From Chloroflexota bacterium (lineage in GTDB: Bacteria; Chloroflexota; Dehalococcoidia; GIF9; UBA5629), in assembly GCA_016875875.1 (NCBI GenBank), contig VGOP01000002.1, positions 186,001 through 250,000 of the forward strand: a stretch of DNA of 64,000 nucleotides. Direction: 5' to 3'. The first letter of the stretch is position 1. Each line of letters starts with the position of its first letter. The notes beneath the pieces were generated by a model, which did no database searches, was not told the origin of the DNA, and was given only the letters and a program-made list of their open reading frames with translations. Shown here piece after piece: positions 1-64,000 of the stretch. A program made the translations under genes and the position numbers.

Positions 1-584
1 TGCAGAAGCTTTCCTTCCGTGATGTCGCCGGTAATAATCGCTCCGTTGCCGCTGGTGCTCATGACCAGAACCGCCGGTAACTCGGCAATAGCCAAGCGCT
101 CCGTCGTGGTTGAGAACTCGGGGTCGCTGGCGCTCAATGTGAAAGTCCCGACACTTGTATGTCTGGCCTCGATTTTTACTGTGGCGTCGGAAATCCGGTC
201 GGCAAGTGTTTTAGTTGAATCGCCATCACTTCCTGGCAGAACCACGAAAATTAAATCATGGTTAGTGAATATGGCATTGAGCTCTTGGACCCAAGCCAGG
301 TCGCCAATGCCCAGTGTAGATGCGGCATTGCAGACAGTATTGGATGCTATTTGCGGTATGCCACTCTTATCCAATGGGGTGCTTGAAGCATTGATATGCC
401 GCGTTACGATGGAATAGGTTGTCGCACTTATAACCATGAGCATTCCTAAGGCAAAGACGGCAATCTTCCACCATTGTTTCTTGCTCGGTGGTTGCTGCTT
501 AGTACTATCCGCCAGAGACGGACAACATCCCTTTTGGTCGCAACAATCTGCCTTTCGCATCTTTTCAGAGCCTTTATCGCTCAT
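1..584 (-). CDS. Membrane-anchored thioredoxin-fold-like protein, C-terminus cut by window edge
   Basis: An open frame begins at ATG 584, behind a GGAGG ribosome site, and runs off the left edge after 194 codons. The short N-terminus carries two Cys pairs (C14-C15 and C20-C21, CCDQKGCC), a possible soft-metal ligand set. A single transmembrane helix follows (about residues 39-58, rich in AVFALGMLMV). The extracytoplasmic part has alternating strands and an 'ELPAVLVM' segment resembling the cis-Pro strand of thioredoxins, but no CxxC is visible in the part present. It lies 32 nt downstream of arsR2 and probably shares its transcript. The family is not recognised; a role in arsenic handling is inferred only from the neighbours and the Cys pairs. 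Confidence 0.75.
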   Translation of the reverse strand, partial: MSDKGSEKMRKADCCDQKGCCPSLADSTKQQPPSKKQWWKIAVFALGMLMVISATTYSIVTRHINASSTPLDKSGIPQIASNTVCNAASTLGIGDLAWVQELNAIFTNHDLIFVVLPGSDGDSTKTLADRISDATVKIEARHTSVGTFTLSASDPEFSTTTERLAIAELPAVLVMSTSGNGAIITGDITEGKLL

Positions 585-616
585 TATATAGCCTCCTTTC
601 TGGCGTCAGAAAGAAA

Positions 617-946
617 TCAAACATTGACAGGCTGTTTAAAAAACGTGGCCAGCGAATCAAGCGTCTCGGGGTCGACCCAGCACTCGACGGTCTGTCCACG
701 CCTTTTCATTCTAATCAGGCCTGCTCTGTGGAGTTCTTTTATATGGTGAGAGATTGTTGAAGGCGAAAGACTCAGATTTCTGCCAATCGCCCCTACGCAT
801 TCACGAATGTCAGTATCTGTCTCGCAGGTCTCTCCAGGGGTGCAGCATGAAGCCAGGCGCATGAAAATGCTCAAGCGGTGTGGATTCGACAGCGCCTTGA
901 AGGCGATGGCGAGTCGCTCAGCGTCGGTATTTCGAAAATTCGACAT
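617..946 (-). CDS. arsR: ArsR-family metalloregulator (second copy)
   Basis: This is a 109-residue winged-helix repressor. The DNA-recognition region reads 'LSLSPSTISHHIKEL' (about residues 57-71), followed by the beta wing 'GLIRMKRRGQTVECWV'. Cys residues cluster before the recognition helix ('ASCCTPGETCE', then a further Cys in 'IRECVG') and are the likely As(III)/Sb(III) ligands; the arrangement differs from the CVC motif of the other ArsR at 8060-8419. The length is normal for the family. It has its own consensus promoter (-35 at 978-983, -10 at 954-959) placed so that the transcript should begin at or next to the start codon. It probably represses itself and the downstream membrane protein. 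Confidence 0.93.
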   Translation of the reverse strand: MSNFRNTDAERLAIAFKALSNPHRLSIFMRLASCCTPGETCETDTDIRECVGAIGRNLSLSPSTISHHIKELHRAGLIRMKRRGQTVECWVDPETLDSLATFFKQPVNV

Positions 947-953
947 ATTTCAA

Positions 954-983
954 ATTATAAACAAGATAATGTATTTTTGTCAA
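954..983 (-). promoter_or_regulatory. Sigma-70 promoter of arsR2, leaderless geometry
   Basis: On the minus strand, TTGACA (978-983) is followed after 18 nt by TATAAT (954-959). Only 7 nt separate the -10 box from the ATG of arsR2, so transcription should start at about 946-947, on the start codon itself. No Shine-Dalgarno sequence can fit. Confidence 0.8.
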
Positions 984-1013
984 GTGGTATAGTGGTTTAC
1001 TTTAACTCTCTTG

Positions 1014-2090
1014 TTAGCTCTTATTGTGGTTCGTGGCGAAATATTTTCGCCTAAGGTAGAAAGCCACGTTCACTAGGCTGATGAGTATTGGTACTTCAAG
1101 AAGTGGACCTATGACGGTGGCAAATGCCTCGCCCGAGTCAATGCCAAAAAGGGCAACTGCTACAGCTATGGCCAGCTCGAAATCGTTCGACGCCGCGGTG
1201 AAGGAAACTGCGGTTGCTTTCTGGTAATTAGCCTTTAGTTTGTAGGCAATGAAGAAGGTGAAAAACCACATAAAGAAGAAGTAGATAATAAGCGGCACTG
1301 CTATTCTGGCCACGTCCATGGGCAACTGCACGATGTATTCTCCCTTCAGCGAGAACATGACCACGATGGTGAAAAGCAGCGCTGCTGGCGTTACGAGGCT
1401 CAGCTTAGGCATCAAGGTGTGTTCAAACCATTCTCTGCCCTTCAGTTTTATCATGCCGTACCTGGTGATAATGCCGGCTAGGAAGGGTATTCCCAGGTAA
1501 ATGAACACTGTTTTGGCCGCCTCGGCGATGGATATGCTGGCGTTCACCCCCTCCACAATGCCGAGCTTGCTCAGCAGCACGGATATGAAGATGAATATGT
1601 AAACGGAATAGAAGAGGACCTGGAAGATGGCGTTGAAGGCTACCAGACCAACGGCGTATTCCCTATCACCCTGGGCGAGCTCATTCCAGACTATGACCAT
1701 AGCGATGCAGCGAGCCAGGCCGATAAGGATCACTCCTATCATGTATTCCGGGTAGCCTCTTAGAAAGACAATAGCCAGGACGAACATAAGAATGGGACCA
1801 AAAATCCAGTTCTGGAATAGAGAGAATCCCAGGAATTTGACATCAGAGAATACCTTGTTCATCTCCTCGTATTTCACCTTGGCCAGTGGTGGATACATCA
1901 TGAGAATAAGCCCTATGGCTATAGGAATAGAGGTGGTGCCTACTTGGAAGAAGGTGATGAAGTTAGCCACCCCGGGAACGAAGTAGCCTAGACCTACCCC
2001 TATGCCCATGGCAAGGAATATCCAGAGCGTCAAGAATCTATCTATTATAGAGAGTCTACCAGCTATAGTTTTCGGCCCGGCGTTTTCCAT
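1014..2090 (-). CDS. acr3: Arsenite efflux permease Acr3
   Basis: A 358-residue integral membrane protein of the bile/arsenite/riboflavin transporter superfamily, with about ten hydrophobic segments. The family signature around the essential Cys is present ('[21 protein letters not shown]', of which the core is GLARCIAM), as is the later '[19 protein letters not shown]' region with the conserved Asn-Asp-Phe-Glu. It exports As(III) from the cytosol using the proton-motive force. The gene starts 11 nt after the stop of the corrinoid/Fe-S gene, so it is probably the last gene of the long arsenic transcript; arsR2 downstream has its own promoter. Length is typical of Acr3 proteins. Confidence 0.96.
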
Positions 2091-2101
2091 AGATTATTCT
2101 C

Positions 2102-2935
2102 CTATTCCAGAAGGTTGGCTAAAGCCTTGCGGTTTTCAGTGAACTCAGGCTGGTCTAGGTAAGGACAATCCTCAAGGTGGCATTTCCCTTTTGCTAGGTC
2201 AATGGCGAAGGCAAGGCAGGTCTTTTTGCCGCACTTCTGGCAATCGGTCTGGGGCAGGAGTTTGTGCAGCACCAGCCCCGTGCCCATCTTCGATTTACCC
2301 GGTTCGGTAGCTTGATGTGGCTGATTTAGCTTAGATTCAATTTTATGATATATAGCCGGTTTGGGATATGCCCCCATATCATAGAGCGTGTAGCCCATGA
2401 ATGCTGTGGGAGCCTCCTGATAGCAGCTCCGAACTGCCTCTTCTATCACTTTTGGATTTAATCCGGGGACTTTGGTGTCTCTTTCACCTGGTTGACCCAG
2501 CAGATTGACGATGGTGACTGTTTGCTGGTTAAACCTGTCTATCAGTTTCGTGGGTATGTTGTAAAGAAATGGAGTGAGGGCTTTTGAGCCGATAACGCGT
2601 TTAGTGTCATCGACGCCATTTTGTTTGAGCGCCAGCAGCGCTTCGCCGGGCAAATGGCCGGCTGATTCCCTGCCGCAAAGAACCATGTAGCGGATATTCG
2701 GGTTAGCCACGATATTGCAAATCATCTTCTCTAACCCTATGTTCTCTGTCTGTAGCATGCCGGAAAGAGCCGCCCCTGAGTCTATTCCAGACATTACCAG
2801 TTCATTCAGCTCGGGGGGTATAGCCCAGTCAAAGGTGTCCAGAATGACGCAGACGGCGACGGGAGAATAGTCGTTGCCCCTAAGATAGCGGCCTTCCTCT
2901 GGAGGATAGCCCTCTGGTGGTTTTACCTTGAGCAT
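2102..2935 (-). CDS. MtrA-like corrinoid-binding domain fused to a CFeSP-type 4Fe-4S domain
   Basis: This 277-residue soluble protein has two parts. Residues 1 to about 200 follow subunit A of methanogen tetrahydromethanopterin S-methyltransferase: 'SPVAVCVIL', 'TENIGLEKMICNIVANPNIRYMVLCG', then GHLPGE with His94 at the position of the axial cobalt ligand His84 of methanogen MtrA. The membrane anchor of MtrA is absent. Residues 232-257 hold C-x2-C-x4-C-x16-C, the 4Fe-4S motif of the large subunit of the corrinoid iron-sulfur protein, which reduces inactive Co(II). The protein therefore looks like a self-contained corrinoid methyl carrier with its own reactivation centre. It sits 13 nt after the MauE-TlpA fusion and 11 nt before acr3. 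A role in methyl transfer to or from arsenic is an inference from location. Confidence 0.85.
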   Translation of the reverse strand: MLKVKPPEGYPPEEGRYLRGNDYSPVAVCVILDTFDWAIPPELNELVMSGIDSGAALSGMLQTENIGLEKMICNIVANPNIRYMVLCGRESAGHLPGEALLALKQNGVDDTKRVIGSKALTPFLYNIPTKLIDRFNQQTVTIVNLLGQPGERDTKVPGLNPKVIEEAVRSCYQEAPTAFMGYTLYDMGAYPKPAIYHKIESKLNQPHQATEPGKSKMGTGLVLHKLLPQTDCQKCGKKTCLAFAIDLAKGKCHLEDCPYLDQPEFTENRKALANLLE

Positions 2936-2948
2936 AGCGTACTTATTT

Positions 2949-4670
2949 TCAGGTACCTTTGAGGAAGGTGTTGAAGAGACGTTCCAAATCTTCGGTATTG
3001 CTAAATTCTGGGTCTATAAGCCGAATAATTCCGTCACCATCGATGAGAAAAGTTGTGGGTAAGACGGGCACCTTATAAAGGTCACTCACTACTCCTTCAG
3101 AATCTAAAAGAACGGGAAAAGTCAACCCCGTATCATCAACATACATCTGAATTATCGATTCCTTCACTTTGGGGTGGATAGAGAGTATCGCTATCTTGTC
3201 TGTCGGGATTTTGGCATAAGCCTCTTGAATTATAGACATCTTTTTTCTGCAGGCTGAGCATGACCATAGCCAGAAGTCCAGCATAACTAATTTCCCGCGG
3301 TAATCGCTTAACGTTACAGTTCTACCATCAAGAGAATTGAGGGTGAAATCAGGTGCGGGTTTGCCTGTTTGTCCACTCAGGGCAAGTTCAGGCGAGATTA
3401 CCTGATTGCCACTGACATCTATTGACCTTATCTGGTAATGGTATATGGCATCGACTTCGAGTGAGGTCAGATTGATACTGTGCTGCGTGGTAAGTGTATC
3501 GTTTGATATAGTGTTTCGGTCTTTAGCGCCTGGAATCCAATATTCGACTTTGCTGGTGGCCGGTCTGTTTGTACCCCAGGTTATTGTGGCACTGGAGTCG
3601 ATGAGGGCAGACACTCTAACATAAGAAATTGTAAATTGACTTGGAGCTGGAGCCAGTGTTTTGAACGAGTGCTCTTGCGATAGTGCCTGTTTATCTTCAG
3701 ACAGAATATTAAAGTAGTATGTGGTATCAGGGGAAAGTCCACCGACGAGCATCTGATGAGAATTAACCGGTTTTTTGTTAGTCACAGTAATGACGAAAAT
3801 GTGGTCTTCTGTATATATTTCAATGTTGCTTATTGCTGGCTCATCTGTTGTCCAGGAGATTACCGCACTTGTCTCAGATAGTTCTGAAACAGATATGTCA
3901 GAGGCCACCGGAATCTTTGCTGTGGTATCATTCCCGGGAGCGGCAGTGTGGGTGGATGCTGCGATGGCACCGTATGCAAGCAGGCCAAGAACACATATGC
4001 CGGCAAAAATTGCAATAAGAGGATGCTCTCTAATGCCTTTTCCAATCAGCCTGAAAAATGCCATAACTCTGGCTCCTAGATTTCCTAGTTGCTCACTAAA
4101 TACACGCATTTTTAACCTTACTGTTGCTGCATCAAACTTCTTTCCCTTGCCTAGATTGTCCAGCCATCGTCTGCTGGAAAGGAAACCCGCCGGATGGATG
4201 ATTATTATCAAAATGGCAAGAGCGATAAGTACGAGGTCATAAATAAGGGATTGAACAGGTGTGAGCGACCCGAAATACTTTTCCCAGATGCCAAAGCAAC
4301 TGGCACATGTGGTGTATCCTCCCTGGATAATCGACCAAAGATTTGTTCCTAGAAATGCTAGAAGGAGTGGAATGGTCAGAATAGCCATAAGCCGTGGTAG
4401 GAAACCGACGAGTAGACAAGCTCCTAAAATGAATTCTGCCCAGGGAATGACACGTGGTATAAAAATATCATACATAAAAGAGATAGTGCCCGGGGTTATG
4501 AAGATATCGGGGATGATGTTGCTGATGAAGTCAACAACTTGGGCTGGCGCCTCTTCTGCCGCAATTATTTTGCCTGTCCCCGATGCCAGCAATGTTAGCC
4601 CGATAAGGATACAAGCAATCAAACTTATTTCGCCTCTTACCCGCTCTCGACTTCTCTTAAAAATCGGCAT
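2949..4670 (-). CDS. MauE/DoxX membrane domain - two FN3 domains - TlpA-like thioredoxin fusion
   Basis: A 573-residue redox protein. Residues 15-165 form a four-helix MauE/DoxX-like membrane domain with a C122-A-S-C125-F-G motif. After a linker there is another transmembrane helix (about 217-238). Two fibronectin type III domains follow (about 255-338 and 345-433), each with the W-T/G-T...P...S...Y pattern and a '(Y/H)YF/YQI' strand. Residues 436-573 are a TlpA/AhpC-type thioredoxin beginning 'GKPAPDFTLNSLDG', with active-site C471-S-A-C474 and a 'VLPTTFLID' cis-Pro loop. Topology predicts an extracytoplasmic thioredoxin fed with electrons through the membrane domain, possibly from the ArsG-like CcdA relative encoded 22 nt upstream. 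Exact substrate unknown. Confidence 0.88.
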   Translation of the reverse strand: MPIFKRSRERVRGEISLIACILIGLTLLASGTGKIIAAEEAPAQVVDFISNIIPDIFITPGTISFMYDIFIPRVIPWAEFILGACLLVGFLPRLMAILTIPLLLAFLGTNLWSIIQGGYTTCASCFGIWEKYFGSLTPVQSLIYDLVLIALAILIIIIHPAGFLSSRRWLDNLGKGKKFDAATVRLKMRVFSEQLGNLGARVMAFFRLIGKGIREHPLIAIFAGICVLGLLAYGAIAASTHTAAPGNDTTAKIPVASDISVSELSETSAVISWTTDEPAISNIEIYTEDHIFVITVTNKKPVNSHQMLVGGLSPDTTYYFNILSEDKQALSQEHSFKTLAPAPSQFTISYVRVSALIDSSATITWGTNRPATSKVEYWIPGAKDRNTISNDTLTTQHSINLTSLEVDAIYHYQIRSIDVSGNQVISPELALSGQTGKPAPDFTLNSLDGRTVTLSDYRGKLVMLDFWLWSCSACRKKMSIIQEAYAKIPTDKIAILSIHPKVKESIIQMYVDDTGLTFPVLLDSEGVVSDLYKVPVLPTTFLIDGDGIIRLIDPEFSNTEDLERLFNTFLKGT

Positions 4671-4692
4671 TATATTTCACACCCTTTTCGGT

Positions 4693-5406
4693 TTAATAAT
4701 TTAAAGATTGTATCCATAGTAGTACATAATATATGCCCACACCTATAAAAATCAAGGAAACGATTATGCGAATTATCCGTTCGGCACGGGTAATGGCATT
4801 CAACCAGGTGGCAATTCCGGCTACCCCCAGAGACAAGAGTGTGCCAAATATCAGTACTGGCAAGCCGGTGCCGATGGCATATACCGCAGGCAAAGCCACG
4901 CCACCAGTGGACTCAAGAGCCATAGGTATCAATGCCCCAAAGAATAGCACAGCACTATAGGGGCAAAAAGCTAAGGCAAAGATAATACCCAGCAGGAATC
5001 CGCCTATCATGCCCCAGTCGGCCACTTTTCCTCCTAACGAGGCTAGTTTCCCACCTCCTCGGCCAAAAGAAAACCTGTCGATGGTTAGCATAAGCAAACC
5101 GACTATAATCAGGATTGGACCTAAGATTTGCTCACCGACATCCTGAAGAAATGAAGACACTCCTGGGATTTCGAGGCCAACCACGATGATGAGGACGCCA
5201 AGAACAGAATAAGAGACCATGCGTCCTAAGGTATAGAGGGTGCCGGTTATTACAGCGTACTTGCGGTCTGTCACGTTGCGACTGATGTAGGCTACAGCGG
5301 CGATGTTGGTCGCCATGGGGCAGGGGGCGATGGCGGTTATCAGTCCAAGGAGCAGTGCTGTGAGTACCGGGATATTAGAACTGCCCAAAATGCTGCCTAA
5401 GTCCAT
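4693..5406 (-). CDS. arsG: ArsG-like permease of the CcdA/DsbD membrane family
   Basis: A 237-residue protein with six hydrophobic segments in the CcdA/DsbD transmembrane arrangement. Each half carries a Cys in a proline-flanked motif ('AIAPCPMATN' near residue 28 and 'ALAFCPYSAVLFFG' near 147), typical of the family that moves electrons or substrates across the membrane through a Cys pair. Directly following an arsF-like gene (stop and start overlap by 1 nt), it matches the arrangement of arsEFG loci, where ArsG is reported to export aromatic aminoarsenicals. A plain CcdA electron-transfer role feeding the downstream thioredoxin fusion is the main alternative. Confidence 0.85.
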   Translation of the reverse strand: MDLGSILGSSNIPVLTALLLGLITAIAPCPMATNIAAVAYISRNVTDRKYAVITGTLYTLGRMVSYSVLGVLIIVVGLEIPGVSSFLQDVGEQILGPILIIVGLLMLTIDRFSFGRGGGKLASLGGKVADWGMIGGFLLGIIFALAFCPYSAVLFFGALIPMALESTGGVALPAVYAIGTGLPVLIFGTLLSLGVAGIATWLNAITRAERIIRIIVSLIFIGVGIYYVLLWIQSLNY

Positions 5407-5921
5407 TATTCTACGTCCTTAAGGCTTTGCTCGATGGCGCTCTTGACCTGTTGGTCGAAGCCCGCTTTGTTGGTTCTGCATTTCCAGTACCAGATTTCCT
5501 GTATGTCTCTAATGTGGTCGGTACCATCCTTTACCGTATTTATAAACAATTGTGAGCCAACAGCGCTGTATTTCTTGACGATAGCGGCGTTCTTGCTGTC
5601 CCCGATGTTGTATACTCCAAAAGTCAGCTTGCCGCTTTTCAACTCGTTCTGAAAGTACGTGTTCACAACGTAGATGATGCGCTCTTCGAAGCAGAGGCAG
5701 GTGACACAGCGTTGCGGGCGATGGCAATAGACGACGTCCACCCTTTGATTCTGAAAAGTTGACGGCTCATCAGGCGGCGTAGTCGTTATTTCAGATGGCA
5801 TGGTAGGTTCCTCTGGTGGTGTGGCTGGTGTGGCAGCCTGACTTGAGCAAGCACAAAGCAATCCGACAGCCAGGACAGCGGCTATAGCGAAGCGCAGCTT
5901 GGCTCTAAGTGATATGTTCAT
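5406..5921 (-). CDS. arsF: ArsF-like lipoprotein, putative nitroarsenical reductase subunit
   Basis: A 171-residue protein with an N-terminal lipoprotein signal: positively charged start, hydrophobic stretch and lipobox L-C-A-C with Cys25 as the likely lipidated residue. A Pro/Thr-rich linker (about 28-57) leads to a thioredoxin-like domain with 'YCHRPQRCVTCLCFE' and a final 'YWKC'. These features match the ArsF family, described with ArsE as a reductase of nitrophenyl arsenicals. It is encoded between the small thioredoxin (57 nt upstream) and ArsG (1-nt overlap). The domain is extracytoplasmic, so electrons may come through ArsG or the MauE-TlpA fusion. Function is taken from family resemblance only. 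Confidence 0.82.
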   Translation of the reverse strand: MNISLRAKLRFAIAAVLAVGLLCACSSQAATPATPPEEPTMPSEITTTPPDEPSTFQNQRVDVVYCHRPQRCVTCLCFEERIIYVVNTYFQNELKSGKLTFGVYNIGDSKNAAIVKKYSAVGSQLFINTVKDGTDHIRDIQEIWYWKCRTNKAGFDQQVKSAIEQSLKDVE

Positions 5922-5978
5922 ATTTTTCGGTATCTCCTTAATACTTTGAATTTGCCATGTTTTACCATGGTTATAATA

Positions 5979-6245
5979 TCAAGAGCCCTTTTTCTGCTCT
6001 CCTTTAGCCATGGCATTTATGATTAACTGCGTGACCTCTGCTTTTGAAGGCACCTTACCGCTACTGACCACCTGTTCATTGATCACCAAGCCAGGTGTGG
6101 TCAGGATGTTATAAGCTATGATTTTGCTCATGTCTTTGATCTCTTCCACAGTGGCGTCAATGCCGAGTTCTTTAACTGCCTCCCTGGCGGTCTTTTCCAA
6201 CTCGTAGCACCTGGCGCATCCCGGCCCTAGGACCTTTATGTTCAT
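5979..6245 (-). CDS. Small thioredoxin-family redox protein, ArsE-like
   Basis: An 88-residue cytosolic protein of the small redox-active disulfide protein 2/glutaredoxin-like family. The active site C-A-R-C lies at residues 10-13 ('GPGCARCYELEK'), and the cis-Pro strand is 'TTPGLVINEQVV'. The length and absence of a signal peptide are typical. An AGGAGG-type site precedes the ATG. It lies 36 nt after arsP and before arsF, the place occupied by the small thioredoxin partner ArsE in arsEFG loci. It probably supplies thiol electrons for arsenical reduction; a general thiol oxidoreductase is the fallback. Confidence 0.88.
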   Translation of the reverse strand: MNIKVLGPGCARCYELEKTAREAVKELGIDATVEEIKDMSKIIAYNILTTPGLVINEQVVSSGKVPSKAEVTQLIINAMAKGEQKKGS

Positions 6246-6281
6246 CTTTAACCTCCTTTATTTATCAAAATGTCTCAAATG

Positions 6282-7346
6282 TCATAGACTGGTAACAAAA
6301 CCGTATATCAGTCCGGCGGCGGTGCAGCAGACTGTTATGATACCGACGTACCAGAAGAGCCTCTTGGTGCCAATGAACTGTCTGACGACCAGAATGCTGG
6401 GCAGGGAGATCACCGGGTCGGCCAGCAGGTAGGCCAGGAGAACCCCCTTTCCCATGCCCAGGTCTAGGAACATCCGCGCCATTGGTACCTCCACTAGGGT
6501 TGGGAAGTACATGAAGACTCCGAACAGGACCGCCGCTAATGTCGCCCCCACCGTTGAGCTTCCGAAGTAGCGACCGATGAAATCTGCTGGTATGACTACC
6601 CGGAGCATGCCGGCCACAAAAACGCCGACCAGCAGCAGGGGAAGAATTTGGCGGACAAAGAACCATGTCTCCCGCATCCACCTCATCACATCGTCTCGGC
6701 TTAATGTGTGCCTGACTACGAGCACAAGCCCTGTTAGGAGCAGGACAAGCCCAATCAATTTCACCGTAAGCGTTATCAGAGATGAAGCTCCCCAGAGCAG
6801 GATGGCAACCAGAAGGGCGAAGAATACCCAGAGCCAGTTTGAGACTTTGCTCTTCTCGTTCATGGCGAAGGCTTGAGCAGGTGGGTCATCAGCCGCTTTT
6901 TCAGGCTTCTTGTCAGAGAACAGAGCGGCCATGCTGATGCCGATGATGACGGCAAAACTGATGGACAGGATGATGCGGGCAAGGGCAAAATCAATGCCAA
7001 TAAGACTTGCGGTGTAGATGATGGCCAGTATATTGGTAGCCGGGGCGGTATAAAGAAAGGCAATTGCTGGTCCAAGGCCGGCCCCGCTACGCCTTATTCC
7101 CGCAAACAGGGGTAGGATGGTGCAGGAGCAAACAGCCAGGCACAGCCCAGCCACAACCGACATAGGATACGAAATATACTTGGGTGAGTTTGGTCCGAGA
7201 TAACGGAGTATTTTCTCCTTAGGGAAAAGCGCATAGACAGCGCCGGCGATAAAGAAAGCCGGCACCAAGCAGGTCAGGGTGTGGGCAAGGATGTAGTCCT
7301 GGAGGGCAGCCACGCCACCTTTAAGAAGCTCAATAACTAACGACAT
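6282..7346 (-). CDS. arsP: ArsP-type permease (organoarsenical efflux)
   Basis: A 354-residue membrane protein of the DUF318/ArsP_1 permease family, with about eight hydrophobic segments in two groups separated by a charged loop (about 148-168). The first half carries the family's Cys-rich motif 'CLAVCSCTILPLFAGI' and 'AFLYTAPATNILAI'; the second half carries 'FPTLVEVPMARMFLDLGM' and 'LLADPVISLPSI'. Characterised ArsP proteins export trivalent methylarsenite and trivalent aromatic arsenicals. Its place between an ArsR/SCP2 pair and arsE/F/G-like genes fits organoarsenical detoxification. The start 18 nt after the previous stop indicates co-transcription. Confidence 0.9.
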   Translation of the reverse strand: MSLVIELLKGGVAALQDYILAHTLTCLVPAFFIAGAVYALFPKEKILRYLGPNSPKYISYPMSVVAGLCLAVCSCTILPLFAGIRRSGAGLGPAIAFLYTAPATNILAIIYTASLIGIDFALARIILSISFAVIIGISMAALFSDKKPEKAADDPPAQAFAMNEKSKVSNWLWVFFALLVAILLWGASSLITLTVKLIGLVLLLTGLVLVVRHTLSRDDVMRWMRETWFFVRQILPLLLVGVFVAGMLRVVIPADFIGRYFGSSTVGATLAAVLFGVFMYFPTLVEVPMARMFLDLGMGKGVLLAYLLADPVISLPSILVVRQFIGTKRLFWYVGIITVCCTAAGLIYGFVTSL

Positions 7347-7363
7347 TTTCCGAAACTCTTCTA

Positions 7364-7987
7364 CTAGTTGACCGGAACTTCAGCGAATACTTCAGTTACC
7401 AGCGTTACCACTGGTTTCATGCGTAGAATCATATATGATAGAGCGACTTCGCGCCTCAAGGCGACTTTAAGCTTCAATTTGCCGGTTATTCTCAATCTGA
7501 TGACATCCTGTTTGCCTGAAGCCATCAGCTTCCAGGTGCTGTAATTCCCGGAAAGCTTAAAAATTGCGTCTTCGTGTTCACCAGGAGCCACAGGCATCAG
7601 GTCTCTGAGAGCGCCATCCCGGAAATCTGCCCAGATGTGCATTCGTATATCTCTTATCTCGTCTGCAGATAACTTTGAGGCTTTATTCAACACTTTATCT
7701 ATATTCAACTCTCTAACAGAGGCGTCTAGCGGAATCCCCAGGCTTTCAAGAATCTTGCCTGTAGGTGCATCCTTATACTTTTTTCGTGCCTCCGGAGGCA
7801 TTATATCCATCAAGCTCATGAAACCTTCCACGATTTCTTTTTTGTTTAACTCTCTTAGGAGTTCCTCGTCGCCCTCGACTGTACACAGAAAATCACCGTG
7901 CCAATCCTTTGCCGCCTCTTTATTCTTATTTTGCTTTGCGGCCTCTAAAACCGCCTTAACCCATTCCTTTGACGGAAACACCACCAT
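7364..7987 (-). CDS. SCP2-like (sterol carrier fold) protein
   Basis: A 207-residue soluble protein opening with 'FPSKEWVKAVLEAA', then a charged acidic region and a C-terminal half resembling SCP2 lipid-binding domains ('AIFKLSGNYSTWKLMASGKQD' and 'ITGKLKLKVAL'). No catalytic motif is seen. The ATG at 7987 has an AAGGAG site upstream. It is the first gene after arsR1, with a palindrome resembling the arsR1 operator in its leader (8024-8037), so it may be arsenic-regulated. SCP2-like proteins bind hydrophobic ligands; binding of an arsenolipid or aromatic arsenical is possible but speculative. Confidence 0.75.
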   Translation of the reverse strand: MVVFPSKEWVKAVLEAAKQNKNKEAAKDWHGDFLCTVEGDEELLRELNKKEIVEGFMSLMDIMPPEARKKYKDAPTGKILESLGIPLDASVRELNIDKVLNKASKLSADEIRDIRMHIWADFRDGALRDLMPVAPGEHEDAIFKLSGNYSTWKLMASGKQDVIRLRITGKLKLKVALRREVALSYMILRMKPVVTLVTEVFAEVPVN

Positions 7988-8023
7988 TTTCTGGGCTCCG
8001 CTCCTTGGTTGAATTCTTAAATT

Positions 8024-8037
8024 TGCATATACGCATA
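8024..8037. promoter_or_regulatory. Candidate second ArsR1 operator
   Basis: The sequence TGCATATACGCATA between arsR1 and the SCP2 gene is nearly palindromic (TGC-N6-GCA). It shares the half sites TATGCG and TATGCA with the operator over the arsR1 promoter. Confidence 0.45.
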
Positions 8038-8059
8038 CAATGGGATAAAAAGAAATGGC

Positions 8060-8419
8060 TTAGTTGGGTGTTCCAACTACACAACCAGGGCCTATTCTTT
8101 GGGCGTTCCTCAGCCTTTTTCTATCCTGCAGGGCTGTTTCATTTCCCTCAAGCGCTTTGTTGACAGCCTCGATCAGGTCCGCATAGTGCTCTTTTAGGCC
8201 TTCTTTATCTATGGAATACAGTGCCCATAGCCCGAGGCGCCTGAGCTTCAAGAATCCGGCATCGTAGAGGGCACTCAGGTTTCGAGAGGCACGGGACTCG
8301 GAGATATTGAGCGCCTGCATCACCTCGCAGACGCAGCACTCCCGCTCCAATAACAGGTTGAGAATCCTCAGTCTGGTCTCGTCGGAAAGGGCCTTAAAAG
8401 CCTTTACTAACTCTCGCAT
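8060..8419 (-). CDS. arsR: ArsR-family arsenic-responsive repressor (first copy)
   Basis: A 119-residue winged-helix regulator. The classical As(III) site is present as 'ECCVCEVMQAL' (about residues 27-37) at the start of the recognition region, then 'ISESRASRNLSALYDAGFLKLRR'. The frame is open for 12 more codons upstream to 8455, but that upstream ATG lies inside the operator and at the transcription start. The start at 8419 (MRELVKAFKALSDETRLRIL) is therefore chosen; it matches the family's usual N-terminus. The C-terminal tail (about 88-119) is longer than usual and charged. It heads the arsenic island and probably autoregulates through the palindrome at 8438-8457. Confidence 0.93.
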   Translation of the reverse strand: MRELVKAFKALSDETRLRILNLLLERECCVCEVMQALNISESRASRNLSALYDAGFLKLRRLGLWALYSIDKEGLKEHYADLIEAVNKALEGNETALQDRKRLRNAQRIGPGCVVGTPN

Positions 8420-8437
8420 TTCTGAACCTCTGTCCCT

Positions 8438-8484
8438 ATATGCGCATTTATGCATATAGTACTACAGGAGAGTTATCTTGTCAA
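8438..8484 (-). promoter_or_regulatory. arsR1 promoter with overlapping ArsR operator
   Basis: On the minus strand TTGACA (8479-8484) and TACTAT (8456-8461) are 17 nt apart. An inverted repeat ATATGC-N8-GCATAT (8438-8457) covers the end of the -10 box and the expected transcription start near 8450. This is the placement expected for a steric ArsR/SmtB operator. Confidence 0.75.
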
Positions 8485-8497
8485 GTGCGGAGAATTT

Positions 8498-8527
8498 TAA
8501 TCTTGATATTGTTTTGGGATTTAGAAA
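8498..8527. repeat. Family D AT-rich repeat, single arm
   Basis: A fragment reading 'TTGATATTGTTTTGGGATTT', shared with the larger D copies at 23508, 34684, 41639 and 63583. Confidence 0.5.
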
Positions 8528-8528
8528 C

Positions 8529-8557
8529 GTAGGGACAGACCTTCAGGGGTTCTGTTC
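8529..8557. repeat. Family A (REP-like) repeat, degenerate copy
   Basis: It begins GTAGGGACAGACCTTCAGG and ends GGTTCTGTTC. It is in inverted orientation to the copy at 8858-8915, and the pair encloses the small membrane ORF at 8613-8843. Confidence 0.7.
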
Positions 8558-8612
8558 TAAAGTGGTTGCCGTACTCATGTAACCGCCTCAGGAATTATGC
8601 TAGAATTGTTAT

Positions 8613-8843
8613 ATGCGTGATATCATCAATATCGCCTTCGGTATTTTGCTTGCCAACTTCTTCTATACATTTCCCTTATTGCTTAAGGAGAAAGGCATAT
8701 TTGTGAATACGATTCCTTGGCTACCTTTCTATCTAACCGTAGGTTTGCTTATTATCCTTTTGCTATCTCGACCAATCGGTAGGCTTTTAAACAAATATTT
8801 GTCTCCTAAGGTAAAGGAATGGTTTATAAAATGGTTTCTTTGA
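8613..8843 (+). CDS. Small two-helix membrane protein of unknown function
   Basis: A 76-residue protein with two hydrophobic helices (about 6-24 and 34-52) and a basic, aromatic C-terminus ('KEWFIKWFL'). No family is recognised. No Shine-Dalgarno site is present, but an extended -10 element (TGcTAGAAT, 8601-8606) ends 6 nt before the ATG, which would give a leaderless transcript. The ORF is enclosed by inverted copies of repeat family A, so it may be cargo of a repeat unit rather than a chromosomal gene. It could also be a chance frame. Confidence 0.5.
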   Translation: MRDIINIAFGILLANFFYTFPLLLKEKGIFVNTIPWLPFYLTVGLLIILLLSRPIGRLLNKYLSPKVKEWFIKWFL

Positions 8844-8857
8844 AAACAACCAGTTCC

Positions 8858-8915
8858 GAGCAGAACCCCTTCAGGTCTGTCCGCTGCGGACAGGTCTAAA
8901 GACCTGTCCCTACAT
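8858..8915. repeat. Family A (REP-like) palindrome
   Basis: Two nested hairpin arms: CCTTCAGGTCTGTCCG, a short spacer, then GGACAGGTCTAAAGACC and the end CCCTACA. The first 19 nt are the inverse of the end of the copy at 8529-8557. Confidence 0.85.
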
Positions 8916-8928
8916 TTGTTGGCTGAAT

Positions 8929-10188
8929 TTACGGTGTGGTAGGCACAGGTTCTGACTCGTAAATCCTCTCTTCAGCAAGCTGCTCTTCGGTAAGGGAGAC
9001 ATCGGCTTCAATGTCTCTGCCCTCAATACCTCTAGCTAGGATTTCCTTGTAATATTCATGCTGGATGATTAAGTTCATGATTTCATTGCTTCCGGTCCAG
9101 ATCATGAGAAGTCTGGCTTCTCTTAGTGCCCGCTCCACGGGGAATACATTGGTATATCCGATGCCACCAAGAATTTGCATGGCGTCGTTTACCACTTCCC
9201 AATGCGTTTGGGTGGCCAGTTTCTTGACTTCGGATACCAGTCTTCTTTGATAACCCGGGGTACCTATGCCATCGTCTATTGTCTTGGCTACAGCATAGGC
9301 CAAAGCGCTGACGGCATCGAGTTTAGTTACGCAATCGGCGATTTTGAAGTTAACCCCCTCGAAATTTCTTATGGTCTGGCCAAAAGCTTTTCTCTTGTTG
9401 GCATATCTGGCGGCTATTTCCAGTAACGCCCGGGAGCCACCCACTCCACCTGAAAGAAGCCTTTCTGGCACCATCAACTTGTAAAATATCTTTGCCCCAT
9501 CGTTTTCCTTACCCAGCAGATTCTCCTCCGGCACCGGCACGTCTCGAAAAACTAATCTCCCTGTGCCCGACCCTCGGCTGCCCATCAAGCCGTAGACATG
9601 CTTTACCTCCACTCCAAAGTCCCTTTCCACGATGAAAGCACTGATTGAATCTCGGCCGGCGCCGGGATTGGTGACGGCGAACACCAGAAAGAAATCGGCA
9701 CCTTCAGAGCCGACGACAAAGCGTTTTTGCCCGGTAAGGTAATAGGTGTTGCCTTTCTTTCGAGCCACGGTGGTGGCACCGAAGAAATCAGAGCCGCCTC
9801 TGGGCTCAGTGAGCGCCTCTCCCGCCCACTGCGTTCCAGCCAGAAGAGGTTTAAGGTATTTCTCCTTTTGTGACTCGGAGCCGAATACATTTATGCCCTC
9901 GCCAACTATGGAGACCACTGAGCAGAGACAGGCAAAAGGTATGCCCAGTTTATTGATCTCTCCTATGTACAGGATTTCATCCACCCATTTGAGGTCCCTG
10001 CCACCGTACTTTTTGGGAAACCTGAGCCCAAGCAGATTTCGCTTGCCTGCCTCCCTGACAAATTCATAGGGAAACTCGACTTTATCAGCATCCATATCCA
10101 GAATGAGCTGTCGGGGTACGCTCTTGACGAAGTCCTGAACCTCCTGTTTGAGCTTCTTCTGCTCTTGGGTCAAAAACACTTCTAACAT
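8929..10188 (-). CDS. Acyl-CoA dehydrogenase with non-canonical active-site residue
   Basis: A 419-residue FAD enzyme of the acyl-CoA dehydrogenase family, which introduces an alpha-beta double bond into acyl-CoA esters and passes electrons to ETF. The flavin-binding segment 'ALTEPRGGSDFFGA' and the C-terminal 'QILGGIGYTNVFPVERALREAR' are present. The usual YEGT catalytic Glu segment reads 'IWTGSNEI', with Thr (about residue 365) where the Glu is expected. The base may sit elsewhere, as in isovaleryl-CoA dehydrogenases, or the substrate may differ. A roughly 35-residue acidic tail extends the C-terminus. AAGGAGGAG precedes the ATG. It is transcribed alone; neighbours give no pathway clue. Confidence 0.92.
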   Translation of the reverse strand: MLEVFLTQEQKKLKQEVQDFVKSVPRQLILDMDADKVEFPYEFVREAGKRNLLGLRFPKKYGGRDLKWVDEILYIGEINKLGIPFACLCSVVSIVGEGINVFGSESQKEKYLKPLLAGTQWAGEALTEPRGGSDFFGATTVARKKGNTYYLTGQKRFVVGSEGADFFLVFAVTNPGAGRDSISAFIVERDFGVEVKHVYGLMGSRGSGTGRLVFRDVPVPEENLLGKENDGAKIFYKLMVPERLLSGGVGGSRALLEIAARYANKRKAFGQTIRNFEGVNFKIADCVTKLDAVSALAYAVAKTIDDGIGTPGYQRRLVSEVKKLATQTHWEVVNDAMQILGGIGYTNVFPVERALREARLLMIWTGSNEIMNLIIQHEYYKEILARGIEGRDIEADVSLTEEQLAEERIYESEPVPTTP

Positions 10189-10215
10189 TCTTCTCCTCCT
10201 TTGTGCTTGGCTTCA

Positions 10216-10245
10216 ATAGTTGGGTATATCACAACCCCATGTCAA
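10216..10245 (-). promoter_or_regulatory. Probable promoter of the 8929-10188 acyl-CoA dehydrogenase
   Basis: Minus-strand TTGACA (10240-10245), an 18-nt spacer and AACTAT (10216-10221), followed by a 27-nt leader with a strong AAGGAGGAG site. Confidence 0.4.
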
Positions 10246-10313
10246 CAGATATCATGATTTTACCCCTTTTTAGGCGAAATGCCAAGGCAGTCACCCCTCT
10301 CACTTACCAACGG

Positions 10314-10420
10314 ATGTAGTTGCGACCCTTTAGGGTCGCCTCGCGTGAGGCTAAAGCCTCGTAGCTACATATAATTATCAGCGATAAAAGTGGGGGCAGA
10401 CCTCAAGGCCTGCCCCGCAT
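10314..10420. repeat. Short hairpins between acyl-CoA dehydrogenase and lipoprotein genes
   Basis: Three consecutive palindromes: GCGACCCTTTAGGGTCGC, GAGGCTAAAGCCTC and GGGGCAGACCTCAAGGCCTGCCCC-like arms. The GAGGCTAAAGCCTC type recurs near 17320, 52920 and 58940. They may act as bidirectional terminators. Confidence 0.6.
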
Positions 10421-10468
10421 CTGTTCAGATGTAAGGTGTCGCATTGAGACTTTTGAACTGAGCATCGC

Positions 10469-10897
10469 CTAAGGGCAGAGGGGACAGGTTGGACACTGGG
10501 TGCAGAACGTGTTCTTGCAGTCTTGATATCCAGTCCAGTAGTCTCCGTATCCGTAATAGTAATACGGGTAGTAATATGGATAATTATATGGATAGTAGGA
10601 ATATGGGTATTGAGGATATTGAGGACATTCCGGACACTTCTGACATTCTGGACATAGTGTCTTGCCCTCTTGTAGACCTTTGGTATAGCCCTCGCTGTAG
10701 CCAGTCTCTTTACCTCTGTTTAAACCCTCGTTGTAACCTGTGTTGTAACCCTCTTGTTTCCCCTTTTCATACCATTGCTGGCACACTGGGGGCATTGTTC
10801 CTGGTGGTACGCAGGCGCATCCGGCAAAGAAAGCCCCGAGCAGAGTCAGAACAATTACCGGAAGCAAAATATATATCGTTCGCCTACTTATTCTCAT
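10469..10897 (-). CDS. Lipoprotein with nine GX3 repeats and CxxC clusters
   Basis: A 142-residue secreted lipoprotein (signal helix 8-25, lipobox F-A-G-C27). Residues 46-78 contain Gly at every fourth position nine times in a row (G46 to G78, for example GYNTGYNEGLNRG), the pattern known as deca-GX3 in Yae1/Lto1 proteins. C82, C85, C88 and C91 form one CxxC ladder and C132, C135, C138 and C141 another, separated by a Tyr/Pro-rich stretch (94-124). A strong AAGGAGGAG site precedes the ATG. It lies 104 nt downstream of the E2 gene on the same strand and could be the last gene of the ubiquitin-like operon; no direct functional link is visible. Confidence 0.8.
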   Translation of the reverse strand: MRISRRTIYILLPVIVLTLLGAFFAGCACVPPGTMPPVCQQWYEKGKQEGYNTGYNEGLNRGKETGYSEGYTKGLQEGKTLCPECQKCPECPQYPQYPYSYYPYNYPYYYPYYYYGYGDYWTGYQDCKNTFCTQCPTCPLCP

Positions 10898-11001
10898 TGA
10901 CTCCTCCTTTCGCTAGCTCTTTCTCTTTCCATTTTTATTTTCTTTTTCCTCCTTTCCTTGACCGCGCTTTTATTATGCTCTGGTAAAGACCTGGTGGTGC
11001 T

Positions 11002-12027
11002 CTATTTTCGCTTACTGCGTGCAGTACTTAGTTTGGGAGATTTAGCCTTTACTACCTGCTTTGTTTTTTGCTGCTTGCCTTTTGTTTTTGTTGCGGCCTT
11101 TTTTGTGGCTCGCTTTATCTTTACCGACCGAGTCGACTTTGCAGTCACCCTTGCCACCGCAAAGGGTTTCTGGAATGTAACCTTATCCTCTTCAGCTTCT
11201 TTAGAAGGCGTTGTTACTACTGCGTCATCCTTAAACAGAGGTCGTTTATCTAGCGGCATTTTTGCCTCATTAGCTTTAGTCCATTTTACCGCTTTCTGGT
11301 TATAGGGTTTCTCGAAACCATAGACTCGGTAGGTAATCATGTCTGCCAGGTGTGTAACCAGCCAGGCTATATCCAGAGAACTTTCCCAGTCTCGTTCTAT
11401 ACCGATGCAGACCATGTTGTTTTCCGGGCTGATATTGGGATGAAAATGGGGGGTGAGACACAGGACATAGGGTGCTTCGTTGGGATAACCAGGTATACCG
11501 GCTGGCAGATAAATCTCCATGATGTGGTTTGCCGTCAGGGTTGGCTTCTCGCTGGCAGGATTAAGCATTATGCCTTTGTATTTAAAAGTGACGCGGTATT
11601 TTGTGGGCGGGTCGCCCTCTATAGATTCAACCTCGATAAGGTCAGATTTGGCAGCTAGCTCCTTGAGCCATTCATGTTCTTGTTGCAGCCGCTTTTGTAA
11701 GTCGATTGTTTGTGTTTTCACGCCCGGCTGTATGAAATAGCACAGAACCAGTATCTCATTTTCAACGACACCGACTGAGGCTAGAGTCTGCCACGGGTGA
11801 AGCGTTAAGTATCGGGAGACCCCACCTCTTCTTAAATAGCGTCCCTCGGGATTCCGGTATAATTGCTCACCGGTCTTCTGAAGATAAGCGACCATTTGCC
11901 TCCCAGGTCCCCGCTCCTTAACTATTTGCGGTGTAATTTGCGAGAGCAGCCTTCCAACCGTGGCATTTTCGGAGACTAATGCCGGATAATAGCGGTCATG
12001 GGTGAAATCCCAGATGTATACTCTCAT
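11002..12027 (-). CDS. E2 ubiquitin-conjugating enzyme-like protein with N-terminal ubiquitin-like domain
   Basis: A 341-residue protein. Residues about 115-240 follow the E2/UBC fold: 'IMEIYLPAGIPGYPNEAPYV', the HPN motif (H196-P197-N198), and Cys207 nine residues later in 'NNMVCIG'. A Trp in 'RDWESSLDIAWLVTHLADMI' matches the conserved helix after the active site. Residues 1-102 resemble a ubiquitin-like beta-grasp domain: an opening strand, a helix near 24-37, and a final 'TLASVGVVENEILVLCYF' strand, but without a terminal GG. Residues 296-341 are an unusually Lys/Arg-rich tail. AAGGAGGTGG precedes the ATG. It follows the RING-like gene by 38 nt. It should accept a ubiquitin-like protein from the E1 at 12972-14168; the Ubl assignment is weaker than the E2 call. 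Confidence 0.88.
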   Translation of the reverse strand: MRVYIWDFTHDRYYPALVSENATVGRLLSQITPQIVKERGPGRQMVAYLQKTGEQLYRNPEGRYLRRGGVSRYLTLHPWQTLASVGVVENEILVLCYFIQPGVKTQTIDLQKRLQQEHEWLKELAAKSDLIEVESIEGDPPTKYRVTFKYKGIMLNPASEKPTLTANHIMEIYLPAGIPGYPNEAPYVLCLTPHFHPNISPENNMVCIGIERDWESSLDIAWLVTHLADMITYRVYGFEKPYNQKAVKWTKANEAKMPLDKRPLFKDDAVVTTPSKEAEEDKVTFQKPFAVARVTAKSTRSVKIKRATKKAATKTKGKQQKTKQVVKAKSPKLSTARSKRK

Positions 12028-12065
12028 TTAAGCCACCTCCTTCATTTATGTTGCTGGCTGAATTA

Positions 12066-12371
12066 TCAGGCCTCTTCTTTTGCCTTTTCCCCGAGTGGTG
12101 CCAGAGGGCACTCCCATGTGGTGCAGCCTCCATATTCCATCCAGCATGACCGGTGATGCACTGTGCCACACTTGGGGCAGGTGAAAGAAGGGTTTTTACT
12201 GCTGTATTCTTGTTTGCCGCACCAGAGGCAAGGTGTCTCCTCCACGTTTTTTTTAACTATCTCTTGGCTTGCTGGCTTGGCCTTGGTGTATCGCCGACGC
12301 ATTGTGTACAGGACTATGAAACCAATAACAAAGCCGGCTATGCATAGGGTGAGGACAAGCAATACCGTCAC
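12066..12371 (-). CDS. Membrane-anchored RING-like zinc-finger protein (E3 candidate)
   Basis: A 101-residue protein: an N-terminal transmembrane helix (about 3-23), a basic stop-transfer segment (RRRYTK), then a cytosolic treble-clef/RING-like finger. Zinc ligands are C48-x2-C51, C65-x2-C68, H72/H73, C76, C83 and C88, close to the prokaryotic RING families. It starts with GTG. It is encoded 17 nt after the zinc-ribbon membrane protein and 38 nt before the E2, the position expected for an E3 partner. A ubiquitin-ligase role is an inference from fold and neighbours; a non-catalytic zinc adaptor is possible. Confidence 0.8.
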   Translation of the reverse strand: MTVLLVLTLCIAGFVIGFIVLYTMRRRYTKAKPASQEIVKKNVEETPCLWCGKQEYSSKNPSFTCPKCGTVHHRSCWMEYGGCTTWECPLAPLGEKAKEEA

Positions 12372-12388
12372 GACTTCAACACCCCGCC

Positions 12389-12958
12389 TTATGCTACCTT
12401 ATGGCTCTCGTAAGCCCGATTGTATTTGCCAACGCTGGCATTAGCATCTATGACTTGCCAGACAAACAGGAAAATGTAGGCGATGGCTAGTATGGCAATC
12501 AAGGCGATGTAGGCGGATTCCATGTAGTAGTAATATGTAACGGCGCAGGCTATCAAACCACCAATGAGCGCCAACCCGGCAAAGAGAATGAGAAAACCTA
12601 TGGCTATTCTGCCCAGAATTATGTGTCCTAGGCCATGCAATCCGAAAATGCCGGGGATTACAGCCAGAGCCATGACTGTGTTCCCTGAGACACGGCTGTC
12701 GGGTATATGGATGTCACAGTATTGACACACTCTGGCATTCATATCTATTTCTTTTCCGTGCTCATGGCACATCCTTTTACGCCCATAGCGTTCCTCCCGC
12801 TCTGTGACTGCTGCTGCAGGCCCTACGGCTAATTCGCCGGCGATGACTTCTTCCTTGGTATACTTTCCGCAAGCCTTGCATTTGAAGTCGGCATTGTAGT
12901 CGGTAACAGGACCACAGCTAGGGCATAGACGGACTAGTCTTACCTCCAACTCTTCCAT
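12389..12958 (-). CDS. Zinc-ribbon multi-pass membrane protein
   Basis: A 189-residue protein. Residues 12-30 form a zinc ribbon (C12-x2-C15, C27-x2-C30), and a second Cys/His set follows (C64, H65, H67 region, C78-x2-C81). Three hydrophobic segments (about 95-115, 117-140 and 147-170) resemble TM2-type domains, including 'GLHGLGHIILGRIAIGFLIL'. GAAAGGAGG precedes the ATG. It is encoded 13 nt after the E1 gene and 17 nt before the RING-like gene. It is probably a membrane platform or substrate receptor for the conjugation enzymes; no catalytic residues are seen and no specific family is recognised beyond zinc-ribbon/TM2 likeness. Confidence 0.8.
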   Translation of the reverse strand: MEELEVRLVRLCPSCGPVTDYNADFKCKACGKYTKEEVIAGELAVGPAAAVTEREERYGRKRMCHEHGKEIDMNARVCQYCDIHIPDSRVSGNTVMALAVIPGIFGLHGLGHIILGRIAIGFLILFAGLALIGGLIACAVTYYYYMESAYIALIAILAIAYIFLFVWQVIDANASVGKYNRAYESHKVA

Positions 12959-12971
12959 AGTGAACCTCCTT

Positions 12972-14168
12972 TCATGTGAAATTTAATACTTTATCCCTGT
13001 CCGCGTCAAGTTCAAAGTGGGCCACTGACGCCATATTCCTTGCCGTGATAACGTGGAACGGCGGCACTTGCCCCTGGGACAAAGTCTTGTCCAGAATCCA
13101 TGGTGTAGCTTTGCTGATAGTGGATGTCATATCTGGCTGCATGAGTTTTTTGCATTTTGGACATCTTAGCTTGTCTGAGCTAAGTTTGTCGAGTCGTTTC
13201 AGAATCTGCCTAGAGTGACCGCAAGTGCAAGTCGCTCTGAAAACCAGGTCAAAATCCAGTTGTATAACTGCCCCGGAACCAAGTTTCTCTTCGGCCATAT
13301 TCAACAGTTCCCCGAAAGTGCTGTCGGCAGCGCCCCTTGCAGTACTAATAACGGATTTGAATTGATTATGGTTTAGGCATCTTTCGTTGAGGGGAAAGTT
13401 AGCCGGCAAAAACTCATTGGTCAACCCGTTGAAAACAAGGCCGCTGCCGCCGGTAATCTCATGCCCGTGGGTAAGTTTAAGAGCTTCCTGGACCTGGAGC
13501 CCGCCGATAATGGAGGCGATGGTGGGTGTTGTCGGGACTCTTCCCTGTTCTAGCTCCTCAATCGGTAGCAGGCAGGATAGGCGGCGTTTCATTTCCTTGT
13601 AGGCTTCCTTTGGTAGATTGCATTCGTAGCAGGCACCTTCACCGGGTATATAGACGTGGAATTCTCCAATCAGTTCCTGTATGCCGCCGTTAATCCAGGG
13701 CGTGCCCACCTTGAAGCAGGCGCGGTTGATAAAAATCCTAGCGCCGAAATTGTCCACTCCAACCAGAATGACATCCATATTGCGGAAGATGCCGAGGCCG
13801 ACATCGCTAGTGATATCACCACAAATGTAGGAAGCCTTGACATCCGGATTCAGCTCCTTCAGTCGCTGGGCAGCTACCTTGGCCTTTAGTTTACCGATGT
13901 CCTCAGCCCGGAACAGGACAGAGCGGGTAAGGTTGGCAGCTTCAACGACGTCAAAGTCAATTATAAGTATGCGGCCGGTGCCGACCAGTGCCAGGTTTTT
14001 CAGGATTTCGTTTCCTAAAGCTCCAGCACCGACTACCATCACCTTGGCCTTGGCCACCTTTTCCTGTTGCCACCAGGAAATCAATCTAAGAGTGTCGTAG
14101 CGACCCTGAATGGGGTCTGGAGTATGGCTAGGGTGTGAAGAAGCGTTCTGATTCTTCATCATATTCAT
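12972..14168 (-). CDS. E1-like ubiquitin-activating enzyme (ThiF/UBA family)
   Basis: A 398-residue adenylating enzyme. Residues 43-66 carry the nucleotide loop GAGALG. They are followed by 'DFDVVEAANLTRSVLF', the D-I-G-K-x-K-A helix and 'LNPDV', all standard for E1/ThiF/MoeB. C180-x2-C183 is a half zinc site. C199 in 'RRLSCLLP', upstream of 'PTTPTIASIIGGLQVQEALKL', is the candidate catalytic Cys. Unlike MoeB or ThiF, there is a roughly 130-residue C-terminal extension with a second zinc site (C314-x-C316, C336-x2-C339) and an end resembling an E1 ubiquitin-fold domain. The reading frame overlaps the JAMM gene by 41 nt. It should adenylate the Ubl C-terminus and load the E2. Confidence 0.9.
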   Translation of the reverse strand: MNMMKNQNASSHPSHTPDPIQGRYDTLRLISWWQQEKVAKAKVMVVGAGALGNEILKNLALVGTGRILIIDFDVVEAANLTRSVLFRAEDIGKLKAKVAAQRLKELNPDVKASYICGDITSDVGLGIFRNMDVILVGVDNFGARIFINRACFKVGTPWINGGIQELIGEFHVYIPGEGACYECNLPKEAYKEMKRRLSCLLPIEELEQGRVPTTPTIASIIGGLQVQEALKLTHGHEITGGSGLVFNGLTNEFLPANFPLNERCLNHNQFKSVISTARGAADSTFGELLNMAEEKLGSGAVIQLDFDLVFRATCTCGHSRQILKRLDKLSSDKLRCPKCKKLMQPDMTSTISKATPWILDKTLSQGQVPPFHVITARNMASVAHFELDADRDKVLNFT

Positions 14169-15789
14169 CGGTAGTTGAGTTTAAATTTTTGACCTTAAAG
14201 ACTAAGTTCTCACTGATTCCACTTCTTATTGTCTTGGATTTAAGGTGGAATACAAATTCAAATTCTCCGTTAGGCTTTAGTTCTTGAGCTTCGGGTGACT
14301 CCAAAATGGCAAACACTGCGCTGGAATCGATTGAAACCTCAACCATACCAGAACTATCTCCTCTATTCTGTACCAGAACTAAAACCTTCTCGCCCTCCCG
14401 TGAAATTTTCCCATCATCGTTTTCATCTTTTACAGAAATAATCTTGAAGCTCGGCAGTTTCTGCTCTGGTTTGGCCAACGGTTCGGTCACCGGAACGACT
14501 GTAACAAAAATGATAACCTCCTCAGTCTTTTTGTCACTATTGTAGCTAAAGAGCATTTTGTCTAGGTGGTCTCCCGGGCTGAGATCACTGCGCTTCGCCG
14601 TAACATTGATAGTAGCATTACCGACTCCAGATTCTTTATCCACCTTTATCCAGTCCGGTTTAGATGAGACGAGCCAGGAGAGGTTTCCGCTGCCGGTGAA
14701 TGATAACTGTAGAGGCATTGTATCTTTGGCTGCGCCAAAGAGCAAATACTTCTCAGAGACGGAGAGTGAGATGCCGGCTGTTGGTGTTGCGCTCGTCTCT
14801 GTCTTTCGCCACTCTGTAAGCTCACCGGTATTGATGATATATGCACTCAGAGTCCAAGGCTTCCCAGTTCCATCATTAGCTTGCAATTCCAAGGCGCCGA
14901 TGTTGTTACCACTATTCTCTTGTGGATTAGCTGTTGGCTGTTCCACAATTTCTTTCAAGGTGATGGGCAAGGATTTTTCTTTAGTCCAGGGCTTTTCCTT
15001 GTTCAGTGTATAACGCCAAACCTCGCCGTTATTTTGAATGAAATAATAGTTATATACCTCCCCTTTCTCTTCGTTACGGAATGGGACAGCAGCTACTGGA
15101 AAATCCTTGAATGGTGGTTGGCTTGCCTCCTTCTGTCCTCCTGGTAACCAGACGGTAAAGGCAAGTCCTATGATGATAAACAGAGCCACAAAAAGCGCCA
15201 AAGCCGGTATAAGGAAAGCAGGCATCTTCCTTTGCGGTGGTGCCATTTTCTCTGGCTGAAGTAATGGTTCTGGCTCATTAGACAGGACTTCATAGGTGTA
15301 GAAACCTTTGATCGCCTTTATTTCTGAGCTATCCCAACCGAAAAAGCTGAGCTCGTTTTTTATGGGGTCACATACAGCAGCCACATGCCACGGGTGTGAG
15401 AAAGCAACGCGATGGGAATTTACGTCATCATCGGACATGAAGGCGCCGAATCCGGGATGAGTGTGGTACCAGCCGACAACTTTCTGGTTGGGATAGTTTC
15501 TCTGAGCTGATTCTACGAGCTGTAGCCAGACCTCATGGGTGAACTGCGCCTGGGTTTGATTCCCGGGAGCAGAATCCGATTTAACAATGCCGACGATGTC
15601 AACCCGATATTTGCCAGTGCTATCTTCGGAGACATTGCCCAGAAGGATACCGACTATCTCTCGTTGAGGATTGGCTGCACCGTGGCGATAAATGGCGTCG
15701 TAAGCTTGCTTCTCTATGTAGATAACAACCTTGCTATCTTCAGGGCTTCCCCAGACCTTCAAGCTCGCCTTGCCGCTGATTCTGTTCAT
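14128..15789 (-). CDS. JAMM/MPN isopeptidase with transmembrane helix and extracellular BACON/CARDB-like domains
   Basis: A 553-residue protein. Residues 18-170 are a JAB1/MPN domain with a complete metalloprotease set: E44, H109-x-H111, S119 and D122 (H-x-H-x7-S-x2-D). This predicts a zinc deubiquitinase-type isopeptidase, and with no signal peptide the domain is cytosolic. A transmembrane helix (about 190-215) is followed by a large outside part: a beta-rich region (225-335), a BACON-like domain (about 340-433, with 'WLVSSKPDWIKVDKESG') and a CARDB/Ig-like domain (about 447-535). The start overlaps the previous stop (ATGA). The architecture resembles a receptor that could sense outside signals and control de-conjugation inside. 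Confidence 0.9.
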   Translation of the reverse strand: MNRISGKASLKVWGSPEDSKVVIYIEKQAYDAIYRHGAANPQREIVGILLGNVSEDSTGKYRVDIVGIVKSDSAPGNQTQAQFTHEVWLQLVESAQRNYPNQKVVGWYHTHPGFGAFMSDDDVNSHRVAFSHPWHVAAVCDPIKNELSFFGWDSSEIKAIKGFYTYEVLSNEPEPLLQPEKMAPPQRKMPAFLIPALALFVALFIIIGLAFTVWLPGGQKEASQPPFKDFPVAAVPFRNEEKGEVYNYYFIQNNGEVWRYTLNKEKPWTKEKSLPITLKEIVEQPTANPQENSGNNIGALELQANDGTGKPWTLSAYIINTGELTEWRKTETSATPTAGISLSVSEKYLLFGAAKDTMPLQLSFTGSGNLSWLVSSKPDWIKVDKESGVGNATINVTAKRSDLSPGDHLDKMLFSYNSDKKTEEVIIFVTVVPVTEPLAKPEQKLPSFKIISVKDENDDGKISREGEKVLVLVQNRGDSSGMVEVSIDSSAVFAILESPEAQELKPNGEFEFVFHLKSKTIRSGISENLVFKVKNLNSTTDEYDEESERFFTP

Positions 15790-17231
15790 CGGCCTTTACG
15801 CGTGCTCTTGCTTGGCTTCTTTTTTTCGCCCTTTTTACCTCGGCCCTCTTTACCAGTCTTTTGTTGAGCTTTCCCCTTAGCCGCACCCTTCCGTTTTTGC
15901 AGTTTCAGCCCTCGGAATTTTCCACCGGTTAGAAAGTAGGCGGCAACAAGGCCACCTATGACTCCGACGACCGCTGGGATAATCACCAGAATTAAGGGAA
16001 ATGGTTTGATAGACTTTAACTCCATCCCGTTCTGGTTAAGCATAAGTCTGATCCGCTGGCCACTCTGGCCTTCGATCCTTCCGCTCATAGTCACTGGCTC
16101 GAAGTACTGGTTGTTCAGGGTTGTGGCAGCGGCAACTGTATAGTCAGTGTTCTGAGCGCCCTGGAGTTCTATAAAATAGCGGCCGAACTCTGGTTTGGTA
16201 ATGAGGTACAGTTTCTTATTGTCCATATTGAACCACGGTGGCGATATCTCCTTTGATCCAAAGAGCAACTTTCTCGGCTCCACCGGCCCGTCAATGGTGA
16301 TACCAACGATATTCTGCCATGTGGAGTATTCCTTAGCTTCTGGCCAGCCAGGGAAAGCATCGAAGGTGAAATCAGATAAATCAATATCCGGTGGATAAAA
16401 AGAACGCCTCAGGGTGAAGTTAACTTCGGAAGCGCCGCGCTCGGCCTGAACCTGTACACTTTTGCCAGGCTGTGGTTCGCAGGCGATTGCATCGGCAGAA
16501 ACAGTTTCTGTAACCGTAGGTATCTGGTTAATCAAAGTGTAATTGTTGCCAAGCTGGTAGGAGATAAATTCATAAAATCCATCGTTGTTTGTTGTGGTGC
16601 TTTGCATAGTACTGGCAAGATAAACAGTAGCCATGCTAATCGGGTTCTGATTGGTGTCAGTGACGCGGCCTGATATGGACGCTGCCCGGCTGAAAACGCG
16701 AATGTCATACGAGGCATTGCCCGTGACCGTAGTCGCCTGGAGGCAGGGGTAAGTCTCGAACCAGCAATCTGAAGCAACACATACGTAGCTGACGCAACTG
16801 CCCCATACTTCCACTACGGCTTGACCCTCGCAGGTGAATCTTACCTGTCCTGGTGTTGATGGTGCCGACCACGAGAATGTATAAGTGCCACTTGTGGTGA
16901 AGTTGGCAATTGTTTCCTGAAGACCACTTGGAAGCTGGGCTAGCACACGAACATAGGTGTTGACTACAGATGTGCTGACGGTAATATTTACAGTCTCGCC
17001 GGCCAAATATACTGGCTTGTCGGTCCTCAGCGACAGTGAAAGATATGATGTTTGGAGAGCGATTTTGCTCTGGATAGTTTCTTCATTAGATAAAGTGGCA
17101 TTTGTAAATATTGGAATAGCTTCCTTTACTTGGAAATTTGAAGCAGTTACTTGACATGGCACAACCACGGAACCTATTGTAAATAAGCCCAAAACCAAGG
17201 TACCAGCTAGGATCAGCAGAATGAATCTCAT
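15786..17231 (-). CDS. Surface-exposed membrane protein with carboxypeptidase-regulatory-like domain and Lys-rich cytosolic tail
   Basis: A 481-residue protein with an N-terminal signal peptide (about 1-30). The extracytoplasmic part has an Ig-like region (about 62-135, 'DKPVYLAGETVNITV'), a Cys-rich stretch (C133-C163), a carboxypeptidase-regulatory-like fold (about 185-265, 'ISGRVTDTNQNPISMATVYL') and a beta-rich domain. A transmembrane helix (about 413-438) leads to a cytosolic tail of about 40 residues dominated by Lys, Arg and Gly. The first gene of the ubiquitin-like operon, it overlaps the JAMM gene by 4 nt and has a strong GGGAGGAGGG site. The tail is a plausible conjugation target; that is inference. 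Confidence 0.85.
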   Translation of the reverse strand: MRFILLILAGTLVLGLFTIGSVVVPCQVTASNFQVKEAIPIFTNATLSNEETIQSKIALQTSYLSLSLRTDKPVYLAGETVNITVSTSVVNTYVRVLAQLPSGLQETIANFTTSGTYTFSWSAPSTPGQVRFTCEGQAVVEVWGSCVSYVCVASDCWFETYPCLQATTVTGNASYDIRVFSRAASISGRVTDTNQNPISMATVYLASTMQSTTTNNDGFYEFISYQLGNNYTLINQIPTVTETVSADAIACEPQPGKSVQVQAERGASEVNFTLRRSFYPPDIDLSDFTFDAFPGWPEAKEYSTWQNIVGITIDGPVEPRKLLFGSKEISPPWFNMDNKKLYLITKPEFGRYFIELQGAQNTDYTVAAATTLNNQYFEPVTMSGRIEGQSGQRIRLMLNQNGMELKSIKPFPLILVIIPAVVGVIGGLVAAYFLTGGKFRGLKLQKRKGAAKGKAQQKTGKEGRGKKGEKKKPSKSTRKGR

Positions 17232-17317
17232 CTTTGCCCTCCTCCCGATTGACTTACCACTATTCTAACACATTGTGTCGGTGGCATGACGACTGAATTT
17301 AGTTTTGATTGGAAAAA

Positions 17318-17343
17318 TGTAGCAGTGAGGCTTTAGCCTCGCT
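17318..17343. repeat. GAGGCTTTAGCCTC hairpin
   Basis: A short perfect palindrome upstream of the ubiquitin-like operon, related to hairpins near 10350, 52920 and 58940. Confidence 0.55.
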
Positions 17344-17361
17344 GAACTCTTATAGGTTTCC

Positions 17362-17461
17362 GTCATCGCGAGGAGTCCCGATTGCATCGGGACGACGTGG
17401 CGATCTCCGGTGGGGAGTGTTGAGATTGCCACGCCCCGATTGTATCGGGGCTCGCAATGAC
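17362..17461. repeat. Family B palindromic repeat
   Basis: About 100 bp. The left arm reads GTCATCGCGAGGAG...GACGTGGCGATCTC and the right arm GAGATTGCCACGCC...CGCAATGAC. Variable spacers such as CCCGATTGCATCGGG sit inside each arm. Confidence 0.85.
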
Positions 17462-17482
17462 ACGGGGGGCATTATCCATTGG

Positions 17483-18265
17483 CTACGTGTTTAAGTTTGA
17501 GGTTCTGGCGGTTACGGCGGCGCCTAGGGCGGTGATGATTTGGGGTTGTGGGGGCACAAGGGGCTGTATATTCAATTCCTGCTCTACAGTCTTGACGAGG
17601 CCGGTATTGAGCGCGCCACCACCGCAGAGGGCGCATGGCTCCTCCAGCTTAATCTTCTTGACCAGCGATGAAATCTTGCTGGCTAAGGCTTTGTTGACCC
17701 CGGCGGCGATGTCCTCCTTTGGGATACCTTCGGTGACTCTGGTGATGGCCTCTGATTCGCCGAAGACAGCGCAACCGGTGCCGAAGGTGATTGGGTTTTT
17801 GGACTTAAGCGAAAGCGGGCCGAAATCTTTTAAATCTATTCGCAGTACGTTGGCAATGACTTCGATAAACCGGCCACTTCCGGCAGCGCATTTTTCGCTG
17901 ACGGTGAAATTGGTCACCATTCCCTGTTCATTTATCCGTATTACTTTGGTAGACTGTCCCGCCACCTCGATTGCTGTTTTGACCTGGGGAAAGATGCTAT
18001 TTATGCCTCTGGCAGTGCAGACTATGTCACTGACTTGTCGGCTGGCGAAAGCCACGTTGTTGGCGCCGCTGCCAGTGGCTACAGTATCGGCTATATCATC
18101 TTGACTCAGCTTAAGCTGTCTCAGAAGCTCCTGCCTTATCGTCTCTGCCGCTGTCTGGTAATTGGCTCCGGAAGGAATCACGCGGTAAGCGGCAAGCTCG
18201 GAATCTCTGATTATGACTCCTTTACTATATGCCGAGCCGATGTCTATGCCCATAAACCACATCAT
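17483..18265 (-). CDS. BadF/BcrA-type activator ATPase (second, BcrD-like copy)
   Basis: A 260-residue ASKHA-fold ATPase that activates 2-hydroxyacyl-CoA dehydratases or acts as an ATPase subunit of class I benzoyl-CoA reductase. It hydrolyses ATP to drive low-potential electron transfer. Phosphate-binding motifs 'GIDIGSAYSKGVII' and 'DIVCTARGINSIFP' are present, with the Cys ligands in 'EKCAAGSGRFIEV' and 'GTGCAVFGESEA' that bridge a 4Fe-4S cluster in the dimer. The frame is open to a TTG at 18277 inside a family C repeat arm; ATG 18265 is chosen as it begins the conserved N-terminus. It is the last gene of the four-gene group and is shorter than the paralogue upstream. Confidence 0.88.
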   Translation of the reverse strand: MMWFMGIDIGSAYSKGVIIRDSELAAYRVIPSGANYQTAAETIRQELLRQLKLSQDDIADTVATGSGANNVAFASRQVSDIVCTARGINSIFPQVKTAIEVAGQSTKVIRINEQGMVTNFTVSEKCAAGSGRFIEVIANVLRIDLKDFGPLSLKSKNPITFGTGCAVFGESEAITRVTEGIPKEDIAAGVNKALASKISSLVKKIKLEEPCALCGGGALNTGLVKTVEQELNIQPLVPPQPQIITALGAAVTARTSNLNT

Positions 18266-18277
18266 ATTAAAAATCAA

Positions 18278-18338
18278 AAACCAAAAATCAAAATGACAGG
18301 TAAAAATGCAAAAATGTTTTAATCACTTTTATATTTTA
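18278..18338. repeat. Family C AT-rich repeat arm
   Basis: Contains CAAAATGACAGGTAAAAATG followed by CAAAAATG, shared with other C copies. It lies between the two activator genes. Confidence 0.7.
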
Positions 18339-19232
18339 TTGTTGAAAGAAGGTAGCCTTTTCCAGGCGACGAGGCTTTGTTGGGATGGGCTCGCCCTCTG
18401 CCGTTGCTTTCATATAGATTTCCTTTGCCAGTATGGCAGCCCCAAGCGCCCCAGTTAGTAGTGGCTCTTCAGGGACGAGGATTTCGCAGCCCAAACTCTC
18501 TTTCATCGCCTTAACCATGCCGATGTTCTTGGCCACGCCACCGGTGAGCACTACATCGGGTTCTATCTTCAGCCGCCGTGCCAGTGCTGCCACCCGGCTG
18601 GCCAGCGCATCGTGGAGCCCAGCTATGATATCTTCCAGCTTTTCCCCGCGGGATAGCAGTGCTACCACCTCCTGCTGAGCGAAGATGGTGCATAGGTTGC
18701 TGATCTGGATTTTCTTGGTAGATTTCAATGCGATGTCTCCCATGTCTTCCAGCCTGATACCCAAAGTGGCAGCGGTGACTTCTAGGAACCTGCCGGTTCC
18801 GGCAGCGCATTTATCGTTCATGACGAAGTCGACCAGCTTACCTTTCTCTGTCTTCATACACTTGGCGTCCTGTCCGCCGATATCTATGGCAGTCCTGACG
18901 TTGGGAAACAAACTGGAGACGCCTCTGGCATGGCAGGAAAGCTCTGTTATCTGGTCGTCAGCAAAAGGGACATTCACCCGCCCGTAGCCCGTGGCTACGA
19001 TGTAGGAGATGTCGCCGAGCTGCAAATCGGCTTGCTCCAGTGCCATTCTCATGACCTCGTTGGCTAGCTGGCGATGCTCAGGTCCAGTAGGGCCTTTTAT
19101 GGCAGACAATATCCTGTCAGCTGTGTCCGTGAGCACCACCTTGGTCATGGTGGAACCTATGTCTACGCCAGCGAAATACAAGTTGACCTCTGGAGAAATG
19201 TTCTTAGCGGATTGTCTCAAGGAAGGCCTCAA
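18336..19232 (-). CDS. BadF/BcrA-type activator ATPase (first copy)
   Basis: A 298-residue activator ATPase with the canonical motifs 'GVDIGSTMTKVVLTD', 'DIGGQDAKCMK', 'NDKCAAGTGRFLEV' and 'NLCTIFAQQEV'. The two Cys (in KCAAGTG and NLCTIF) are the expected 4Fe-4S ligands. The 'DIGGQDAK' motif is intact here but altered in the paralogue at 17483 (DIEVAGQSTK-like), so the two are not interchangeable. The upstream ATG overlaps the preceding dehydratase gene by 29 nt; a TTG with an AGAGGT site about 14 codons later is an alternative start. Together with the dehydratase genes it would form an ATP-driven reductase or dehydratase system in the cytosol. Confidence 0.9.
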   Translation of the reverse strand: MRPSLRQSAKNISPEVNLYFAGVDIGSTMTKVVLTDTADRILSAIKGPTGPEHRQLANEVMRMALEQADLQLGDISYIVATGYGRVNVPFADDQITELSCHARGVSSLFPNVRTAIDIGGQDAKCMKTEKGKLVDFVMNDKCAAGTGRFLEVTAATLGIRLEDMGDIALKSTKKIQISNLCTIFAQQEVVALLSRGEKLEDIIAGLHDALASRVAALARRLKIEPDVVLTGGVAKNIGMVKAMKESLGCEILVPEEPLLTGALGAAILAKEIYMKATAEGEPIPTKPRRLEKATFFQQ

Positions 19233-20370
19233 CCCTGGTTCTTAATGGGGCTAAAGCTCCTATAGTGTAATCATATTCTATGTAAGTGCTGGGAATGCCG
19301 ATGCTGTCGAGGTAGTCTTTGAGCGACGGCATTTCGAAGGCAAAGGGGTCGCAATACCTGACTAACAGCAATACGGCGCCATTGATTTTCCATTCTCTGA
19401 CGATGCCCTTGAGGTAACCGAAGCGGCTTTGTATGTCTTTGGCATAGTCTTTCTTTGTCTCACCGATATTGGCTTGTCTGAAGGTGCGGGCGCAGGTAAT
19501 CTCCTTCATGTAGTAATCAGCCAGTCCATCCAATGGGTCAGTGGTCAGCTTTACACTGCCCCTGTAGGCTCTGATGCTGCCGCAACTCTCATCCATCACC
19601 ACATTTGCCTTAGCCTCAAATACCTGCATGACATCAATATCATCCAATGTACTGCTCCAGATAAGTAGACGCGCTGGCTTTTTCTTGGGGCCATCGGCGC
19701 GGTCCTTGACCTCGCCTATAACCTGCGCTAACAGGTTATTCCCTTCGGCTACAGGCAGGCTCATAAGCGCTTTTACTACCTGGACAAGCTCAGTGCCTGA
19801 GATAAGCGGTGGGGCTGGCTTGGTCAGCTCGTATAATTCCTGCACCAACGCTCGTTGTTGATTATGAGACTTAATGGCTGCCTTAAGCTTATCTGCGGTC
19901 AGTTTCTTTCCGGTGAAGGACTCCAAAGTCTTCTTGAAGTCATTCAATTGTGACTTGAAGTATTCAATGGCCTCGGGACGGATGGTGCTGGGCATATCTA
20001 TGAAGTGAAAATATGGGTAGTTGATATAAGATTCCCAGACGCGGGCTGTCTTTTCCTGAGGGTCGCTGGAATGGACGGTGACCATACCATCAAGGAAATC
20101 GTTTTTACTTTTCAAGGCACAATCGAGGCAGGTGCGCATAATAGGGCAGAATGAACTGGGCAGCGCTCTATCTGCCTCAGTTACCGGCTCTTTGATGTCC
20201 CCGCACGTCCGGTACGAGACGAGGTCTAGTGCGGTAAGCATTTCTAAAGGGACATAGACGCAGGGATAGCCTATTATCTTCTTGCCAGTTGCTTTGAGTT
20301 CCCTGACCCTCTTCGACCGGTTTAAGTAGATCTCCTGGGCTTTGCTCAGTCCTTGGCTTTTATCTGACAT
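19204..20370 (-). CDS. 2-hydroxyacyl-CoA dehydratase / benzoyl-CoA reductase subunit (HgdB/BcrC-like)
   Basis: A 388-residue protein of the HgdB/BcrC/BcrB family, which binds a 4Fe-4S cluster and catalyses radical dehydration of 2-hydroxyacyl-CoA or two-electron ring reduction of benzoyl-CoA. Conserved Cys are in 'SSFCPIMRTCLDCALK' and near the end in 'LLVRYCDPFAFEMP'. The frame opens at 20397, but ATG 20370 (MSDKSQG), preceded by AAAGAGG, is preferred. The adjoining activators and second subunit complete the system. Substrate cannot be told from sequence by eye; aromatic acyl-CoA and 2-hydroxyacyl-CoA are both possible. Confidence 0.88.
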   Translation of the reverse strand: MSDKSQGLSKAQEIYLNRSKRVRELKATGKKIIGYPCVYVPLEMLTALDLVSYRTCGDIKEPVTEADRALPSSFCPIMRTCLDCALKSKNDFLDGMVTVHSSDPQEKTARVWESYINYPYFHFIDMPSTIRPEAIEYFKSQLNDFKKTLESFTGKKLTADKLKAAIKSHNQQRALVQELYELTKPAPPLISGTELVQVVKALMSLPVAEGNNLLAQVIGEVKDRADGPKKKPARLLIWSSTLDDIDVMQVFEAKANVVMDESCGSIRAYRGSVKLTTDPLDGLADYYMKEITCARTFRQANIGETKKDYAKDIQSRFGYLKGIVREWKINGAVLLLVRYCDPFAFEMPSLKDYLDSIGIPSTYIEYDYTIGALAPLRTRVEAFLETIR

Positions 20371-20387
20371 TGCTGCAACCTCTTTTT

Positions 20388-20519
20388 GAAAAATCAAAGA
20401 TTAAAAACCAAAAATCAAAATTACAGATAAAAATGCAAAAATGTTTCTTTTTCAAGCGAACAAACATCAAAGCACATTTTCGTCTTTGACTTTTGATGTT
20501 TTATTTTTTACTTTTGTTC
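20388..20519. repeat. Family C AT-rich palindrome
   Basis: The left arm contains AAAAATCAAAATTACAGATA then AAAATGCAAAAATG; the right arm reads GACTTTTGATGTTTTATTTT. It lies between the two dehydratase subunit genes. Confidence 0.75.
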
Positions 20520-21861
20520 ACCAGTCGAAGCCTTCCTGTTTCCTCACTCTTCTGTAGTGCTCCATTGTTTCCTCGAATGGCTCTGCCTTGGCTAAAGCAT
20601 CTTCAGGGTTGAACAATCTGAGGTCTACGATATCTCCTTCTATGCTCAGTGAAGGCACTTTCAGCTTTTCCATCAGCATATTTGCCACGTAAGGCAGGTG
20701 CGTGGAGGCGCTGCGGCAGGTGATAAGGGGATGAAGCATTGCCCCGTCACATTTCCATTCTCTGGCATATTTCAAATAAGGATAAGCGAAAGAGCCACCG
20801 AGCACATTCTGTTGCCGGGCATCTTCGTAGTAGCCAGCAAAGAACTGGAGGCTGAATCTGGTGATTCGTTCCAGCGGGTCTTTGACCTGGCTGAGGTCAA
20901 CGGGGATGGGCGGGCGATAGCCAAAGCTCTCGACGACGAAGTTCCACCCCCTCTCAGCCAGTTTGTCAAAAAATCCCAAGCTATGCCAGGGTGGAAGCTC
21001 GGCGAATACCAACCTGTATTTCTCCTCAGGAACGGCTCCTACGTGGTCATTTACCCTGTCTTTCACCTCTTTATACATATTTTGGTAGAGCTGCAGCGAA
21101 TCCTTTAGGTCGCCGGCCAGGAACAGAGCTGCTGGCATGGTGCTCCAGAAGTCCCTGCTGTGCATGGGGCATGGTTTTGCCTTGCGCAGCTCGTTCACCT
21201 CATGCCACACCCGGTTTATTTCTATCATGAGGTTAACCGTTTCATCTAGCTTGTCCCAGTCTATTTTCCTGCCCACCATGCGTTCGACGAAGGTGACAAA
21301 GTCCCTGAGATGTTTCACTCCCAGGTCAACCATTTTCTGGAAAGCGCCTTCGATGAAGAACTCTTTTGTTCCGGGGCTGGGTGATTCCAGTGGCCATACC
21401 GGCACATCCATGTAGCGGCCTAATGACTGGAACCACTTGTACCTGGCGTCGCAGATAGCGGCTGAGGACAGCAGAAATACCGGCTTTGGCATGCCTCCAA
21501 AGGGAGCCTCTGGCGGCACCTCACCTTTGAATTCTCTCATCATCCGCGATGTATAGCCGAGACTGGTCAGACTGTAGCCGCAGAGATGTGTAGGAAAGCC
21601 ATCGGCATCAGCCTGTTCCAGGTATCGCTGGGCAACTCCTGTTGCCGCAGCAATGGCACCATAGTTTTCGGGATAGACCACTTCCACGTCCATGGCTTTG
21701 AGTATAGGGTCGCCGTAGTAGAAGTTGAGCATAGCCCAGACAGCGGGCTTGCCCGCCTTGATGGCTTCAGTGCTCTTCAGGTAGGTCTCATTTACCTTGG
21801 CTCGAAGCGGGTACATTGATTTCAGCCGGTTTATAACCTTCTTTTTCTCTTCCGTAACCAT
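20518..21861 (-). CDS. 2-hydroxyacyl-CoA dehydratase / benzoyl-CoA reductase subunit (HgdA/BcrB-like)
   Basis: A 447-residue protein of the same superfamily as the 19204-20370 gene, forming the likely second catalytic subunit. It carries 'ENYGAIAAATG', the Cys segment 'FPTHLCGYSLTSLGY', 'VFLLSSAAICDARYKW' and a C-terminal 'GAMLHPLITCRSASTHL' with a further Cys. The start at 21861 follows an AAGGAGTG site; 13 further upstream codons to 21900 are open but lack support. First gene of the operon. The set (two catalytic subunits, two ATPases) equals the BcrCBAD composition, though lengths also fit a dehydratase with a duplicated activator. Confidence 0.87.
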   Translation of the reverse strand: MVTEEKKKVINRLKSMYPLRAKVNETYLKSTEAIKAGKPAVWAMLNFYYGDPILKAMDVEVVYPENYGAIAAATGVAQRYLEQADADGFPTHLCGYSLTSLGYTSRMMREFKGEVPPEAPFGGMPKPVFLLSSAAICDARYKWFQSLGRYMDVPVWPLESPSPGTKEFFIEGAFQKMVDLGVKHLRDFVTFVERMVGRKIDWDKLDETVNLMIEINRVWHEVNELRKAKPCPMHSRDFWSTMPAALFLAGDLKDSLQLYQNMYKEVKDRVNDHVGAVPEEKYRLVFAELPPWHSLGFFDKLAERGWNFVVESFGYRPPIPVDLSQVKDPLERITRFSLQFFAGYYEDARQQNVLGGSFAYPYLKYAREWKCDGAMLHPLITCRSASTHLPYVANMLMEKLKVPSLSIEGDIVDLRLFNPEDALAKAEPFEETMEHYRRVRKQEGFDW

Positions 21862-22001
21862 AGCTAATTCACTCCTTTTGAAATCTTGGCTGAAGGGCAT
21901 CAGATATATGTCCCGTATTATAACACAAGAGAGGATTATGCATCGTTTAATTTGCCACTACATATAGTGGCGAAGCAATCTCGGTTTCTATTCTGCCATC
22001 G

Positions 22002-22035
22002 CGAGGAGGTCCTTCCGTGGAAGGGCTGGCAATGA
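22002..22035. repeat. Family B repeat, shortened copy
   Basis: GCCATCGCGAGGAGGTCCTT joined directly to GGCTGGCAATGACA, with the middle missing. Confidence 0.6.
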
Positions 22036-22116
22036 CAAACAGGGGGCAGACCTCCATGTCTGTCGGCAGCATTACCAACAGGTCGTCCTTGGGAAAGAAG
22101 CTATTGACTGACCTGT

Positions 22117-22122
22117 TATAAT
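22117..22122 (+). promoter_or_regulatory. Extended -10 element before the acyltransferase gene
   Basis: TGtTATAAT ends 14 nt before ATG 22137, giving a leader of about 8 nt. Confidence 0.45.
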
Positions 22123-22136
22123 ATGCGGAAGATTTC

Positions 22137-23345
22137 ATGGCTGGGTCTAAGGTGCACAGTAGCTCTGTGAGGCGTTATGACCTTGACTGGGTCAGGGTTC
22201 TGGCTATATTGGCGTTGTTCCTATTTCATTGCAGCAGGTTTTTTGACTTTGACCCCTGGCATTTGAAAAACGCTAAAACCGGTCTGGCCTTCGCGACTTA
22301 CAATCATTTCTTCAATTACTGGGGCATGCAGCCTCTTTTCCTGGTAGCTGGTGCTGCTGCCTGGTTTTCCCTCGGCGCTAGAAAGAAAGGACCTTTTATC
22401 AAGGAACGTGTCTTGAGGCTACTGGTCCCTCTAATTTTCGGCATGCTGCTAGTTGTGCCGCCACAAGTATACCTGGAACGGATATATGAGGGGCAGTTCA
22501 CTGGCTCGTTCTTTCAGTTCTACCCGCACTTTTTTGAAGGCACCTACTCGGGAAGTTATGCAGGGACGGGCAACCTCAGCTGGCATCACCTCTGGTTCCT
22601 CGCCTACCTGTTCACCTTCACGCTGTTAGCGTTGCCGCTTTTTCTATGGCTGCGCAAGCCAGCGGGCGAGAAGTTGATTTCAAAACTGGCTGATTCTGTA
22701 CGTAAGCGAGGAATCATATTCTTGTATGCCGTGCCCTTGTGGATTTTCCTTGCCGCGCTGCTGCCATTGTTTCCCGGCGGAGAACAAAATCTGGTGAAAG
22801 ATTGGGCATTCTTTCTCTACTACATTACTTTCTTTGTCTATGGCTGCCTTTTCTGCGCTGATGGCAGGTTCTGGCAGGCCATTGACCGCCACAAAGCGCT
22901 GGCACTTATCCTGGCGCTGATGATGACTGCAACAGACGCATATGTTGAACTATCAGAACGCGTACCGCCCCTTGGTTACTCGCCGGCGAGTATATTGTTC
23001 ACCTGTCTCCGGTGCTTTAATACCTGGTTCTGGATAATGGCTATCCTGGGCTATGCCCGCAGGTACTTATCTTTCACTAATCGTTTCCTGCAATACGGCA
23101 ATGAGGCGGTGCTGCCGTTTTATATACTGCACCAGACTGTGATAATCATCGTAGGCTACTATGTGATCCAGTGGGATATCAACATCTATCTCAAGTACCT
23201 TATCATCGCGGCGTTATCGTTCACGACGATTATGCTTCTCTACGAGTGTATAAAACGAACTAATGTCACCAGGTTCATCTTCGGGATGAGGTTGAAGAGG
23301 AAGCAGCCTAGTGCGGTGCCATCCACTATAGGCGGTAGCGACTGA
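22137..23345 (+). CDS. Acyltransferase family 3 membrane protein
   Basis: A 402-residue integral membrane protein of the Acyltransferase_3 (OafA/NodX) family, which O-acylates surface glycans or other extracellular molecules. The family start 'RRYDLDWVRVLAILALFLFHCSRFF' includes the conserved H of the first helix. 'KERVLRLLVPLIFGMLLVVPP' and 'LSWHHLWFLAYLFTFTLLALP' are the other signature segments. About ten hydrophobic helices are visible. It has a very short leader behind an extended -10 box and is not part of an operon. The acyl acceptor cannot be predicted. Confidence 0.9.
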   Translation: MAGSKVHSSSVRRYDLDWVRVLAILALFLFHCSRFFDFDPWHLKNAKTGLAFATYNHFFNYWGMQPLFLVAGAAAWFSLGARKKGPFIKERVLRLLVPLIFGMLLVVPPQVYLERIYEGQFTGSFFQFYPHFFEGTYSGSYAGTGNLSWHHLWFLAYLFTFTLLALPLFLWLRKPAGEKLISKLADSVRKRGIIFLYAVPLWIFLAALLPLFPGGEQNLVKDWAFFLYYITFFVYGCLFCADGRFWQAIDRHKALALILALMMTATDAYVELSERVPPLGYSPASILFTCLRCFNTWFWIMAILGYARRYLSFTNRFLQYGNEAVLPFYILHQTVIIIVGYYVIQWDINIYLKYLIIAALSFTTIMLLYECIKRTNVTRFIFGMRLKRKQPSAVPSTIGGSD

Positions 23346-23389
23346 ATTCTCGGACAGGTTCTGAAGGACTGTCCCTACATTTGTCCTTT

Positions 23390-23494
23390 GTCATCGCGAG
23401 GAGCCCTTCCCGTATGGGAAGGGCGACGTGGCGATCTAAGCAGAGGCAAACGTTGTTGCTGTGCGGGGATTGGCACGCTCCGCTCGCAATGACA
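23390..23494. repeat. Family B palindromic repeat
   Basis: GTCATCGCGAGGAGCCCTTC ... GACGTGGCGATCTAAGCAG ... TTGGCACGCTCCG ... CGCAATGAC. The spacer 'AAGCAGAGGCA' is shared with the copy at 63434. Confidence 0.85.
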
Positions 23495-23507
23495 GTTCTT
23501 TAAAATT

Positions 23508-23577
23508 GAGCGTTTTGAATTTGGAGCATTCGAATTTTGATATTGTTTAGGATTTAGTGCTTAGTATTTGGGATTTG
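23508..23577. repeat. Family D AT-rich repeat
   Basis: Contains TTCGAATTTTGATATTGTTT and GGATTTAGTGCTTAGTATTT, nearly identical to the copy at 63583. Confidence 0.7.
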
Positions 23578-24681
23578 CTATTGTGCGGGTGAGACTAAAG
23601 CCTTCTTAAGCTCTTGGGCTACCTGGAACGGGTCGCTGGAGATGATGCTGGCGGCGTAAAGCTCCATAGTACCGAAATCAGAGGAGCCATCCCACGGATA
23701 GCCGCGGTCAACTATTCGGGCGACGATGGGGAAGCCTTTCCATTCTTTGGGGAGAGAGTTAAGGGGTGGGGTGGCTATGCCCACGTTGAAGGCGGTTACA
23801 TGCATGCAATCACGGAAGCAGGCCAGGACCTCATAGAGCCTGTCTTTGAAGGAGTCGTTCAAGGCGGGTGAAAGGAGCATCATTTCTTTTTCCTTGATGG
23901 GGGTCAGGTAAGACAGGATTCGGATTCCGTCCTTCTCTAGAGCCAGGCCAAGGTTGAGATGAACTTGGTACAGGTCGTCGAAATAATTGGAGCCATTTTC
24001 GGCTTTGTAGCGAAGGGCGGCCTGGCGCAAGGCTTCGATTTTGGCGTAATGACAATCGTGGCTGAGCACCACCTGGGCATGGCCATGAGCCATACTCGCT
24101 CCGGCTTTCTTCAGTGCGTTCCACAGGAAGAAGTAGTACTTGGCCGAGGGGTCGAACTGGTGGGCTTTTTGTGCCCACTTCCAGCCGGTGTCCAGATAGT
24201 CGATAATCTCCTCTCTGGAGAACTTGAGCGGGTTAAAGTCTTTGAAGATTATCATGCCGTGGAGCCCGTCATATTTGGCGATATTGCTGGCGGTGATGCA
24301 GTACTTTCCTTTTATTCTGCCGAAAAGGTCTTCCGGGGTATCTTCCAGAGGTTTGCTTAGCGGGTCGTCTTTGGCTTTATCCAGAATATTGGCTTCGACT
24401 CTAAGCCTGTCTTCATACTGCCGTGGACGCAGGGCTCGCAGTGAGTTGAATATGGCGCCTTCAAAGGTGACCAAGTTGGTTACCTTGATGATTTTCTGCT
24501 CGGTTACCCTATCCACCGAACCGAACTGCTGCTCAATCCAGGGGAGCATGGTGGCAGGTGGCTTGAGGCAGCCCTTAGCAGTCGAAACCGAGAATATGCG
24601 TTGGAAAAGCCTTTTTGCTTTCTGGGGCAGAGCCTCGACCAGAGTATCGAGGTCAACAATAGTTTGGCTGGCTGGGTTCAC
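23578..24681 (-). CDS. HIT/GalT-superfamily nucleotidyltransferase-like protein
   Basis: A 367-residue protein with the histidine-triad-like motif 'GASMAHGHAQVVLSHDCHYAK' (H-G-H-A-Q), typical of galactose-1-phosphate uridylyltransferase and Ap4A phosphorylase relatives. Those enzymes transfer nucleotidyl groups through a phosphohistidine. The upstream 'YFFLWNALKKAG' and the 'GLHGMIIFKDFNPLKFSREEI' segment also fit. It starts at GTG 24681, overlapping the preceding small gene by 29 nt. The substrate is unknown; the sequence is too divergent to call GalT itself. Confidence 0.8.
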   Translation of the reverse strand: MNPASQTIVDLDTLVEALPQKAKRLFQRIFSVSTAKGCLKPPATMLPWIEQQFGSVDRVTEQKIIKVTNLVTFEGAIFNSLRALRPRQYEDRLRVEANILDKAKDDPLSKPLEDTPEDLFGRIKGKYCITASNIAKYDGLHGMIIFKDFNPLKFSREEIIDYLDTGWKWAQKAHQFDPSAKYYFFLWNALKKAGASMAHGHAQVVLSHDCHYAKIEALRQAALRYKAENGSNYFDDLYQVHLNLGLALEKDGIRILSYLTPIKEKEMMLLSPALNDSFKDRLYEVLACFRDCMHVTAFNVGIATPPLNSLPKEWKGFPIVARIVDRGYPWDGSSDFGTMELYAASIISSDPFQVAQELKKALVSPAQ

Positions 24682-24976
24682 AGCTTGCCTCTAATGCATT
24701 GATATACTCTTGTAATAAGTCGGTGGCTTGAGCCGTATTACCATTTTCCAATGCCGACAGGGTGTTTTCCAGTATGCTTACTTCACGGGTGAGATGTGCC
24801 GATATATTGCATAGAGAGCCGCAGCAGGGCGTCATCCCTTCAGACCGCCACAGGAGAGCCTCTTTTATCTCCAGCATTTTTTTCACATCTTTAATAGCCT
24901 GTTTTATTTTCTTAGGGTCAGCCACCTTCTGCTTGGTAGCACTGACACTATCTTTATCGATTATCATCATTTCCAT
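24653..24976 (-). CDS. Small Cys-containing hypothetical protein
   Basis: A 107-residue soluble protein with a strong GGAGGTGAA site before its ATG. It is mostly helical and charged. Cys occur in 'GMTPCCGSLCNISAH', in 'ALEASCEPS' and at the extreme C-terminus. The 3' end overlaps the GalT-like gene by 29 nt, which suggests translational coupling and a common job. No family is recognised; the CC-x3-C-x4-H cluster could bind metal. Confidence 0.7.
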   Translation of the reverse strand: MEMMIIDKDSVSATKQKVADPKKIKQAIKDVKKMLEIKEALLWRSEGMTPCCGSLCNISAHLTREVSILENTLSALENGNTAQATDLLQEYINALEASCEPSQPNYC

Positions 24977-25038
24977 TTCACCTCCAAACTATTCACCTCT
25001 GTGGACTAAACATGTAGCTTCCTCGTGTCTTTAACTCT

Positions 25039-25096
25039 GTAGGGACAGACCTTCAGGTCTGTCCGTTGCGGACAGGTCTAAAGACCTGTCCCTACA
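25039..25096. repeat. Family A (REP-like) palindrome downstream of RAYT
   Basis: A complete copy: GTAGGGACAGACCTTCAGG, GTCTGTCCGTTGCGGACAGG and TAAAGACCTGTCCCTACA. Confidence 0.88.
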
Positions 25097-25112
25097 TTAT
25101 GCACTCTGCTTG

Positions 25113-25595
25113 TTAAGTCTGTCTACTCGCCACGTTTGTATCGAAAACGAAAGAACCAGAAAAGGCGTAGCTCCGATAGTCATCCACCAGCCCTGCGCGC
25201 ACCGGATTATTCAGTATATATAAAGCCACCTCTTCAAGTGCCTCTTCTTTTCTCAGAACATGGTCATAATAACTCCTGTGCCAAAGAGGGCTATTACATG
25301 TCCTCCTAAATTTAAAGCTGGTCTCTTGTTTAAATGTTTTCATAAACGTGTGTAAAGAGGATTTATCCTCTCCTAATAGTAAAAGGTGAAGGTGGTCAGG
25401 CATAAAACAGTAGGCGTAAATAGTGAAGCTATTCTGCGTACCCAAACGTTTCAATAAGGGCATAACAGTGTCAATGACTGCCTTTTCTTTGAAATATGGT
25501 CTTTTTTGATAGGTTGAACAAGTGACGAAATATGCATAAGGCCCTGAATAATCGAAGCTGCACAGCCTTGGTGAACTCTTTCGTTGCTTTAGCAT
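25113..25595 (-). mobile_element. RAYT: REP-associated Y1 (IS200-like) transposase
   Basis: A 160-residue single-strand transposase. It has the HUH pair in 'FMPDHLHLLLLGE' (H-x-H), the catalytic Tyr region 'WHRSYYDHVLRKEE' and the C-terminal 'YILNNPVRAGLVDDY' typical of REP-associated tyrosine transposases. Complete family A palindromes lie on both sides (25039-25096 and 25607-25717), and such REP hairpins are the known substrates of RAYTs. A paralogue differing at scattered positions lies at 39688-40167. The frame is intact, so it may be active. Confidence 0.92.
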
Positions 25596-25606
25596 TCCTC
25601 CCCGTT

Positions 25607-25717
25607 TTGCGGACAGGTCTAAAAACCTGCCCCTACATTCGCCATGTTATCAATTCTGTAGGGATAGACCTTCAGGTCTGTCCGTTGCGGACAGGCCTTA
25701 AAGACCTGCCCTCTACA
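25607..25717. repeat. Two family A palindromes upstream of RAYT
   Basis: A partial copy (25607-25637, TTGCGGACAGGTCTAAAAAC onward) and a full copy (25657-25717) in tandem, on the opposite side of the RAYT from 25039-25096. Confidence 0.85.
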
Positions 25718-25733
25718 TTATGTGTCCGTCGTC

Positions 25734-27266
25734 TTAGTGCTTGAAATGGCGTATACCGGTGAGCACCATAGCCATATTATACTTATCGGCCGTGGCGATT
25801 ACCTCTTTGTCTCTTACTGAGCCGCCGGTTTGGATTACGGCAGTTGCTCCGCCCTGTGCTGCCACCTCAACGGTGTCAGGGAATGGAATCATGGCATCGG
25901 AGGCGAGGACACTGCCTTTGGCGGCATCACCAGCCCTCTTCAGAGACAACTCGACGCTAACTACCCTGTTGGGTTGCCCTGTGCCCATGCCGAGCAGCGT
26001 GTTGTCTTTAGCCAGGACGATACCATTCGACTTTATGTGTTTCACCGCTTTCCAGGCGAAGAGAAGGTCGCGCATTTCAGCCTTGGTTGGCTCGCGCTTG
26101 GATACCGTCTTGGGCTTAAATTCTTCCTCGGTGTAATAGTCCTGCTCTTGCACCAGGAAACCGCCGCCGATAGGGCGCAGGTCGATGTTCCCGGTTTTGC
26201 CTTGATGTGTCTGTATGGGCAACGAGAGTAGACGCATGTTCTTCTTGCGTTTAAAGATTTCAAGGGCTTCGTCACTGTAGCCTGGGGCTATGATGCAGTC
26301 GTAATGAGTTTTATCAATTTCGGCAGCTAGGGCGAGGTCAATGGGGCGGTTACAGGCAACGATGCCGCCGAATGCGGATACCGGGTCACCGGCAAGAGCT
26401 CTCTTGTAGGCTTCGATAAGGTCTTTGTTGCTACAAAGCCCGCAGGCGTTGTTGTGCTTGATTATGGCTATGGTGGGATCGTTGAAGTCGCAGGCAGTGC
26501 TCCAGGCGGCCTCAAGGTCGAGGAAATTATTGAAGGATAGTTCCGGGCCGCTGAGCAGCTTGACCGATGTCATGCCCGTAGGCTTCTGCTTTATGGATTG
26601 CTCGGTGTAGAGGGCAGCTTTTTGGTGGGGATTTTCCCCATAGCGCAGGTCATAGAGCTTCTTCATGGCTATGGTCATGTCTTGTGGGAAGGTCTCTTCG
26701 TCTCGGAGATACTGGGAGATGGCAGTGTCATACATGGCAACGTGCTGGAAAGCTTTTTGAGCCAGCCTTTTCCGCTCTTTCTGGTCCACCTTGCCCTGGC
26801 GCAGCTTGTCGAGGATAACGTCATAGTCTTCAGGGTCGACGATTACCAGGACAGATGGGAAGTTCTTGGCGGCGGCACGGATCATCGTCGGCCCGCCGAT
26901 GTCTATATTCTCAAGTGCCTCCTCAAGGGAGACATTTGCTTTGGTCACTGTCTGGACAAAGGGATATAGGTTGACCACTACCATATCTATAGTTTGAATC
27001 TTGTTCTTTGCCAGCTCGTCCATGTGCTGGGGAAAGTCACGCCTGGCTAAGATGCCACCGTGGACTACCGGGTGAAGGGTTTTCACCCGACCATCTAAAA
27101 TCTCAGGGAAACCGGTTAGCTCTGAGATGCTGTGGACCTTTATGCCCTCGGCATCAATAGCCTTTTTAGTGCCACCGGTGCTGAAGATTTCGACATCTAA
27201 ATCTTTTAGTTTTTGGACAAAATCGACCAGTCCTGATTTGTCGGATACGCTGACAATAGCGCGCAA
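25734..27266 (-). CDS. purH: Bifunctional AICAR transformylase / IMP cyclohydrolase
   Basis: A 510-residue PurH, which catalyses the last two steps of purine synthesis (AICAR to FAICAR to IMP). The N-terminal MGS-like cyclohydrolase domain starts 'VSVSDKSGLVDFVQKL' with 'STGGTKKAI'. The transformylase domain shows 'LRYGENPHQKAALY', 'IIKHNNACGLC' (K-H) and 'IPFPDTVEVAAQGGATAVIQ'. The start codon is TTG 27266, preceded by a strong TAAGGAGGTTAAC site. It lies 10 nt after purM. Length is normal. Confidence 0.97.
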   Translation of the reverse strand: MRAIVSVSDKSGLVDFVQKLKDLDVEIFSTGGTKKAIDAEGIKVHSISELTGFPEILDGRVKTLHPVVHGGILARRDFPQHMDELAKNKIQTIDMVVVNLYPFVQTVTKANVSLEEALENIDIGGPTMIRAAAKNFPSVLVIVDPEDYDVILDKLRQGKVDQKERKRLAQKAFQHVAMYDTAISQYLRDEETFPQDMTIAMKKLYDLRYGENPHQKAALYTEQSIKQKPTGMTSVKLLSGPELSFNNFLDLEAAWSTACDFNDPTIAIIKHNNACGLCSNKDLIEAYKRALAGDPVSAFGGIVACNRPIDLALAAEIDKTHYDCIIAPGYSDEALEIFKRKKNMRLLSLPIQTHQGKTGNIDLRPIGGGFLVQEQDYYTEEEFKPKTVSKREPTKAEMRDLLFAWKAVKHIKSNGIVLAKDNTLLGMGTGQPNRVVSVELSLKRAGDAAKGSVLASDAMIPFPDTVEVAAQGGATAVIQTGGSVRDKEVIATADKYNMAMVLTGIRHFKH

Positions 27267-27276
27267 GTTAACCTCC

Positions 27277-28302
27277 TTAGGAAATGATTATTTTTTGGCT
27301 ATTTGTGGACTTGATAACTTTACCAATTTTTTGGGTTTCAGGCAAGGCAGTGGCGAGTTCGGCTACTTGTTCTGGCGAGCAAATAATGACCATGCCTATT
27401 CCCATATTAAAGACCTGGTACATCTCGACTTCTTTTATTTTGCCCCGCTCTTGAATGAGCTTGAAGATGGGCGGAACAGGCCAGGAATCCTTGCTGATTT
27501 GGGCAGCTATGCCCTGGGGTAAGATTCTGGGGATATTTCCTTCGAATCCCCCGCCGGTAATATGAGCCAGACCTTTAACCATCGGCAAAACTGACTTCAG
27601 CTCTGAATAGTAGCATCGGTGCGGCTGGAGAAGCTCCTCGCCGAGATTCCGTTTCAGTTCGGGGTACAAGACCTGCAACGAAGACGGGTTGCGGTCTATA
27701 TCGAAGACCTTACGCACCAGCGAATAGCCATTAGTATGCAGCCCGCTGGAAGGCAAACCGAGGATAATATCACCGGAAGTGATGAAATTGCCATTGAGTA
27801 TGTTTGCCTTTTCCACCACCCCAACGATGAAGCCGACGAGGTCATAGTCATCGCCCTGGTATATTCCCGGCATCTCGGCGGTTTCACCGCCGATGAGGGC
27901 GCAGGCGACGTTTTTACAGGCCTGGGCTATGCCGCTGACGATGCTTTCCACTCTTTCTGGCAGTAGTTTGCCCATAGCGATATAGTCGAGAAAGAAAAGC
28001 GGATTGGCACCGCAGGTGAGTATGTCATTAACGCAGTGGTTTACTAAATCGAAGCCGATGGTGTTGTGCTTATTCAAAAACGAGGCGATTTTGAGCTTGG
28101 TGCCCACGCCGTCGACGCTGGAAACTAATACCGGCTCGGCGTAGTCCTTTAATTGGAACATGCCGCCGAATAAGCCGATATCGGTTAAGACTTCGGGTCT
28201 GGAAGTAGACCGAGCCAGTCGCTTAATCAGCTCTTTGGCTTTATCGGCGGCTTTGATATCAACGCCGGCCTGGGCGTAAGCCTCACGATCCGCCGAGTTC
28301 AC
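27277..28302 (-). CDS. purM: Phosphoribosylformylglycinamidine cyclo-ligase
   Basis: A 341-residue AIR synthetase of the PurM/SelD fold. Motifs include 'EPVLVSSVDGVGTKLKIA', 'NDILTCGANPLFFLDYIAMG', 'LIGGETAEMPGIYQ' and 'HITGGGFEGNIPRILP'. It converts FGAM to AIR with ATP. Translation starts at GTG 28302, overlapping the end of purF by 20 nt, so the two are probably translationally coupled. Confidence 0.97.
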   Translation of the reverse strand: MNSADREAYAQAGVDIKAADKAKELIKRLARSTSRPEVLTDIGLFGGMFQLKDYAEPVLVSSVDGVGTKLKIASFLNKHNTIGFDLVNHCVNDILTCGANPLFFLDYIAMGKLLPERVESIVSGIAQACKNVACALIGGETAEMPGIYQGDDYDLVGFIVGVVEKANILNGNFITSGDIILGLPSSGLHTNGYSLVRKVFDIDRNPSSLQVLYPELKRNLGEELLQPHRCYYSELKSVLPMVKGLAHITGGGFEGNIPRILPQGIAAQISKDSWPVPPIFKLIQERGKIKEVEMYQVFNMGIGMVIICSPEQVAELATALPETQKIGKVIKSTNSQKIIIS

Positions 28303-29698
28303 TCAAGCTCCCTGAAGGTATGGCTTCTAGTGCCAGTTTGTCCATCTCCAGCTGAACCGGTATGGGGTATTCGCCGGTGAAGCAAGCCAGGCAGAATATA
28401 TCTTTAGGCAGATCTACCGACTCGATTAAGCCGTCGATGCTTATATAACCGAGGGAATCAGCTCCAATGACGTCTCTGATTTCAGGTATGGTCTTCTGGG
28501 CAGCGATAAGCTCCCATCTGGTTGCCATATCCACGCCGAAGAAGCAGGGGTGACGTATGGGTGGGGAGCAGATGCGCAGGTGTACCTCTCTGGCGCCAGC
28601 TCGCTTGAGCATAGCGACTACCTTAGGAGTGGTGGTGCCGCGGACGATGCTATCATCAACGACTATCAGCCTTTTCCCGACGATTGTTTCAGACAGTGGA
28701 TTGAACTTCAGCTTAACGCCGAGGTCTCGCAGTCTCTGGTCAGGCTCGATGAAAGTGCGTCCCACATAGCGGTTCTTGATTAGGCCCTCGCAGTAGGGAA
28801 TGCCCGAAGCTGTGGCATAACCGATGCCAGCAGCGGTAGCCGAGTCAGGAACACCCATCACCAAATCAGCCTCAATAGGATATTCTCGAGCCAGTATTCT
28901 GCCCATGGCTTGCCGTACTGGATAAAGAAGCTTGCCCTGGATAATGCTGTCGGGACGGGCGAAGTAGATATACTCGAAGATACATAAGGCTTTTCGGGTG
29001 CTCTCTTCGGTAAAACTCTTGACCCCATTTTTATTTATGACCACTATTTCGCCAGGTTCTACTTCCCTGATAAATTGAGCTCCAACATGGCCGAGGGCGC
29101 AGCTTTCTGAGGCAATTACCCAGCCGCCATCGATAGTCCCAAGACAAAGCGGCCGTACTCCCATAGGGTCGCGAACTCCAATCAGCTTATCTTTAGTCAA
29201 AATTACCACAGAATAGGCTCCTTGCAGCCGGCGCATAGCATACCTTATCCTGTCTACAGGATTCCTTTCTGTGGAGGACATGACGAGATTGGCTATAATT
29301 TCAGAATCGGTGGTGGTAGCGAAAGTGTATCCCAGATGACAGAGCTCGTCGCGGAGGAATTTGGCATTAACTATGTTGCCGTTGTGGGCTAAAGCTATGG
29401 TTGTCGAGTTTGCTTCAATCAGTATGGGTTGGGCGTTGCTGGCGCGGCTTGAGCCGGTGGTGGAGTAACGAGTGTGACCTATAGCTATATGACCCTGGAG
29501 TTGGGCTAGCTCGTCCTCGGTAAACGCCTGGGAAACAAGTCCCATTGAGGTGTGGAGGCAGATTTTCTTTCCGTCGGCGGTGGCGATACCGGCGCTTTCC
29601 TGACCACGATGCTGGAGGGCATAAAGGCCAAAAAAGGTAATTCGGGCTACATCTACTCCAGGAGCATAGATGCCGAATATACCGCAGCTTTCATGCAT
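28283..29698 (-). CDS. purF: Amidophosphoribosyltransferase
   Basis: A 471-residue enzyme for the first committed step of purine synthesis (PRPP plus glutamine to phosphoribosylamine). The N-terminal glutaminase begins after a short propeptide MHES with the nucleophile Cys5 ('CGIFGIYAPG'), then 'ALQHRGQESAGIAT' and 'GHTRYSTTGSS'. The PRTase domain holds the PRPP loop 'LIVVDDSIVRGTTTPKVV', and 'FCLACFTGEYPIP' near the end carries Cys of a probable Fe-S cluster as in the Bacillus type. First of the purF-purM-purH set, with an alpha/beta hydrolase gene 33 nt upstream. Confidence 0.97.
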   Translation of the reverse strand: MHESCGIFGIYAPGVDVARITFFGLYALQHRGQESAGIATADGKKICLHTSMGLVSQAFTEDELAQLQGHIAIGHTRYSTTGSSRASNAQPILIEANSTTIALAHNGNIVNAKFLRDELCHLGYTFATTTDSEIIANLVMSSTERNPVDRIRYAMRRLQGAYSVVILTKDKLIGVRDPMGVRPLCLGTIDGGWVIASESCALGHVGAQFIREVEPGEIVVINKNGVKSFTEESTRKALCIFEYIYFARPDSIIQGKLLYPVRQAMGRILAREYPIEADLVMGVPDSATAAGIGYATASGIPYCEGLIKNRYVGRTFIEPDQRLRDLGVKLKFNPLSETIVGKRLIVVDDSIVRGTTTPKVVAMLKRAGAREVHLRICSPPIRHPCFFGVDMATRWELIAAQKTIPEIRDVIGADSLGYISIDGLIESVDLPKDIFCLACFTGEYPIPVQLEMDKLALEAIPSGSLSELGGS

Positions 29699-29731
29699 AG
29701 CTAAACTTGCATCTTAATTATAAGCCTTTTC

Positions 29732-30520
29732 CTATGTAGAGGTCAATTTGGTGGTTGCTCTTAGCCAGTCCAGGGCGGTGGTTACGGCTTTTTCTTCTAG
29801 GCGCAATTTGTGCCCGGCGCCAGGAATTATTACCATCTCTTTAGGCTGGCCGGCTTCTTTATAGAGCTTGTAGGCGTGTTCTATTGGCACCAGGTCGTCT
29901 TTATCGCCGTGAATCAGGAGCAGGGGGTGGGGAGAGATTCTGTCTATCCAGCGGAGCGGCGAGACTGTGTTGAAGCCATGAAGCCATTCATCGGCCGAGG
30001 GCGGAAAGTCTTTATCTCTTATCAGCCCGATGTTGCGGAAGTGGTTAATGGTAGCCTTAGCGCGCTGTTTATCAGTCAAGAAATTGAATTCAGCCGGGCA
30101 GGCGAGGGTTACCACAGAAGATACCCTGTGGTCATTGGCGGCGACATAAACGCTCACAGCAGCACCACCACTGGAACCGAGGAGGCAGAGGCGTGACTTG
30201 TCCACTTCCTGTATGCCGGCTAGATAGTCGATGGCAGCCTTTAAATCTCGTGTCCAGCCCAGCATGTCCAGATTGCCCTGAGCCGGGCCTGCTCCCCGGA
30301 AGTTGAAAATCAGGGTGATAAAGCCGGCAGCGCAGAACCTTTCGGCTAACCCTGGATAGCCTCCGTCATCGCTTGAGCTGGGCTTTCCGGAGGGGATGCC
30401 GTGGCAAAGGCACAGGGCTGGGCAAGGCCGTTTGGTGGTTTCTGGGAAATAGACCTCACCGGGAAGGCGAAGGTTGTCCACTGTGAGCGTGAAGTTCTTT
30501 TTCTTTTTTTCTCCTGTCAT
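29732..30520 (-). CDS. Alpha/beta hydrolase
   Basis: A 262-residue soluble alpha/beta hydrolase. It has the oxyanion segment 'LCHGIPSGKP', the nucleophile elbow 'LLGSSGGAAVSVYVA' (G-S-S-G-G), a late acid in 'LLIHGDKDDLVPIEHAY' and a catalytic His in 'IIPGAGHKLRLEE'. The dienelactone-hydrolase/acyl-esterase group is closest. ATG 30520 is chosen over an upstream GTG at 30535 because it follows AGAGG and starts after the family B repeat end; both starts lie in repeat-derived DNA (TCATTGCGAG). It is encoded directly upstream of purF; a link to purine synthesis is not apparent. Confidence 0.85.
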   Translation of the reverse strand: MTGEKKKKNFTLTVDNLRLPGEVYFPETTKRPCPALCLCHGIPSGKPSSSDDGGYPGLAERFCAAGFITLIFNFRGAGPAQGNLDMLGWTRDLKAAIDYLAGIQEVDKSRLCLLGSSGGAAVSVYVAANDHRVSSVVTLACPAEFNFLTDKQRAKATINHFRNIGLIRDKDFPPSADEWLHGFNTVSPLRWIDRISPHPLLLIHGDKDDLVPIEHAYKLYKEAGQPKEMVIIPGAGHKLRLEEKAVTTALDWLRATTKLTST

Positions 30521-30539
30521 TGCGAGCCTCTTCACTCAT

Positions 30540-30630
30540 GTCATTGCGAGCGAAGCGTGGCAATCTCTGCTTGGCAACCACGTCTGCCTTTTAATGAGAT
30601 CGCCACGTCGCTACACGCCTCGCGATGACA
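30540..30630. repeat. Family B palindromic repeat, complete copy
   Basis: GTCATTGCGAGCGAAGCGTG, GCAATCTCTGCTTGG, then GAGATCGCCACGTCGC and CTCGCGATGACA. Oriented opposite to the copies at 17362 and 63434. Confidence 0.85.
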
Positions 30631-30642
30631 AACAAGAAATGC

Positions 30643-30669
30643 TATTGCGAGCGAAGCGTGGCAATCTCT
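30643..30669. repeat. Family B left half flanking the GIY-YIG pseudogene
   Basis: ATTGCGAGCGAAGCGTGGCA followed by ATCTCTC, ending at the stop codon of the GIY-YIG remnant. Confidence 0.75.
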
Positions 30670-30955
30670 CACAAATCATCATATAGGTCCTGCCACTTAT
30701 TGTTTATATTGCAAATCAGGTCTATCTTCTTCTGTCTTGAGCCACCTTTGATTTGCTTTTCCCTGGAAATGGCAGCTTTTACATCATCACAGGCCTCGAA
30801 GTATACTAGCTTAGTCACATTGTATCTTTTGGTGAAGCCTTCTATCAATTTCTCCTTATGCTCATAAACTCTCTTTTTAAGGTCATTTGTAACACCTGTA
30901 ATAGCACTCTGTTACTATTGTTTGTCATTATATAGACATAATACTGCTTATGCAT
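30669..30955 (-). pseudogene. Frameshifted small GIY-YIG endonuclease
   Basis: On the minus strand, ATG 30955 opens 'MHKQYYVYIMTNNSNRVL', a typical small GIY-YIG nuclease start. After a frame change near 30900 the family continues as 'ITGVTNDLKKRVYEHKEKL' and then 'TKRYNVTKLVYFEACDDV', 'AISREKQIKGGSRQKKIDL' and a TGA at 30669-30671. The distance from ATG to stop is not a multiple of three, so one base is lost or two are gained at the 'LYTGVTN' position. The remnant lies exactly between a left half (30643-30669) and a right half (30971-31001) of repeat family B. Confidence 0.82.
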
Positions 30956-30970
30956 TTTCGTCTCTGTTCA

Positions 30971-31001
30971 GATCGCCACGTCGCTACGCTCCTCGCGATG
31001 A
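30971..31001. repeat. Family B right half flanking the GIY-YIG pseudogene
   Basis: GATCGCCACGTCGCTACGCT followed by CCTCGCGATGA; together with 30643-30669 it makes one full family B unit split by the nuclease gene. Confidence 0.75.
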
Positions 31002-31049
31002 CACAAAGAAGGAAGCTCTTCGTGATGATAAGTAAACGTAACTCTTATG

Positions 31050-31784
31050 TCATTTCATCTGGCTTGGTGTGAGCAGTATCAGAAATTCCTTGTTGCCCTC
31101 GGCACCCAGTATAGGCGAGGCGACCAGTCCGCGCAATCTTAAGTCATGCTCGGTTATCCAGACGATGAAGCGTGCCAGAACTCGGGCGTGAATCTGCGGG
31201 TCTTTGATTATGCCACCCTCGCCCACCTCTTTTCTCTTTGCCTCGAATTGCGGCTTGAATAGCACTATTATGCAACCTGGTAGTGCAAGGTGTTCTACGA
31301 CATTGGGGATTACTTTGGTCACCGAGATGAAGGACAAATCCATGGTGGCTATATTAACCTTTTCCGTCAGGGAGAAGGGATAATGGGCGTTGACCCTTTC
31401 CATGACAATTAATCTGGGGTCCTGCCTCAGTTTGTAGTCGAGCTGGCCGTAGCCGACGTCTATGGCGTAGACACGCCTGGCACCACGCTGGAGCAGGCAA
31501 TCGGTGAAGCCGCCGGTGGAGGCGCCGACGTCCATGGCTGTCAGGGAGGTGGCATCGAGCTTGAACTCATCTAAGGCGTAAGCCAGCTTGAAGCCGCCCC
31601 GGCTGACATATGGCAGTTTTTCGGCTAGCTCAAGCTCTGCGTTTTCATCAACCAGGGTGCCCGGCTTGGTGATTTTCCTGCCGGACACGGTTACCTTGCT
31701 GGCCATAATCAGAGCTTGGGCCATTTTCTTGTTTTCAGCCAGCTCTCTCGTCACCAGCAGATTGTCCAGCCGCTGCTTTGGCAT
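31050..31784 (-). CDS. tlyA: TlyA-family rRNA 2'-O-methyltransferase
   Basis: A 244-residue protein with an N-terminal S4 RNA-binding domain ('RLDNLLVTRELAENKKMAQALI') and an FtsJ/RrmJ-type SAM methyltransferase domain ('AMDVGASTGGFTDCLLQRGA', 'MDLSFISVTKVIP'). TlyA proteins methylate ribosomal RNA riboses; older names call them hemolysins. ATG 31784 (MPKQRLDNLL) is chosen over an upstream start at 31820 that would overlap the radical SAM gene. The gap to that gene is then 11 nt, so the two are probably co-transcribed. Confidence 0.92.
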   Translation of the reverse strand: MPKQRLDNLLVTRELAENKKMAQALIMASKVTVSGRKITKPGTLVDENAELELAEKLPYVSRGGFKLAYALDEFKLDATSLTAMDVGASTGGFTDCLLQRGARRVYAIDVGYGQLDYKLRQDPRLIVMERVNAHYPFSLTEKVNIATMDLSFISVTKVIPNVVEHLALPGCIIVLFKPQFEAKRKEVGEGGIIKDPQIHARVLARFIVWITEHDLRLRGLVASPILGAEGNKEFLILLTPSQMK

Positions 31785-31795
31785 AGCAATAGCAT

Positions 31796-33502
31796 TTACC
31801 GTCCTGTCACTAAGAACCACAGCGCTCGGAATGGCTTCAGTTTGATGAATGGCGGCGGTACTTCCAGTTGAATTTTCTCGGCTACGGGGAACATGTTGAT
31901 TCTGTCCACCTCTGGTTTCAGGTGGTCTATTTCCTCAATATTGTTCTTTGACAGCAAGTCATCAAGGCGACGTGCCATCTCCCAGGCGGCTCTAAGGCGC
32001 TGGTCGCTTATTTTGGCTAATCGTTCAGATATAATTCTGTATTTCACTCTGAGTTGATTCAGGCGCAGTATGGCTTCGTAGGATGTGTCCACAATCTGCT
32101 GGCGGGTCATCCAGTCCGTCTCATAATTGAGGGAATATTTCCAGCTCGGCGATGCCAGCGCCTGGCGGTGCTCTTTCAGCGTCCGAAACAGTATATGGTA
32201 GCCGTAGCGCTCGGGGTACTCGAAGCCAAGGCTGCCCGGGTCGAGAAATGGCGCCAACGGGGAGGTGAACATGGAAATCCGCTTGTCTCCACGGAATCTT
32301 TCAAGTAAATGTTCGCAATAATCGGTGGTGTCTATGGCTGACTGTGGGGTTTGCCCGGGCAGTCCAATCATGAAGAACACATCCAGCCGCCGGCAGCCGA
32401 CATCGAGGGCGTCGCCCAGCGTTTGTTCCAGTTCCTGGCTGGAATATGGCCTGCCGATGACTTTCCTTATCTCGGGGTCGTGAGATTCGGGAGAAATCTC
32501 CAGGCAGAAGTCAGGGCAGGCCAGGCTCATCTGGCGCAGGAAGTCCTTCGAAGCCGGGTAGAATAGCTCGAGAATGAACTGGTTTTTAACCCGGTTCTTC
32601 TGAAGCAGGCTAAAGACCTGGCTGGCGTAGTCTTCTCCTGCCTGACGCAGGTCGCCCAGTATGAAGATGGGGCCGTTGCTGAAGCGCGAGATTTGCCTGA
32701 CGTCTCGAACCACCGCTTCCGGAGAGCGGAAAACTGGCTTGCCTCGGTTATAGCACTTGCGGAAAGCTGCGGCAGAGCCTCCGCAGATAACGCAGTTCTC
32801 GGTACAGCCGCGGCAGGTGAGCACCGCCGTAATGGGATAGCGAAGCCAGTCCTTGACCGGTGTGTAGCTGATGAGGTCGCGGTACCTAATCACAGACCGA
32901 ACTACGTTGCCGTAATGGTTGACCATGACATCGCTGATGTCGGTGGGGACGTGGGAGAAGGGGTTTTCTTGTATCCTGCCCTGGCTGTCTTTCCAGGCAA
33001 GGTTTGGCACTTTCCCCAGTTCCCCCTTATGCCTTATTATGCAGTCCATTAGCTGGCGGAATGGTTCTTCCGTGGAATCTCCCCTGAGCACGTAGTCTAT
33101 ATCGGGGTATTCAAGCAGCTCTTTGGAGAAGTAGGTGGAGGAGAAGCCGCCGAATATCAACTTTGACTCAGGGTGCCATTTTTTAACTATCTTTGCCACC
33201 TCAATTGAGCCGTGACAGTGCACCATCCAGTGCAGGTTGATACCGAAGATTGGCGCCTTAAGGCGCTTTATAAAGGCTTCGGCATCGAATTTCCCGTCTC
33301 TGAGCATACGCACGGCAAGGTTTACGATGCGCACTTGGTAGCCGGCGCGTCCCAGATATTCGGCGATGCTGGTGAGCCCGATGGGGTACATCTCGAAGAC
33401 GTAGGAAGGTGGAATCAGGTCGCTGACCGGTCCGTAAAGTATAGTCTTTTTGCGGAAGTCGTAGATGCTGGGGGCATGTAGCAGAATCAGGTCAGTTGGC
33501 AC
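31796..33502 (-). CDS. B12-binding-domain radical SAM protein
   Basis: A 568-residue protein starting at GTG 33502. Residues about 1-170 are a cobalamin-binding-like Rossmann domain ('MYPIGLTSIAEYLGRAGYQVRIV', 'LIFGGFSSTYF', 'YVLRGDSTEEPF'). The radical SAM core has C-x3-C-x2-C in 'GCTENCVICGGS'. Later segments 'LEISPESHDPEIRKVIGR' and 'DVFFMIGLPGQTPQ' fit this family. Products of such enzymes include methylated or rearranged lipids and cofactors; the reaction here cannot be predicted. The C-terminal roughly 110 residues are charged and specific to the subfamily. It is co-transcribed with tlyA. Confidence 0.9.
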   Translation of the reverse strand: MPTDLILLHAPSIYDFRKKTILYGPVSDLIPPSYVFEMYPIGLTSIAEYLGRAGYQVRIVNLAVRMLRDGKFDAEAFIKRLKAPIFGINLHWMVHCHGSIEVAKIVKKWHPESKLIFGGFSSTYFSKELLEYPDIDYVLRGDSTEEPFRQLMDCIIRHKGELGKVPNLAWKDSQGRIQENPFSHVPTDISDVMVNHYGNVVRSVIRYRDLISYTPVKDWLRYPITAVLTCRGCTENCVICGGSAAAFRKCYNRGKPVFRSPEAVVRDVRQISRFSNGPIFILGDLRQAGEDYASQVFSLLQKNRVKNQFILELFYPASKDFLRQMSLACPDFCLEISPESHDPEIRKVIGRPYSSQELEQTLGDALDVGCRRLDVFFMIGLPGQTPQSAIDTTDYCEHLLERFRGDKRISMFTSPLAPFLDPGSLGFEYPERYGYHILFRTLKEHRQALASPSWKYSLNYETDWMTRQQIVDTSYEAILRLNQLRVKYRIISERLAKISDQRLRAAWEMARRLDDLLSKNNIEEIDHLKPEVDRINMFPVAEKIQLEVPPPFIKLKPFRALWFLVTGR

Positions 33503-33540
33503 AGTAATCTCCTAGATGGCAATTCTATAGCTTTGCTATC

Positions 33541-33716
33541 TTAAAAATCAAAAATAAAAAGTTTAAAATCAAAATGACAGATAAAAATGCAAAATAGAAA
33601 CCTTGCTCAATGGACGCAGTAGAGTCCACTTTATAAAGCGTAAACTTGCTCTTTAAGAACCATTTTTGGATTTTGACTTGTAATTTTGCATTTTGATGTT
33701 TAGTTTTTACATTTTC
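33541..33716. repeat. Family C AT-rich palindrome, both arms
   Basis: The left arm AAAAATCAAAAATAAAAAG and CAAAATGACAGATAAAAATG; the right arm GATTTTGACTTGTAATTTTG and CATTTTGATGTTTAGTTTTT, about 90 nt apart. It fills the gap between two minus-strand genes. Confidence 0.8.
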
Positions 33717-34605
33717 AGAAGATTCCTGCTAGGAGATAGCCAATGCCCAGAAGTAATTGAGTCAGCAGAACAACAAGGACGTTATTTGCCATAGCCGGCA
33801 TCAGCTTGCTTTCGTCTTGATATCTCAGGGCACCTTGAATAGCCCTGATGGCGAAGGGGAGCGTTAGCAAAGCTATGAGACAGAATGCAGGTATCAGCTT
33901 TAGTTCCACAGAGCCGAATATCCATACATATACTGCTACAGTGAGAACTGAGTAGACTATGCTCGCCCTTGCCTTCCCCAAAGTTATGGGCAGTGTCTTT
34001 CTGTCTGCTATCATATCAGCCTCGGTGTCAGGGAATTCGTTCAGAAACAACAAATTGTGCACTAATATGCCGGAGGGGATAGACGCTATAACAGCGGGGA
34101 GCGTGTATTCGCCCGTCTGAATGAAGTAAGCTCCCAGAACCGGCAGTGTTCCCAGACCAACTCCCGGTGACCACTCAGGCCATCCCAGCCTGGTCAGTAG
34201 CGGCGTGTAGAGTAGAATGCATACAGCAGCTATAACAAGCAGCGGCAGCAGGAGCCAGCCGCTGACCAGCACGAAGTAAATGCCTATGGGTACTGCCAGC
34301 AGGAAGCAGGTTAGGCCAAACCAGAAGACATGCTTAGGCTTTAGAGAGGCGGCGGGAAGGAAGCCGCTGCCGCCGCTGAATGGTGTCCTCCTGGTCTTCA
34401 GGTCAATGCCGCTTTTATAGTCATAGTAGTCGTTGAGGACGTTGACACTGATATGGCACAGAAGCAGTCCGATGAAAGCCAGTATAGCGTGGCCAAGATG
34501 AAAGGCGCCGTCATGCCAGGCCATGCAGGTGCCCAGAAAAGCTAGCACCACGGAGAGGAGCAAAAACTGTGGCCTGGTCTCGAGGAACCAAACTTTTAGC
34601 TTCAC
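33715..34605 (-). CDS. UbiA-family prenyltransferase (MenA-like)
   Basis: A 296-residue membrane protein with about eight helices. It has both Asp-rich prenyl-diphosphate/Mg motifs: 'NVLNDYYDYKSGID' (N-D-x2-D-x3-D) and 'NEFPDTEADMIADRKTLP' (D-x3-D-x3-D). The 'RTPFSGGSG' loop resembles 1,4-dihydroxy-2-naphthoate prenyltransferase in menaquinone synthesis. No other menaquinone genes are visible, so the aromatic acceptor is not certain. It starts at GTG 34605. Confidence 0.9.
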   Translation of the reverse strand: MKLKVWFLETRPQFLLLSVVLAFLGTCMAWHDGAFHLGHAILAFIGLLLCHISVNVLNDYYDYKSGIDLKTRRTPFSGGSGFLPAASLKPKHVFWFGLTCFLLAVPIGIYFVLVSGWLLLPLLVIAAVCILLYTPLLTRLGWPEWSPGVGLGTLPVLGAYFIQTGEYTLPAVIASIPSGILVHNLLFLNEFPDTEADMIADRKTLPITLGKARASIVYSVLTVAVYVWIFGSVELKLIPAFCLIALLTLPFAIRAIQGALRYQDESKLMPAMANNVLVVLLTQLLLGIGYLLAGIF

Positions 34606-34683
34606 GAGTTCTTGAGTATAGCAAACAGGCGAAGGCCATGTCTACAGTATGTTCGATAGTGATCTATTCTGTGCATCTTACCG

Positions 34684-34822
34684 TATAAATCCTAAATTCG
34701 AATTTCTAAGCTCTAAACAAACTCAAAACCCAAAATTCTAATGACCAAAACAGCGCAGTTTCGAATTTGGAGAATTCGAGTTTTGGTATTGTTTGAGATT
34801 TAGGGTTTAGTATTTAAGATTT
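34684..34822. repeat. Family D AT-rich palindrome, both arms
   Basis: ATCCTAAATTCGAATTTCTA and AACTCAAAACCCAAAATTC on the left; TTCGAGTTTTGGTATTGTTT and GAGATTTAGGGTTTAGTATT on the right. Confidence 0.75.
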
Positions 34823-34842
34823 TTGGGTGATGGATGGGTTGT

Positions 34843-35061
34843 TCAGGCTGCTGCTGATTTCCTCCGGCTGAATCCGAAGATATATATTATCTCCAGGATG
34901 GCCAGCGTATTGAGCACAAACAGTGCCACAAACCACCATAGATGCTTGTTGCCGGCAGCACGCCATAGAGCCACGCCTTTCCACGGCATAGTCCAGAGGG
35001 CGACCAAGAGGATAATCCATGTCCACACAATTTCTGTCGGATACGAATTTAAGCAGAACAT
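34843..35061 (-). CDS. Small membrane protein, DUF5652-like
   Basis: A 72-residue protein with two transmembrane helices (about 11-30 and 43-65). The core 'GVALWRAAGNKHLWWFVALF' and 'LNTLAILEIIYIF' match the DUF5652 pattern, and the C-terminus is basic ('SRRKSAAA'). A strong AAGGAGG site precedes the ATG. It is downstream of a methyltransferase gene on the same strand (18 nt). Function unknown. Confidence 0.82.
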   Translation of the reverse strand: MFCLNSYPTEIVWTWIILLVALWTMPWKGVALWRAAGNKHLWWFVALFVLNTLAILEIIYIFGFSRRKSAAA

Positions 35062-35079
35062 TCCGTATTTACCTCCTTA

Positions 35080-35823
35080 TCAAACAGTCTTTAGTCCACA
35101 TATTATCGTCCCATGCCAGTTCCTGAATTCTGACTGATTCCGGTTCACGATGAACGCTTCCAATTGCCTAATACCACTCTCGAATTCGCCTTGGGGTATA
35201 AGGTGGTAAGTCGAGACATATTTGCTCTTCACTTTTTGCAGATATTCGTAGTCTATGGGGATGTTCTCAACAGTCACCTCTTCGTGTTTAATATTTTTGA
35301 AACCGTGACAGTTCAACAGGTAATCTATCTGGTGAATATCTGGGAATCTACCTTTATCGATATCGATGTAGCTGGGGAAAAAATTTTTAATAATCGGATG
35401 TTGATTTTCGATTTGTTTATGACTGGAGGTTAAAAGAACCAGGACGCCACCACGCAACACGCGATAACACTCTGAAAGCATGGAGTTCAGGTTTTTTATT
35501 TGATGAACAACGTAAGCTCCTATTATGGTATCGAAAGAACCGTCACGGAAAGGCAATTGCCGGTTATCGATATCGGCACAGATAACTTCAACAGATTTGC
35601 CCCTGGCGACCTTCAACATGGGGAGCGACGCGTCTACACCGATTACATCTGTCTTTATTATATTCCGTAATTGCGAAGCTATATTTCCCGTGCCGCAGCC
35701 CAGGTCTAAGACCTTCTTTCCTGCACTAATCCTCCCCAGTGCAATAACCTTTTTTATCAGACTCTGTGGGTAGGAGCGATAATTGTCATATGTCTTTGAA
35801 ATATCGGTGTAGTTGACTGCCAT
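35080..35823 (-). CDS. Class I SAM-dependent methyltransferase
   Basis: A 247-residue methyltransferase of the UbiE/Methyltransf_11 type. Motif I is 'VLDLGCGTGNIA' (about residues 38-49), the acidic residue after strand 2 is in 'VIGVDASLPML', and motif III region is 'FDTIIGAYVVHQIKNLNSML'. The substrate-binding C-terminal half is not diagnostic. It is followed by the DUF5652-like gene. Given the prenyltransferase nearby, a quinone methyltransferase is conceivable but unsupported. Confidence 0.88.
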   Translation of the reverse strand: MAVNYTDISKTYDNYRSYPQSLIKKVIALGRISAGKKVLDLGCGTGNIASQLRNIIKTDVIGVDASLPMLKVARGKSVEVICADIDNRQLPFRDGSFDTIIGAYVVHQIKNLNSMLSECYRVLRGGVLVLLTSSHKQIENQHPIIKNFFPSYIDIDKGRFPDIHQIDYLLNCHGFKNIKHEEVTVENIPIDYEYLQKVKSKYVSTYHLIPQGEFESGIRQLEAFIVNRNQSEFRNWHGTIICGLKTV

Positions 35824-35838
35824 GCGACTTCTAAGGTT

Positions 35839-37392
35839 TCAGAGGTTGATATTAGAATACTTTCTCCATGGTCGGGCCACGGTCTTATTTCCCAAGGTGT
35901 CTAGGGCTCTATTTATCATCTTCCTGGTATCGCTAGGCATTATGATGTCATCGATGTAGCCTCGCTCGGCTCCCATGTAGGGATTCTCGTAGAGTTCTCG
36001 ATACTCCTGTATTCGTTTGCCCTTCACCTCTTTGGGGTTTTCTGCCTCTTTTATCTCCTTGGCAAAGATGACGCTGGCTGCAGTCTCAGCTCCGACAATG
36101 GTGACCTGTGCTGTTGGCCAGGCGAAGACTAGGTCGGCACCGATGGATTTGTCCAACATCCCGTAGTGGGCACCGGCGTAAGATTTCCTTACCATGATTG
36201 AAATCAGGGGCACGGTAGCATCGGCCCAGGCGTAAAGCAACTTGGCGCCATGCCGCAGAATACCTTTCCAGTCCTGTTCAGAGCCTATCATATACCCGGG
36301 ACAGTCCTGGAAGCTGATCAGCGGGATGCTAAACAGGTCGCAAAACCTTATAAATCTGGCCATTTTGTCTGCGGCGTCTACGTCGATTACCCCGCCAATG
36401 TACGTTGACCGATTGGCTACTATACCTGCCGGGCGACCATTGAATCGGGCAAAGCCTATGATGCAGTTCGGTGCGTGGTCTTTCAGTAGCTCAAAAAGGC
36501 AGCCATCATCAACTACCAGTGTGATTAGTTTAAGCATGTCAAAGGGTTGGGCTGAGTTGTCGGGAATTATGGTATCCAGTTCTGGGATTGTTCTCTCGGG
36601 GTCGTCCTTCGTCTTGACACAGGGTGGCTTTTCCTTATTATTAGAGGGGAGGAAGGACAAAAGCTGTTTGCAGGCATCTAAGGCTTCTTTGTCGTTTCCG
36701 ACTACGATGTGGGTTTGCCCCGATTTAATGGCATGAGCTTTCCAGCCAGAAAGCTCCTCCAGTGTAATTTCCTCCCCGATTTGAGTTTTTACGAAGGCAG
36801 GGCCAGCGATGCCCATGAAGCCGGTGTGCCGGCATTGAATGAGGAAGTCCTGCATTACCGGGTGATAAGCCTGCCCGCCTAAACATGGTCCCATGAGCAA
36901 AGATATTTGGGGCACTATGCCAGAAGCCAGGATTTGGGCTCTGAAGAGCCAGCCATAAGCCTCAAGAGTATCCATTCCTTCTTGGAGCCGGGCTCCTCCT
37001 GAGTCGTTCATGCTTATGCAGGGCCAGCCCATGTCTTTGGCAAATTCGAGGGCGCGGGCAAATTTCTTGCCGTGATATTCGCCAAAGGTTCCTGCCATAG
37101 CAGTAAAGTCCTCGGCAATAGCGACGACTGGTCTGCCATTTACCTTACCGTAGCCAGTTATTACTCCTTCAGCCGGCACCTCCCTTTTGTCCATACCGAA
37201 ACTTGTAGTCCTGTGCTTAACGAAAAGTCCTATTTCGGTGAAAGTATTTGCGTCAAAGAAATAGTCAATTCTTTCCCGTGCTGACCATTGCCCAGCTTTA
37301 TGGCGCTGCTCAATGGCTTTAGGGTCACCCATTTGCTTTATTTTGTCTCGCTTTGCCTTGTAAGCCTCAATTAGCTCTTTGGTCTTTGACAT
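35839..37392 (-). CDS. Acyl-CoA carboxyltransferase beta subunit (propionyl/methylmalonyl-CoA type)
   Basis: A 517-residue carboxyltransferase subunit. The first half has 'GKKFARALEFAKDMGWPCISMNDSGGARLQEGM', the second half 'DVDAADKMARFIRFCDLFSIPLISFQDCPGYMIG' and 'KSYAGAHYGMLDKSIGADLVFAWPTAQ', the acyl-CoA and biotin binding halves of PccB/MmdA. Depending on partner proteins it acts in propionyl-CoA carboxylase or in a methylmalonyl-CoA decarboxylase/transcarboxylase. No biotin carrier or biotin carboxylase gene is adjacent, so the complex is incomplete here. It fits the acyl-CoA mutases of this window in a methylmalonyl-CoA pathway. Confidence 0.94.
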   Translation of the reverse strand: MSKTKELIEAYKAKRDKIKQMGDPKAIEQRHKAGQWSARERIDYFFDANTFTEIGLFVKHRTTSFGMDKREVPAEGVITGYGKVNGRPVVAIAEDFTAMAGTFGEYHGKKFARALEFAKDMGWPCISMNDSGGARLQEGMDTLEAYGWLFRAQILASGIVPQISLLMGPCLGGQAYHPVMQDFLIQCRHTGFMGIAGPAFVKTQIGEEITLEELSGWKAHAIKSGQTHIVVGNDKEALDACKQLLSFLPSNNKEKPPCVKTKDDPERTIPELDTIIPDNSAQPFDMLKLITLVVDDGCLFELLKDHAPNCIIGFARFNGRPAGIVANRSTYIGGVIDVDAADKMARFIRFCDLFSIPLISFQDCPGYMIGSEQDWKGILRHGAKLLYAWADATVPLISIMVRKSYAGAHYGMLDKSIGADLVFAWPTAQVTIVGAETAASVIFAKEIKEAENPKEVKGKRIQEYRELYENPYMGAERGYIDDIIMPSDTRKMINRALDTLGNKTVARPWRKYSNINL

Positions 37393-37480
37393 TGTTGCCC
37401 CGCCTTTCGCAGTCTGGTTTTTAGCTGCTAGATGTTTCGCTTACCTCAATGCCTAAATGCAATGAAACTTATTCCTGGCT

Positions 37481-38623
37481 TTAGCGAATGCCGATTTCTC
37501 TGGAGATGACGAGCTGCTGGATTTCTGAAGTTCCTTCGGTGATGGTTGACATTCGGGAGTCGCGGAAGTAGCGCTGGACCACGGACTCTTCCGTCAGACC
37601 ATAGCCGCCGTGAATCTGCATGGCTTCGGCGGTCACGCTTACTGCTACCTCGCTGGCAAAAAGCTTGGCCATAGCTGCTTCTTTCAAGTGTGGCTTGTTT
37701 TGGTCATAGAGCCAGGCGGCGTGGAATATCAGCCAGCGCGCTGCTTCTATGTCCATGGTCATTCGTGCCAGTTTGAAGGCATTGGCTTGGAATTTGGCGA
37801 TAGGTTGCCCGAATTGTACCCTTTCCTGAGCGTATTTGAGGGAAGCATCATAAGCTGCCCGGGCCAAGCCTAGACTTCGGGAGGCGTGGGATATTCTGCC
37901 GCCAGTTAGCGATTCCATAACGTAGGGAAAGCCTTTACCTTCTTCACCGATGAGATTTTCTTCGGGTACGGGACAATCTTCGAAGCTTAGCTCCCCTGTT
38001 TCACCGGAACGGCCACAAAACTTATGCAGCTTGGCACGGTTGAATCCGGGGGTGCCTTTTTCGACAATGAACAGGCTGACTCCGCCTCTAGACCCTTTGC
38101 TTTTGTCCGTATAAGCGGCAGCCAGAACGAAGTCGCAGATATTTCCATTGGTGATAAAGATCTTTGTGCCATTGAGAATGTACTTGCCGTTCTTTTTAGT
38201 TGCTGTTGTCTCTATAGCTGCGGCATCGGAGCCGGCGTTAGGCTCGGTAAGCCCGAAAGCGGCTATTTTTTCTCCTTTAATGGCTGGCATTAAGTATTTC
38301 TGCTTCTGGTCTTCACTCCCTCGTGCGTAGACAGCAGAGGTAGCAATTCCTCCCTGTACCATGATACCGGCACATATGCCGACGCTGTGGTAAGCTACAG
38401 CCTCGACTGAAATACAGTCGCCTACCTTGCCTATCTCGGCGCCGCCATACTTGGCGGGATACCTGACGCAGAGGTAACCTAACTTGCCCATCTGGGGAAA
38501 TAGCTGGAGGGGGAAGGTGGCTGTTTTCTCAGCTTCCTCAACGAGCGGAGCGATTTCTTTTTCCGCGAAATTACGTATGGCTTCTTGGAACATTTTATGC
38601 TCTTCGGAAAGCTCGAAGTCCAT
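37481..38623 (-). CDS. Acyl-CoA dehydrogenase, canonical
   Basis: A 380-residue flavoenzyme of short/medium-chain acyl-CoA dehydrogenase type. It shows 'FGLTEPNAGSDAAA', 'QIHGGYGLTEESVVQRYFRDSR' and the catalytic-base segment 'ITEGTSEIQ' with Glu (about residue 363) in the normal place. Electrons would go to ETF. ATG 38623 is preceded by a weak GGAGG-like site. It lies 88 nt upstream of the carboxyltransferase gene on the same strand, so an acyl-CoA oxidation/carboxylation unit is plausible. Confidence 0.95.
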   Translation of the reverse strand: MDFELSEEHKMFQEAIRNFAEKEIAPLVEEAEKTATFPLQLFPQMGKLGYLCVRYPAKYGGAEIGKVGDCISVEAVAYHSVGICAGIMVQGGIATSAVYARGSEDQKQKYLMPAIKGEKIAAFGLTEPNAGSDAAAIETTATKKNGKYILNGTKIFITNGNICDFVLAAAYTDKSKGSRGGVSLFIVEKGTPGFNRAKLHKFCGRSGETGELSFEDCPVPEENLIGEEGKGFPYVMESLTGGRISHASRSLGLARAAYDASLKYAQERVQFGQPIAKFQANAFKLARMTMDIEAARWLIFHAAWLYDQNKPHLKEAAMAKLFASEVAVSVTAEAMQIHGGYGLTEESVVQRYFRDSRMSTITEGTSEIQQLVISREIGIR

Positions 38624-38716
38624 TTTTTATTGTCCTCCTTGTATTTGAAAGTAATTGGGCAAACCTTTAATATTGTATAGTAAATCCATGGAAGTTAAAA
38701 TAGTGTGTTCCTTTGT

Positions 38717-38765
38717 CATTGCGAGGCGTCCCGAGTGAAGCGAGGGAACAGCCGTGGCAATCTCG
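38717..38765. repeat. Family B half repeat
   Basis: GTCATTGCGAGGCGTCCCGA ... CCGTGGCAATCTCGTAG; only one half of the full unit is present. Confidence 0.65.
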
Positions 38766-38786
38766 TAGTTGAACTGCAGGTATGGC

Positions 38787-39500
38787 ATGGAGATAATTCC
38801 AGCCGTTGATATCAAAGGTGGCAGATGTGTCCGGCTGTATCAGGGCGATTACAGCCAGGAGATGGTTTTCTCTGAGGACCCGGTGGCTGTTGCCCTCGAC
38901 TGGCAGGCTCAAGGAGCTAGTCGGCTGCATCTGGTTGACCTGGACGGTGCTGCCGGTGGTGAGCCGCGTAATATTGCTGTTGTCGAGGCTATAGCAAAAC
39001 GGGTGAACTTACTCGTGCAGCTTGGCGGCGGTATAAGGGATGAAGCTACGGTGGTCAGGCTGTTAGCTATAGGGATAAATCGCGTGATTCTGGGGACAGT
39101 GGCAGTAGAGCAGCCAGAGATGGTGGAAAAATTGTGCCAGAAGTTCGGTGAAGCCATAGTCGTTGGTGTAGATGCCAGGGATGGGCGTGTGGCTACTCAT
39201 GGCTGGCAGAAGGGCACTGGGATTACAGCTTTAGAGCAGGGCTTGAAGATGGCGGCTATGGGAGTGAGACGTATTATCTATACCGATATAAAACGCGATG
39301 GCACACTTACCGAGCCTGGTTTTGAAGCCATAGCCGGGATGGTCAAAGGTTTGAATTTGCCGATTATTGCTGCCGGTGGCATTTCAGCCTTGAATCACTT
39401 GAGTAAGCTCAAGGAGATAGGGGTAGAAGGTGCTATTGTGGGCAAGGCGCTTTACACCGGCGATATGAAATTGAGCGAGGCTCTAGCTCTGGGGCTATGA
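38787..39500 (+). CDS. hisA: Phosphoribosylformimino-AICAR-phosphate isomerase
   Basis: A 237-residue TIM-barrel isomerase of histidine synthesis. 'EIIPAVDIKGGRCVRLYQGDY' holds the first catalytic Asp, 'HLVDLDGAAGG', 'VQLGGGIRD' and 'IIYTDIKRDGTL' with the second Asp are all intact, and 'IIAAGGIS' closes the phosphate site. ATG 38787 is chosen over TTG 38769, which would add six residues not seen in the family. hisI lies further downstream but is separated by a RAYT and repeats. Confidence 0.96.
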   Translation: MEIIPAVDIKGGRCVRLYQGDYSQEMVFSEDPVAVALDWQAQGASRLHLVDLDGAAGGEPRNIAVVEAIAKRVNLLVQLGGGIRDEATVVRLLAIGINRVILGTVAVEQPEMVEKLCQKFGEAIVVGVDARDGRVATHGWQKGTGITALEQGLKMAAMGVRRIIYTDIKRDGTLTEPGFEAIAGMVKGLNLPIIAAGGISALNHLSKLKEIGVEGAIVGKALYTGDMKLSEALALGL

Positions 39501-39504
39501 GGAG

Positions 39505-39533
39505 GGCGGACAGACCTGAAGGTCTATCCATAC
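39505..39533. repeat. Family A arm
   Basis: GGCGGACAGACCTGAAGGTC then TATCCATAC; just after the hisA stop. Confidence 0.7.
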
Positions 39534-39551
39534 GTTTGTCTTTTTCTCTGG

Positions 39552-39630
39552 TGTCATCGCGAGGAGCGTTAGCGACGTGGCGATCTCGGTGAGGGGAACT
39601 ATGAGATTGCCACGCTTCGCTGGCAATGAC
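39552..39630. repeat. Family B palindromic repeat
   Basis: GTCATCGCGAGGAGCGTTAG, GACGTGGCGATCTCG, then GAGATTGCCACGCTTCGCTG and GCAATGAC. Confidence 0.85.
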
Positions 39631-39642
39631 GGGGGAGGGTAT

Positions 39643-39671
39643 GTAGGGACAGGTCTTTAGACACGTCCGAA
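39643..39671. repeat. Family A arm upstream of second RAYT
   Basis: GTAGGGACAGGTCTTTAGAC followed by ACGTCCGAA. Confidence 0.75.
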
Positions 39672-39687
39672 AGTAGAGGGGGAAATA

Positions 39688-40167
39688 TTGCAGCAGCGAA
39701 GAAGTTCACCAAGGCTTATGAGTTTTGATTACACAGGGCCTTATGCTTATTTCATCACGTGCTCTACATATCAAAAGAGGCCATATTTTAAAAACAAAGA
39801 AATAGTTGATATTGTTTTACCTGTTTTAAGACGGAGCGGTGAACAAAATGACTTTGGTATTTATGCTTACTGTTTCATGCCTGACCATCTTCATCTCTTG
39901 CTTTTGGGAGAGAAAGAATCTTCCCTGCATAAATTTATTAGGACGTTTAAGCCAGAAAGCAGTTTTGCATTTACGAGAGCGCATGCTAGTCCTCTTTGGC
40001 AAAGGAGCTATTATGACCATGTCCTCAGGAAGGAAGAGGTGCTTGAAGAGGTGGCTTTGTATATACTGAATAATCCGGTGCGGAAGGGGTTAGTGGATGA
40101 TTATAAGAGCTATGCTTTTGCAGGCTCCTTCATGTTTGATATCAAGGAACTGGGCGGACAGACCTAA
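39688..40167 (+). mobile_element. RAYT: REP-associated Y1 transposase (second copy)
   Basis: A 159-residue paralogue of the 25113-25595 gene, starting at TTG 39688 behind GAGGGGGAA. The HUH motif 'FMPDHLHLLLLGE' and Tyr region 'WQRSYYDHVLRKEEVLEEVALYILNNPVRKGLVDDY' are intact (the latter spans about residues 111-145). Family A arms lie on both sides (39643-39671 and 40154-40220). The insertion separates hisA from hisI, which are often adjacent in bacterial his clusters. Confidence 0.92.
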
Positions 40168-40220
40168 AGGTCTGTCCCTACAGATTAGAAAATGTAGGGA
40201 CAGGTCTTCAGACCTGTCCG
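40154..40220. repeat. Family A tandem inverted pair downstream of second RAYT
   Basis: GCGGACAGACCTAAAGGTCT, GTCCCTACAGATTAG, then GTAGGGACAGGTCTTCAGAC and CTGTCCGA. Begins within the last codons of the transposase gene. Confidence 0.85.
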
Positions 40221-40249
40221 ATGTCGGATAATAAATAAGGTGGTGTGTG

Positions 40250-40570
40250 ATGTTGAAATTCGATGATAAGGGTCTAATTCCGGTCATAATTCAAGATGCC
40301 GATAGCGGCGAAGTGCTGATGTTGGGCTACGCTGATAAGGAAGCTCTGCAGCGGACGCTGGATAGCGGTGAGGCCTGGTTCTACAGCCGCAGCCGACAGG
40401 AATTATGGCACAAAGGGGCTACCTCCGGTAGCATTTTGAAAGTGCAGTCCATGGCTAAAGACTGTGATAGCGATGCTATCCTGATTCGGGCTAAACCGGC
40501 CGGCCCGGTATGTCACACCGGCAACCGGAGCTGTTTCTTTCAGGAATTTGACAGGAAAGATATCGGCTAA
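40250..40570 (+). CDS. hisI: Phosphoribosyl-AMP cyclohydrolase
   Basis: A 106-residue HisI (the cyclohydrolase part only, not fused to HisE). '[36 protein letters not shown]' (about residues 20-55) and '[11 protein letters not shown]' with the zinc ligands C, D and D, then '[13 protein letters not shown]' match the family. It opens the ring of PR-AMP in histidine synthesis. ATG 40250 follows GGTGGTGTG; a GTG directly before it is also possible. Its stop overlaps that of the convergent DUF1385 gene by 3 nt, leaving no space for a terminator. Confidence 0.95.
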
Positions 40571-41472
40571 GCTTGATTGTTAGAGGTTAATGGCTCGCCA
40601 CTATCGGCTTCGATGACTTTTTTCAGCGCAGATAAGGCTGTTTCCAGTTGGTTGTCGTTTGGTTCTCCTGTGGTCATGGTTTGTAATAGAAGACCTGGGG
40701 CGAGGAGACCACGTATAAACCAGTTCCGACTATGGTTGGCTCCGAAGCGGATAAACTCATAACCGATGGCGGCGATGACAGGGATGAGAACGATGCGGGA
40801 CAGAATGCCCAGCCACAGTGGCGGGCGACCCAGCAGGGCGAAGACAAAAATAGAGATAACCAGGACTGCCAACAGGAAGCTGGTGCCGCAGCGGGCGTGG
40901 GATGTAGAGTAGTTTTTGACATAATCTATTTCCAGGGGCATCCCGGCTTCGTAGGCATTGACCACCTTGTGTTCGGCGCCGTGATAGGCAAAAATCTTCT
41001 TCACATCTGGCATCAGGCTTATCACTTTCAGATAGGCGATAAAGATGCCGATGCGTATGATGCCCTCGACGATGTTGCTGGCTAGGGCTGAGGCGATGTA
41101 TGGATCGACCAGGTATCGAGTGAGCAGCAGTGGAGTGACAAAGAATAGAGCTACAGCGAAGGCAACGGCGATAACCAAGCTCCCCCACAGCAGCGCTGGA
41201 GATATGCCCTTTTCGTCTTCCTCGGCTGCGGCAATCTGGGCGGAGTGAAGCAGGGTTTGAATCCCCAGGGCTAAAGTCTCGATGAGTACTATTATGCCCC
41301 TGATGATGGGCCAATTTCTCACGCGGCCTTTGTATAGGTTGGCAAGTGGCTGGCTGGTTACGCTTATCTCACCATCGGGTCGGCGGACAGCGACAGCCAC
41401 ATTCTCCTGCCCTCGTATCATCACGCCTTCGATTACCGCTTGCCCACCGTAATGGAAAGGTTTCTCTTTCAT
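40567..41472 (-). CDS. DUF1385 membrane protein
   Basis: A 301-residue integral membrane protein. The N-terminal signature '[24 protein letters not shown]' and the central '[15 protein letters not shown]...[17 protein letters not shown]' define the DUF1385 family; four to five helices are visible. In many Firmicutes and Chloroflexota this gene sits next to rpmE and prfA, and here it lies downstream of rpmE with 377 nt of repeats between. The biochemical role is unknown; conserved His/Glu/Cys in the AEHK and HARCGT motifs suggest a metal or enzymatic site. Confidence 0.93.
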
Positions 41473-41490
41473 ACTTAACTTTTCTGCTGA

Positions 41491-41550
41491 CGTAGGGACA
41501 GGCTTTTAAGCCTGTCCGCAGGCGGACAGACCTGAAGGTCTGTCCCTACA
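41491..41550. repeat. Family A palindrome between DUF1385 and rpmE
   Basis: GTAGGGACAGGCTTTTAAGC, CTGTCCGCAGGCGGACAG and ACCTGAAGGTCTGTCCCTAC. Confidence 0.85.
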
Positions 41551-41579
41551 CTCATCACTTTAGCCCCATCAGAGAAATC

Positions 41580-41634
41580 CTAGACCCGAGGTTTTAACCT
41601 CGGGAACTCGACCCTAAAGAGTCGAGACTCGCTC
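41580..41634. repeat. Two short hairpins
   Basis: CCCGAGGTTTTAACCTCGGG and CTCGACCCTAAAGAGTCGAG lie in tandem. No T-run follows, so they are not typical intrinsic terminators. Confidence 0.6.
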
Positions 41635-41638
41635 ATAA

Positions 41639-41786
41639 GATAAGAAATCCTAAATACTAAACCCTAAATCCCAAACAATATCAAAATCCGAATTTGCCAA
41701 ATTCGAAACACCTGATGGTTTTGGTCATTTGTATTTTGAGTTTGGGATTTGCTTGGTGCTTGGAAATTTGAGATTAGGATTTTCGT
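41639..41786. repeat. Family D AT-rich palindrome, both arms
   Basis: AATCCTAAATACTAAACCCT and CAAACAATATCAAAATCCG on the left; TTGAGTTTGGGATTTGCTTG and AAATTTGAGATTAGGATTTT on the right, around a short middle with AATTCGAAAC. Confidence 0.78.
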
Positions 41787-41791
41787 GAGAT

Positions 41792-41822
41792 TGTAGGCAC
41801 AGGTCTTTAGGCCTGTACGTAG
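41792..41822. repeat. Family A partial copy
   Basis: GTAGGCACAGGTCTTTAGGC then CTGTACGTAG. Confidence 0.65.
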
Positions 41823-41848
41823 ATAAGGAGTGTCTCAAATCCGCCTGG

Positions 41849-42055
41849 TTATTTGGTAAGCTTGTAGCGGCGTTTGAAGCGTTCCACTCTACCGGCGGTG
41901 TCCACTATCCTCAGTTCGCCGGTGAAGAATGGATGGCATTTGCTGCATAGCTCCACTTTCAGTGTCTTCCTGGTGGAGCCTGTAGTGAAGGTATTGCCAC
42001 AGGAGCAGATCACCTTAGCATCGTTGTGGTATTCAGGATGTATTTTAGCCTTCAT
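41849..42055 (-). CDS. rpmE: Ribosomal protein L31
   Basis: A 68-residue L31 of the zinc-containing (C+) type: 'VICSCGNTF' with two Cys and '[12 protein letters not shown]' with two more. It sits at the large-subunit central protuberance. Its start overlaps the rpmA stop by 4 nt, giving an unusual L21-L27-L31 cluster on one transcript. Confidence 0.97.
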
Positions 42056-42315
42056 TTCGTTTGCTCAGCATAAACGCTAGCTTTTTTCCGGTTCTTGGTT
42101 GCCGGTTCATATTTGACGGTGCCGTCAATCAGGGCAAACAGGGTGTGGTCTTTGCCTATGCCCACGTTGTTACCCGCGTGAATGCGAGTTCCTCGCTGTC
42201 TGACCAGTATGGTGCCAGCATGAACCTGCTGACCGCTGTACCGTTTCACGCCAAGCCTTTTAGACTTGCTGTCGCGCCCGTAGCGTGTACTGCCTCCGCC
42301 CTTCTTATGTGCCAT
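42052..42315 (-). CDS. rpmA: Ribosomal protein L27
   Basis: An 87-residue L27. It begins [20 protein letters not shown] with the conserved N-terminus directly exposed, so no N-terminal extension needing cleavage is present. '[21 protein letters not shown]' is the core signature. It overlaps L21 by 1 nt (TAATG) and L31 by 4 nt. Confidence 0.97.
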
Positions 42316-42698
42316 TAGCTCTTACCTCCGGTTGTCGCCTTTTTCTTTTGGGTTTTCTTTGGTGCTATCTCCTTGCCGGGTTTAACGATTTCCTTGATTT
42401 CCAGTCTAGCATAAAGCTGTCTATGTCCCTTTTTCCGGCGATAGCGCACCTTGGGTTTATACTTAAAGACGATAACCTTGTCGCCTTTACCTTCACCGAG
42501 GCAGGTGGCAATTACCTTGGCGCCATCGATGGTCGGGCTGCCGACGATGGTGTCTTCTTCATCGGCGATAAGCAGCACCTTAGAAAGTTCGACATCTTCG
42601 CCGTCGGCAACTTCTAGACGGTCAACACTGATCTTTTGGCCCGGGGCTACTTTATATTGCTTGCCGCCGGTTTCGACTATAGCGTAAGTTTGTGTCAT
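42315..42698 (-). CDS. rplU: Ribosomal protein L21
   Basis: A 127-residue L21: '[24 protein letters not shown]' (about residues 4-27) and '[27 protein letters not shown]' are characteristic. The C-terminus is a Lys-rich tail (about 105-127) longer than in E. coli L21. ATG 42698 is used rather than a TTG two codons upstream. First gene of the cluster. Confidence 0.96.
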
Positions 42699-42764
42699 TT
42701 TCAAAGCAAAGGGTAATTTACCAGATTAGATAGCTGAATGTCAAATTCACCCTCACCTGGCAGC

Positions 42765-44606
42765 TTAACCCCATAGAGCCTTAGCCGCGTCCTCCAGACC
42801 GAGCTCGAGCAGTTTCTCTTTGCTGGGTTTGCCGCTGGCGTCCCAGTCCCTGGCGGCGAGATAATCGTTGCGCAGTGTGGGGAAATCCGCGCTCTTTCCC
42901 GCCGTGGGGCCAGCTTCGGGTGGAGGATTGCCGGAAATTCTGCCCGGGACTTTGAAGTCAGCCATGCCTATACCTTCACGGATATTGAACGCCTGCCGTA
43001 TGTTGGCGATTCTGTCTCCTATTTTCAGCAGGTCATCTATACTGTAGTTCCAGCCTGTGGTCAGGTTTATGAAGTCGGTGAGGGCGCTGGCGGGCATGAA
43101 ACCCAAACCGAACATGCACAGGCCGGCGCAGCTTATGGCATGCATCAGGTCGCTGCCCATCTTGTTTGCCTGGCCGCGGCCGGCAGTGGACTTGCTGTCG
43201 TAAGCGGGAAATTCCAGACCGCTGGCTGGCTTGGTGCCGTAGCTTCCCTGTGTATGGCGGGCTGGCGTGGTATCAAGATAGGCAGTGGCATAGTACAGGT
43301 AGCGTTTGGGGTCGTGCATGGGCACTTCTTGGCCTTGGATGTGGATGGCGAACTCTTCGGCTCCTTTGCCTATCTGCTGCGCTGCCCGCTTGACGCCATC
43401 GGCTAGCACCTGACCAAAACCCTCTCTCTTTGCCAGCTTCTCGGTCATCTCCACGATGGCTTTGTGGTTACCCCATTTAAGCTCGATGCCATCGGTGTCT
43501 TTGTTGCTGATAAGCCCATTTTCGTAGCACTCTATAGCGAAGGCCATTGTGCAGCCGGCGGAAATCGTGTCCAGCCCGTAGCGATTACAGATATCGTTGA
43601 TCTTTATTATGGACTCGAGGTTGTCGTTCAGGCACATGGAGCCGAAGGCTGCCAGGGTCTCGTATTCCGGCTTGTGCACTTCCGCCGGATAGTTGTATTG
43701 TCCTGTGCCTGGCTTCATATGGCCGCCGCAGGCAACGGGGCATTGCCAGCAGCCGTATTTGCGTTCCTGCAGGTTAATCACGCTCTGGTCGCTTATGTCG
43801 GCAGCAGTGGTAAAGTCCAGCGCTGTCCCTTGCCAATTCTTGACCGGGGCATCACCGATTTGCACTAATACATTCATACCGGCGCAAGTGCCGAAATTGC
43901 GGAATGCCTCAACGGCGCCGCCTAGCTCCTTGAGGTATTTCGTCCTAGCCTCTTTTAGCTCTGACTCATGGGCAATAGGAACTGGCTTATTCCCTCGCAC
44001 CACTATGGCTTTGAGCTTCTTCGACCCCATCACCGCCCCCAGCCCAGAGCGGCCGGCGGCCCTCCCCTTGTTGTTTATGATGCAGGAGATGAGGGACAGA
44101 CTCTCTCCTGAAGGGCCGATGCAGGAGATTCGAGCCTCTTTGCCAAGCTCAGCCTGGAGCAGCGACTCCGTTTCCCAGGTGTCTTTGCCCCACAATTTGT
44201 CTGCTTTTCTCAGCTCGGCTTTACCATCATCGATTAAGAGGTAAACGGGTGCTGGTGATATGCCGGTGAAGAAAATGGCGTCATAGCCGGCGAATTTCAG
44301 GTGTGGTCCGAAATCACCGCCGGAGTTGGCATCACCCCAGGTTCCGGTGAGCGGTGATTTGCCCACCGCCACATATCTCGAGCCGAAGAGGGCGGGAGTG
44401 CCGGTGAGAACGCCGGTAACGAATCCCAGCATGGCATCTGGCCCCAAGGGGTCTACTTGAGCTCTCTGACGGCTGAATAATATCCTGGCGCCGATACCGT
44501 AACCGCCGAGGAAATTCCGATACAGAGCCTCTTCAACAAGCTCCTCCATTATCTTGGCTTTTGTCAGGTCAACGTAGAGAATTTTACCTAAGTAGCCACC
44601 GGCCAT
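42765..44606 (-). CDS. Aldehyde:ferredoxin oxidoreductase family protein
   Basis: A 613-residue AOR-family enzyme that uses a tungsto- or molybdopterin and one 4Fe-4S cluster to interconvert aldehydes and carboxylic acids with ferredoxin. The pterin/N-terminal domain has 'GYLGKILYVDLT' and 'GGYGIGARIL'. The middle has 'GRAAGRSGLGAVMGSKKLKAI' and the cluster motif C-x2-C-x3-C in 'CWQCPVACGG', with a distal Cys in 'ISCAGLCMFG'. AGGAGGTGA precedes the ATG. The moaA/moaC genes in this window would supply the pterin. Substrate unknown. Confidence 0.95.
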   Translation of the reverse strand: MAGGYLGKILYVDLTKAKIMEELVEEALYRNFLGGYGIGARILFSRQRAQVDPLGPDAMLGFVTGVLTGTPALFGSRYVAVGKSPLTGTWGDANSGGDFGPHLKFAGYDAIFFTGISPAPVYLLIDDGKAELRKADKLWGKDTWETESLLQAELGKEARISCIGPSGESLSLISCIINNKGRAAGRSGLGAVMGSKKLKAIVVRGNKPVPIAHESELKEARTKYLKELGGAVEAFRNFGTCAGMNVLVQIGDAPVKNWQGTALDFTTAADISDQSVINLQERKYGCWQCPVACGGHMKPGTGQYNYPAEVHKPEYETLAAFGSMCLNDNLESIIKINDICNRYGLDTISAGCTMAFAIECYENGLISNKDTDGIELKWGNHKAIVEMTEKLAKREGFGQVLADGVKRAAQQIGKGAEEFAIHIQGQEVPMHDPKRYLYYATAYLDTTPARHTQGSYGTKPASGLEFPAYDSKSTAGRGQANKMGSDLMHAISCAGLCMFGLGFMPASALTDFINLTTGWNYSIDDLLKIGDRIANIRQAFNIREGIGMADFKVPGRISGNPPPEAGPTAGKSADFPTLRNDYLAARDWDASGKPSKEKLLELGLEDAAKALWG

Positions 44607-44710
44607 TGGTTCACCTCCTGAAGCGAAATCTGGTGCGAAATTTTGGAATGACGGGACAACAAGGTTATTATACAGTTAAGGCTAAAGATGTCAATAATTG
44701 GCTCGCCAAG

Positions 44711-44880
44711 TCAAAAATCAAAAATAAAAAGTCAAAATGGCAACTGAAAATGCAAAAATATTGTGTCTTGCTCAGCTGGTCTGATAACTCAAGGAAAACC
44801 TCTGACTCGCCTGTTGAAGTCCTTTCTGAATTTTGACTTGTCATTTTGCATTTTGATCTTTAACTTTTGCATTTTGTCCA
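44711..44880. repeat. Family C AT-rich palindrome, both arms
   Basis: GTCAAAAATCAAAAATAAAA and GAAAATGCAAAAAT on the left; GAATTTTGACTTGTCATTTT and CATTTTGATCTTTAACTTTT on the right, with a middle of about 70 nt. Confidence 0.8.
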
Positions 44881-44884
44881 TCGT

Positions 44885-44914
44885 TTGACACTGTATCTGG
44901 CTTTTTGTTAAACT
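44885..44914 (+). promoter_or_regulatory. Promoter of cobO, near-leaderless geometry
   Basis: TTGACA (44885-44890), an 18-nt spacer and TAAACT (44909-44914). The GTG start codon is 9 nt after the -10 box, so the transcript should begin about 3 nt before it. No ribosome site is present. Confidence 0.6.
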
Positions 44915-44923
44915 GCCATTGAA

Positions 44924-45484
44924 GTGGCTAGGGAATCAGCCGAGACCTTGCCTGCTGAGACTTCAACCAGGGGCCTGGTCGAAATCTTCACCGGTCATGG
45001 CAAAGGCAAAACATCAGCAGCTCTGGGAGTGCTTCTACGTGCCCTGGGGCATGGTCTCCACATACATATTGTCTTCTTCATGAAGGGCGATTTCCCCTAC
45101 GGAGAGCAGAAAATCCTATCCGAACTATCCAATGTTACCGTTGAAAGATTCGGCTTTCAAGATTTCGTTGACCCGGCAAATGTTAAACCGGAGGAGAAAG
45201 AAGAAGCTCGAAAGGCTCTGGGGGCTGCCCGAAAAGCTGTGCTCAGCCTGAAAAATGATGTAGTCATCCTCGATGAAGTGAACGTAGCTGTAGCCTGGAA
45301 GCTGATTAGTGTGGATGACGTCATAAAACTGATACATGACAAGCCGGAGAAGGTAGAGCTTATACTCACCGGCCGCTACGCTGACCCTAAGCTAATCGAG
45401 TTGGCTGATTTAGTCACCGATATGGTCAAAGTGAAGCACCCGTATGATAAAGGGATATTATCCCGCAAGGGGTTTGAATACTGA
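44924..45484 (+). CDS. cobO: Cob(I)yrinic acid a,c-diamide adenosyltransferase
   Basis: A 186-residue CobO/BtuR enzyme that adenosylates corrinoids with ATP. The P-loop is 'IFTGHGKGKTSAALG' (about residues 20-34); 'VVILDEVNVAVAWKLI' is the Walker B-like segment, and the end 'KVKHPYDKGILSRKGFEY' is the family signature. GTG 44924 is the only start that leaves the N-terminus normal. It lies 87 nt upstream of an acyl-CoA mutase gene on the same strand; adenosylcobalamin is that enzyme's cofactor, so the pairing is functional. Confidence 0.94.
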   Translation: MARESAETLPAETSTRGLVEIFTGHGKGKTSAALGVLLRALGHGLHIHIVFFMKGDFPYGEQKILSELSNVTVERFGFQDFVDPANVKPEEKEEARKALGAARKAVLSLKNDVVILDEVNVAVAWKLISVDDVIKLIHDKPEKVELILTGRYADPKLIELADLVTDMVKVKHPYDKGILSRKGFEY

Positions 45485-45502
45485 GATCATCAAATATCAA
45501 GG

Positions 45503-45557
45503 TGTAGGGACAGACCTTCAGGTCTGTCCAATTCGGACGGGTCTTTAGACCTGTGTA
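45503..45557. repeat. Family A palindrome between cobO and mutase genes
   Basis: GTAGGGACAGACCTTCAGG, GTCTGTCCAATTCGGAC and GGGTCTTTAGACCTGTG. Confidence 0.82.
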
Positions 45558-45571
45558 AGGGAGATATTGGA

Positions 45572-47233
45572 GTGTCAGGCCAGCGAAAGAAGGAAGAATT
45601 GGAGAAAAAGGCCAACCAGTGGCATGCCCAGGCTCAGAGTTCTGAGGAAAGACAGGATTCCTTTATCACCAACTCTGGGGTTCCTGTTGAACGGCTTTAT
45701 ACACCACTCAACATTGCAGACATGGACTATCTTCGGGACTTGGGTTTTCCCGGTGAGTATCCATATACCCGCAGTGTTCACTACACCGGCTATAGAGGCA
45801 AGCTGTGGACGATGCGCATGTTTGCCGGCTTCGGCTGTGCCGAAGAGACCAATGCCCGCTACAAGTATCTTTTAGAGCATGGTGACACTGGGCTGAGCGT
45901 TGCCTTCGATTTCCCGACTTTAAATGGCTACGATAGCGATGATCCTGAGGCCAGAGGGGAATTCGGTAAATGTGGTGTGGGCGTCTCATCCTTGGCTGAC
46001 ATGGAGATATTGTTCGATGGCATTCCTGTCGATGAGATAACCACATCTATGACCATAAACGGGCCGGCAGCGGTTATCTGGGCGATGTATCTGGCTAACG
46101 CTCAGAAGCGAGGCATCCCTCTGGATAAGTTAGGTGGCACCATACAGAACGATATACTCAAAGAATACATGGCGCAGAACGCTTTTATCTTCCCGCCCAA
46201 GCCTTCTATGCGCCTTATTGTTGACACTTTTGAATTCGGCATGAAACAGGTGCCACGCTGGAACACCATCAGCATCAGCGGCTACCATATACGCGAAGCT
46301 GGTGCCACCGCTGTTCAGGAGCTGGCGTTCACCCTGGCTGATGGTCTTGCCTATGTTCAGGCGGGCATTGACCATGGGCTGGAGGTGGATGATTTTGCCC
46401 CCAGGCTCAGCTTCTTTTTCAATTGTCATATTGATTTCTTTGAGGAAATCGCCAAGTTCCGTGCTGCGCGCCGCATCTGGGCACGGGAAATGAAAGAGCG
46501 GTTCAACGGTAGCGAGCGCTCTCAGTGGTTGCGTTTCCATACCCAGACAGCCGGCTGCTCGCTCACCGCACAGCAGCCGGAAAACAACATTGTTCGTACC
46601 GCCATTCAGGCACTGGCTGCTGTCCTCGGCGGGACACAATCCCTGCATACCAACTCTATGGACGAAGCACTTGCCCTGCCATCGGAGAAGGCGGTGACCA
46701 TAGCTTTACGCACCCAGCAGATTATCGCCCACGAAAGCGGAGTGGCTAACACCATTGACCCTCTCGGTGGCAGCTACTTCCTCGAATACCTTACCAATAA
46801 GACGGAAAAGGCTGTGTACGAATATTTTGCCAAGATAGATTCGCTTGGCGGCGTTATACCGGCTATAGAGGCCGGCTTCTTCCACAGGGAGATCGCTGAC
46901 TCGGCTTATCGCTATCAGCAGGAGATAGATAGCAAAAAGCGCATGGTTATCGGCGTTAATGAATATGCTGTGAATGAGCCGATAACCATTCCAATCCTGG
47001 AGATGGATAAAGAGGGGGAGAAGCGGCAGCTTGAGCGGCTCAGCCGACTGCGACGCGAGAGGGATAACGAGCAGGTTTCGGTAAAGCTTGAGGCATTACG
47101 CCAGGCTGCCCAGGGCAACGGAAATCTCATGCCTTATATTCTAGATGCCGTAAGCGCCTATGCAACTCTGGGTGAAGTCTGTGGCGTATTACGGAAGGTC
47201 TTCGGTGAATATCGGCTGCCGGCATTGGTATAA
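45572..47233 (+). CDS. Acyl-CoA mutase large subunit (methylmalonyl-CoA mutase family)
   Basis: A 553-residue TIM-barrel substrate subunit starting at GTG 45572. It follows methylmalonyl-CoA mutase closely: '[22 protein letters not shown]', '[26 protein letters not shown]', '[18 protein letters not shown]', 'RTHTQTAG'-like '[19 protein letters not shown]', and '[18 protein letters not shown]'. There is no C-terminal B12-binding domain and none is encoded adjacent, so the cobalamin subunit must come from elsewhere. The '[17 protein letters not shown]' region replaces the usual 'YATMY-x-FRPWTIRQ' where the substrate Tyr lies, so a non-methylmalonyl substrate is possible. Confidence 0.92.
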
Positions 47234-47238
47234 TATAA

Positions 47239-47300
47239 AAGTCAAAAATCAAATATCAAAAATCAAACAAATATCAAAGAGCAAAATGCAAAATGGCAAG
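47239..47300. repeat. Family C left arm enclosing the S23 gene
   Basis: GTCAAAAATCAAATATCAAA, AATCAAACAAATATC and GCAAAATGCAAAATGGCAAG. It runs into the start codon of the S23 gene. Confidence 0.7.
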
Positions 47301-47492
47301 TCAAAATTCAAAAATGAATTTAAGGGGCGAGTTTACAAGTTTGCGTTGGAGGTTATCGGATTTGTTGAGCAGTTGTCGAAGGGGCAAGTTTCAACTGTTA
47401 TTGGTGACCAGCTATTGCGGAGCGCTACAAGTATCGGGGCCAATATTATTGAAGCCAAAAGTGCCTCATCAAACAAAGACTATATTAACTTT

Positions 47493-47952
47493 GGTAAGTA
47501 TCCCCCCATAACACGTATAAGTAATAGGGTGTATAATCCTCTTAACAAATTAGTTAGGAGGATGAAAGGGATTATGGCTAACTGGTTTACAACATATGGG
47601 GCACTATTCTTCCCTGTGGGGGCAACGCTACTAATTCTCCCTCTTACTCTTGAAATTAGTAGTGGGCCAGCTAATATTCTCATTGCCTTTGGGATTGCCT
47701 TTATACTATTAAGTTTGTGTGTTTTGTTTTCTCATTATATCGGCTTCGGGCAGAGGAAAGACGTGATGAAGCCAGATTTCAGGAATTAATGAGAGCAATT
47801 CATGGGATAAGAAACGGTTTAACTAAAGGACAAAGAAAGCGGCAAAGGGAAAAGTAAAAATTCAAGGTTTGTAAATGGCAAAATATTTAAGCGACAGCAC
47901 CTACACGTTGCCTGATAGAGAATGATATACGTGGTGTCAAGGGATACTTACC
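47493..47952. mobile_element. 460-bp insertion element with imperfect 27-bp terminal inverted repeats and 8-bp target duplication
   Basis: The ends start GGTAAGTATCCC on both strands; over 27 bp they agree at 22 positions, with a second matching block CACGTATA. TTAACTTT occurs directly before (47485-47492) and after (47953-47960) the element, so the target duplication is 8 bp. No transposase is encoded, hence a MITE-like or internally deleted element. It carries the small membrane ORF at 47574-47789. Confidence 0.9.
47574..47789 (+). CDS. Small membrane protein carried by the 460-bp element
   Basis: A 71-residue ORF with two transmembrane helices (about 7-27 and 34-55), preceded by TTAGGAGG 12 nt upstream. 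The tail after 'SHYIGFGQR' is odd. One frame over, from about 47750, an uninterrupted charged stretch 'AEERRDEARFQELMRAIHGI' continues to 'GQRKRQREK' and a stop at about 47857, which looks more protein-like. The original product may have been longer and lost its frame, or there are two short products. No family is recognised. Confidence 0.5.
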   Translation: MANWFTTYGALFFPVGATLLILPLTLEISSGPANILIAFGIAFILLSLCVLFSHYIGFGQRKDVMKPDFRN

Positions 47953-48123
47953 TTAACTTTTTTACGCATGCTTTGAAATCGGCCAATGAGACGAAATTTT
48001 GGTTAGGGCTTCTCAGAGATTCAGGCAAGGCTGAAAGAGAGACAACCGATAGACTTTTGAAAGAGGTGACTGAGCTTTCTAATATACTTGCTACCAGCAT
48101 TCTAACCTTAAAGGGCAAGAAAT

Positions 48124-48180
48124 GATTTTTGCATTTTTATCTGACATTTTGAGTTTTAACTTTTGATTTTTGATATTGTG
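48124..48180. repeat. Family C right arm enclosing the S23 gene
   Basis: GATTTTTGCATTTTTATCTG, ACATTTTGAGTTTTAAC and TTTTGATTTTTGATATTG. The first 20 nt are nearly identical to the right arm of the empty copy at 51517-51662. Confidence 0.75.
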
Positions 48181-48228
48181 AACAATCTTTAGAGGCACAA
48201 CATATCAACCAAATAGAAGGGGGACAAG

Positions 48229-49323
48229 ATGAAAGTAACTTTAAGCGTGATCAAGGCTGACATCGGCGGCTATGTCGGCCATTCCAGCTCGCATCCTGAG
48301 GTGCTGGATAAAGGGGAAAAGTGCATGGCAGTGGCTAAGAAGTCCGGGCTGCTAATCGACTATCATGTTACCAGGTGCGGTGACGACCTCCAGCTGATAA
48401 TGACTCACCAGCATGGAGAGGAGGATGAGAAAATCCACAAACTGGCCTGGGATACCTTTGTCGACTGCACCAAAATAGCCAAGAAGCTGAAGCTGCATGG
48501 TGCCGGTCAGGACATGCTGGCTGATGCCTTCTCCGGCAACGTCAAAGGCATGGGGCCCGGCGTTGCCGAGATGGAAATCGAGGAACGAGAGGCTGAAAGC
48601 ATCATCATCTTTATGGCGGACAAAACTGCCTCAGGTGCCTGGAACCTGCCCCTGTACAAAATTTTTGCCGACCCCTTCAATACCATTGGTCTGGTTATAG
48701 CCGGTAACATGCATGGTGGCTTCTCCTTTGAGGTTCATGACGTAAAAGAGCACAAGAAGATAGTCTTCAATGCCCCCGAAGAAATTTATGACATGCTCGT
48801 TTTTATAGGCGCACCCAGCCGCTTTTGCATTAAAGCGGTGTACCATCGGGAGAGCGGTGACATAGCCGCTGTCTCTTCCACTCAGCGCTTGTCTATGATG
48901 GCTGGCAGGTATGTGGGCAAAGATGACCCGGTATGCATTGTCCGCTCTCAAGGGCATTTCCCGGCTGTAGGCGAGGTCCTTGAACCCTTTGCTTCTCCCA
49001 ATATAGTGGAGGGCTGGATGAGAGGCTCGCATAACGGCCCCTTGATGCCGGTAGCCGTCAGAGAGAGTAACCCCACTCGTTTTGATGGCCCGCCCAGGGT
49101 GATTGCTGCCGGTTTCCAGCTTGCCAATGGTAAACTGGTTGGCCCACTGGATATGTTCGATGACCCGGCTTTCAACAACGCCCGCCAAGCGGCCTGCGAT
49201 ATCGCTGATATGCTACGCCGTCTCGGACCTTTCGAACCCCATCGTTTGCCTCTGGAAGAGATGGAATACACCACCTTGCCCCAGGTGATGAAGAAGCTTA
49301 AAGGAAGACTCAAAAACATTTAG
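48229..49323 (+). CDS. fbp: Fructose-1,6-bisphosphate aldolase/phosphatase (class V)
   Basis: A 364-residue bifunctional archaeal-type FBP aldolase/phosphatase, an enzyme of gluconeogenesis found in archaea and deep-branching bacteria. 'TLSVIKADIGGYVGHSSSHP' contains the N-terminal Asp/His metal ligands; 'VTRCGDDLQLIMTHQHGEED' and 'GPGVAEMEIEER' are further metal-site motifs, and 'YHRESGDIAAVSSTQRLSMMAGRYVGKDDP' a later one (split over residues 205-235). AGAAGGGGG precedes the ATG. It fits an autotrophic or acetate-assimilating anaerobe. Length is normal. Confidence 0.95.
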   Translation: MKVTLSVIKADIGGYVGHSSSHPEVLDKGEKCMAVAKKSGLLIDYHVTRCGDDLQLIMTHQHGEEDEKIHKLAWDTFVDCTKIAKKLKLHGAGQDMLADAFSGNVKGMGPGVAEMEIEEREAESIIIFMADKTASGAWNLPLYKIFADPFNTIGLVIAGNMHGGFSFEVHDVKEHKKIVFNAPEEIYDMLVFIGAPSRFCIKAVYHRESGDIAAVSSTQRLSMMAGRYVGKDDPVCIVRSQGHFPAVGEVLEPFASPNIVEGWMRGSHNGPLMPVAVRESNPTRFDGPPRVIAAGFQLANGKLVGPLDMFDDPAFNNARQAACDIADMLRRLGPFEPHRLPLEEMEYTTLPQVMKKLKGRLKNI

Positions 49324-49332
49324 ATGCGGAAC

Positions 49333-49380
49333 CCACTCACCTAACCTCTCCCTCGAGGGGAGAGGAATAAGGTGAGGGTG
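49333..49380. repeat. Hairpin repeat between fbp and rdgB
   Basis: CTCACCTAACCTCTCCC paired with GGGGAGAGGAATAAGGTGAG around TCGA; a long imperfect stem that could end fbp transcription. Confidence 0.7.
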
Positions 49381-49410
49381 AAGAAATAGTGGCTACATCA
49401 AAAGGGAAAA

Positions 49411-50019
49411 ATGTCTAAGTTACTCTTGGCTACCACCAACCGGGGAAAAGCCCGCGAATATCGCCATCTCCTGAGCGGACTCCCCTTCGAACTTGTGACC
49501 CCAGATGAGATAGAGATAGATATAGATGTGGAGGAAAACCGTCCTAGCTATGAAGAGAACGCCAGTATTAAAGCTGCCGCATATGCCGGGGCGAGCCATC
49601 TTATCACTTTAGCTGACGATTCGGGAGTTGAAGTTGATGCCTTAGGTGGCGAGCCAGGTATCCGCTCAGCTCGTGCTGCTGGTGAAGAGGCCAGCGATAA
49701 AGACAGGGTTGAGCACCTTTTATCCAGATTGAAGAATGTCCCTTGGGAAAAGCGGACTGCCCGTTTCAAATGTGTTATCGCCATAGCTACCCCGGAAGGA
49801 AGAACCGAGCTATGTCATGGGGAGTGCCAGGGCATAATTGCTTTCGAGCCTGAGGGCGAGAATGGGTTTGGCTACGACCCGGTTTTTTACCTCCCTGAAT
49901 TTGAGAAAACCATGGCTGAGCTGCCCCTAGAGATAAAGAATCAAATAAGTCACCGTGGCAGAGCTGCTCGTAAGGCATACCGAGTGCTGGAGCGGCTTAC
50001 GGAGAAAGTCAAACCATGA
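49411..50019 (+). CDS. rdgB: XTP/dITP diphosphatase (RdgB/HAM1 family)
   Basis: A 202-residue house-cleaning nucleotidase that hydrolyses non-canonical purine triphosphates. 'LLLATTNRGKAREYRHLLSGL', 'SYEENASIKAAAYAG', 'TLADDSGVEVDALGGEPGIRSAR' and 'GENGFGYDPVFYLPEFEKTMAEL' are the family motifs. The stop overlaps the moaA start by 4 nt (ATGA), so it is coupled to molybdopterin genes. Confidence 0.96.
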   Translation: MSKLLLATTNRGKAREYRHLLSGLPFELVTPDEIEIDIDVEENRPSYEENASIKAAAYAGASHLITLADDSGVEVDALGGEPGIRSARAAGEEASDKDRVEHLLSRLKNVPWEKRTARFKCVIAIATPEGRTELCHGECQGIIAFEPEGENGFGYDPVFYLPEFEKTMAELPLEIKNQISHRGRAARKAYRVLERLTEKVKP

Positions 50020-51032
50020 CCGGCCTTTCCGACCCATTTAACCGCCCCATCAACTACCTTCGTATCTCGGTGACTGACCGCTGCAACCTGCGCTGTATTT
50101 ACTGCCTGCCCCCTGAGGGCATTCGCCTGTTGCCTTATGGTGAGATATTTACCTACGAGGAGATTGCTACGGTTGCCAAGCTGGCTGCTGAGCTTGGTAT
50201 TAAGAAGGTTAGACTTACCGGCGGTGAACCGCTGGTCAGAGCCAAACTGCCTGAGCTGGTAGCCATGCTAGCCCAGATTGATGGCATTGACGACATCTCG
50301 CTGACTACAAACGGTGTTCTCCTGAAGCAGTATGCCGGTGAGCTTAAACGGGCTGGCTTGAAACGGGTTAACGTCAGCCTGGATTCCCTAAAGCAAGATA
50401 AGTTTGAACGCATCACCCGCCATCGTAAGCTAAGCGACGTGCTGCAGGGCATAAAAGAGGCTAAAGCTTGCGGGCTGCATCCAGTCAAGGTCAATATGGT
50501 GGTCATGCGTGGCATAAATGATGATGAGATTGTGGACTTTGCCAGATTGACCATAACTGAAGGCTGGCATTTACGGTTTATCGAGCTGATGCCCTTTGCC
50601 ATGGATAACCCGCCGGAGGGGCATTCAACTAGAGGAAAGACCAATGTTCATCCTCAATTTATGTCAGCCGATGAGGTGAAAGAACGTCTGGGCAGTGTGG
50701 GAAAGCTGGAACCTAGCCTGCCCATCAGCGGAAATGGTCCGGCTAAATACTTTCGCTTTCCGCAAGCTAGTGGCACCATCGGCTTCATCACGCCGGTTAG
50801 CCAGCACTTTTGCTTCAGTTGTAATCGCCTCCGTCTTACTGCCGAAGGTAAGCTACGACCGTGCCTGCTCGGCGACCAGGAAATTGATCTGCGCCAACCA
50901 CTGCGTGAAGGTGCTTCACCCGAAGAGCTGAAAAAGGTCATCACTGAGGCTATTCAATCGAAGCCGCAAAAGCATCAGCTACAACAAGGTCAGGTCTCTA
51001 GAAAACGCCTCATGTCTCAGGTAGGAGGTTGA
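50016..51032 (+). CDS. moaA: GTP 3',8-cyclase MoaA
   Basis: A 338-residue radical SAM enzyme that starts molybdopterin synthesis together with MoaC. The first cluster is C-x3-C-x2-C in 'DRCNLRCIYCLPPEG', 'RLTGGEPLVR' is the SAM site, and the C-terminal cluster is 'HFCFSCNRLRLTAEGKLRPCLLG'. The conserved C-terminal Gly-Gly tail is present. It is followed after 1 nt by moaC. The cofactor would serve the AOR encoded at 42765-44606 if it uses Mo or W. Confidence 0.97.
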   Translation: MTGLSDPFNRPINYLRISVTDRCNLRCIYCLPPEGIRLLPYGEIFTYEEIATVAKLAAELGIKKVRLTGGEPLVRAKLPELVAMLAQIDGIDDISLTTNGVLLKQYAGELKRAGLKRVNVSLDSLKQDKFERITRHRKLSDVLQGIKEAKACGLHPVKVNMVVMRGINDDEIVDFARLTITEGWHLRFIELMPFAMDNPPEGHSTRGKTNVHPQFMSADEVKERLGSVGKLEPSLPISGNGPAKYFRFPQASGTIGFITPVSQHFCFSCNRLRLTAEGKLRPCLLGDQEIDLRQPLREGASPEELKKVITEAIQSKPQKHQLQQGQVSRKRLMSQVGG

Positions 51033-51033
51033 C

Positions 51034-51492
51034 ATGAGTTCATCTTCAGATATTCGGATGGTGGATGTCGGTAGAAAGCCGGTTACTGCCAGGCAGGCTG
51101 TAGCCAAGGGCAGAGTTTTGATGCAGGCGGCAACGTTGAAACTGCTCAAACAAGGCAAGTTGCCCAAAGGTGATGTTCTAGCGGCGACTCGAGTCGCCGG
51201 CATCATGGCAGCCAAAGAAACCCATCGTCTCATCCCGCTATGTCACCCCCTGCTCATTGAGGATGTCGTTATCGACTTCACCATAGATGAGAAAGCCTCG
51301 GCGGTGGAAGTCGCGGCAACGGTTAAAGGCAGCGGCAAGACCGGCTTTGAGATGGAGGCGTTAACTGCCGTGGCCATAAGCGGGCTGACCATTTATGACA
51401 TGTGCAAGACCGTAGACCAGACGCTACGGCTGGATAATATCCGCCTCATCAAGAAAAGCGGCGGCAAAAGCGGCACCATCTCGCTAGAATAA
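51034..51492 (+). CDS. moaC: Cyclic pyranopterin monophosphate synthase MoaC
   Basis: A 152-residue MoaC. 'MVDVGRKPVTARQAVAKGRV', 'AGIMAAKETHRLIPLCHPLLIE' (catalytic His/Asp region), 'GKTGFEMEALTAVAISGLTIYDMCK' and 'LIKKSGGKSG' are all intact. It lies 1 nt after moaA. Confidence 0.97.
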   Translation: MSSSSDIRMVDVGRKPVTARQAVAKGRVLMQAATLKLLKQGKLPKGDVLAATRVAGIMAAKETHRLIPLCHPLLIEDVVIDFTIDEKASAVEVAATVKGSGKTGFEMEALTAVAISGLTIYDMCKTVDQTLRLDNIRLIKKSGGKSGTISLE

Positions 51493-51516
51493 AGCAGACA
51501 GACATTACCGTCAAGT

Positions 51517-51662
51517 CAAAGATTAAAACTTAAAAATCAAAATGACAACTCAAAAGTCAAAAGTGAAGGCACACTTTCGTCTCTATTCGCTTCTAAGGTA
51601 CAAGAGTATTTTTGCATTTTTATCTGTCATTTCCCATTTTGATATTTGATATTTGATTTACA
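51517..51662. repeat. Family C AT-rich palindrome, both arms
   Basis: GTCAAAGATTAAAACTTAAA and AATCAAAATGACAACTC on the left; TTTTTGCATTTTTATCTGTC and CATTTTGATATTTGATATTT on the right, separated by about 60 nt. Confidence 0.8.
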
Positions 51663-51679
51663 TATTTAGTCCAAAACCG

Positions 51680-51708
51680 TTGACTTGACCCAGCGGGCGG
51701 GGTATACT
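51680..51708 (+). promoter_or_regulatory. Promoter of dnaN
   Basis: TTGACT (51680-51685), a 17-nt spacer and TATACT (51703-51708), then a leader of about 25 nt with a GGGGGGTGTG ribosome site before ATG 51740. Confidence 0.7.
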
Positions 51709-51739
51709 TTGACACAATACAACTGTTGGGGGGTGTGAC

Positions 51740-52867
51740 ATGAAACTATCCTGCCTGCAAGAAAACCTGAGTAAAGGGTTAGGCATAGTTAGCCGGGCCG
51801 TAGCCACAAGAAGTACCTTACCTATCACTCAGAATGTCTTAATAGCCACTGACCAATCCCGTCTTAAGCTAGCTGCTACCAATTTGGAGATTGCCATCAG
51901 TTGCTGGGTTGGTGCCAAAATAGAGGAGGAAGGTGCCATCACCATCCCCGCCCGACTTTTGACTGAGTTCATCAGCTCTCTCCCCAACGATAAAATTGAC
52001 ATTGCTCTTACTCAGCGCACCCTGCAACTCAATTGTGCTCGTTTTGAGGCTCGGATCAATGGTCTCGATGCTCAGGATTTTCCGCCCATTCCTCAGGTCA
52101 GCGATGGCATAGCCACCAAAATTGAGATTGAAGCCTTGAGGGAAGGGATTAGCCAGGTCACATTTGCCGCAGCTACCGAAGAATCCCGCCCCGTGCTTAC
52201 CGGGAACCAGCTTGAATTTGATGGAGATAAGCTGGCTCTGGCGGCGGCTGATGGCTTTAGATTGGCTGTCCATAATACCTCTCTGCTGGAGCCAGTTAAA
52301 AACAAAACTGCCATAATCGTGCCGGCGCGAGCCTTGAACGAATTAAGCCGCTTTCTCACTGACCAGGAAGAGCCGGTTGAAATCACAGTAAATCAGCAAA
52401 AGAGCCAGGTACTATTCAAGCTCAAGAACATAGAGATGGTTTCTCAGCTTATCCAGGGCACATTCCCCAACTACTCGCAGCTCATCCCGCAAAGTTATGT
52501 GACCCGAGCTGTTGTTGATGTGGCTGAGTTCTTGCGAGCCATCAGGATGGCCTCCATTTTCGCCCGCGATGGCAGCGGCATCGTCCGGCTGGTCGTTACC
52601 CCCGGCGTCGAGCTTACTCCAGGTAAAATGAATATCTCAGCCCGAGCTGAAGAGGTCGGTGATAACGTTGGCGAGATTGACGCCTTGATTGACGGCGAGG
52701 CGGCTAAGATTGCCTTCAATGCCAAATACCTCTCCGATGTCCTGTCTGTCCTGCGCCAAAAGCAAGTCGCTTTGGAAACCACCACTTCCTCCAGTCCCGG
52801 CGTCCTCCGCCCCGTCGGCGTCGACAACTACGTCCACGTCGTCATGCCCATGTTTGTCCAGTGGTAG
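51740..52867 (+). CDS. dnaN: DNA polymerase III sliding clamp (beta subunit)
   Basis: A 375-residue beta clamp with three repeated domains. 'KGLGIVSRAVATRSTLPITQNVLI', 'TIPARLLTEFISSLP', 'RPVLTGNQLEFDGDKLALAAADGFRLAV', 'IVPARALNELSRFL' and 'FNAKYLSDVL' are the signature segments. The usual C-terminus 'VMPMF' is present (followed by VQW). It is not next to dnaA or recF in this window, so the locus is not obviously the replication origin. It has its own promoter. Confidence 0.97.
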   Translation: MKLSCLQENLSKGLGIVSRAVATRSTLPITQNVLIATDQSRLKLAATNLEIAISCWVGAKIEEEGAITIPARLLTEFISSLPNDKIDIALTQRTLQLNCARFEARINGLDAQDFPPIPQVSDGIATKIEIEALREGISQVTFAAATEESRPVLTGNQLEFDGDKLALAAADGFRLAVHNTSLLEPVKNKTAIIVPARALNELSRFLTDQEEPVEITVNQQKSQVLFKLKNIEMVSQLIQGTFPNYSQLIPQSYVTRAVVDVAEFLRAIRMASIFARDGSGIVRLVVTPGVELTPGKMNISARAEEVGDNVGEIDALIDGEAAKIAFNAKYLSDVLSVLRQKQVALETTTSSSPGVLRPVGVDNYVHVVMPMFVQW

Positions 52868-52881
52868 AAAACCAACCGCTA

Positions 52882-52945
52882 TCCTGGCGAACGTAACTGC
52901 AACCTTTTAAGGTTGTCCAGTGAACAGGCTTTAGCCTCGCAACTA
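52882..52945. repeat. Two short hairpins after dnaN
   Basis: GCAACCTTTTAAGGTTG and GGCTTTAGCC; the second belongs to the GAGGCTAAAGCCTC group. Confidence 0.5.
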
Positions 52946-52980
52946 CTTCAAGCCAAACGAAAGAAGACAGAAGGAGTATC

Positions 52981-53952
52981 ATGGCCAAAGTTAATACTGT
53001 GCTGGGTCCAGTTTCCGCAGATGAGCTGGGCGTTACGCTGATTCATGAGCATCTGACTTTTGGTTATCTGGGATGGGACTGCGATGCATTGGCTCCACCG
53101 TATGACCGGGAAGCTGCCGCCAAGGCTTGCGTAGGCGCTTTGAAGGGAGCTAAGGCTTATGGGCTGAAGACGATGGTTGATGCTACTGCCAGCGACGCCG
53201 GCAGGGATATAGAGCTGCAGAAGATTGTCTCCGAGAGATTGGGTATAAATATCATCTGTGCTACAGGTTTTTATACGGAGAAATATGGGAAGCCCGGATA
53301 CCTCAAGTTTCGAAGCCAGATGTATGATATCACCGCTGAAGTCTGCGAGACATTTGTTAAGGAGATTACACAGGGCATTGGAAATACGGGAGTGAAGGCG
53401 GGTGTCATTAAGGCAGCCACGGGACATGCCAAGATAACGCCTTATGAGGAGAGGATACTTAAGGCGGTGGCTAGGGCGCAGAAAGAGACAGGTGTGCCTA
53501 TAATAACACACACTGAGGCTGGAACCATGGGGCCAGAGCAGGCCGAGCTGCTCATCTCCGAAGGTGCTGACCCCAGGCGTATAGTTATCGGGCACATGTG
53601 CGGCAATGCCGACCTGAAATACCATCTCTCCGTCCTGGAAAAGGGAGTGAACATAGCCTTTGACCGGCTGGGTATCGACATGCTCTTCCCGGATAAGCTG
53701 AGGCAGGCTTGCCTCATTGGTCTGATTGGCGTCGGCTACGGCGACAGAATTCTGCTGTCTCAGGATTACGCGGCATACTGGCTGGGCCGTCCCTTCGAGT
53801 TTCCAGAGGCGGCAAAGCCACTTATGGCCAACTGGTCCTACGTGCATGTCTTCAATAACATCATCCCAACACTGAAAGAGGCGGGAGTCAGTGAGGACAA
53901 GATTAATACCATGATGGTGGAAAACCCACGGGGACTATTCGGTGGCGAATAG
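52981..53952 (+). CDS. Phosphotriesterase-family metal-dependent hydrolase
   Basis: A 323-residue TIM-barrel amidohydrolase-superfamily protein. Binuclear-metal ligands are visible as 'TLIHEHLTFGY' (H-x-H), 'GVIKAATGHAKITPYEE' (Lys bridge), 'PIITHTEAGTMG', 'RIVIGHMCGNADL' and 'ILLSQDY' with the late Asp. Homologues include PHP, lactonases and phosphotriesterases; the natural substrate is usually a lactone or ester. AAGGAG precedes the ATG. The stop overlaps the next gene's GTG by 11 nt. Confidence 0.93.
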   Translation: MAKVNTVLGPVSADELGVTLIHEHLTFGYLGWDCDALAPPYDREAAAKACVGALKGAKAYGLKTMVDATASDAGRDIELQKIVSERLGINIICATGFYTEKYGKPGYLKFRSQMYDITAEVCETFVKEITQGIGNTGVKAGVIKAATGHAKITPYEERILKAVARAQKETGVPIITHTEAGTMGPEQAELLISEGADPRRIVIGHMCGNADLKYHLSVLEKGVNIAFDRLGIDMLFPDKLRQACLIGLIGVGYGDRILLSQDYAAYWLGRPFEFPEAAKPLMANWSYVHVFNNIIPTLKEAGVSEDKINTMMVENPRGLFGGE

Positions 53953-54859
53953 CTTGAATCGAGAACTGTTTAAGGCGAACCCGGCTGCGTTTCTGGAGGA
54001 GGCGATTAAAGAGTATGTGGCTACAAGCCCGGGCAACCGCTTTCAGTCCTTTGGTGACGGTCAGTTTTTCGATGAGCCATTGGTTGGTTTTGCCCATGGC
54101 GATGACACCATCTTTCAGGACTATAAAGCAATAATAGGTGATTTCCACCTTACCCCGCGTGAGGCTCTGGAAAGGTACCTTGAATCCAAAGAGGGCAGCC
54201 AAGAGCACCCATCCCAAGTGAGCGTAATCTCCTTTATCCTGCCTGTTACCTACGAGACACGGCTGAGTTTGCGCCAGGAAACCGTGGTCCCCTCTCTGAG
54301 GTGGAACCACACCCGCTGGCATGGTCAGGACTTCATCAATGAGCTATCACGCTATGTGGTATCTCTATTGGAGAGCTTAGGCTACCAGGCTATAGCCTTG
54401 GAGTTGGCAGATTTTTATGAGCTGAAGAGCCTGCCCGAGGGATTTGCATCCAACTGGTCGCAGAGACACATTGCCTACGCCGCTGGCTTGGGGACTTTCA
54501 GCCTCAGTGACGGCTTCATTACACCGAGAGGAATTGCCATGCGCTGCGGCAGTGTGGTAACCGATGCAAAGCTACCACCCAGCCCTAGGTCGTACAAAGA
54601 CCATTTGGCCAACTGCCTTTTCTACAGTGATGGCTCATGTCGGCGTTGTATAGAACGATGCCCTGCTGATGCTATCAGCGAGCAGGGGCACGACAAGAAC
54701 AAATGTCAGGAGTTCATGTTTATCAAGCAGAAAGCTATGCTCAAGAAATTGGGAAGAGGAGAAGGTTATATCGGCCGCTACCAGGGCTGTGGCCTATGTC
54801 AGACGAAGGTGCCCTGCGAAGCCAGGATACCGCCCAAAGTCCGGGATAAGGGCCGATAG
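53942..54859 (+). CDS. 4Fe-4S reductase of the epoxyqueuosine reductase-like family
   Basis: A 305-residue protein starting at GTG 53942. The C-terminal half has a QueG/reductive-dehalogenase-like ferredoxin region: 'CRRCIERCPADAI' (C-x2-C-x3-C-P) and a second Cys group 'YQGCGLCQTKVPCEARIPP'. Upstream 'RHIAYAAGLGTFSLSDGFITPRG' is the QueG-like flavin/corrinoid region. It lacks the full QueG length and the terminal HEAT domain. Coupled translation with the phosphotriesterase-like gene (11-nt overlap) suggests a joint catabolic step rather than tRNA modification. Cofactor not determined. Confidence 0.85.
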   Translation: MANSLNRELFKANPAAFLEEAIKEYVATSPGNRFQSFGDGQFFDEPLVGFAHGDDTIFQDYKAIIGDFHLTPREALERYLESKEGSQEHPSQVSVISFILPVTYETRLSLRQETVVPSLRWNHTRWHGQDFINELSRYVVSLLESLGYQAIALELADFYELKSLPEGFASNWSQRHIAYAAGLGTFSLSDGFITPRGIAMRCGSVVTDAKLPPSPRSYKDHLANCLFYSDGSCRRCIERCPADAISEQGHDKNKCQEFMFIKQKAMLKKLGRGEGYIGRYQGCGLCQTKVPCEARIPPKVRDKGR

Positions 54860-54861
54860 AA

Positions 54862-54925
54862 CGTAGGGACAGGTCTTTAGACCTGTCCGATAAAGGCGGA
54901 CAGACCTGAAGGTCTGTCCCTACAT
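54862..54925. repeat. Family A palindrome
   Basis: GTAGGGACAGGTCTTTAGAC, CTGTCCGATAAAGGCGGAC and AGACCTGAAGGTCTGTCCC. Confidence 0.85.
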
Positions 54926-54948
54926 TAATGGCTCGGGGGGATTGAGAT

Positions 54949-55386
54949 ATGAGTGACGTTGAAAAAGCTGTTTCCTGCTTTAATGAAGGTTTCATGTGTT
55001 CTCAGGCGGTACTTACAGCGTACGCCGGACAATGCGGCTTGGACCATGAAACTGCCTTGAAAGTCAGTGCTGCCTTTGGAGGGGGCATGGGTCGGATGGG
55101 CGAAACATGTGGGGCGGTAACTGGAGCCTTTATGGTCATAGGCCTTAAATACGGTCGGACAACGGTTCAGGATACACAGTCACACGAAAAGACTAACCGG
55201 CTTGTTAAGGAATTTGTGGACAGGTTTAAGTCTCTTAATGGCTCAATTGTATGCCGGGAATTGCTCGGCTGTGATTTAAGCACTCCTGATGGTTTGAAAA
55301 TTTTTGTGGATAATAAGCTCCGTGATACACTTTGTTCCAAACTTGTCCGGGAGGCGGCGGAGATTGTGGAGCAGTTATTAGTATAG
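54949..55386 (+). CDS. C_GCAxxG_C_C family redox protein
   Basis: A 145-residue protein of the C-GCAxxG-C-C family, linked to split-Soret cytochromes and redox-active membrane-associated proteins. 'AVSCFNEGFMCSQAVLTAYA' holds the first Cys pair, 'GGGMGRMGETCGAVTGAFMVIG' the GCAxxG-like motif, and 'SIVCRELLGCDL' the last Cys pair. No signal peptide is seen. It is a single-gene unit behind a family A repeat. Function is not established for the family. Confidence 0.88.
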   Translation: MSDVEKAVSCFNEGFMCSQAVLTAYAGQCGLDHETALKVSAAFGGGMGRMGETCGAVTGAFMVIGLKYGRTTVQDTQSHEKTNRLVKEFVDRFKSLNGSIVCRELLGCDLSTPDGLKIFVDNKLRDTLCSKLVREAAEIVEQLLV

Positions 55387-55451
55387 GTAGCATCCTATGT
55401 TTCAAAAGCCTAAGCTGCTGTTACTCGGGATTGTTTGACAGGGACAGACTT

Positions 55452-55928
55452 TTACAGTTCAATACCCAAAACTACCGAAGTCTCAATCTGACGCTGGGGG
55501 ATATCCCAATACCTCATCAGTAGCTCGTCTTTATCAGGCATGAGTCTAAACCCCTGCCTTTGGTAGAATTCTATTGCCCACGTGGCATCTGCCCAGGTAC
55601 CCACGAGCAACTGCTTGGTCTTTGTCATCTGCTTCAGGTGGTCGAGAAGCCTGGTGCCGATGCCCTTTCTCTGGCAGTCAGGTGATACATAGGCGTGCCT
55701 GATGAGCGTCACGTCTTCAATCGGCTGAAATCCCATGACACCGACCAACCCCTTTTCATCTTCCCAACCGAAGAAATTCATGCTGCGCATCTCTCTTTGG
55801 AGCTCTTCTTTCGGCATGTATGGCTCGTGGTAGCAGTCGTCGGGAATAGCGCCCTTGTAGACGCGAGATGCACGGTTTATGATGTCGTGAATGCTATTTG
55901 CGTCTTTGTAGGAAAGTTCTCTGATCAT
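55452..55928 (-). CDS. GNAT-family N-acetyltransferase
   Basis: A 158-residue acetyl-CoA-dependent N-acetyltransferase. The acetyl-CoA loop is 'AYVSPDCQRKGIGTRLLDHL' (Q-R-K-G-I-G), the following 'WAIEFYQRQGFRLM' is the usual C-terminal motif, and 'DEKGLVGVMGF' forms the beta4 strand. It is convergent with the C_GCAxxG_C_C gene. Acceptor not predictable. Confidence 0.9.
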   Translation of the reverse strand: MIRELSYKDANSIHDIINRASRVYKGAIPDDCYHEPYMPKEELQREMRSMNFFGWEDEKGLVGVMGFQPIEDVTLIRHAYVSPDCQRKGIGTRLLDHLKQMTKTKQLLVGTWADATWAIEFYQRQGFRLMPDKDELLMRYWDIPQRQIETSVVLGIEL

Positions 55929-56102
55929 CTGCTGGGATTGAATCGGAATGCAATTACCAGTATGATACTATCCACGGCAGTGGAAGTTCAACCGCAGTCG
56001 CCAGTGGTGGAAGTGACCTATTGACAGGGGAGAGGTTATGGTTTATGCTAAGCCTTGTAATGCGAGGTATAACCTTGCATGTAGCTAGGGGGCATCTGTA
56101 GA

Positions 56103-56738
56103 GTGGAGATATTTTATTTTGCATTGCTCGTTGTGCTAGCTTTTTGGCTTGGCGCTTGTCCCTTTTCATTGTGGGTGGGGAAGTGGCTGTTAGGTAAGGA
56201 CATAAGAGATTATGGAGATGGTAATCCCGGTGCATTTAATGTTCTGCGAGCCGGAGGCCGTAAGGCGTTTGCCCTGGCCATGTTTCTGGATATAGGCAAA
56301 GGCATCCCTTTTGTAGCCCTGGCACATTATTACTTTGAGCTGCCTATGGCTATGGTGATGGCGGTGGGGCTGAGCGCCATATTGGGTCATGCTTTTACCC
56401 CAATACTACGGTTCAATGGAGGTAAGGCGCTGGCGGTCACTGGCGGTGTCCTGTTAGCGCTACCGCAACATGAGATGTTCATTTCAGTTGTCATCTTCAT
56501 GTTATTGGGTTTTCTTTTGATAAATGTTGATGCTTGGCGGGTGATGTTCGGTATGGCAGCCACATTGATTTACTTGGTGGTTGCGAAAGGAGTATCATTA
56601 GAACCGCTGTTCGTGCTATGTGCGATAGCCATACTGGTGGTAAAACACTTTGACGATTTGAAAACTAGGCCAAGATTGAAGGGTAAGCTTATCACTTGGC
56701 TTCGGGGAAGGAAAGCGGCGAACTTGGGCCGCTCATAG
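56103..56738 (+). CDS. plsY: Glycerol-3-phosphate acyltransferase PlsY
   Basis: A 211-residue membrane enzyme that acylates glycerol-3-phosphate using acyl-phosphate. Three family motifs are present: 'GDGNPGAFNVLRAGG', 'LDIGKGIPFVALA' and 'GHAFTPILRFNGGKALAV'. Five hydrophobic segments fit. It starts at GTG 56103. The C-terminus is longer than usual and basic. It lies just upstream of a glycosyltransferase and a nucleotidyltransferase gene, which together may serve glycolipid or glycan synthesis. Confidence 0.9.
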   Translation: MEIFYFALLVVLAFWLGACPFSLWVGKWLLGKDIRDYGDGNPGAFNVLRAGGRKAFALAMFLDIGKGIPFVALAHYYFELPMAMVMAVGLSAILGHAFTPILRFNGGKALAVTGGVLLALPQHEMFISVVIFMLLGFLLINVDAWRVMFGMAATLIYLVVAKGVSLEPLFVLCAIAILVVKHFDDLKTRPRLKGKLITWLRGRKAANLGRS

Positions 56739-56752
56739 CGGGTAGTGAGATA

Positions 56753-57901
56753 ATGTTGTATCAGATAGTAATTGCTGTCTTGCTGGTTATCTTTGCGATT
56801 AATCTCATTCTTAATTTGAGATCGCTCAGGATGCCGGATATTGATAGTAAGATACCTGAACCAGCGCCTCTTATTTCGGTGCTTATTCCTGCTCGGAACG
56901 AAGAAGAAAACATAGAAACCTGCTTAAAGTCCTTGCAGAAACAGGACTATCCCAACTTTGAGATTATAGTTTTAGACGATAACTCCACGGACCGCACGGC
57001 TGAGCTTGTGGAGCTGATAGCGGCTAAGGATGACCGTATCAGGCTGGTAAGAGGCGAACCACTTGCTGAGGGCTGGGCAGGTAAGCCGTTCGCCTGCTAC
57101 CAGCTTGCCGAAAAGGCCAGAGGTTCCTGGCTGCTGTTTATTGATGCTGATACCACACATGCTCCGCATATGCTGCGCAGCACACTGGCGCTGGCTCTTG
57201 AACTTAAACCCTCCATGCTTTCTGGATTTCCCCGCCAGATGGCTGAATCCCTTCCTGAGAAGATAGCCATGCCAGTATTGTACTTTGTCATTATGAGCTT
57301 TCTGCCATTATGGTGGGTGCATCGCTCCAAAGGGCATAGGCCATCGCTTACCATCGGTCAATTCATCCTATTTCCCAGAGAAGATTACTGGCGTATTGGC
57401 GGACACATGGCAGTGCAAGATAAAATACTGGAGGATGTGTGGCTAGGTGTTGAAACAGTTCGGCATGGTGGTCGGCATATAGCTATTGATTTATCTACAG
57501 TGTTCTATTGTCGCATGTACCGGGATGTGGGGAGAATGTGGGAGGGATTTGTCAAGTGGATATATTCAGTGGCGGCGTTATCACCGGTAGCGCTGGTTGG
57601 GCTGTTAGCTGCTGGCTTTGTTTTCTATCTAGCCCCGTTCTACTGGCTGTGGAGTGCCTATTTTTCGATGGCGGCTCCCACCGATTGGCGATTCATCGTT
57701 GCTTTCCAAGTAGTCATGATTATATTTATGCGCTGGCTGGTGGAGCATCATTTTAGACAATCGCTTCTTTCCACCTTCTTGCATCCGCTTGGTTTTTCAT
57801 TCCTTTTCGCGGCTGGTCTATATGGTGGTTGGCGAGAAGTGGTTGGTCTGGGTGTCCGTTGGAAGGATCGCCTGTACGGCGCGACGTCTGGCGTCAAGTA
57901 A
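56753..57901 (+). CDS. Membrane-bound family 2 glycosyltransferase
   Basis: A 382-residue processive-type GT2. An N-terminal membrane helix (about 2-22) precedes the GT-A catalytic domain: 'ISVLIPARNEEENIETCLKSL', 'IIVLDDNSTDRTAELV' (UDP-sugar site), 'WLLFIDADTTH' (D-x-D) and 'QDKILEDVWLGVETVRHGG' (the ED-x-x-L motif). Three C-terminal helices follow (about 285-375). ATG 56753 is chosen because the 19 upstream codons overlap plsY and lack family similarity. Resembles hopanoid- and carotenoid-glycosylating enzymes; acceptor uncertain. Confidence 0.9.
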   Translation: MLYQIVIAVLLVIFAINLILNLRSLRMPDIDSKIPEPAPLISVLIPARNEEENIETCLKSLQKQDYPNFEIIVLDDNSTDRTAELVELIAAKDDRIRLVRGEPLAEGWAGKPFACYQLAEKARGSWLLFIDADTTHAPHMLRSTLALALELKPSMLSGFPRQMAESLPEKIAMPVLYFVIMSFLPLWWVHRSKGHRPSLTIGQFILFPREDYWRIGGHMAVQDKILEDVWLGVETVRHGGRHIAIDLSTVFYCRMYRDVGRMWEGFVKWIYSVAALSPVALVGLLAAGFVFYLAPFYWLWSAYFSMAAPTDWRFIVAFQVVMIIFMRWLVEHHFRQSLLSTFLHPLGFSFLFAAGLYGGWREVVGLGVRWKDRLYGATSGVK

Positions 57902-57945
57902 AATAAAATCAAGTTAAACCCTCCTAACCGTTTAAGCTCAGCTAA

Positions 57946-58653
57946 ATGAAAAGTTTGATATTGGCTAGCGGCTTCGGAACAAGGCTCTATCCGCTCACTG
58001 TCATTAAAGCAAAAGGCCTGCTCGATTACAAGGGCAAAGCATTAATAAGCCACGTTGTGGACAAGATTCCGCAGGATATAGATATTCTGGTTAACACTAA
58101 CAAAAAGTTCGAAGCTGATTTCCGCCGCTGGCAGGAGAGCATTAGCAGGGTAGTGACCCTGTGTGTCGAGCCGGTCTTTACTGAGGAGCAGGCATTTGGT
58201 GCTGTAGGTTCTCTGGATTACTGGATTAGAGCCAAAAACATAGCTGATGACCTATTGGTCATCGCCAGCGATAACTATTTTGAGTTCGACCTGCGTCAGT
58301 TCATCGCCGCTTACAATGGTAAGGATACCTTGGTAGCTGTTTATGATATCGGCGACAAAAACAAAGCCAGCCAATATGGTGTTGTCCTTTTGGATGGGCA
58401 TAGGATAGCCGAACTTGAGGAAAAGCCAGCGCAGCCTGCATCTAGCCTTGTGGCTATCGCCTGTTACATTTTCCCCCCGCGAGTATTCTCTCTCTTATCT
58501 CAGTTCTATGCCCAGGGCAAGAGGGACAATCTGGGCAACTTCATCGCTTACCTTATAGAAACAGATGAAGTCCATGCTTACACTTTCAGTGAGCTATGGA
58601 TTGACATTGGCAGCATCGACGTCTACCAGTCGCTCCAACAAGCCGGCTCTTAG
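57946..58653 (+). CDS. Sugar-phosphate nucleotidyltransferase
   Basis: A 235-residue NTP_transferase-family protein that would form an NDP-sugar from NTP and sugar-1-phosphate. The opening 'ILASGFGTRLYPLTVIKAKGLL' is a variant of the G-x-G-T-R-L-x-P-L-T signature. 'IDIGSIDVYQSL' at the end matches the family, and 'LVIASDNYFEFDL' is the metal-binding D region. It is shorter than RmlA/GalU. Together with the upstream GT2 it may provide an activated sugar. Confidence 0.88.
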   Translation: MKSLILASGFGTRLYPLTVIKAKGLLDYKGKALISHVVDKIPQDIDILVNTNKKFEADFRRWQESISRVVTLCVEPVFTEEQAFGAVGSLDYWIRAKNIADDLLVIASDNYFEFDLRQFIAAYNGKDTLVAVYDIGDKNKASQYGVVLLDGHRIAELEEKPAQPASSLVAIACYIFPPRVFSLLSQFYAQGKRDNLGNFIAYLIETDEVHAYTFSELWIDIGSIDVYQSLQQAGS

Positions 58654-58815
58654 ATATCTGAGAACAGCTAGCTTTAGTTGACTCCCTTGCTCTGCTAATC
58701 TGGCTTCTGATTTTACAAAAGTTTTACACAGAGACAAAACTGCGGTAACACCCTATGATTATACTGATCGCACTTTTAGCTGCTTGCCTTTGAAAGGAGC
58801 GAGCAAAAGAGGCAA

Positions 58816-58902
58816 ATGATGAGCAAGGAACTTATGGCTATTTTCAGTGGTTATGTGTTTGCCTGTCTGGTTCTTTGTCTGTGTGCCCTGTATTTGCTGT
58901 GA
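58816..58902 (+). CDS. Candidate 28-residue membrane peptide
   Basis: A short frame, MMSKELMAIFSGYVFACLVL followed by CLCALYLL, forms one hydrophobic helix after a short charged start, with AGAGG 5 nt before the ATG and GAAAGGAG further up. It is in the 520-nt gap before the second mutase operon. No homologue is recalled; short hydrophobic frames arise easily by chance. Confidence 0.3.
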   Translation: MMSKELMAIFSGYVFACLVLCLCALYLL

Positions 58903-58933
58903 CACCATCTTAGACTTGAAGAGATATACCGGC

Positions 58934-58964
58934 GCGAGGTGAGGCTAAAGCCTCGCAGCTACAT
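58934..58964. repeat. GAGGCTAAAGCCTC hairpin
   Basis: GCGAGGTGAGGCTAAAGCCT then CGCAGCTACAT; same type as at 10340. The rest of the 58654-59173 gap shows nothing else recognisable. Confidence 0.55.
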
Positions 58965-59173
58965 GCTATCTTCATCAGTCACTGCGAACCATTCGCTATT
59001 GTCATTCTGAGCCTTCTCACCCGGCCATGTTCCTGGCAATGACAAAAAGTCTGTATTGACAAGGTATTGTAAGGACATTATCATTGTACGAGGTAAGCAT
59101 TTGAAGCAAGGCATAACTGTAAATCTGTTCAGTGATACTCTTCGAATGCGCATTTTGAAGGAGGGTTGCTGGC

Positions 59174-60826
59174 ATGGCTGACAAGAATAATGAAGACGGG
59201 CTGAGGGAAATGACTCAGGAATGGGAAAGGGAGTACGAGAGCTCATTAAGGAAAAGGCCTGAGAGAAAAGAGAGGTTTGAGAATCTTTCCTGGATAAGGG
59301 TAAAACCTCTGTATACGCCAGGTGATATTGAGGGGCTGGATTATGAAAGGGACATAGGTTTTCCTGGCAAATATCCATATACCAGGGGTGTATACTCCAC
59401 GATGTACAGAGTGAGACCCTGGACGGTGAGACAGGTAATTGGCTATGGTGGTGGAGTGGAGAGCAGCCAGAGATTTAAATTTATGGAAGAGCATGGACAG
59501 ACAGGCTTCAGTATTGTTTTTGACCATCCTACTAATATGGGCTTGGATTCGGATGAAGAGGTTGCCGAGGGCTTTGTCGGCAGGGAAGGAACGGCTCTCG
59601 ACACTATTCAGGACATGAGGGACCTTCTAGAAGGCGTGGATATGGAAAAGGGCGGCATTAATATAATTGCGGCACATCCTGCCATACTTGCCATGGTGGT
59701 TGCCGTCGCTCAGGAAAGATGCATAGATTTAAGAAATCTTTCTGGCACTCTACAAAACTACCCTATTATAGGGCATACAATGGGGAGCTGTTCTGATATA
59801 TATGGCGGCACGAATTTCTTTTCTAAGAGGTTTTGCATAGATATTGTGGAGTACTGTACCCGAAATCTCCCCAGGTGGAATTCTGTTAGCGTGGCGGTGA
59901 GAAATACCCGAGAAGCTGGCTGCACTGCGGTTCAGGAGATCGCCTTTGGCATCGCTCCTGCCCTGGCTGTGATAAAAGGGTGTGTGGAGAGAGGCATTAA
60001 TGTAGATGAGGTAGCTCCTAGGATTTCCTTTTTCCTCAACTCCCACAGGGATTTCTTTGAAGAGATAGCCAAATTTCGGGCTATGAGAAGGCTCTGGGCC
60101 AGGGTTTTGAGAGAGGAGCTAGGTACCAAAGACACCAGGTCATGGCAGATGAGGTTTCACTGCCAGACGTCAGGTGATGCTATGACTTATCAACAACCTT
60201 TAGTGAATATAATCAGGGGCACTCTCTATGGACTGGCAGCGGTTTTGGGCGGCTGCCAGTCATTACATATAAACTCTGCCGATGAGGGCCTCTCCATACC
60301 TATTGAAGAGACGGCAAAGCTATCTCTAAGAACTCATCAGGTAATTTTGGAAGAATCGGGAGCTGCAGACATGATAGACCCGCTTGCCGGTTCCTATTAT
60401 GTGGAGTGGCTGACAAATAAGCTTGAAGATGAAGCACGAAGCATTCTAAACAAGATTAATTCAATGGGCGATTGGTGGGACCCGAAAGTCCGTCAATGGG
60501 TGAGTCGAGAGATAGCGGATGCCTCGTATAGATTTCAAAGGGAGGTGGAGAGTGGGGAAAGGGTGATAATCGGTGTAAACAAATACGTGGAGGAGATAAA
60601 ATACCCGTTCCCGATATGGAGGGAAGATAAAGAGTTCACAGAGAAGCAGCTAGCGAGGTTGAACAAGGTGAAAGAGAAGCGAGATGTGAAGAGATGGGAA
60701 GAGGCCGCAAATAATCTCAGAGATGCCTGTAAAAACGGTGTAAATATATTGCCGCCCACGATAGATGCAGTGAAAGCGTACATGACTATAGGGGAGATCA
60801 CCAAGATTTACATGGAAAATTCTTAG
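59174..60826 (+). CDS. Divergent acyl-CoA mutase large subunit
   Basis: A 550-residue methylmalonyl-CoA-mutase-type substrate subunit. 'YPYTRGVYSTMYRVRPWTVRQVIGYG' keeps the Tyr/Arg entry region, but the barrel motif usually 'AFDLPTHRGYDSDNP' reads 'VFDHPTNMGLDSDEE', and the usual '[10 protein letters not shown]' reads 'GTLQNYPIIGHT'. Later segments '[28 protein letters not shown]' and 'SLHINSADEGLSIPIEETA' are normal for the family. The B12-binding domain is encoded separately just downstream. The changes fall in substrate-contact regions, so the substrate is probably not methylmalonyl-CoA. AAGGAGG precedes the ATG. Confidence 0.9.
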   Translation: MADKNNEDGLREMTQEWEREYESSLRKRPERKERFENLSWIRVKPLYTPGDIEGLDYERDIGFPGKYPYTRGVYSTMYRVRPWTVRQVIGYGGGVESSQRFKFMEEHGQTGFSIVFDHPTNMGLDSDEEVAEGFVGREGTALDTIQDMRDLLEGVDMEKGGINIIAAHPAILAMVVAVAQERCIDLRNLSGTLQNYPIIGHTMGSCSDIYGGTNFFSKRFCIDIVEYCTRNLPRWNSVSVAVRNTREAGCTAVQEIAFGIAPALAVIKGCVERGINVDEVAPRISFFLNSHRDFFEEIAKFRAMRRLWARVLREELGTKDTRSWQMRFHCQTSGDAMTYQQPLVNIIRGTLYGLAAVLGGCQSLHINSADEGLSIPIEETAKLSLRTHQVILEESGAADMIDPLAGSYYVEWLTNKLEDEARSILNKINSMGDWWDPKVRQWVSREIADASYRFQREVESGERVIIGVNKYVEEIKYPFPIWREDKEFTEKQLARLNKVKEKRDVKRWEEAANNLRDACKNGVNILPPTIDAVKAYMTIGEITKIYMENS

Positions 60827-60892
60827 CGGCTTGATAGTTAGTTGCCATGTATTGGCGTTTAGTTACTTGAATTCGGAGGCGAATTTCATATT

Positions 60893-61306
60893 ATGGCAGA
60901 AAAGATAAGGGTTCTTCTGGCAAAGCCACCTCTTGACTTGCATAGTAGAGGGATTCTGGTTGTGGCCACGGCATTGCGTGATGCAGGCATGGAGGTGATA
61001 TATCTGGAGGCATCACCGAAGGTCGGCTTGAGGGAAATAATTCAGGCAGCGATGCAAGAAGATGTAGATATAATAGGCATGAGCATAATGTCTGGTTCTC
61101 CGGGGATTATTCTGTCGAAAATGTTGAAGATAAGAGATGAGATGGGGCTGAAACATATTCCTGTAGTCGCTGGCGGCATCTTCCCTGAAGAGGAGATTGA
61201 GGAGCTGAAAGCCGCAGGAGTAGCCGGCATATTCAGGCCCGGAACCCCCATTGAGAGCATAGTCGAGACTGTTCGAGAACTAGCTGCCAGCAGACAACAA
61301 TCTTAA
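60893..61306 (+). CDS. B12-binding small subunit of acyl-CoA mutase
   Basis: A 137-residue cobalamin-binding domain with the base-off motif D15-x-H17-x2-G20 ('PLDLHSRG'), followed by 'DVDIIGMSIMSGSPGIIL' and 'VAGGIFPEEEIEELKAAGVAGIFRPGTP', the later signature pieces. It matches the C-terminal domain of methylmalonyl-CoA mutase. It lies 66 nt after its partner subunit and is probably part of the same heterodimeric enzyme; it could also serve the cobO-linked mutase at 45572. Confidence 0.95.
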   Translation: MAEKIRVLLAKPPLDLHSRGILVVATALRDAGMEVIYLEASPKVGLREIIQAAMQEDVDIIGMSIMSGSPGIILSKMLKIRDEMGLKHIPVVAGGIFPEEEIEELKAAGVAGIFRPGTPIESIVETVRELAASRQQS

Positions 61307-61404
61307 ACACCACAAACCGGATTTCGCTATACATTAGTTTGTTGCCTTCCGTGGTATTACCCTAGCTGAGGTAAAATAGGCTAATCCATAAGAACAACGG
61401 TAAT

Positions 61405-61428
61405 CCCTGTGGTACAGTACAGGGTTTT
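61405..61428 (+). terminator. Weak hairpin with T-run after the mutase genes
   Basis: CCCTGT pairs with ACAGGG around an 8-nt loop, followed by TTTT. Nothing else recognisable was seen in 61307-61534. Confidence 0.35.
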
Positions 61429-61534
61429 CAGAAAACCTAAATAACGGATACATCGCTGTAAAAGGAGAACATCTTGGAATTAATCTTGAGCAATAGGGCG
61501 TCTCATGTATCTGCGGTTGCCTGGGATTTGTAGC

Positions 61535-62146
61535 TCAGGTATTGGATGTCTGTCCCTCCACCAGATTTTGCCACAGGTCGGTTACTATGCCTCTGAGTTC
61601 GTCTCGAGAACAATCGGTGTCGATGACCACATCAGCCTGCTTTGCCTTTTGCTCTTGAGGTATCTGACTGTGGAGACGAGCCAGGATCTGCTCTTCGCTA
61701 AGCCCTCGTGAGCTTTTCAGCCGTCTCACAATAGTGGCTTCCGGTGCTGTAGTCACCCAGAGCTGGTCTACCAAGGGCGCCCAGCCGGCTTCGATGAGCA
61801 GGGCAGCCTCAAGGACTACCACTGTGGCATCTGTCCGGCGATATCCCTCTATTCTTTGTTTGGCTATCTCATATATCTTGGGGTGTGTTATCTGGTTGAG
61901 TCGAGCTAGGGCTGCGGTGTCGTCAAAGACCAATTTGCCCAGCCTGTTGCGGTCTACTTTACCATCGGGCTTGAGGATGGACTTGCCGAAAGCAGCCAAT
62001 ATTTGCTTATAGGTCTGGGTATTGGGTTGGAGAAGTTCATGCCCCAACTCATCTGCATTGATTACAACGGCACTGAGCTCGGCAAGCATTTGAGATACGG
62101 TGGTCTTGCCGGTGCCAAAGTTGCCAGTTATGCCGATAATCAGCAT
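61535..62146 (-). CDS. coaE: Dephospho-CoA kinase
   Basis: A 203-residue P-loop kinase for the last step of CoA synthesis. 'IIGITGNFGTGKTTVSQML' carries the Walker A motif, 'VINADELGHELLQP' the lid/substrate Asp and 'LEAALLIEAGWAPLVDQLWVTTAP' the family core. ATG 62146 is the family start; the frame is open 16 codons further upstream into the neighbouring acyl-CoA dehydrogenase gene. It is probably co-transcribed with that gene (16-nt gap). Confidence 0.95.
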   Translation of the reverse strand: MLIIGITGNFGTGKTTVSQMLAELSAVVINADELGHELLQPNTQTYKQILAAFGKSILKPDGKVDRNRLGKLVFDDTAALARLNQITHPKIYEIAKQRIEGYRRTDATVVVLEAALLIEAGWAPLVDQLWVTTAPEATIVRRLKSSRGLSEEQILARLHSQIPQEQKAKQADVVIDTDCSRDELRGIVTDLWQNLVEGQTSNT

Positions 62147-62162
62147 GGTTTTATACACGGCC

Positions 62163-63329
62163 TTAGACAAAGGCTGATATGCCGAGCATCTCACGGCCGA
62201 TGACTAGTTTTTGAATTTGTGTGGCGCCATCGGGAAAAGTAAGAGTGCGGGCATCACGGAAATAACGCTCCACAGGGTACTCCTCGGAAATGCCGTAGGC
62301 GCCGTGAACCTGGATAGCTTTGGAGGTTACCTCAACGGCCATTTCTGTGCTGTAAGCTTTTGCCATAGAGGCCTCTTTAAAGGGGATTTGGCCTTTGCCT
62401 ATGAGGTATAAAGCTCGGTAGCAGAGGAAGCGGGCGGCATCGGTAAGTATGGCCATATCAGCGATCATTTCCTGAATGAGCTGAAAACTGCCGATGGGGC
62501 GACCGAATTGTTTTCGTTCCCGGGCGTATTTGACAGCAGCGTCGATAGCAGCCTGTGCTAAGCCCAAGGCTCCTATGCCCACGGCGACTCGGAGTTTACA
62601 AAGCTCGCCCAGCGCCAATAGATAGGCGCTGCCTGGTGTGCCGATCAGGTTATCCTTGGGCACGCGGCAGTCCTCAAAATTCAACTCGGAGGTGGGGCAA
62701 GAGCGGCAGCCTAGCTTGGGTAATTCTCGGGTGGCGAATGGAGACTCGGCATTATCGACAAGCAAACAGGAAATGCCTCTAGCTCCCTTACCTTTGTCGG
62801 TAGAAGTAAAGACAACTGCCAGGTCAGCGATGCCACCGCTCGTTATCCATGTTTTGGTGCCGTTGAGTATGTAGTGGTCTCCGTCAAGTACGGCTGCAGT
62901 TTTCAAATCCCGGGCTCCAGAACCAACATCAGGCTCGGTCAGGCAAAAGCAGGTGATTTTTTCCAGCGACATTATCTTTGGTATGTATTTTGCCTTTTGC
63001 TCAGGGGTACCGTGTTCCACTAGTATGGGGAGCACACTACCGTCCTGTATCAGCACAATCATGCCTAAGCTGAGGTAAGCGCGGGCTAGCTCCTCGCCGA
63101 GGACGGCGTATGAGATGGGGTCTAGATTTTGGCCGCCGTACTCTGGAGACAAAGTTGAGCCCACATAGCCGAGAGGGACTAATTTCTTTAGCAGGCCGAG
63201 AGCTATATCTTTGGGCAGGGGGTGATATTTGCGGTCATATTCATCGGCGATGGGGATTATTTCGCGTTCCATGAAGTCACGGGCGTTCTTCTGCAGTATC
63301 TTCTGCTCTTCGTTGAGTTCTAGAATCAT
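62163..63329 (-). CDS. Acyl-CoA dehydrogenase with Asp at the catalytic-base position
   Basis: A 388-residue acyl-CoA dehydrogenase. 'CFCLTEPDVGSGARDLKTAA', 'QVHGAYGISEEYPVERYFRDAR' and 'LGLAQAAIDAAVKYARERKQFGRPI' are typical. The base segment reads 'FPDGATQIQ', with Asp (about residue 367) where the usual enzyme has Glu in YEGT. ATG 63329 is chosen, preceded by AAAGAGGTAG. coaE follows. Substrate range may be altered; cyclic acyl-CoA substrates are worth considering. Confidence 0.93.
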   Translation of the reverse strand: MILELNEEQKILQKNARDFMEREIIPIADEYDRKYHPLPKDIALGLLKKLVPLGYVGSTLSPEYGGQNLDPISYAVLGEELARAYLSLGMIVLIQDGSVLPILVEHGTPEQKAKYIPKIMSLEKITCFCLTEPDVGSGARDLKTAAVLDGDHYILNGTKTWITSGGIADLAVVFTSTDKGKGARGISCLLVDNAESPFATRELPKLGCRSCPTSELNFEDCRVPKDNLIGTPGSAYLLALGELCKLRVAVGIGALGLAQAAIDAAVKYARERKQFGRPIGSFQLIQEMIADMAILTDAARFLCYRALYLIGKGQIPFKEASMAKAYSTEMAVEVTSKAIQVHGAYGISEEYPVERYFRDARTLTFPDGATQIQKLVIGREMLGISAFV

Positions 63330-63395
63330 AGCTACCTCTTTCAGATTTTTCTCCAAGGAATTGTAGACTAAGTCTTGAACCTTGTCTAGGGGGTT

Positions 63396-63420
63396 GGGCA
63401 GGGGCTAAAGCCCTGTCCCT
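63396..63420. repeat. Short hairpin GGGGCTAAAGCCCC-type
   Basis: GGCAGGGGCTAAAGCCCTGT then CCCTA, near the start of the 63330-63679 gap. Confidence 0.55.
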
Positions 63421-63433
63421 ATAATTGTCCTTT

Positions 63434-63525
63434 GTCATTGCCAGGAGCGATAGCGACGTGGCGATCTAAGCAGAGGCAGACGCCGTTGCTGTGCGGAGAT
63501 TGCCACGCCTTCGGCTCGCAATGAC
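63434..63525. repeat. Family B palindromic repeat
   Basis: GTCATTGCCAGGAGCGATAG, GACGTGGCGATCTAAGCAG and GAGATTGCCACGCCTTCGGC, ending CGCAATGAC. Confidence 0.85.
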
Positions 63526-63582
63526 AAAAATGAAAGAAGCTCCTCCCAATGACGATAGGGAGCTGCACAGCCCCTAATTTTT

Positions 63583-63640
63583 ATGAATTCGAATTTAGAT
63601 ATTGTTTAGGATTTAGTGCTTAGTATTTGGGATTTCTATT
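63583..63640. repeat. Family D AT-rich repeat
   Basis: GAATTCGAATTTAGATATTG, TTTAGGATTTAGTGCTTAG and TATTTGGGATTTCT; nearly identical to the copy at 23508. Confidence 0.7.
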
Positions 63641-63651
63641 GATTGGGTGTG

Positions 63652-63660
63652 TGTTATAAT
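63652..63660 (+). promoter_or_regulatory. Extended -10 element of the radical SAM gene
   Basis: TGtTATAAT is a consensus extended -10. The expected start point is near 63667, 13 nt before ATG 63680, which supports that start codon. Confidence 0.55.
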
Positions 63661-63679
63661 GAGATTGGGGTACTGGCTG

Positions 63680-64000
63680 ATGCACGAGGCGCTGCTTTAT
63701 GAAAAGCTTCCCGACTCGAGAGTACGCTGCAGTGTGTGTCAATGGCGTTGTGTTATTGGGTCGGGCAAATTTGGGGTTTGTCGGGTGCGCCGAAACGATG
63801 GCGGCGTCCTTCATGTACTTAATTACGCTCAAGTCTCCTCGGTAGCTGTTGACCCCATTGAGAAAAAGCCGCTGTTTCATTTTTTTCCGGGAAGTCTGGC
63901 TTTGTCTCTGGGCACCTGGGGATGCAATTTTCATTGTAAGCATTGCCAGAACTGGCAGATTTCTTGCGTTGAGGAGCCAGCCGAGATGACGGGTGAATCA
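63680..64000 (+). CDS. amrS: AmmeMemoRadiSam system radical SAM enzyme, cut by window edge
   Basis: The first 107 residues are present. 'MHEALLYEKLPDSRVRCSVCQWRCVIGSGKFGVCRVRRN' (residues 1-39) is the family start, with C-x2-C and later Cys. 'LSLGTWGCNFHCKHCQNWQIS' holds the radical SAM C-x3-C-x2-C near residue 93. The frame is open to the right edge. In other genomes this enzyme accompanies AMMECR1 and MEMO1 proteins; those partners may lie beyond the window. An in-frame ATG at 63659 overlaps the -10 box and is rejected as the start. Confidence 0.92.
   Translation, partial: MHEALLYEKLPDSRVRCSVCQWRCVIGSGKFGVCRVRRNDGGVLHVLNYAQVSSVAVDPIEKKPLFHFFPGSLALSLGTWGCNFHCKHCQNWQISCVEEPAEMTGES

Follow-up and report, generated by a model that had tools for sequence, protein, structure and literature searches.

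An operon of Chloroflexota in which a ubiquitin-like domain fused to an intact E2 appears to supply the tag of a small ubiquitin-type pathway

The 64,000-nucleotide stretch of Chloroflexota DNA analysed here (the window) carries what appears to be a complete, small ubiquitin-type pathway that obtains its tag from a fusion protein, the tag probably being freed by a neighbouring membrane protease. The fusion protein begins with a beta-grasp domain, which a short linker joins to an E2 (HPN motif, Cys207) that ends in a basic tail; the gene lies in an operon with those of a ThiF-type E1, a C4HC3 RING protein and a JAMM protease, with other genes upstream on the same strand (Table 1). Two features appear to be new: the fusion of a ubiquitin-like domain (Ubl) to an E2 that is intact and belongs to a cascade with a RING, and the existence of a lineage whose only source of Ubl is this Ubl–E2 fusion. 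A literature search, limited in reach and not proof of absence, found no description of a fusion between a Ubl and an intact E2. If the reading developed below is true, this is a bacterial ubiquitin-type cascade whose modifier exists only within its own conjugating enzyme, so that processing of the precursor would gate the whole pathway.

Table 1. Coordinates of the Ubl–E2 gene, its parts and the adjoining genes, numbered along the window
Feature	Position	Strand	Basis or remark
Lipoprotein-like small protein, Tyr/Pro/Cys-rich end	10469..10897	minus	downstream of Ubl–E2
Ubl–E2 gene	12027 down to 11002	minus	ORF with ATG, 341 aa, where the first-pass annotation had placed it
Ribosome-binding site AAGGAGG of Ubl–E2 gene	12036..12042	minus	8 bases 5' of ATG
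Ubl domain (beta-grasp, YukD-like), residues 1–102	11722..12027	minus	AF2 model, ubiquitin match, alignment with relatives' free Ubls
Pro101-Gly102, at the place of ubiquitin Gly75-Gly76; proposed JAMM cut after Gly102	11722..11727	minus	structural alignment
Linker, residues 103–108, varying in sequence and length	11704..11721	minus	alignment; full-length model
E2 (UBC) catalytic domain, residues 109–260	11248..11703	minus	Pfam UQ_con; UBE2S structural match
E2 HPN motif, residues 196–198	11434..11442	minus	alignments
E2 catalytic Cys207	11407..11409	minus	invariant in two alignments of relatives (A4, A7)
Basic E2 tail, disordered, residues 269–341, 23 Lys/Arg of 73	11005..11223	minus	full-length model, composition
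RING protein, membrane-anchored	12066..12371	minus	Pfam Prok-RING_1 37.5 bits; TM residues 3–21
Zinc-ribbon-like protein, three TM segments	12389..12958	minus	Pfam DZR below cut-off
E1-like ThiF enzyme	12972..14168	minus	Pfam ThiF 190 bits
JAB/JAMM metalloprotease, JAB residues 1–150	14128..15789	minus	Pfam JAB 52.5 bits, BACON_2 31 bits
Signal/TM protein, carboxypeptidase-regulatory-like domain, Lys-rich C-terminus	15786..17231	minus	first gene of conserved cluster

The first-pass annotation had proposed an E2 fused to an N-terminal beta-grasp Ubl, and modelling bore this out. Residues 1–104, modelled alone with AF2, show a beta-beta-alpha-beta-(beta)-beta order (pLDDT 84.9, pTM 0.77), with strands at 2–7 and 12–17, a helix at 24–39 and further strands at 44–58, 64–67, 74–76 and 91–100. 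Ubiquitin is the best solved match of this model (Z 12.1, 1.4 Å over 72 residues) and the top match in Foldseek (E 5e-4, probability 1.00), and the top solved matches are all ubiquitin or Ubls of the ISG15/NEDD8 type, which at the level of the model confirms a ubiquitin-like beta-grasp domain. The segment previously likened to the last strands of ubiquitin (residues 81–98) covers the last strand in the model. Alignment A5, from which the model was built, contains 14 relatives belonging to family f145 only and was sensible; alignments pooling all Ubls (A1, A4 and A6) put a long insert in the wrong place. The window Ubl has an insert of 11–17 residues (about residues 58–74; 11806–11856) that has no counterpart in ubiquitin or in relatives and varies in sequence within the window lineage.

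A Pfam search of the isolated N-terminal domain matched no family, including YukD (PF08817), so that the claim for the fold rests on the model together with gene-order evidence. Most of the relatives' fused and free Ubls that were tested scored 39–49 bits against YukD (cut-off 27), and that of L036 scored 24 bits; a profile–profile comparison of the two Ubl groups gave a weak match (E 0.001, probability 22%). When the window domain was compared with shuffled sequences against the relatives' profile, two of 2000 shuffles exceeded or approached its score, one lying above that of the window domain and one just below. Sequence alone thus lends the Ubl assignment modest support.

The E2 portion was recognized by Pfam UQ_con at residues 180–255 (36.5 bits; cut-off 27). 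HPNI at 196–199 and Cys207 are present, and the relatives share the H, P, N and C without exception. The core was modelled confidently; among solved structures, UBE2S matches it best (Z 14.4 over 129 residues). With a UBC fold, HPN and a putative catalytic Cys, the protein has intact E2 motifs. In the E2 tree, the window sequences form a clade of their own (100/97) on a long branch, a placement compatible with either a single origin or separate origins of the window fusion and the other fusions. The ribosome-binding site 5' of the start codon indicates that the Ubl portion is translated. A scan of the Ubl/E2 junction for ATG found none, and at codon 103, which is GTG in the window, three of four relatives have GTA or GCA, so that there is no clear sign of a conserved start codon from which the E2 would be made separately.

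Motifs of the other cascade members are likewise in place. The RING protein has eight ligands in C4HC3 order (C48, C51, C65, C68, H72/73, C76, C83 and C88). In the E1, the nucleotide-binding loop GAGALGNE, Asp139 and Cys199 are kept across 17 E1 sequences, Cys199 being the candidate catalytic cysteine. The JAMM motif E ... H-x-H-P-x6-S-x2-D is satisfied by E44 and HTHPGFGAFMSDDD at 109, and the protease domain is followed by a transmembrane segment (191–209) and then a BACON domain. Four loci of other MAGs (L002–L005) have an identical gene order where the contig permits; the small lipoprotein-like protein is kept beside the operon in L002 and L004 and occurs twice in L005, including upstream of the cluster. 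Searches of IMG/VR contigs with the A4 query, made with a mobile or phage origin in mind, and of PLSDB plasmids with a relative's fusion protein (that of L026) returned no relatives, and defence-system models matched only generic E1 and JAB domains. Elsewhere in the window, positions 4693–8455 hold a cluster resembling an arsenic/redox operon, with an ArsR-like regulator, a permease, a CcdA-like protein and small thioredoxins.

The end of the Ubl could be located by structural alignment. Several rows pair residues 1–102 of the model with residues 1–76 of ubiquitin, which places the tail Ile99-Gln-Pro-Gly102 at ubiquitin's end, with P101-G102 opposite Gly75-Gly76. The earlier statement that no GG end is present is literally true, since the tail reads PG in the window lineage and AG in relatives, but it overlooked Gly102; in the alignments, a Gly at the place of ubiquitin Gly76 is invariant across related Ubls. 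Codon changes within IQPG are synonymous only among the five members of the window lineage, a sample too small for the constancy of a single short motif to carry much weight by itself. The residue after Gly102 (P1') is Val in four of the five and Ala in the other. A Pro before the terminal Gly, with Val next, is unusual and is the weakest point of the reading of the Ubl as a tag precursor.

In the full-length model, residues 100–106 have pLDDT below 50, and the junction is modelled as flexible; the arrangement of the Ubl relative to the E2 is unreliable (pTM 0.56) and was left uninterpreted. This flexibility, together with the conserved Gly, would suit an internal donor mimic, in which the tail, while uncut, would occupy the E2 active-site groove as a pseudo-donor and hold the enzyme inactive, as an autoinhibited zymogen, until the Ubl is cut or displaced. 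However, the model offers no confident Ubl–E2 arrangement of this kind, and the approximately 6–8 residues between Gly102 and the first E2 helix (110–127) look short for reaching Cys207. Such a mimic, which overlaps with the precursor explanation, is considered improbable.

Relatives were sought in Chloroflexota genomes, and three states could be distinguished. In state A, separate Ubl and E2 genes adjoin (e.g. L025, L036, L060, L061 and L063). In state B, a Ubl–E2 fusion is accompanied by a neighbouring free Ubl paralogue (L026–L032, L034, L054–L059 and others); there are 39 such fusions, with the free copy inside the stretch read in 38 cases. State C is the window lineage, which has the fusion only: every member found is fused, across three genera, and the lineage is rare, with 5 members among 84 genomes of the order. 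Pfam confirmed the cascade parts in examples of states A and B. The separate Ubl gene of relatives ends exactly at ...TAG followed by the stop, beside E1, E2, RING and JAB genes. Four free Ubls extend 2–7 residues beyond the Gly (RS, RQL, QGRRA and DQHGCPG), so that a trimming step back to the Gly would be expected of this Ubl family. The occurrence of separate, fused-plus-free and fused-only arrangements in one phylum allows the coupling of modifier supply to E2 supply to be asked about.

Several features of these relatives deserve mention in their own right. State A operons such as that of L025 (6353–8696) contain two tandem JAMM proteases and a RING protein. In state B, the E1 (L031:2993–4636, L034:7463–9202 and others) has a GntR-type winged helix (61–72 bits) N-terminal to ThiF, and thus, as judged by these domain matches, unites a DNA-binding domain with an enzyme of the ubiquitin-activating type. 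State B operons also encode, further downstream, a membrane protein with an FHA domain (L026:7497–8354; 47.8 bits) and then a secreted protein resembling a von Willebrand A domain, neighbours that suggest phospho-signalling beside the Ubl pathway. A long protein encoded in L035 reads like CBASS Cap2, with an E2-like domain ahead of ThiF; it is unrelated to the Ubl–E2 fusion.

The fused Ubl is read here, with some reservation, as probably the precursor of the modifier, cut at Gly102 by the JAMM protease of the operon. The main rival, rated as rather unlikely, is a permanent docking or regulatory domain, which would stay on the E2 and aid binding of the E1, the RING or the E2 backside while some other modifier is transferred. 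Selection on the tail bears directly on the choice between them. In state B, the fused Ubl ends in T-A-D-[IV]-T-A-G in all 39 fusions, the residue after TAG is always Ala, Gly or Ser (39/39), and the linker beyond is hypervariable in both sequence and length. All four synonyms of Thr, Ala and Gly are in use at the TAG codons with no amino-acid change. The tail amino acids are therefore held by selection while the linker is free, and a docking domain would not need TAG. The free Ubl of state B stops exactly at the tail Gly in 38 of 38 cases.

The missing free Ubl points the same way. A profile search of the five lineage-C genomes (77–97% complete) for another Ubl, encoded on its own, gave a best E of 0.29, which is not significant, and the docking domain would be left with no other Ubl of the same family in the window lineage to be transferred. 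Moreover, identity to the most distant lineage-C member is 70% for the Ubl compared with 61% for the E2 core, 54% for the E1 and 52% for the JAB domain. The Ubl is thus the most conserved part in lineage C, as would be expected of a domain that has to fit the E1, E2, RING and JAMM in turn. Finally, the E2s of L033 and L060 lack a fused Ubl and yet stand beside fusions in the E2 tree, which indicates that the E2 needs no Ubl in cis. Tail selection, the missing free Ubl, Ubl conservation and the Ubl-less E2s jointly favour a precursor over a docking module.

Nevertheless, some observations speak for docking. Eukaryotic enzymes commonly carry UBL domains that are not transferred, and the tail in the window is PG, not GG. 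State B genomes encode a free Ubl as well, so that the fused one need not be the tag there; the mean entropy of the fused Ubl is 0.57 against 0.39 for the free paralogue, and this somewhat lower conservation leaves room for a separate role. The first-pass annotation had held that the Ubl would not be the transferred modifier. This finds no support in view of the Gly at the Gly76 place, the -TAG that state B fusions share with the free paralogue, the lack of another family Ubl in lineage C and the strong conservation of the Ubl; its suggestion that the domain is cleaved or activated differently comes closer to the evidence than its in-built docking module. A decayed or accidental fusion, functionless and arisen through loss of a stop codon, would have needed little change, since the Ubl gene lies directly before the E2 gene in L060, L061 and L063. 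However, all lineage-C members in three genera are fused, with the Ubl as their most conserved part, and fusions occur in 39 genomes elsewhere in the phylum; this evidence of selection disfavours an accident, which is regarded as very unlikely.

Under the precursor reading, the JAMM protease would cleave after Gly102 to give a Ubl ending in ...FIQPG and a free E2. The ThiF-type E1 would then adenylate Gly102, the Ubl would be handed from Cys199 of the E1 to Cys207 of the E2, and the RING protein would direct it to a substrate, probably at the membrane, given that the RING and JAMM proteins are both membrane-anchored. The closest experimental precedent, by analogy, for a JAMM cut of the Ubl–E2 protein comes from Caldiarchaeum, where pro-ubiquitin loses its propeptide to the JAMM Rpn11, which cleaves after Gly-Gly and cuts a ubiquitin-sfGFP fusion as well, and where E1 fails to activate pro-ubiquitin that has been left whole (PMC5654768). 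A more speculative version, put forward tentatively, treats the fusion as a zymogen: one cut by the transmembrane JAMM protein, whose BACON domain is predicted to lie outside the cell, would free tag and E2 one-to-one, and an external signal would thereby switch on the pathway at the membrane. Having one exact predicted cut site, the precursor model is directly testable with a few purified proteins.

Among known systems, the ubiquitin operon of Caldiarchaeum subterraneum (PMC5654768) is alike in encoding Ub, E1, E2, a small RING and an Rpn11/JAMM that matures the precursor, and the window cluster holds this same set of a Ub-type domain, E1, E2, RING and JAMM. However, Caldiarchaeum encodes its Ub by a gene of its own, with a nine-residue propeptide, whereas in the window the system is bacterial, the Ubl is fused to the E2 instead of being free, and the RING and JAMM proteins are membrane-anchored. 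Bacterial operons with Ubl, E1, E2 and JAB were described in 2006 (Iyer et al., PMC1779556). In their polyUbl operons (row 6e), which also contain E1 and JAB, some species have Ubls fused ahead of an E2-fold domain, but that E2 fold lacks the catalytic Cys, the Ubls are 2–3 in tandem and the JAB is fused to the E1; the window has Cys207, one Ubl, and JAB and E1 as separate genes. Bil (bacterial ISG15-like) operons similarly unite Ubl, E2, E1 and JAMM, with BilC trimming BilA to glycine, but BilA is a separate tandem Ubl, the E2 BilB has a CEHH motif (PMC11354881) and the four Bil genes include no RING. The window E2 reads C207-I-G-I-E-R-D-W-E-S-S-L-D-I-A-W, without a His at +8 or +13, and is preceded by a single Ubl. 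Bacterial ubiquitination-like (Bub) pathways use altered catalytic residues, whereas the window E1 and E2 keep their cysteines. They are a named family of bacterial immune-type operons (mentioned in PMC13373217), with which the Ubl–E2 operon may overlap. Lastly, eukaryotic ubiquitin–ribosomal protein fusions and polyubiquitin also place a modifier at the N-terminus of a fusion from which a protease releases it after a C-terminal Gly; the window differs in that the fusion partner is the pathway's own E2.

Follow-up and report, generated by a model that had tools for sequence, protein, structure and literature searches.

A ubiquitin-like tagging operon with a predicted membrane-anchored, receptor-like JAMM peptidase in a Chloroflexota bacterium

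The 64,000-nucleotide stretch of a Chloroflexota bacterium analyzed here (the window) carries a complete ubiquitin-like tagging operon in which the predicted tag-removing enzyme, a JAMM peptidase, is built like a cell-surface receptor. Membrane anchoring of the predicted tag remover is also seen in related operons of many bacteria, some of them with a cell-wall-binding domain predicted to lie outside. The reading we favor, with a probability of roughly 0.6, is that of a membrane-tethered enzyme that matures and removes a ubiquitin-like protein (Ubl), is anchored in the envelope and is possibly gated from it. The system itself is known, and what appears to be new is the combination of a receptor-like JAMM, a coupled exported partner and a Ubl fused to the E2.

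The gene order is exported membrane partner, JAMM, E1, zinc-ribbon membrane protein, membrane RING, Ubl-E2 and small exported protein. The features, with the evidence for each in brackets, are as follows.

15786..17231, minus strand: partner, 481 aa, with a signal/anchor helix (residues 6-24), a CarboxypepD_reg domain (185-274), a transmembrane helix (413-431) and a basic tail (Pfam, helices)
14128..15789, minus strand: JAMM protein with transmembrane helix and ectodomain, 553 aa (ORF, Pfam)
15295..15789, minus strand: predicted cytosolic JAMM (MPN+) domain, residues 1-165 (Pfam, conserved site, Rpn11 fold match)
15424-15465, minus strand: JAMM motif H109-x-H111-P-x6-S119-x2-D122, preceded by E44
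15163..15219, minus strand: transmembrane helix, residues 191-209 (hydropathy; 191-214 helical in the model)
14794..15117, minus strand: predicted all-beta domain without a Pfam match, residues ~225-332 (structure models)
14494..14778, minus strand: BACON-type Ig-like domain, residues ~338-432, Pfam 342-406 (Pfam, fold)
14131..14472, minus strand: predicted Ig-like C-terminal domain, residues ~440-553 (structure models; CARDB not found)
12972..14168, minus strand: E1 of the ThiF family, 398 aa (Pfam, 190 bits)
12389..12958, minus strand: protein with a double-zinc-ribbon-like N-terminus and 2-3 transmembrane helices, 189 aa (DZR below cut-off)
12066..12371, minus strand: membrane RING, Prok-RING_1, transmembrane helix 3-21, 101 aa (Pfam, helices)
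11002..12027, minus strand: Ubl-E2 fusion with a K/R-rich tail, 341 aa (Pfam, alignment, profile match)
11722..12027, minus strand: ubiquitin-like domain, residues 1-102, ending ...CYFIQPG (profile match and controls)
11224..11721, minus strand: E2 domain, residues ~103-268 (Pfam, alignment)
10469..10897, minus strand: small exported protein, 142 aa, with Gly-Tyr repeats and a Cys-Pro/Tyr-rich end (ORF, helices)

By its site and fold, the N-terminal domain of the JAMM protein is a putative Rpn11-like JAMM/MPN+ isopeptidase. Pfam matches JAB to residues 23-127 at 52.5 bits (cut-off 22.5) and Prok-JAB at 39.7 bits (cut-off 25), and the operon JAMM is the sole Prok-JAB match above cut-off in its own genome. 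Among solved structures, yeast Rpn11 chains come closest (2.7e-14), the Rpn11-like protein of Caldiarchaeum reaches 2.9e-10, and Foldseek places Rpn11 and CsRpn11 at the top of the matches to the domain model (best E 1.3e-7), identifying an MPN fold. The JAMM/MPN+ metal site, which we take to be marked by a Glu and HxHP...SxxD, is complete in the window protein (E44, H109, H111, S119 and D122 are all there), as an earlier reading made from the sequence only (the sequence-only reading) had stated; H109, H111, S119 and D122 are invariant and E44 nearly so in an alignment of 58 proteins (A7). The 553-aa ORF lies exactly where that reading had drawn the gene, and the single helix it expected between the enzyme domain and the ectodomain was found at residues 191-209, with a mean Kyte-Doolittle value of 2.88 that was reached by none of 5000 shuffles of the protein. 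The gene starts in an ATGA overlap with the upstream partner gene and overlaps the E1 gene by 41 bases; inspection of the start region gave no clear ribosome-binding site of its own. The protein is conserved in six relatives of the same family (7 of 60 genomes, with that of the window counted), and omega values of 0.06-0.36 across the JAMM and three outer domains (0.06-0.12 for the JAMM alone) indicate purifying selection.

To place this architecture among other bacteria, named genomes were scanned with the helix-bearing query, and the 79 loci that represent the best of 231 confirmed matches were analyzed. These loci span Planctomycetota, Acidobacteriota, Armatimonadota, Myxococcota, Verrucomicrobiota, Bacillota, Chloroflexota and others. 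In 65 of the 79 a transmembrane helix comes after a JAMM, a figure that is not a census because the loci are the best of 231 matches to a query that itself bears the helix. With profiles made here, E1 was found in 72, E2 in 62, RING in 56 and Ubl in 64 of these best 79 loci, and all four together with a helix-bearing JAMM in 40, several of the misses falling on short contigs. Where one of these loci has at least two JAMMs (21 cases), exactly one bears the helix in 17 and two do so in none. Pfam was run on 58 proteins, namely the 56 helix-bearing JAMMs, the window protein and L022, whose helix is below threshold; among these proteins, drawn from the best 79 of 231 loci, LysM occurs in 12 and BACON_2 in four. 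The stretch left after the helix in the 56 helix-bearing JAMMs is shorter than 40 residues in seven and 40-99 residues long in 14, and since many relatives are so short after the helix, sensing is not general. In a JAMM tree built by a quick method, the LysM forms lie among Armatimonadota and Bacillota rows and the window clade among Chloroflexota. The LysM forms suggest that tethering of the JAMM to the envelope is a theme that recurs.

From sequence, the topology is best read as a cytosolic JAMM connected through one helix to a beta ectodomain outside the cytoplasm. This draws on three observations: the window protein has no N-terminal signal helix; its K+R counts before and after the helix are 3:0 within 10 residues, 3:1 within 15 and 3:2 within 20, which favors N-in; and LysM follows the same helix in relatives. 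LysM is a peptidoglycan-binding domain, and its presence in 12 of the 58 proteins argues that the C-terminal part lies outside. The flank charges of the 56 helix-bearing relatives do not add to this, with 23 for N-in, 22 against and 11 tied, so that the orientation given in the sequence-only reading stands on the window protein and the LysM forms. The even split would fit a reversed topology, with the JAMM outside and acting on cell-surface proteins. We consider that arrangement very improbable, because it conflicts with the missing signal helix and the flank charges of the window protein and with the cytosolic nature of the E1, E2 and RING products, and would place the LysM of relatives in the cytosol; moreover, the one further BACON-like match in the same genome belongs to a protein that begins with a signal-like segment (L002).

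Beyond the helix lie about 340 residues of beta structure, divided into the same three parts by both structure models, whose confidence is low to medium (mean pLDDT 58.6 for the full length and 67.2 for residues 215-553). The first part, at ~225-332, was overlooked in the sequence-only reading; it has no Pfam match and is barely probed by the fold-match list, which is dominated by the BACON region. That region bears out the BACON-like domain proposed earlier, for which a profile search had been suggested: BACON_2 (PF19190) scores 31 bits against a cut-off of 25, and 31.9 bits with the ectodomain scanned by itself, while PF13004 (BACON) remains below its own cut-off. Its fold matches 3zmr, a Bacteroides xyloglucanase, with Z 12.1 and 2.3 A over 87 residues, the matched part being presumably the BACON domain of that enzyme. 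It also matches 4zmh with Z 12.3 and 2.1 A over 98 residues, a part named as a BACON domain in the available text of PMC11216935. The last ~110 residues are predicted, at low confidence, to form an all-beta, Ig-like sandwich, so the Ig-like half of the earlier label "CARDB/Ig-like" is tentatively kept. The CARDB half was rejected, as a PF07705 search of six ectodomains, from the window protein and five orthologues, had no match at E<=5. The ectodomains of G005 and G019 share only 20-21% identity with that of the window, and BACON gives there E 0.15 and no match.

The sequence-only reading had argued that both domain types usually bind carbohydrates or proteins, which pointed to a ligand. With CARDB not found, this argument is weakened: in the accessible parts of the two sources, sugar binding by BACON is called unproven and the single solved BACON example serves as a linker (PMC6949934), and BACON is classed among membrane-bound spacers (PMC11216935), and we therefore do not accept BACON carbohydrate binding as proof of a ligand. 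Control of the window JAMM by an extracellular ligand would be one possible role of the ectodomain, and a serious rival to sensing is that the ectodomain serves passively, as an anchor or spacer, with a constitutively active JAMM simply kept at the membrane near the RING and its membrane substrates. We regard this as plausible, if not the expected outcome. It agrees with the linker and spacer descriptions of BACON, with the many relatives that stop soon after the helix and with the activity of CsRpn11 by itself reported in the part of PMC6043591 at hand, but a mere anchor would need neither ~340 outer residues kept under purifying selection in the window clade nor a dedicated exported partner.

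The partner gene, which likewise went unmentioned in the sequence-only reading, adjoins the JAMM gene in all five relatives whose contigs cover the site. Its Lys-rich tail was considered as a conjugation target and dropped, the tail not being conserved in G005 and G019. G001 and G015 conserve the operon order; so does G019, except that it has two copies of the small exported gene and these lie upstream, and in G002, G005 and G009 the order is partly visible because the contigs end there. The H196-P-N198 and catalytic C207 of the E2 are invariant in 5/5. Within the class the operon is rare (5 of 393 genomes at E<=1e-10, its own counted, of which one matches weakly and solely in the JAMM domain).

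The neighborhood also bears on whether the operon serves phage defence or conflict in the manner of Bil/CBASS, with a JAMM that would sense, or be blocked by, phage adsorption. In G001 and G015 the operon is adjoined by a gene labelled restriction-like from reading its sequence, predicted conflict systems are known to include Ubl-E2 fusions together with JAB (PMC7159879, available part), and PADLOC models for JAB and E1-E2 match weakly to moderately. Nevertheless, PADLOC has no match for the E2, the zinc-ribbon protein, the partner or a free Ubl and gives the RING a weak Cas12f match only, and the window, G001 and G015 have the same metabolic genes on the flanks, which does not resemble a mobile defence island. 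We find a defence role improbable. The PADLOC result was not taken as defence evidence, since only generic JAB and E1 models match.

The candidate modifier is fused to the E2. In the E2s of the window family an N-terminal domain of 102 residues ends ...ENEILVLCYFIQPG, whereas the Ubl of relatives is usually a separate gene of ~89 aa ending ...LRLQPEITAG; three of the 63 Ubl-bearing ORFs among the relatives' loci (best 79 of 231 matches) are fused to E2. Profile-profile comparison of the fused domain with the free Ubls gave 96.3% probability (E 1.8e-9) and placed Gly102 on their C-terminal Gly, and two unrelated control profiles scored 0.4% and 0.2%. Pfam recognizes YukD in three of four free Ubls scanned, the fourth (L049) being Rad60-SLD-like, and the free-Ubl profile finds ubiquitin chains in the PDB. 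Pfam YukD itself has no match to the window Ubl, which is YukD-like through its profile-profile match with the YukD-like free Ubls. With omega at 0.03-0.06, the Ubl is under the strongest constraint among the proteins compared. A free Ubl was not found in the same genome (96.75% complete) with either the free-Ubl or the E2-family profile: the former matches the fused domain best (E 0.047) and next a stretch of 23 columns (0.54), and the latter has no second match. The C-terminal Gly of the window Ubl would therefore be exposed only if the fusion is cut.

It is on the register of Gly102, the missing free Ubl and the sole Prok-JAB match above cut-off that we propose maturation of Ubl-E2 by the JAMM. 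CsRpn11 cleaves ubiquitin precursors and a Ub-GFP fusion (PMC6043591, PMC5654768), and release of Ubl from Ubl-E2 by a JAB peptidase has been proposed earlier for other systems (PMC7159879), according to the parts of these papers available. Alternatively, the fused Ubl could serve the E2 as a permanent adaptor domain, and the actual modifier would be a protein elsewhere that escaped detection. That is a reasonable contender, though we lean away from it: the domain ends in PG rather than TAG or GG, Pfam YukD does not match it, and three Chloroflexota loci (L033, L040, L067) have a fused Ubl-E2 beside a separate free Ubl; against this stand the profile match with Gly in register, the strong constraint and the absence of other candidates from a nearly complete genome.

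In the mechanism that we propose, the JAMM is a single-pass membrane peptidase with its active domain in the cytosol and a long beta ectodomain in the envelope, the latter probably complexed with the translationally coupled exported partner (15786-17231). The modifier would be the Ubl that precedes the E2 in the fusion, and a cut by the JAMM after Gly102 would free it; the E1 would activate the freed Ubl, the E2 would take it over, and the membrane RING would attach it to proteins in or near the membrane. The JAMM would be the remover of the Ubl and probably also its maturation enzyme. The membrane RING, the membrane zinc-ribbon protein and the basic-tailed E2 suggest the inner membrane face as the site of these reactions. 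Ectodomain and partner would keep the JAMM at an envelope component and may report its state or regulate the JAMM, much as LysM-bearing relatives would keep theirs at peptidoglycan.

A bolder version treats the JAMM and its coupled partner as a receptor, gated by a ligand, that governs how much modifier is supplied: an envelope signal would trigger release of Ubl after Gly102 and later deconjugation, membrane tagging would be switched from outside, and LysM, BACON/Ig and other ectodomains would be interchangeable sensors across phyla. We hold this to be unlikely as a whole. Receptor-type phosphatases and PASTA kinases join a cytosolic modifying or demodifying enzyme through one helix to outer binding domains, and PASTA or extracellular Ig domains act as sensors on such kinases and phosphatases; the layout is like that of the window JAMM, but the chemistry differs and there is no homology, so the parallel is an analogy only. 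Transmembrane deubiquitinases exist, e.g. USP30, and we know of no deubiquitinase that is controlled by an extracellular ligand.

Bacterial E1/E2/RING/JAB operons with a YukD-like Ubl were reportedly described by Burroughs, Iyer and Aravind in 2011. The window operon has the same set of components, with E1, E2 with its catalytic Cys, RING and JAB all in one operon. It differs in the BACON/Ig ectodomain of its JAMM, in the coupled exported partner and in its Ubl-E2 fusion, a free Ubl not having been found. Such operons are cited as described earlier in the available parts of PMC4197634 and PMC7159879. Earlier E1/E2/JAB operon types were reported by Iyer et al. 2006 (PMC1779556), in whose accessible text transmembrane helices are mentioned only with YukD, and a complete ubiquitin toolkit was not found in the bacteria examined by PMC4327156, as far as its available part goes. 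The ubiquitin operon of Caldiarchaeum subterraneum (PMC5654768, PMC6043591) likewise has an Rpn11-like JAMM with E1, E2 and RING; CsRpn11, which cuts the precursor and N-terminal fusions, is soluble, and an ectodomain is not described in the portions of those papers available. FtsH ternary conflict systems share with the window a Ubl and E2 in one protein and a JAB, proposed by the authors of that paper to release the Ubl, but their Ubls bear EAD1 and are accompanied by caspase-like effectors (PMC7159879, same part). Bil (BilABCD) has E1, E2, JAMM and Ubl as in the window, and its JAMM matures the Ubl; however, BilA has two consecutive Ubl domains where the window protein has one, and membrane parts are not described for Bil in the available text of PMC11354881. 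A word-based search of CC-licensed PMC, by title and start of abstract, returned no receptor-like, transmembrane or LysM-bearing JAMM. The view of the sequence-only reading that such an enzyme is unfamiliar from other Ubl systems thus holds, within that literature, for the receptor-like form and not for membrane anchoring of the JAMM as such, which was seen in 65 of the best 79 of 231 loci.

If the proposed reading is true, bacteria have a ubiquitin-like pathway at the cell membrane, and its reversal is coupled to the envelope. The role of bacterial E1/E2/RING operons, which have been little studied, could then also be tested cleanly, because the JAMMs with LysM or BACON direct attention to the envelope as the site where these operons act.

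A quick JAMM tree placed two transmembrane JAMM (JAMM-TM) proteins from Chloroflexota beside the window clade, and the approximately 138 outer residues of both gave no Pfam match.

L026 1069-2271, JAMM-TM protein, Chloroflexota
L027 8902-10104, JAMM-TM protein, Chloroflexota

Apart from the JAMM protein, the window's own genome has a single BACON-like match, located in a protein of 271 aa whose start is signal-like (L002 1093-1908, minus strand).

Among the related operons, those at L033, L040 and L067 have a Ubl-E2 fusion adjoining a separate free Ubl, and the Ubl-E2 junction reads ...TAG/A. Trypsin_2 peptidase genes (E 7e-30 to 6e-33) lie upstream of two operons with LysM-JAMM, the membrane-anchored relative carrying LysM, and, fused to an AhpC/TSA domain, near the operon of genome G019.

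L031 5016-5927, Trypsin_2 peptidase, upstream of LysM-JAMM operon
L023 6385-7278, Trypsin_2 peptidase, upstream of LysM-JAMM operon
L013 15984-17228, minus strand, Trypsin_2 peptidase with AhpC/TSA fusion

Genomes G001 and G015 carry a gene of 1,030-1,044 aa, putatively restriction-enzyme-like from reading its sequence, flanked by dehydratase-activator genes on one side and the partner gene on the other; the window lacks it.

L010 764-3898, minus strand, putative restriction-enzyme-like gene
L012 5277-8369, minus strand, putative restriction-enzyme-like gene

The small exported protein of the operon has a weak Yae1_N match, and G019 encodes it in two copies, both upstream of the operon.

Window 10469-10897, minus strand, small exported protein with Gly-Tyr repeats and a Cys-Pro/Tyr-rich end

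It is a possible candidate for a surface ligand of the JAMM ectodomain.
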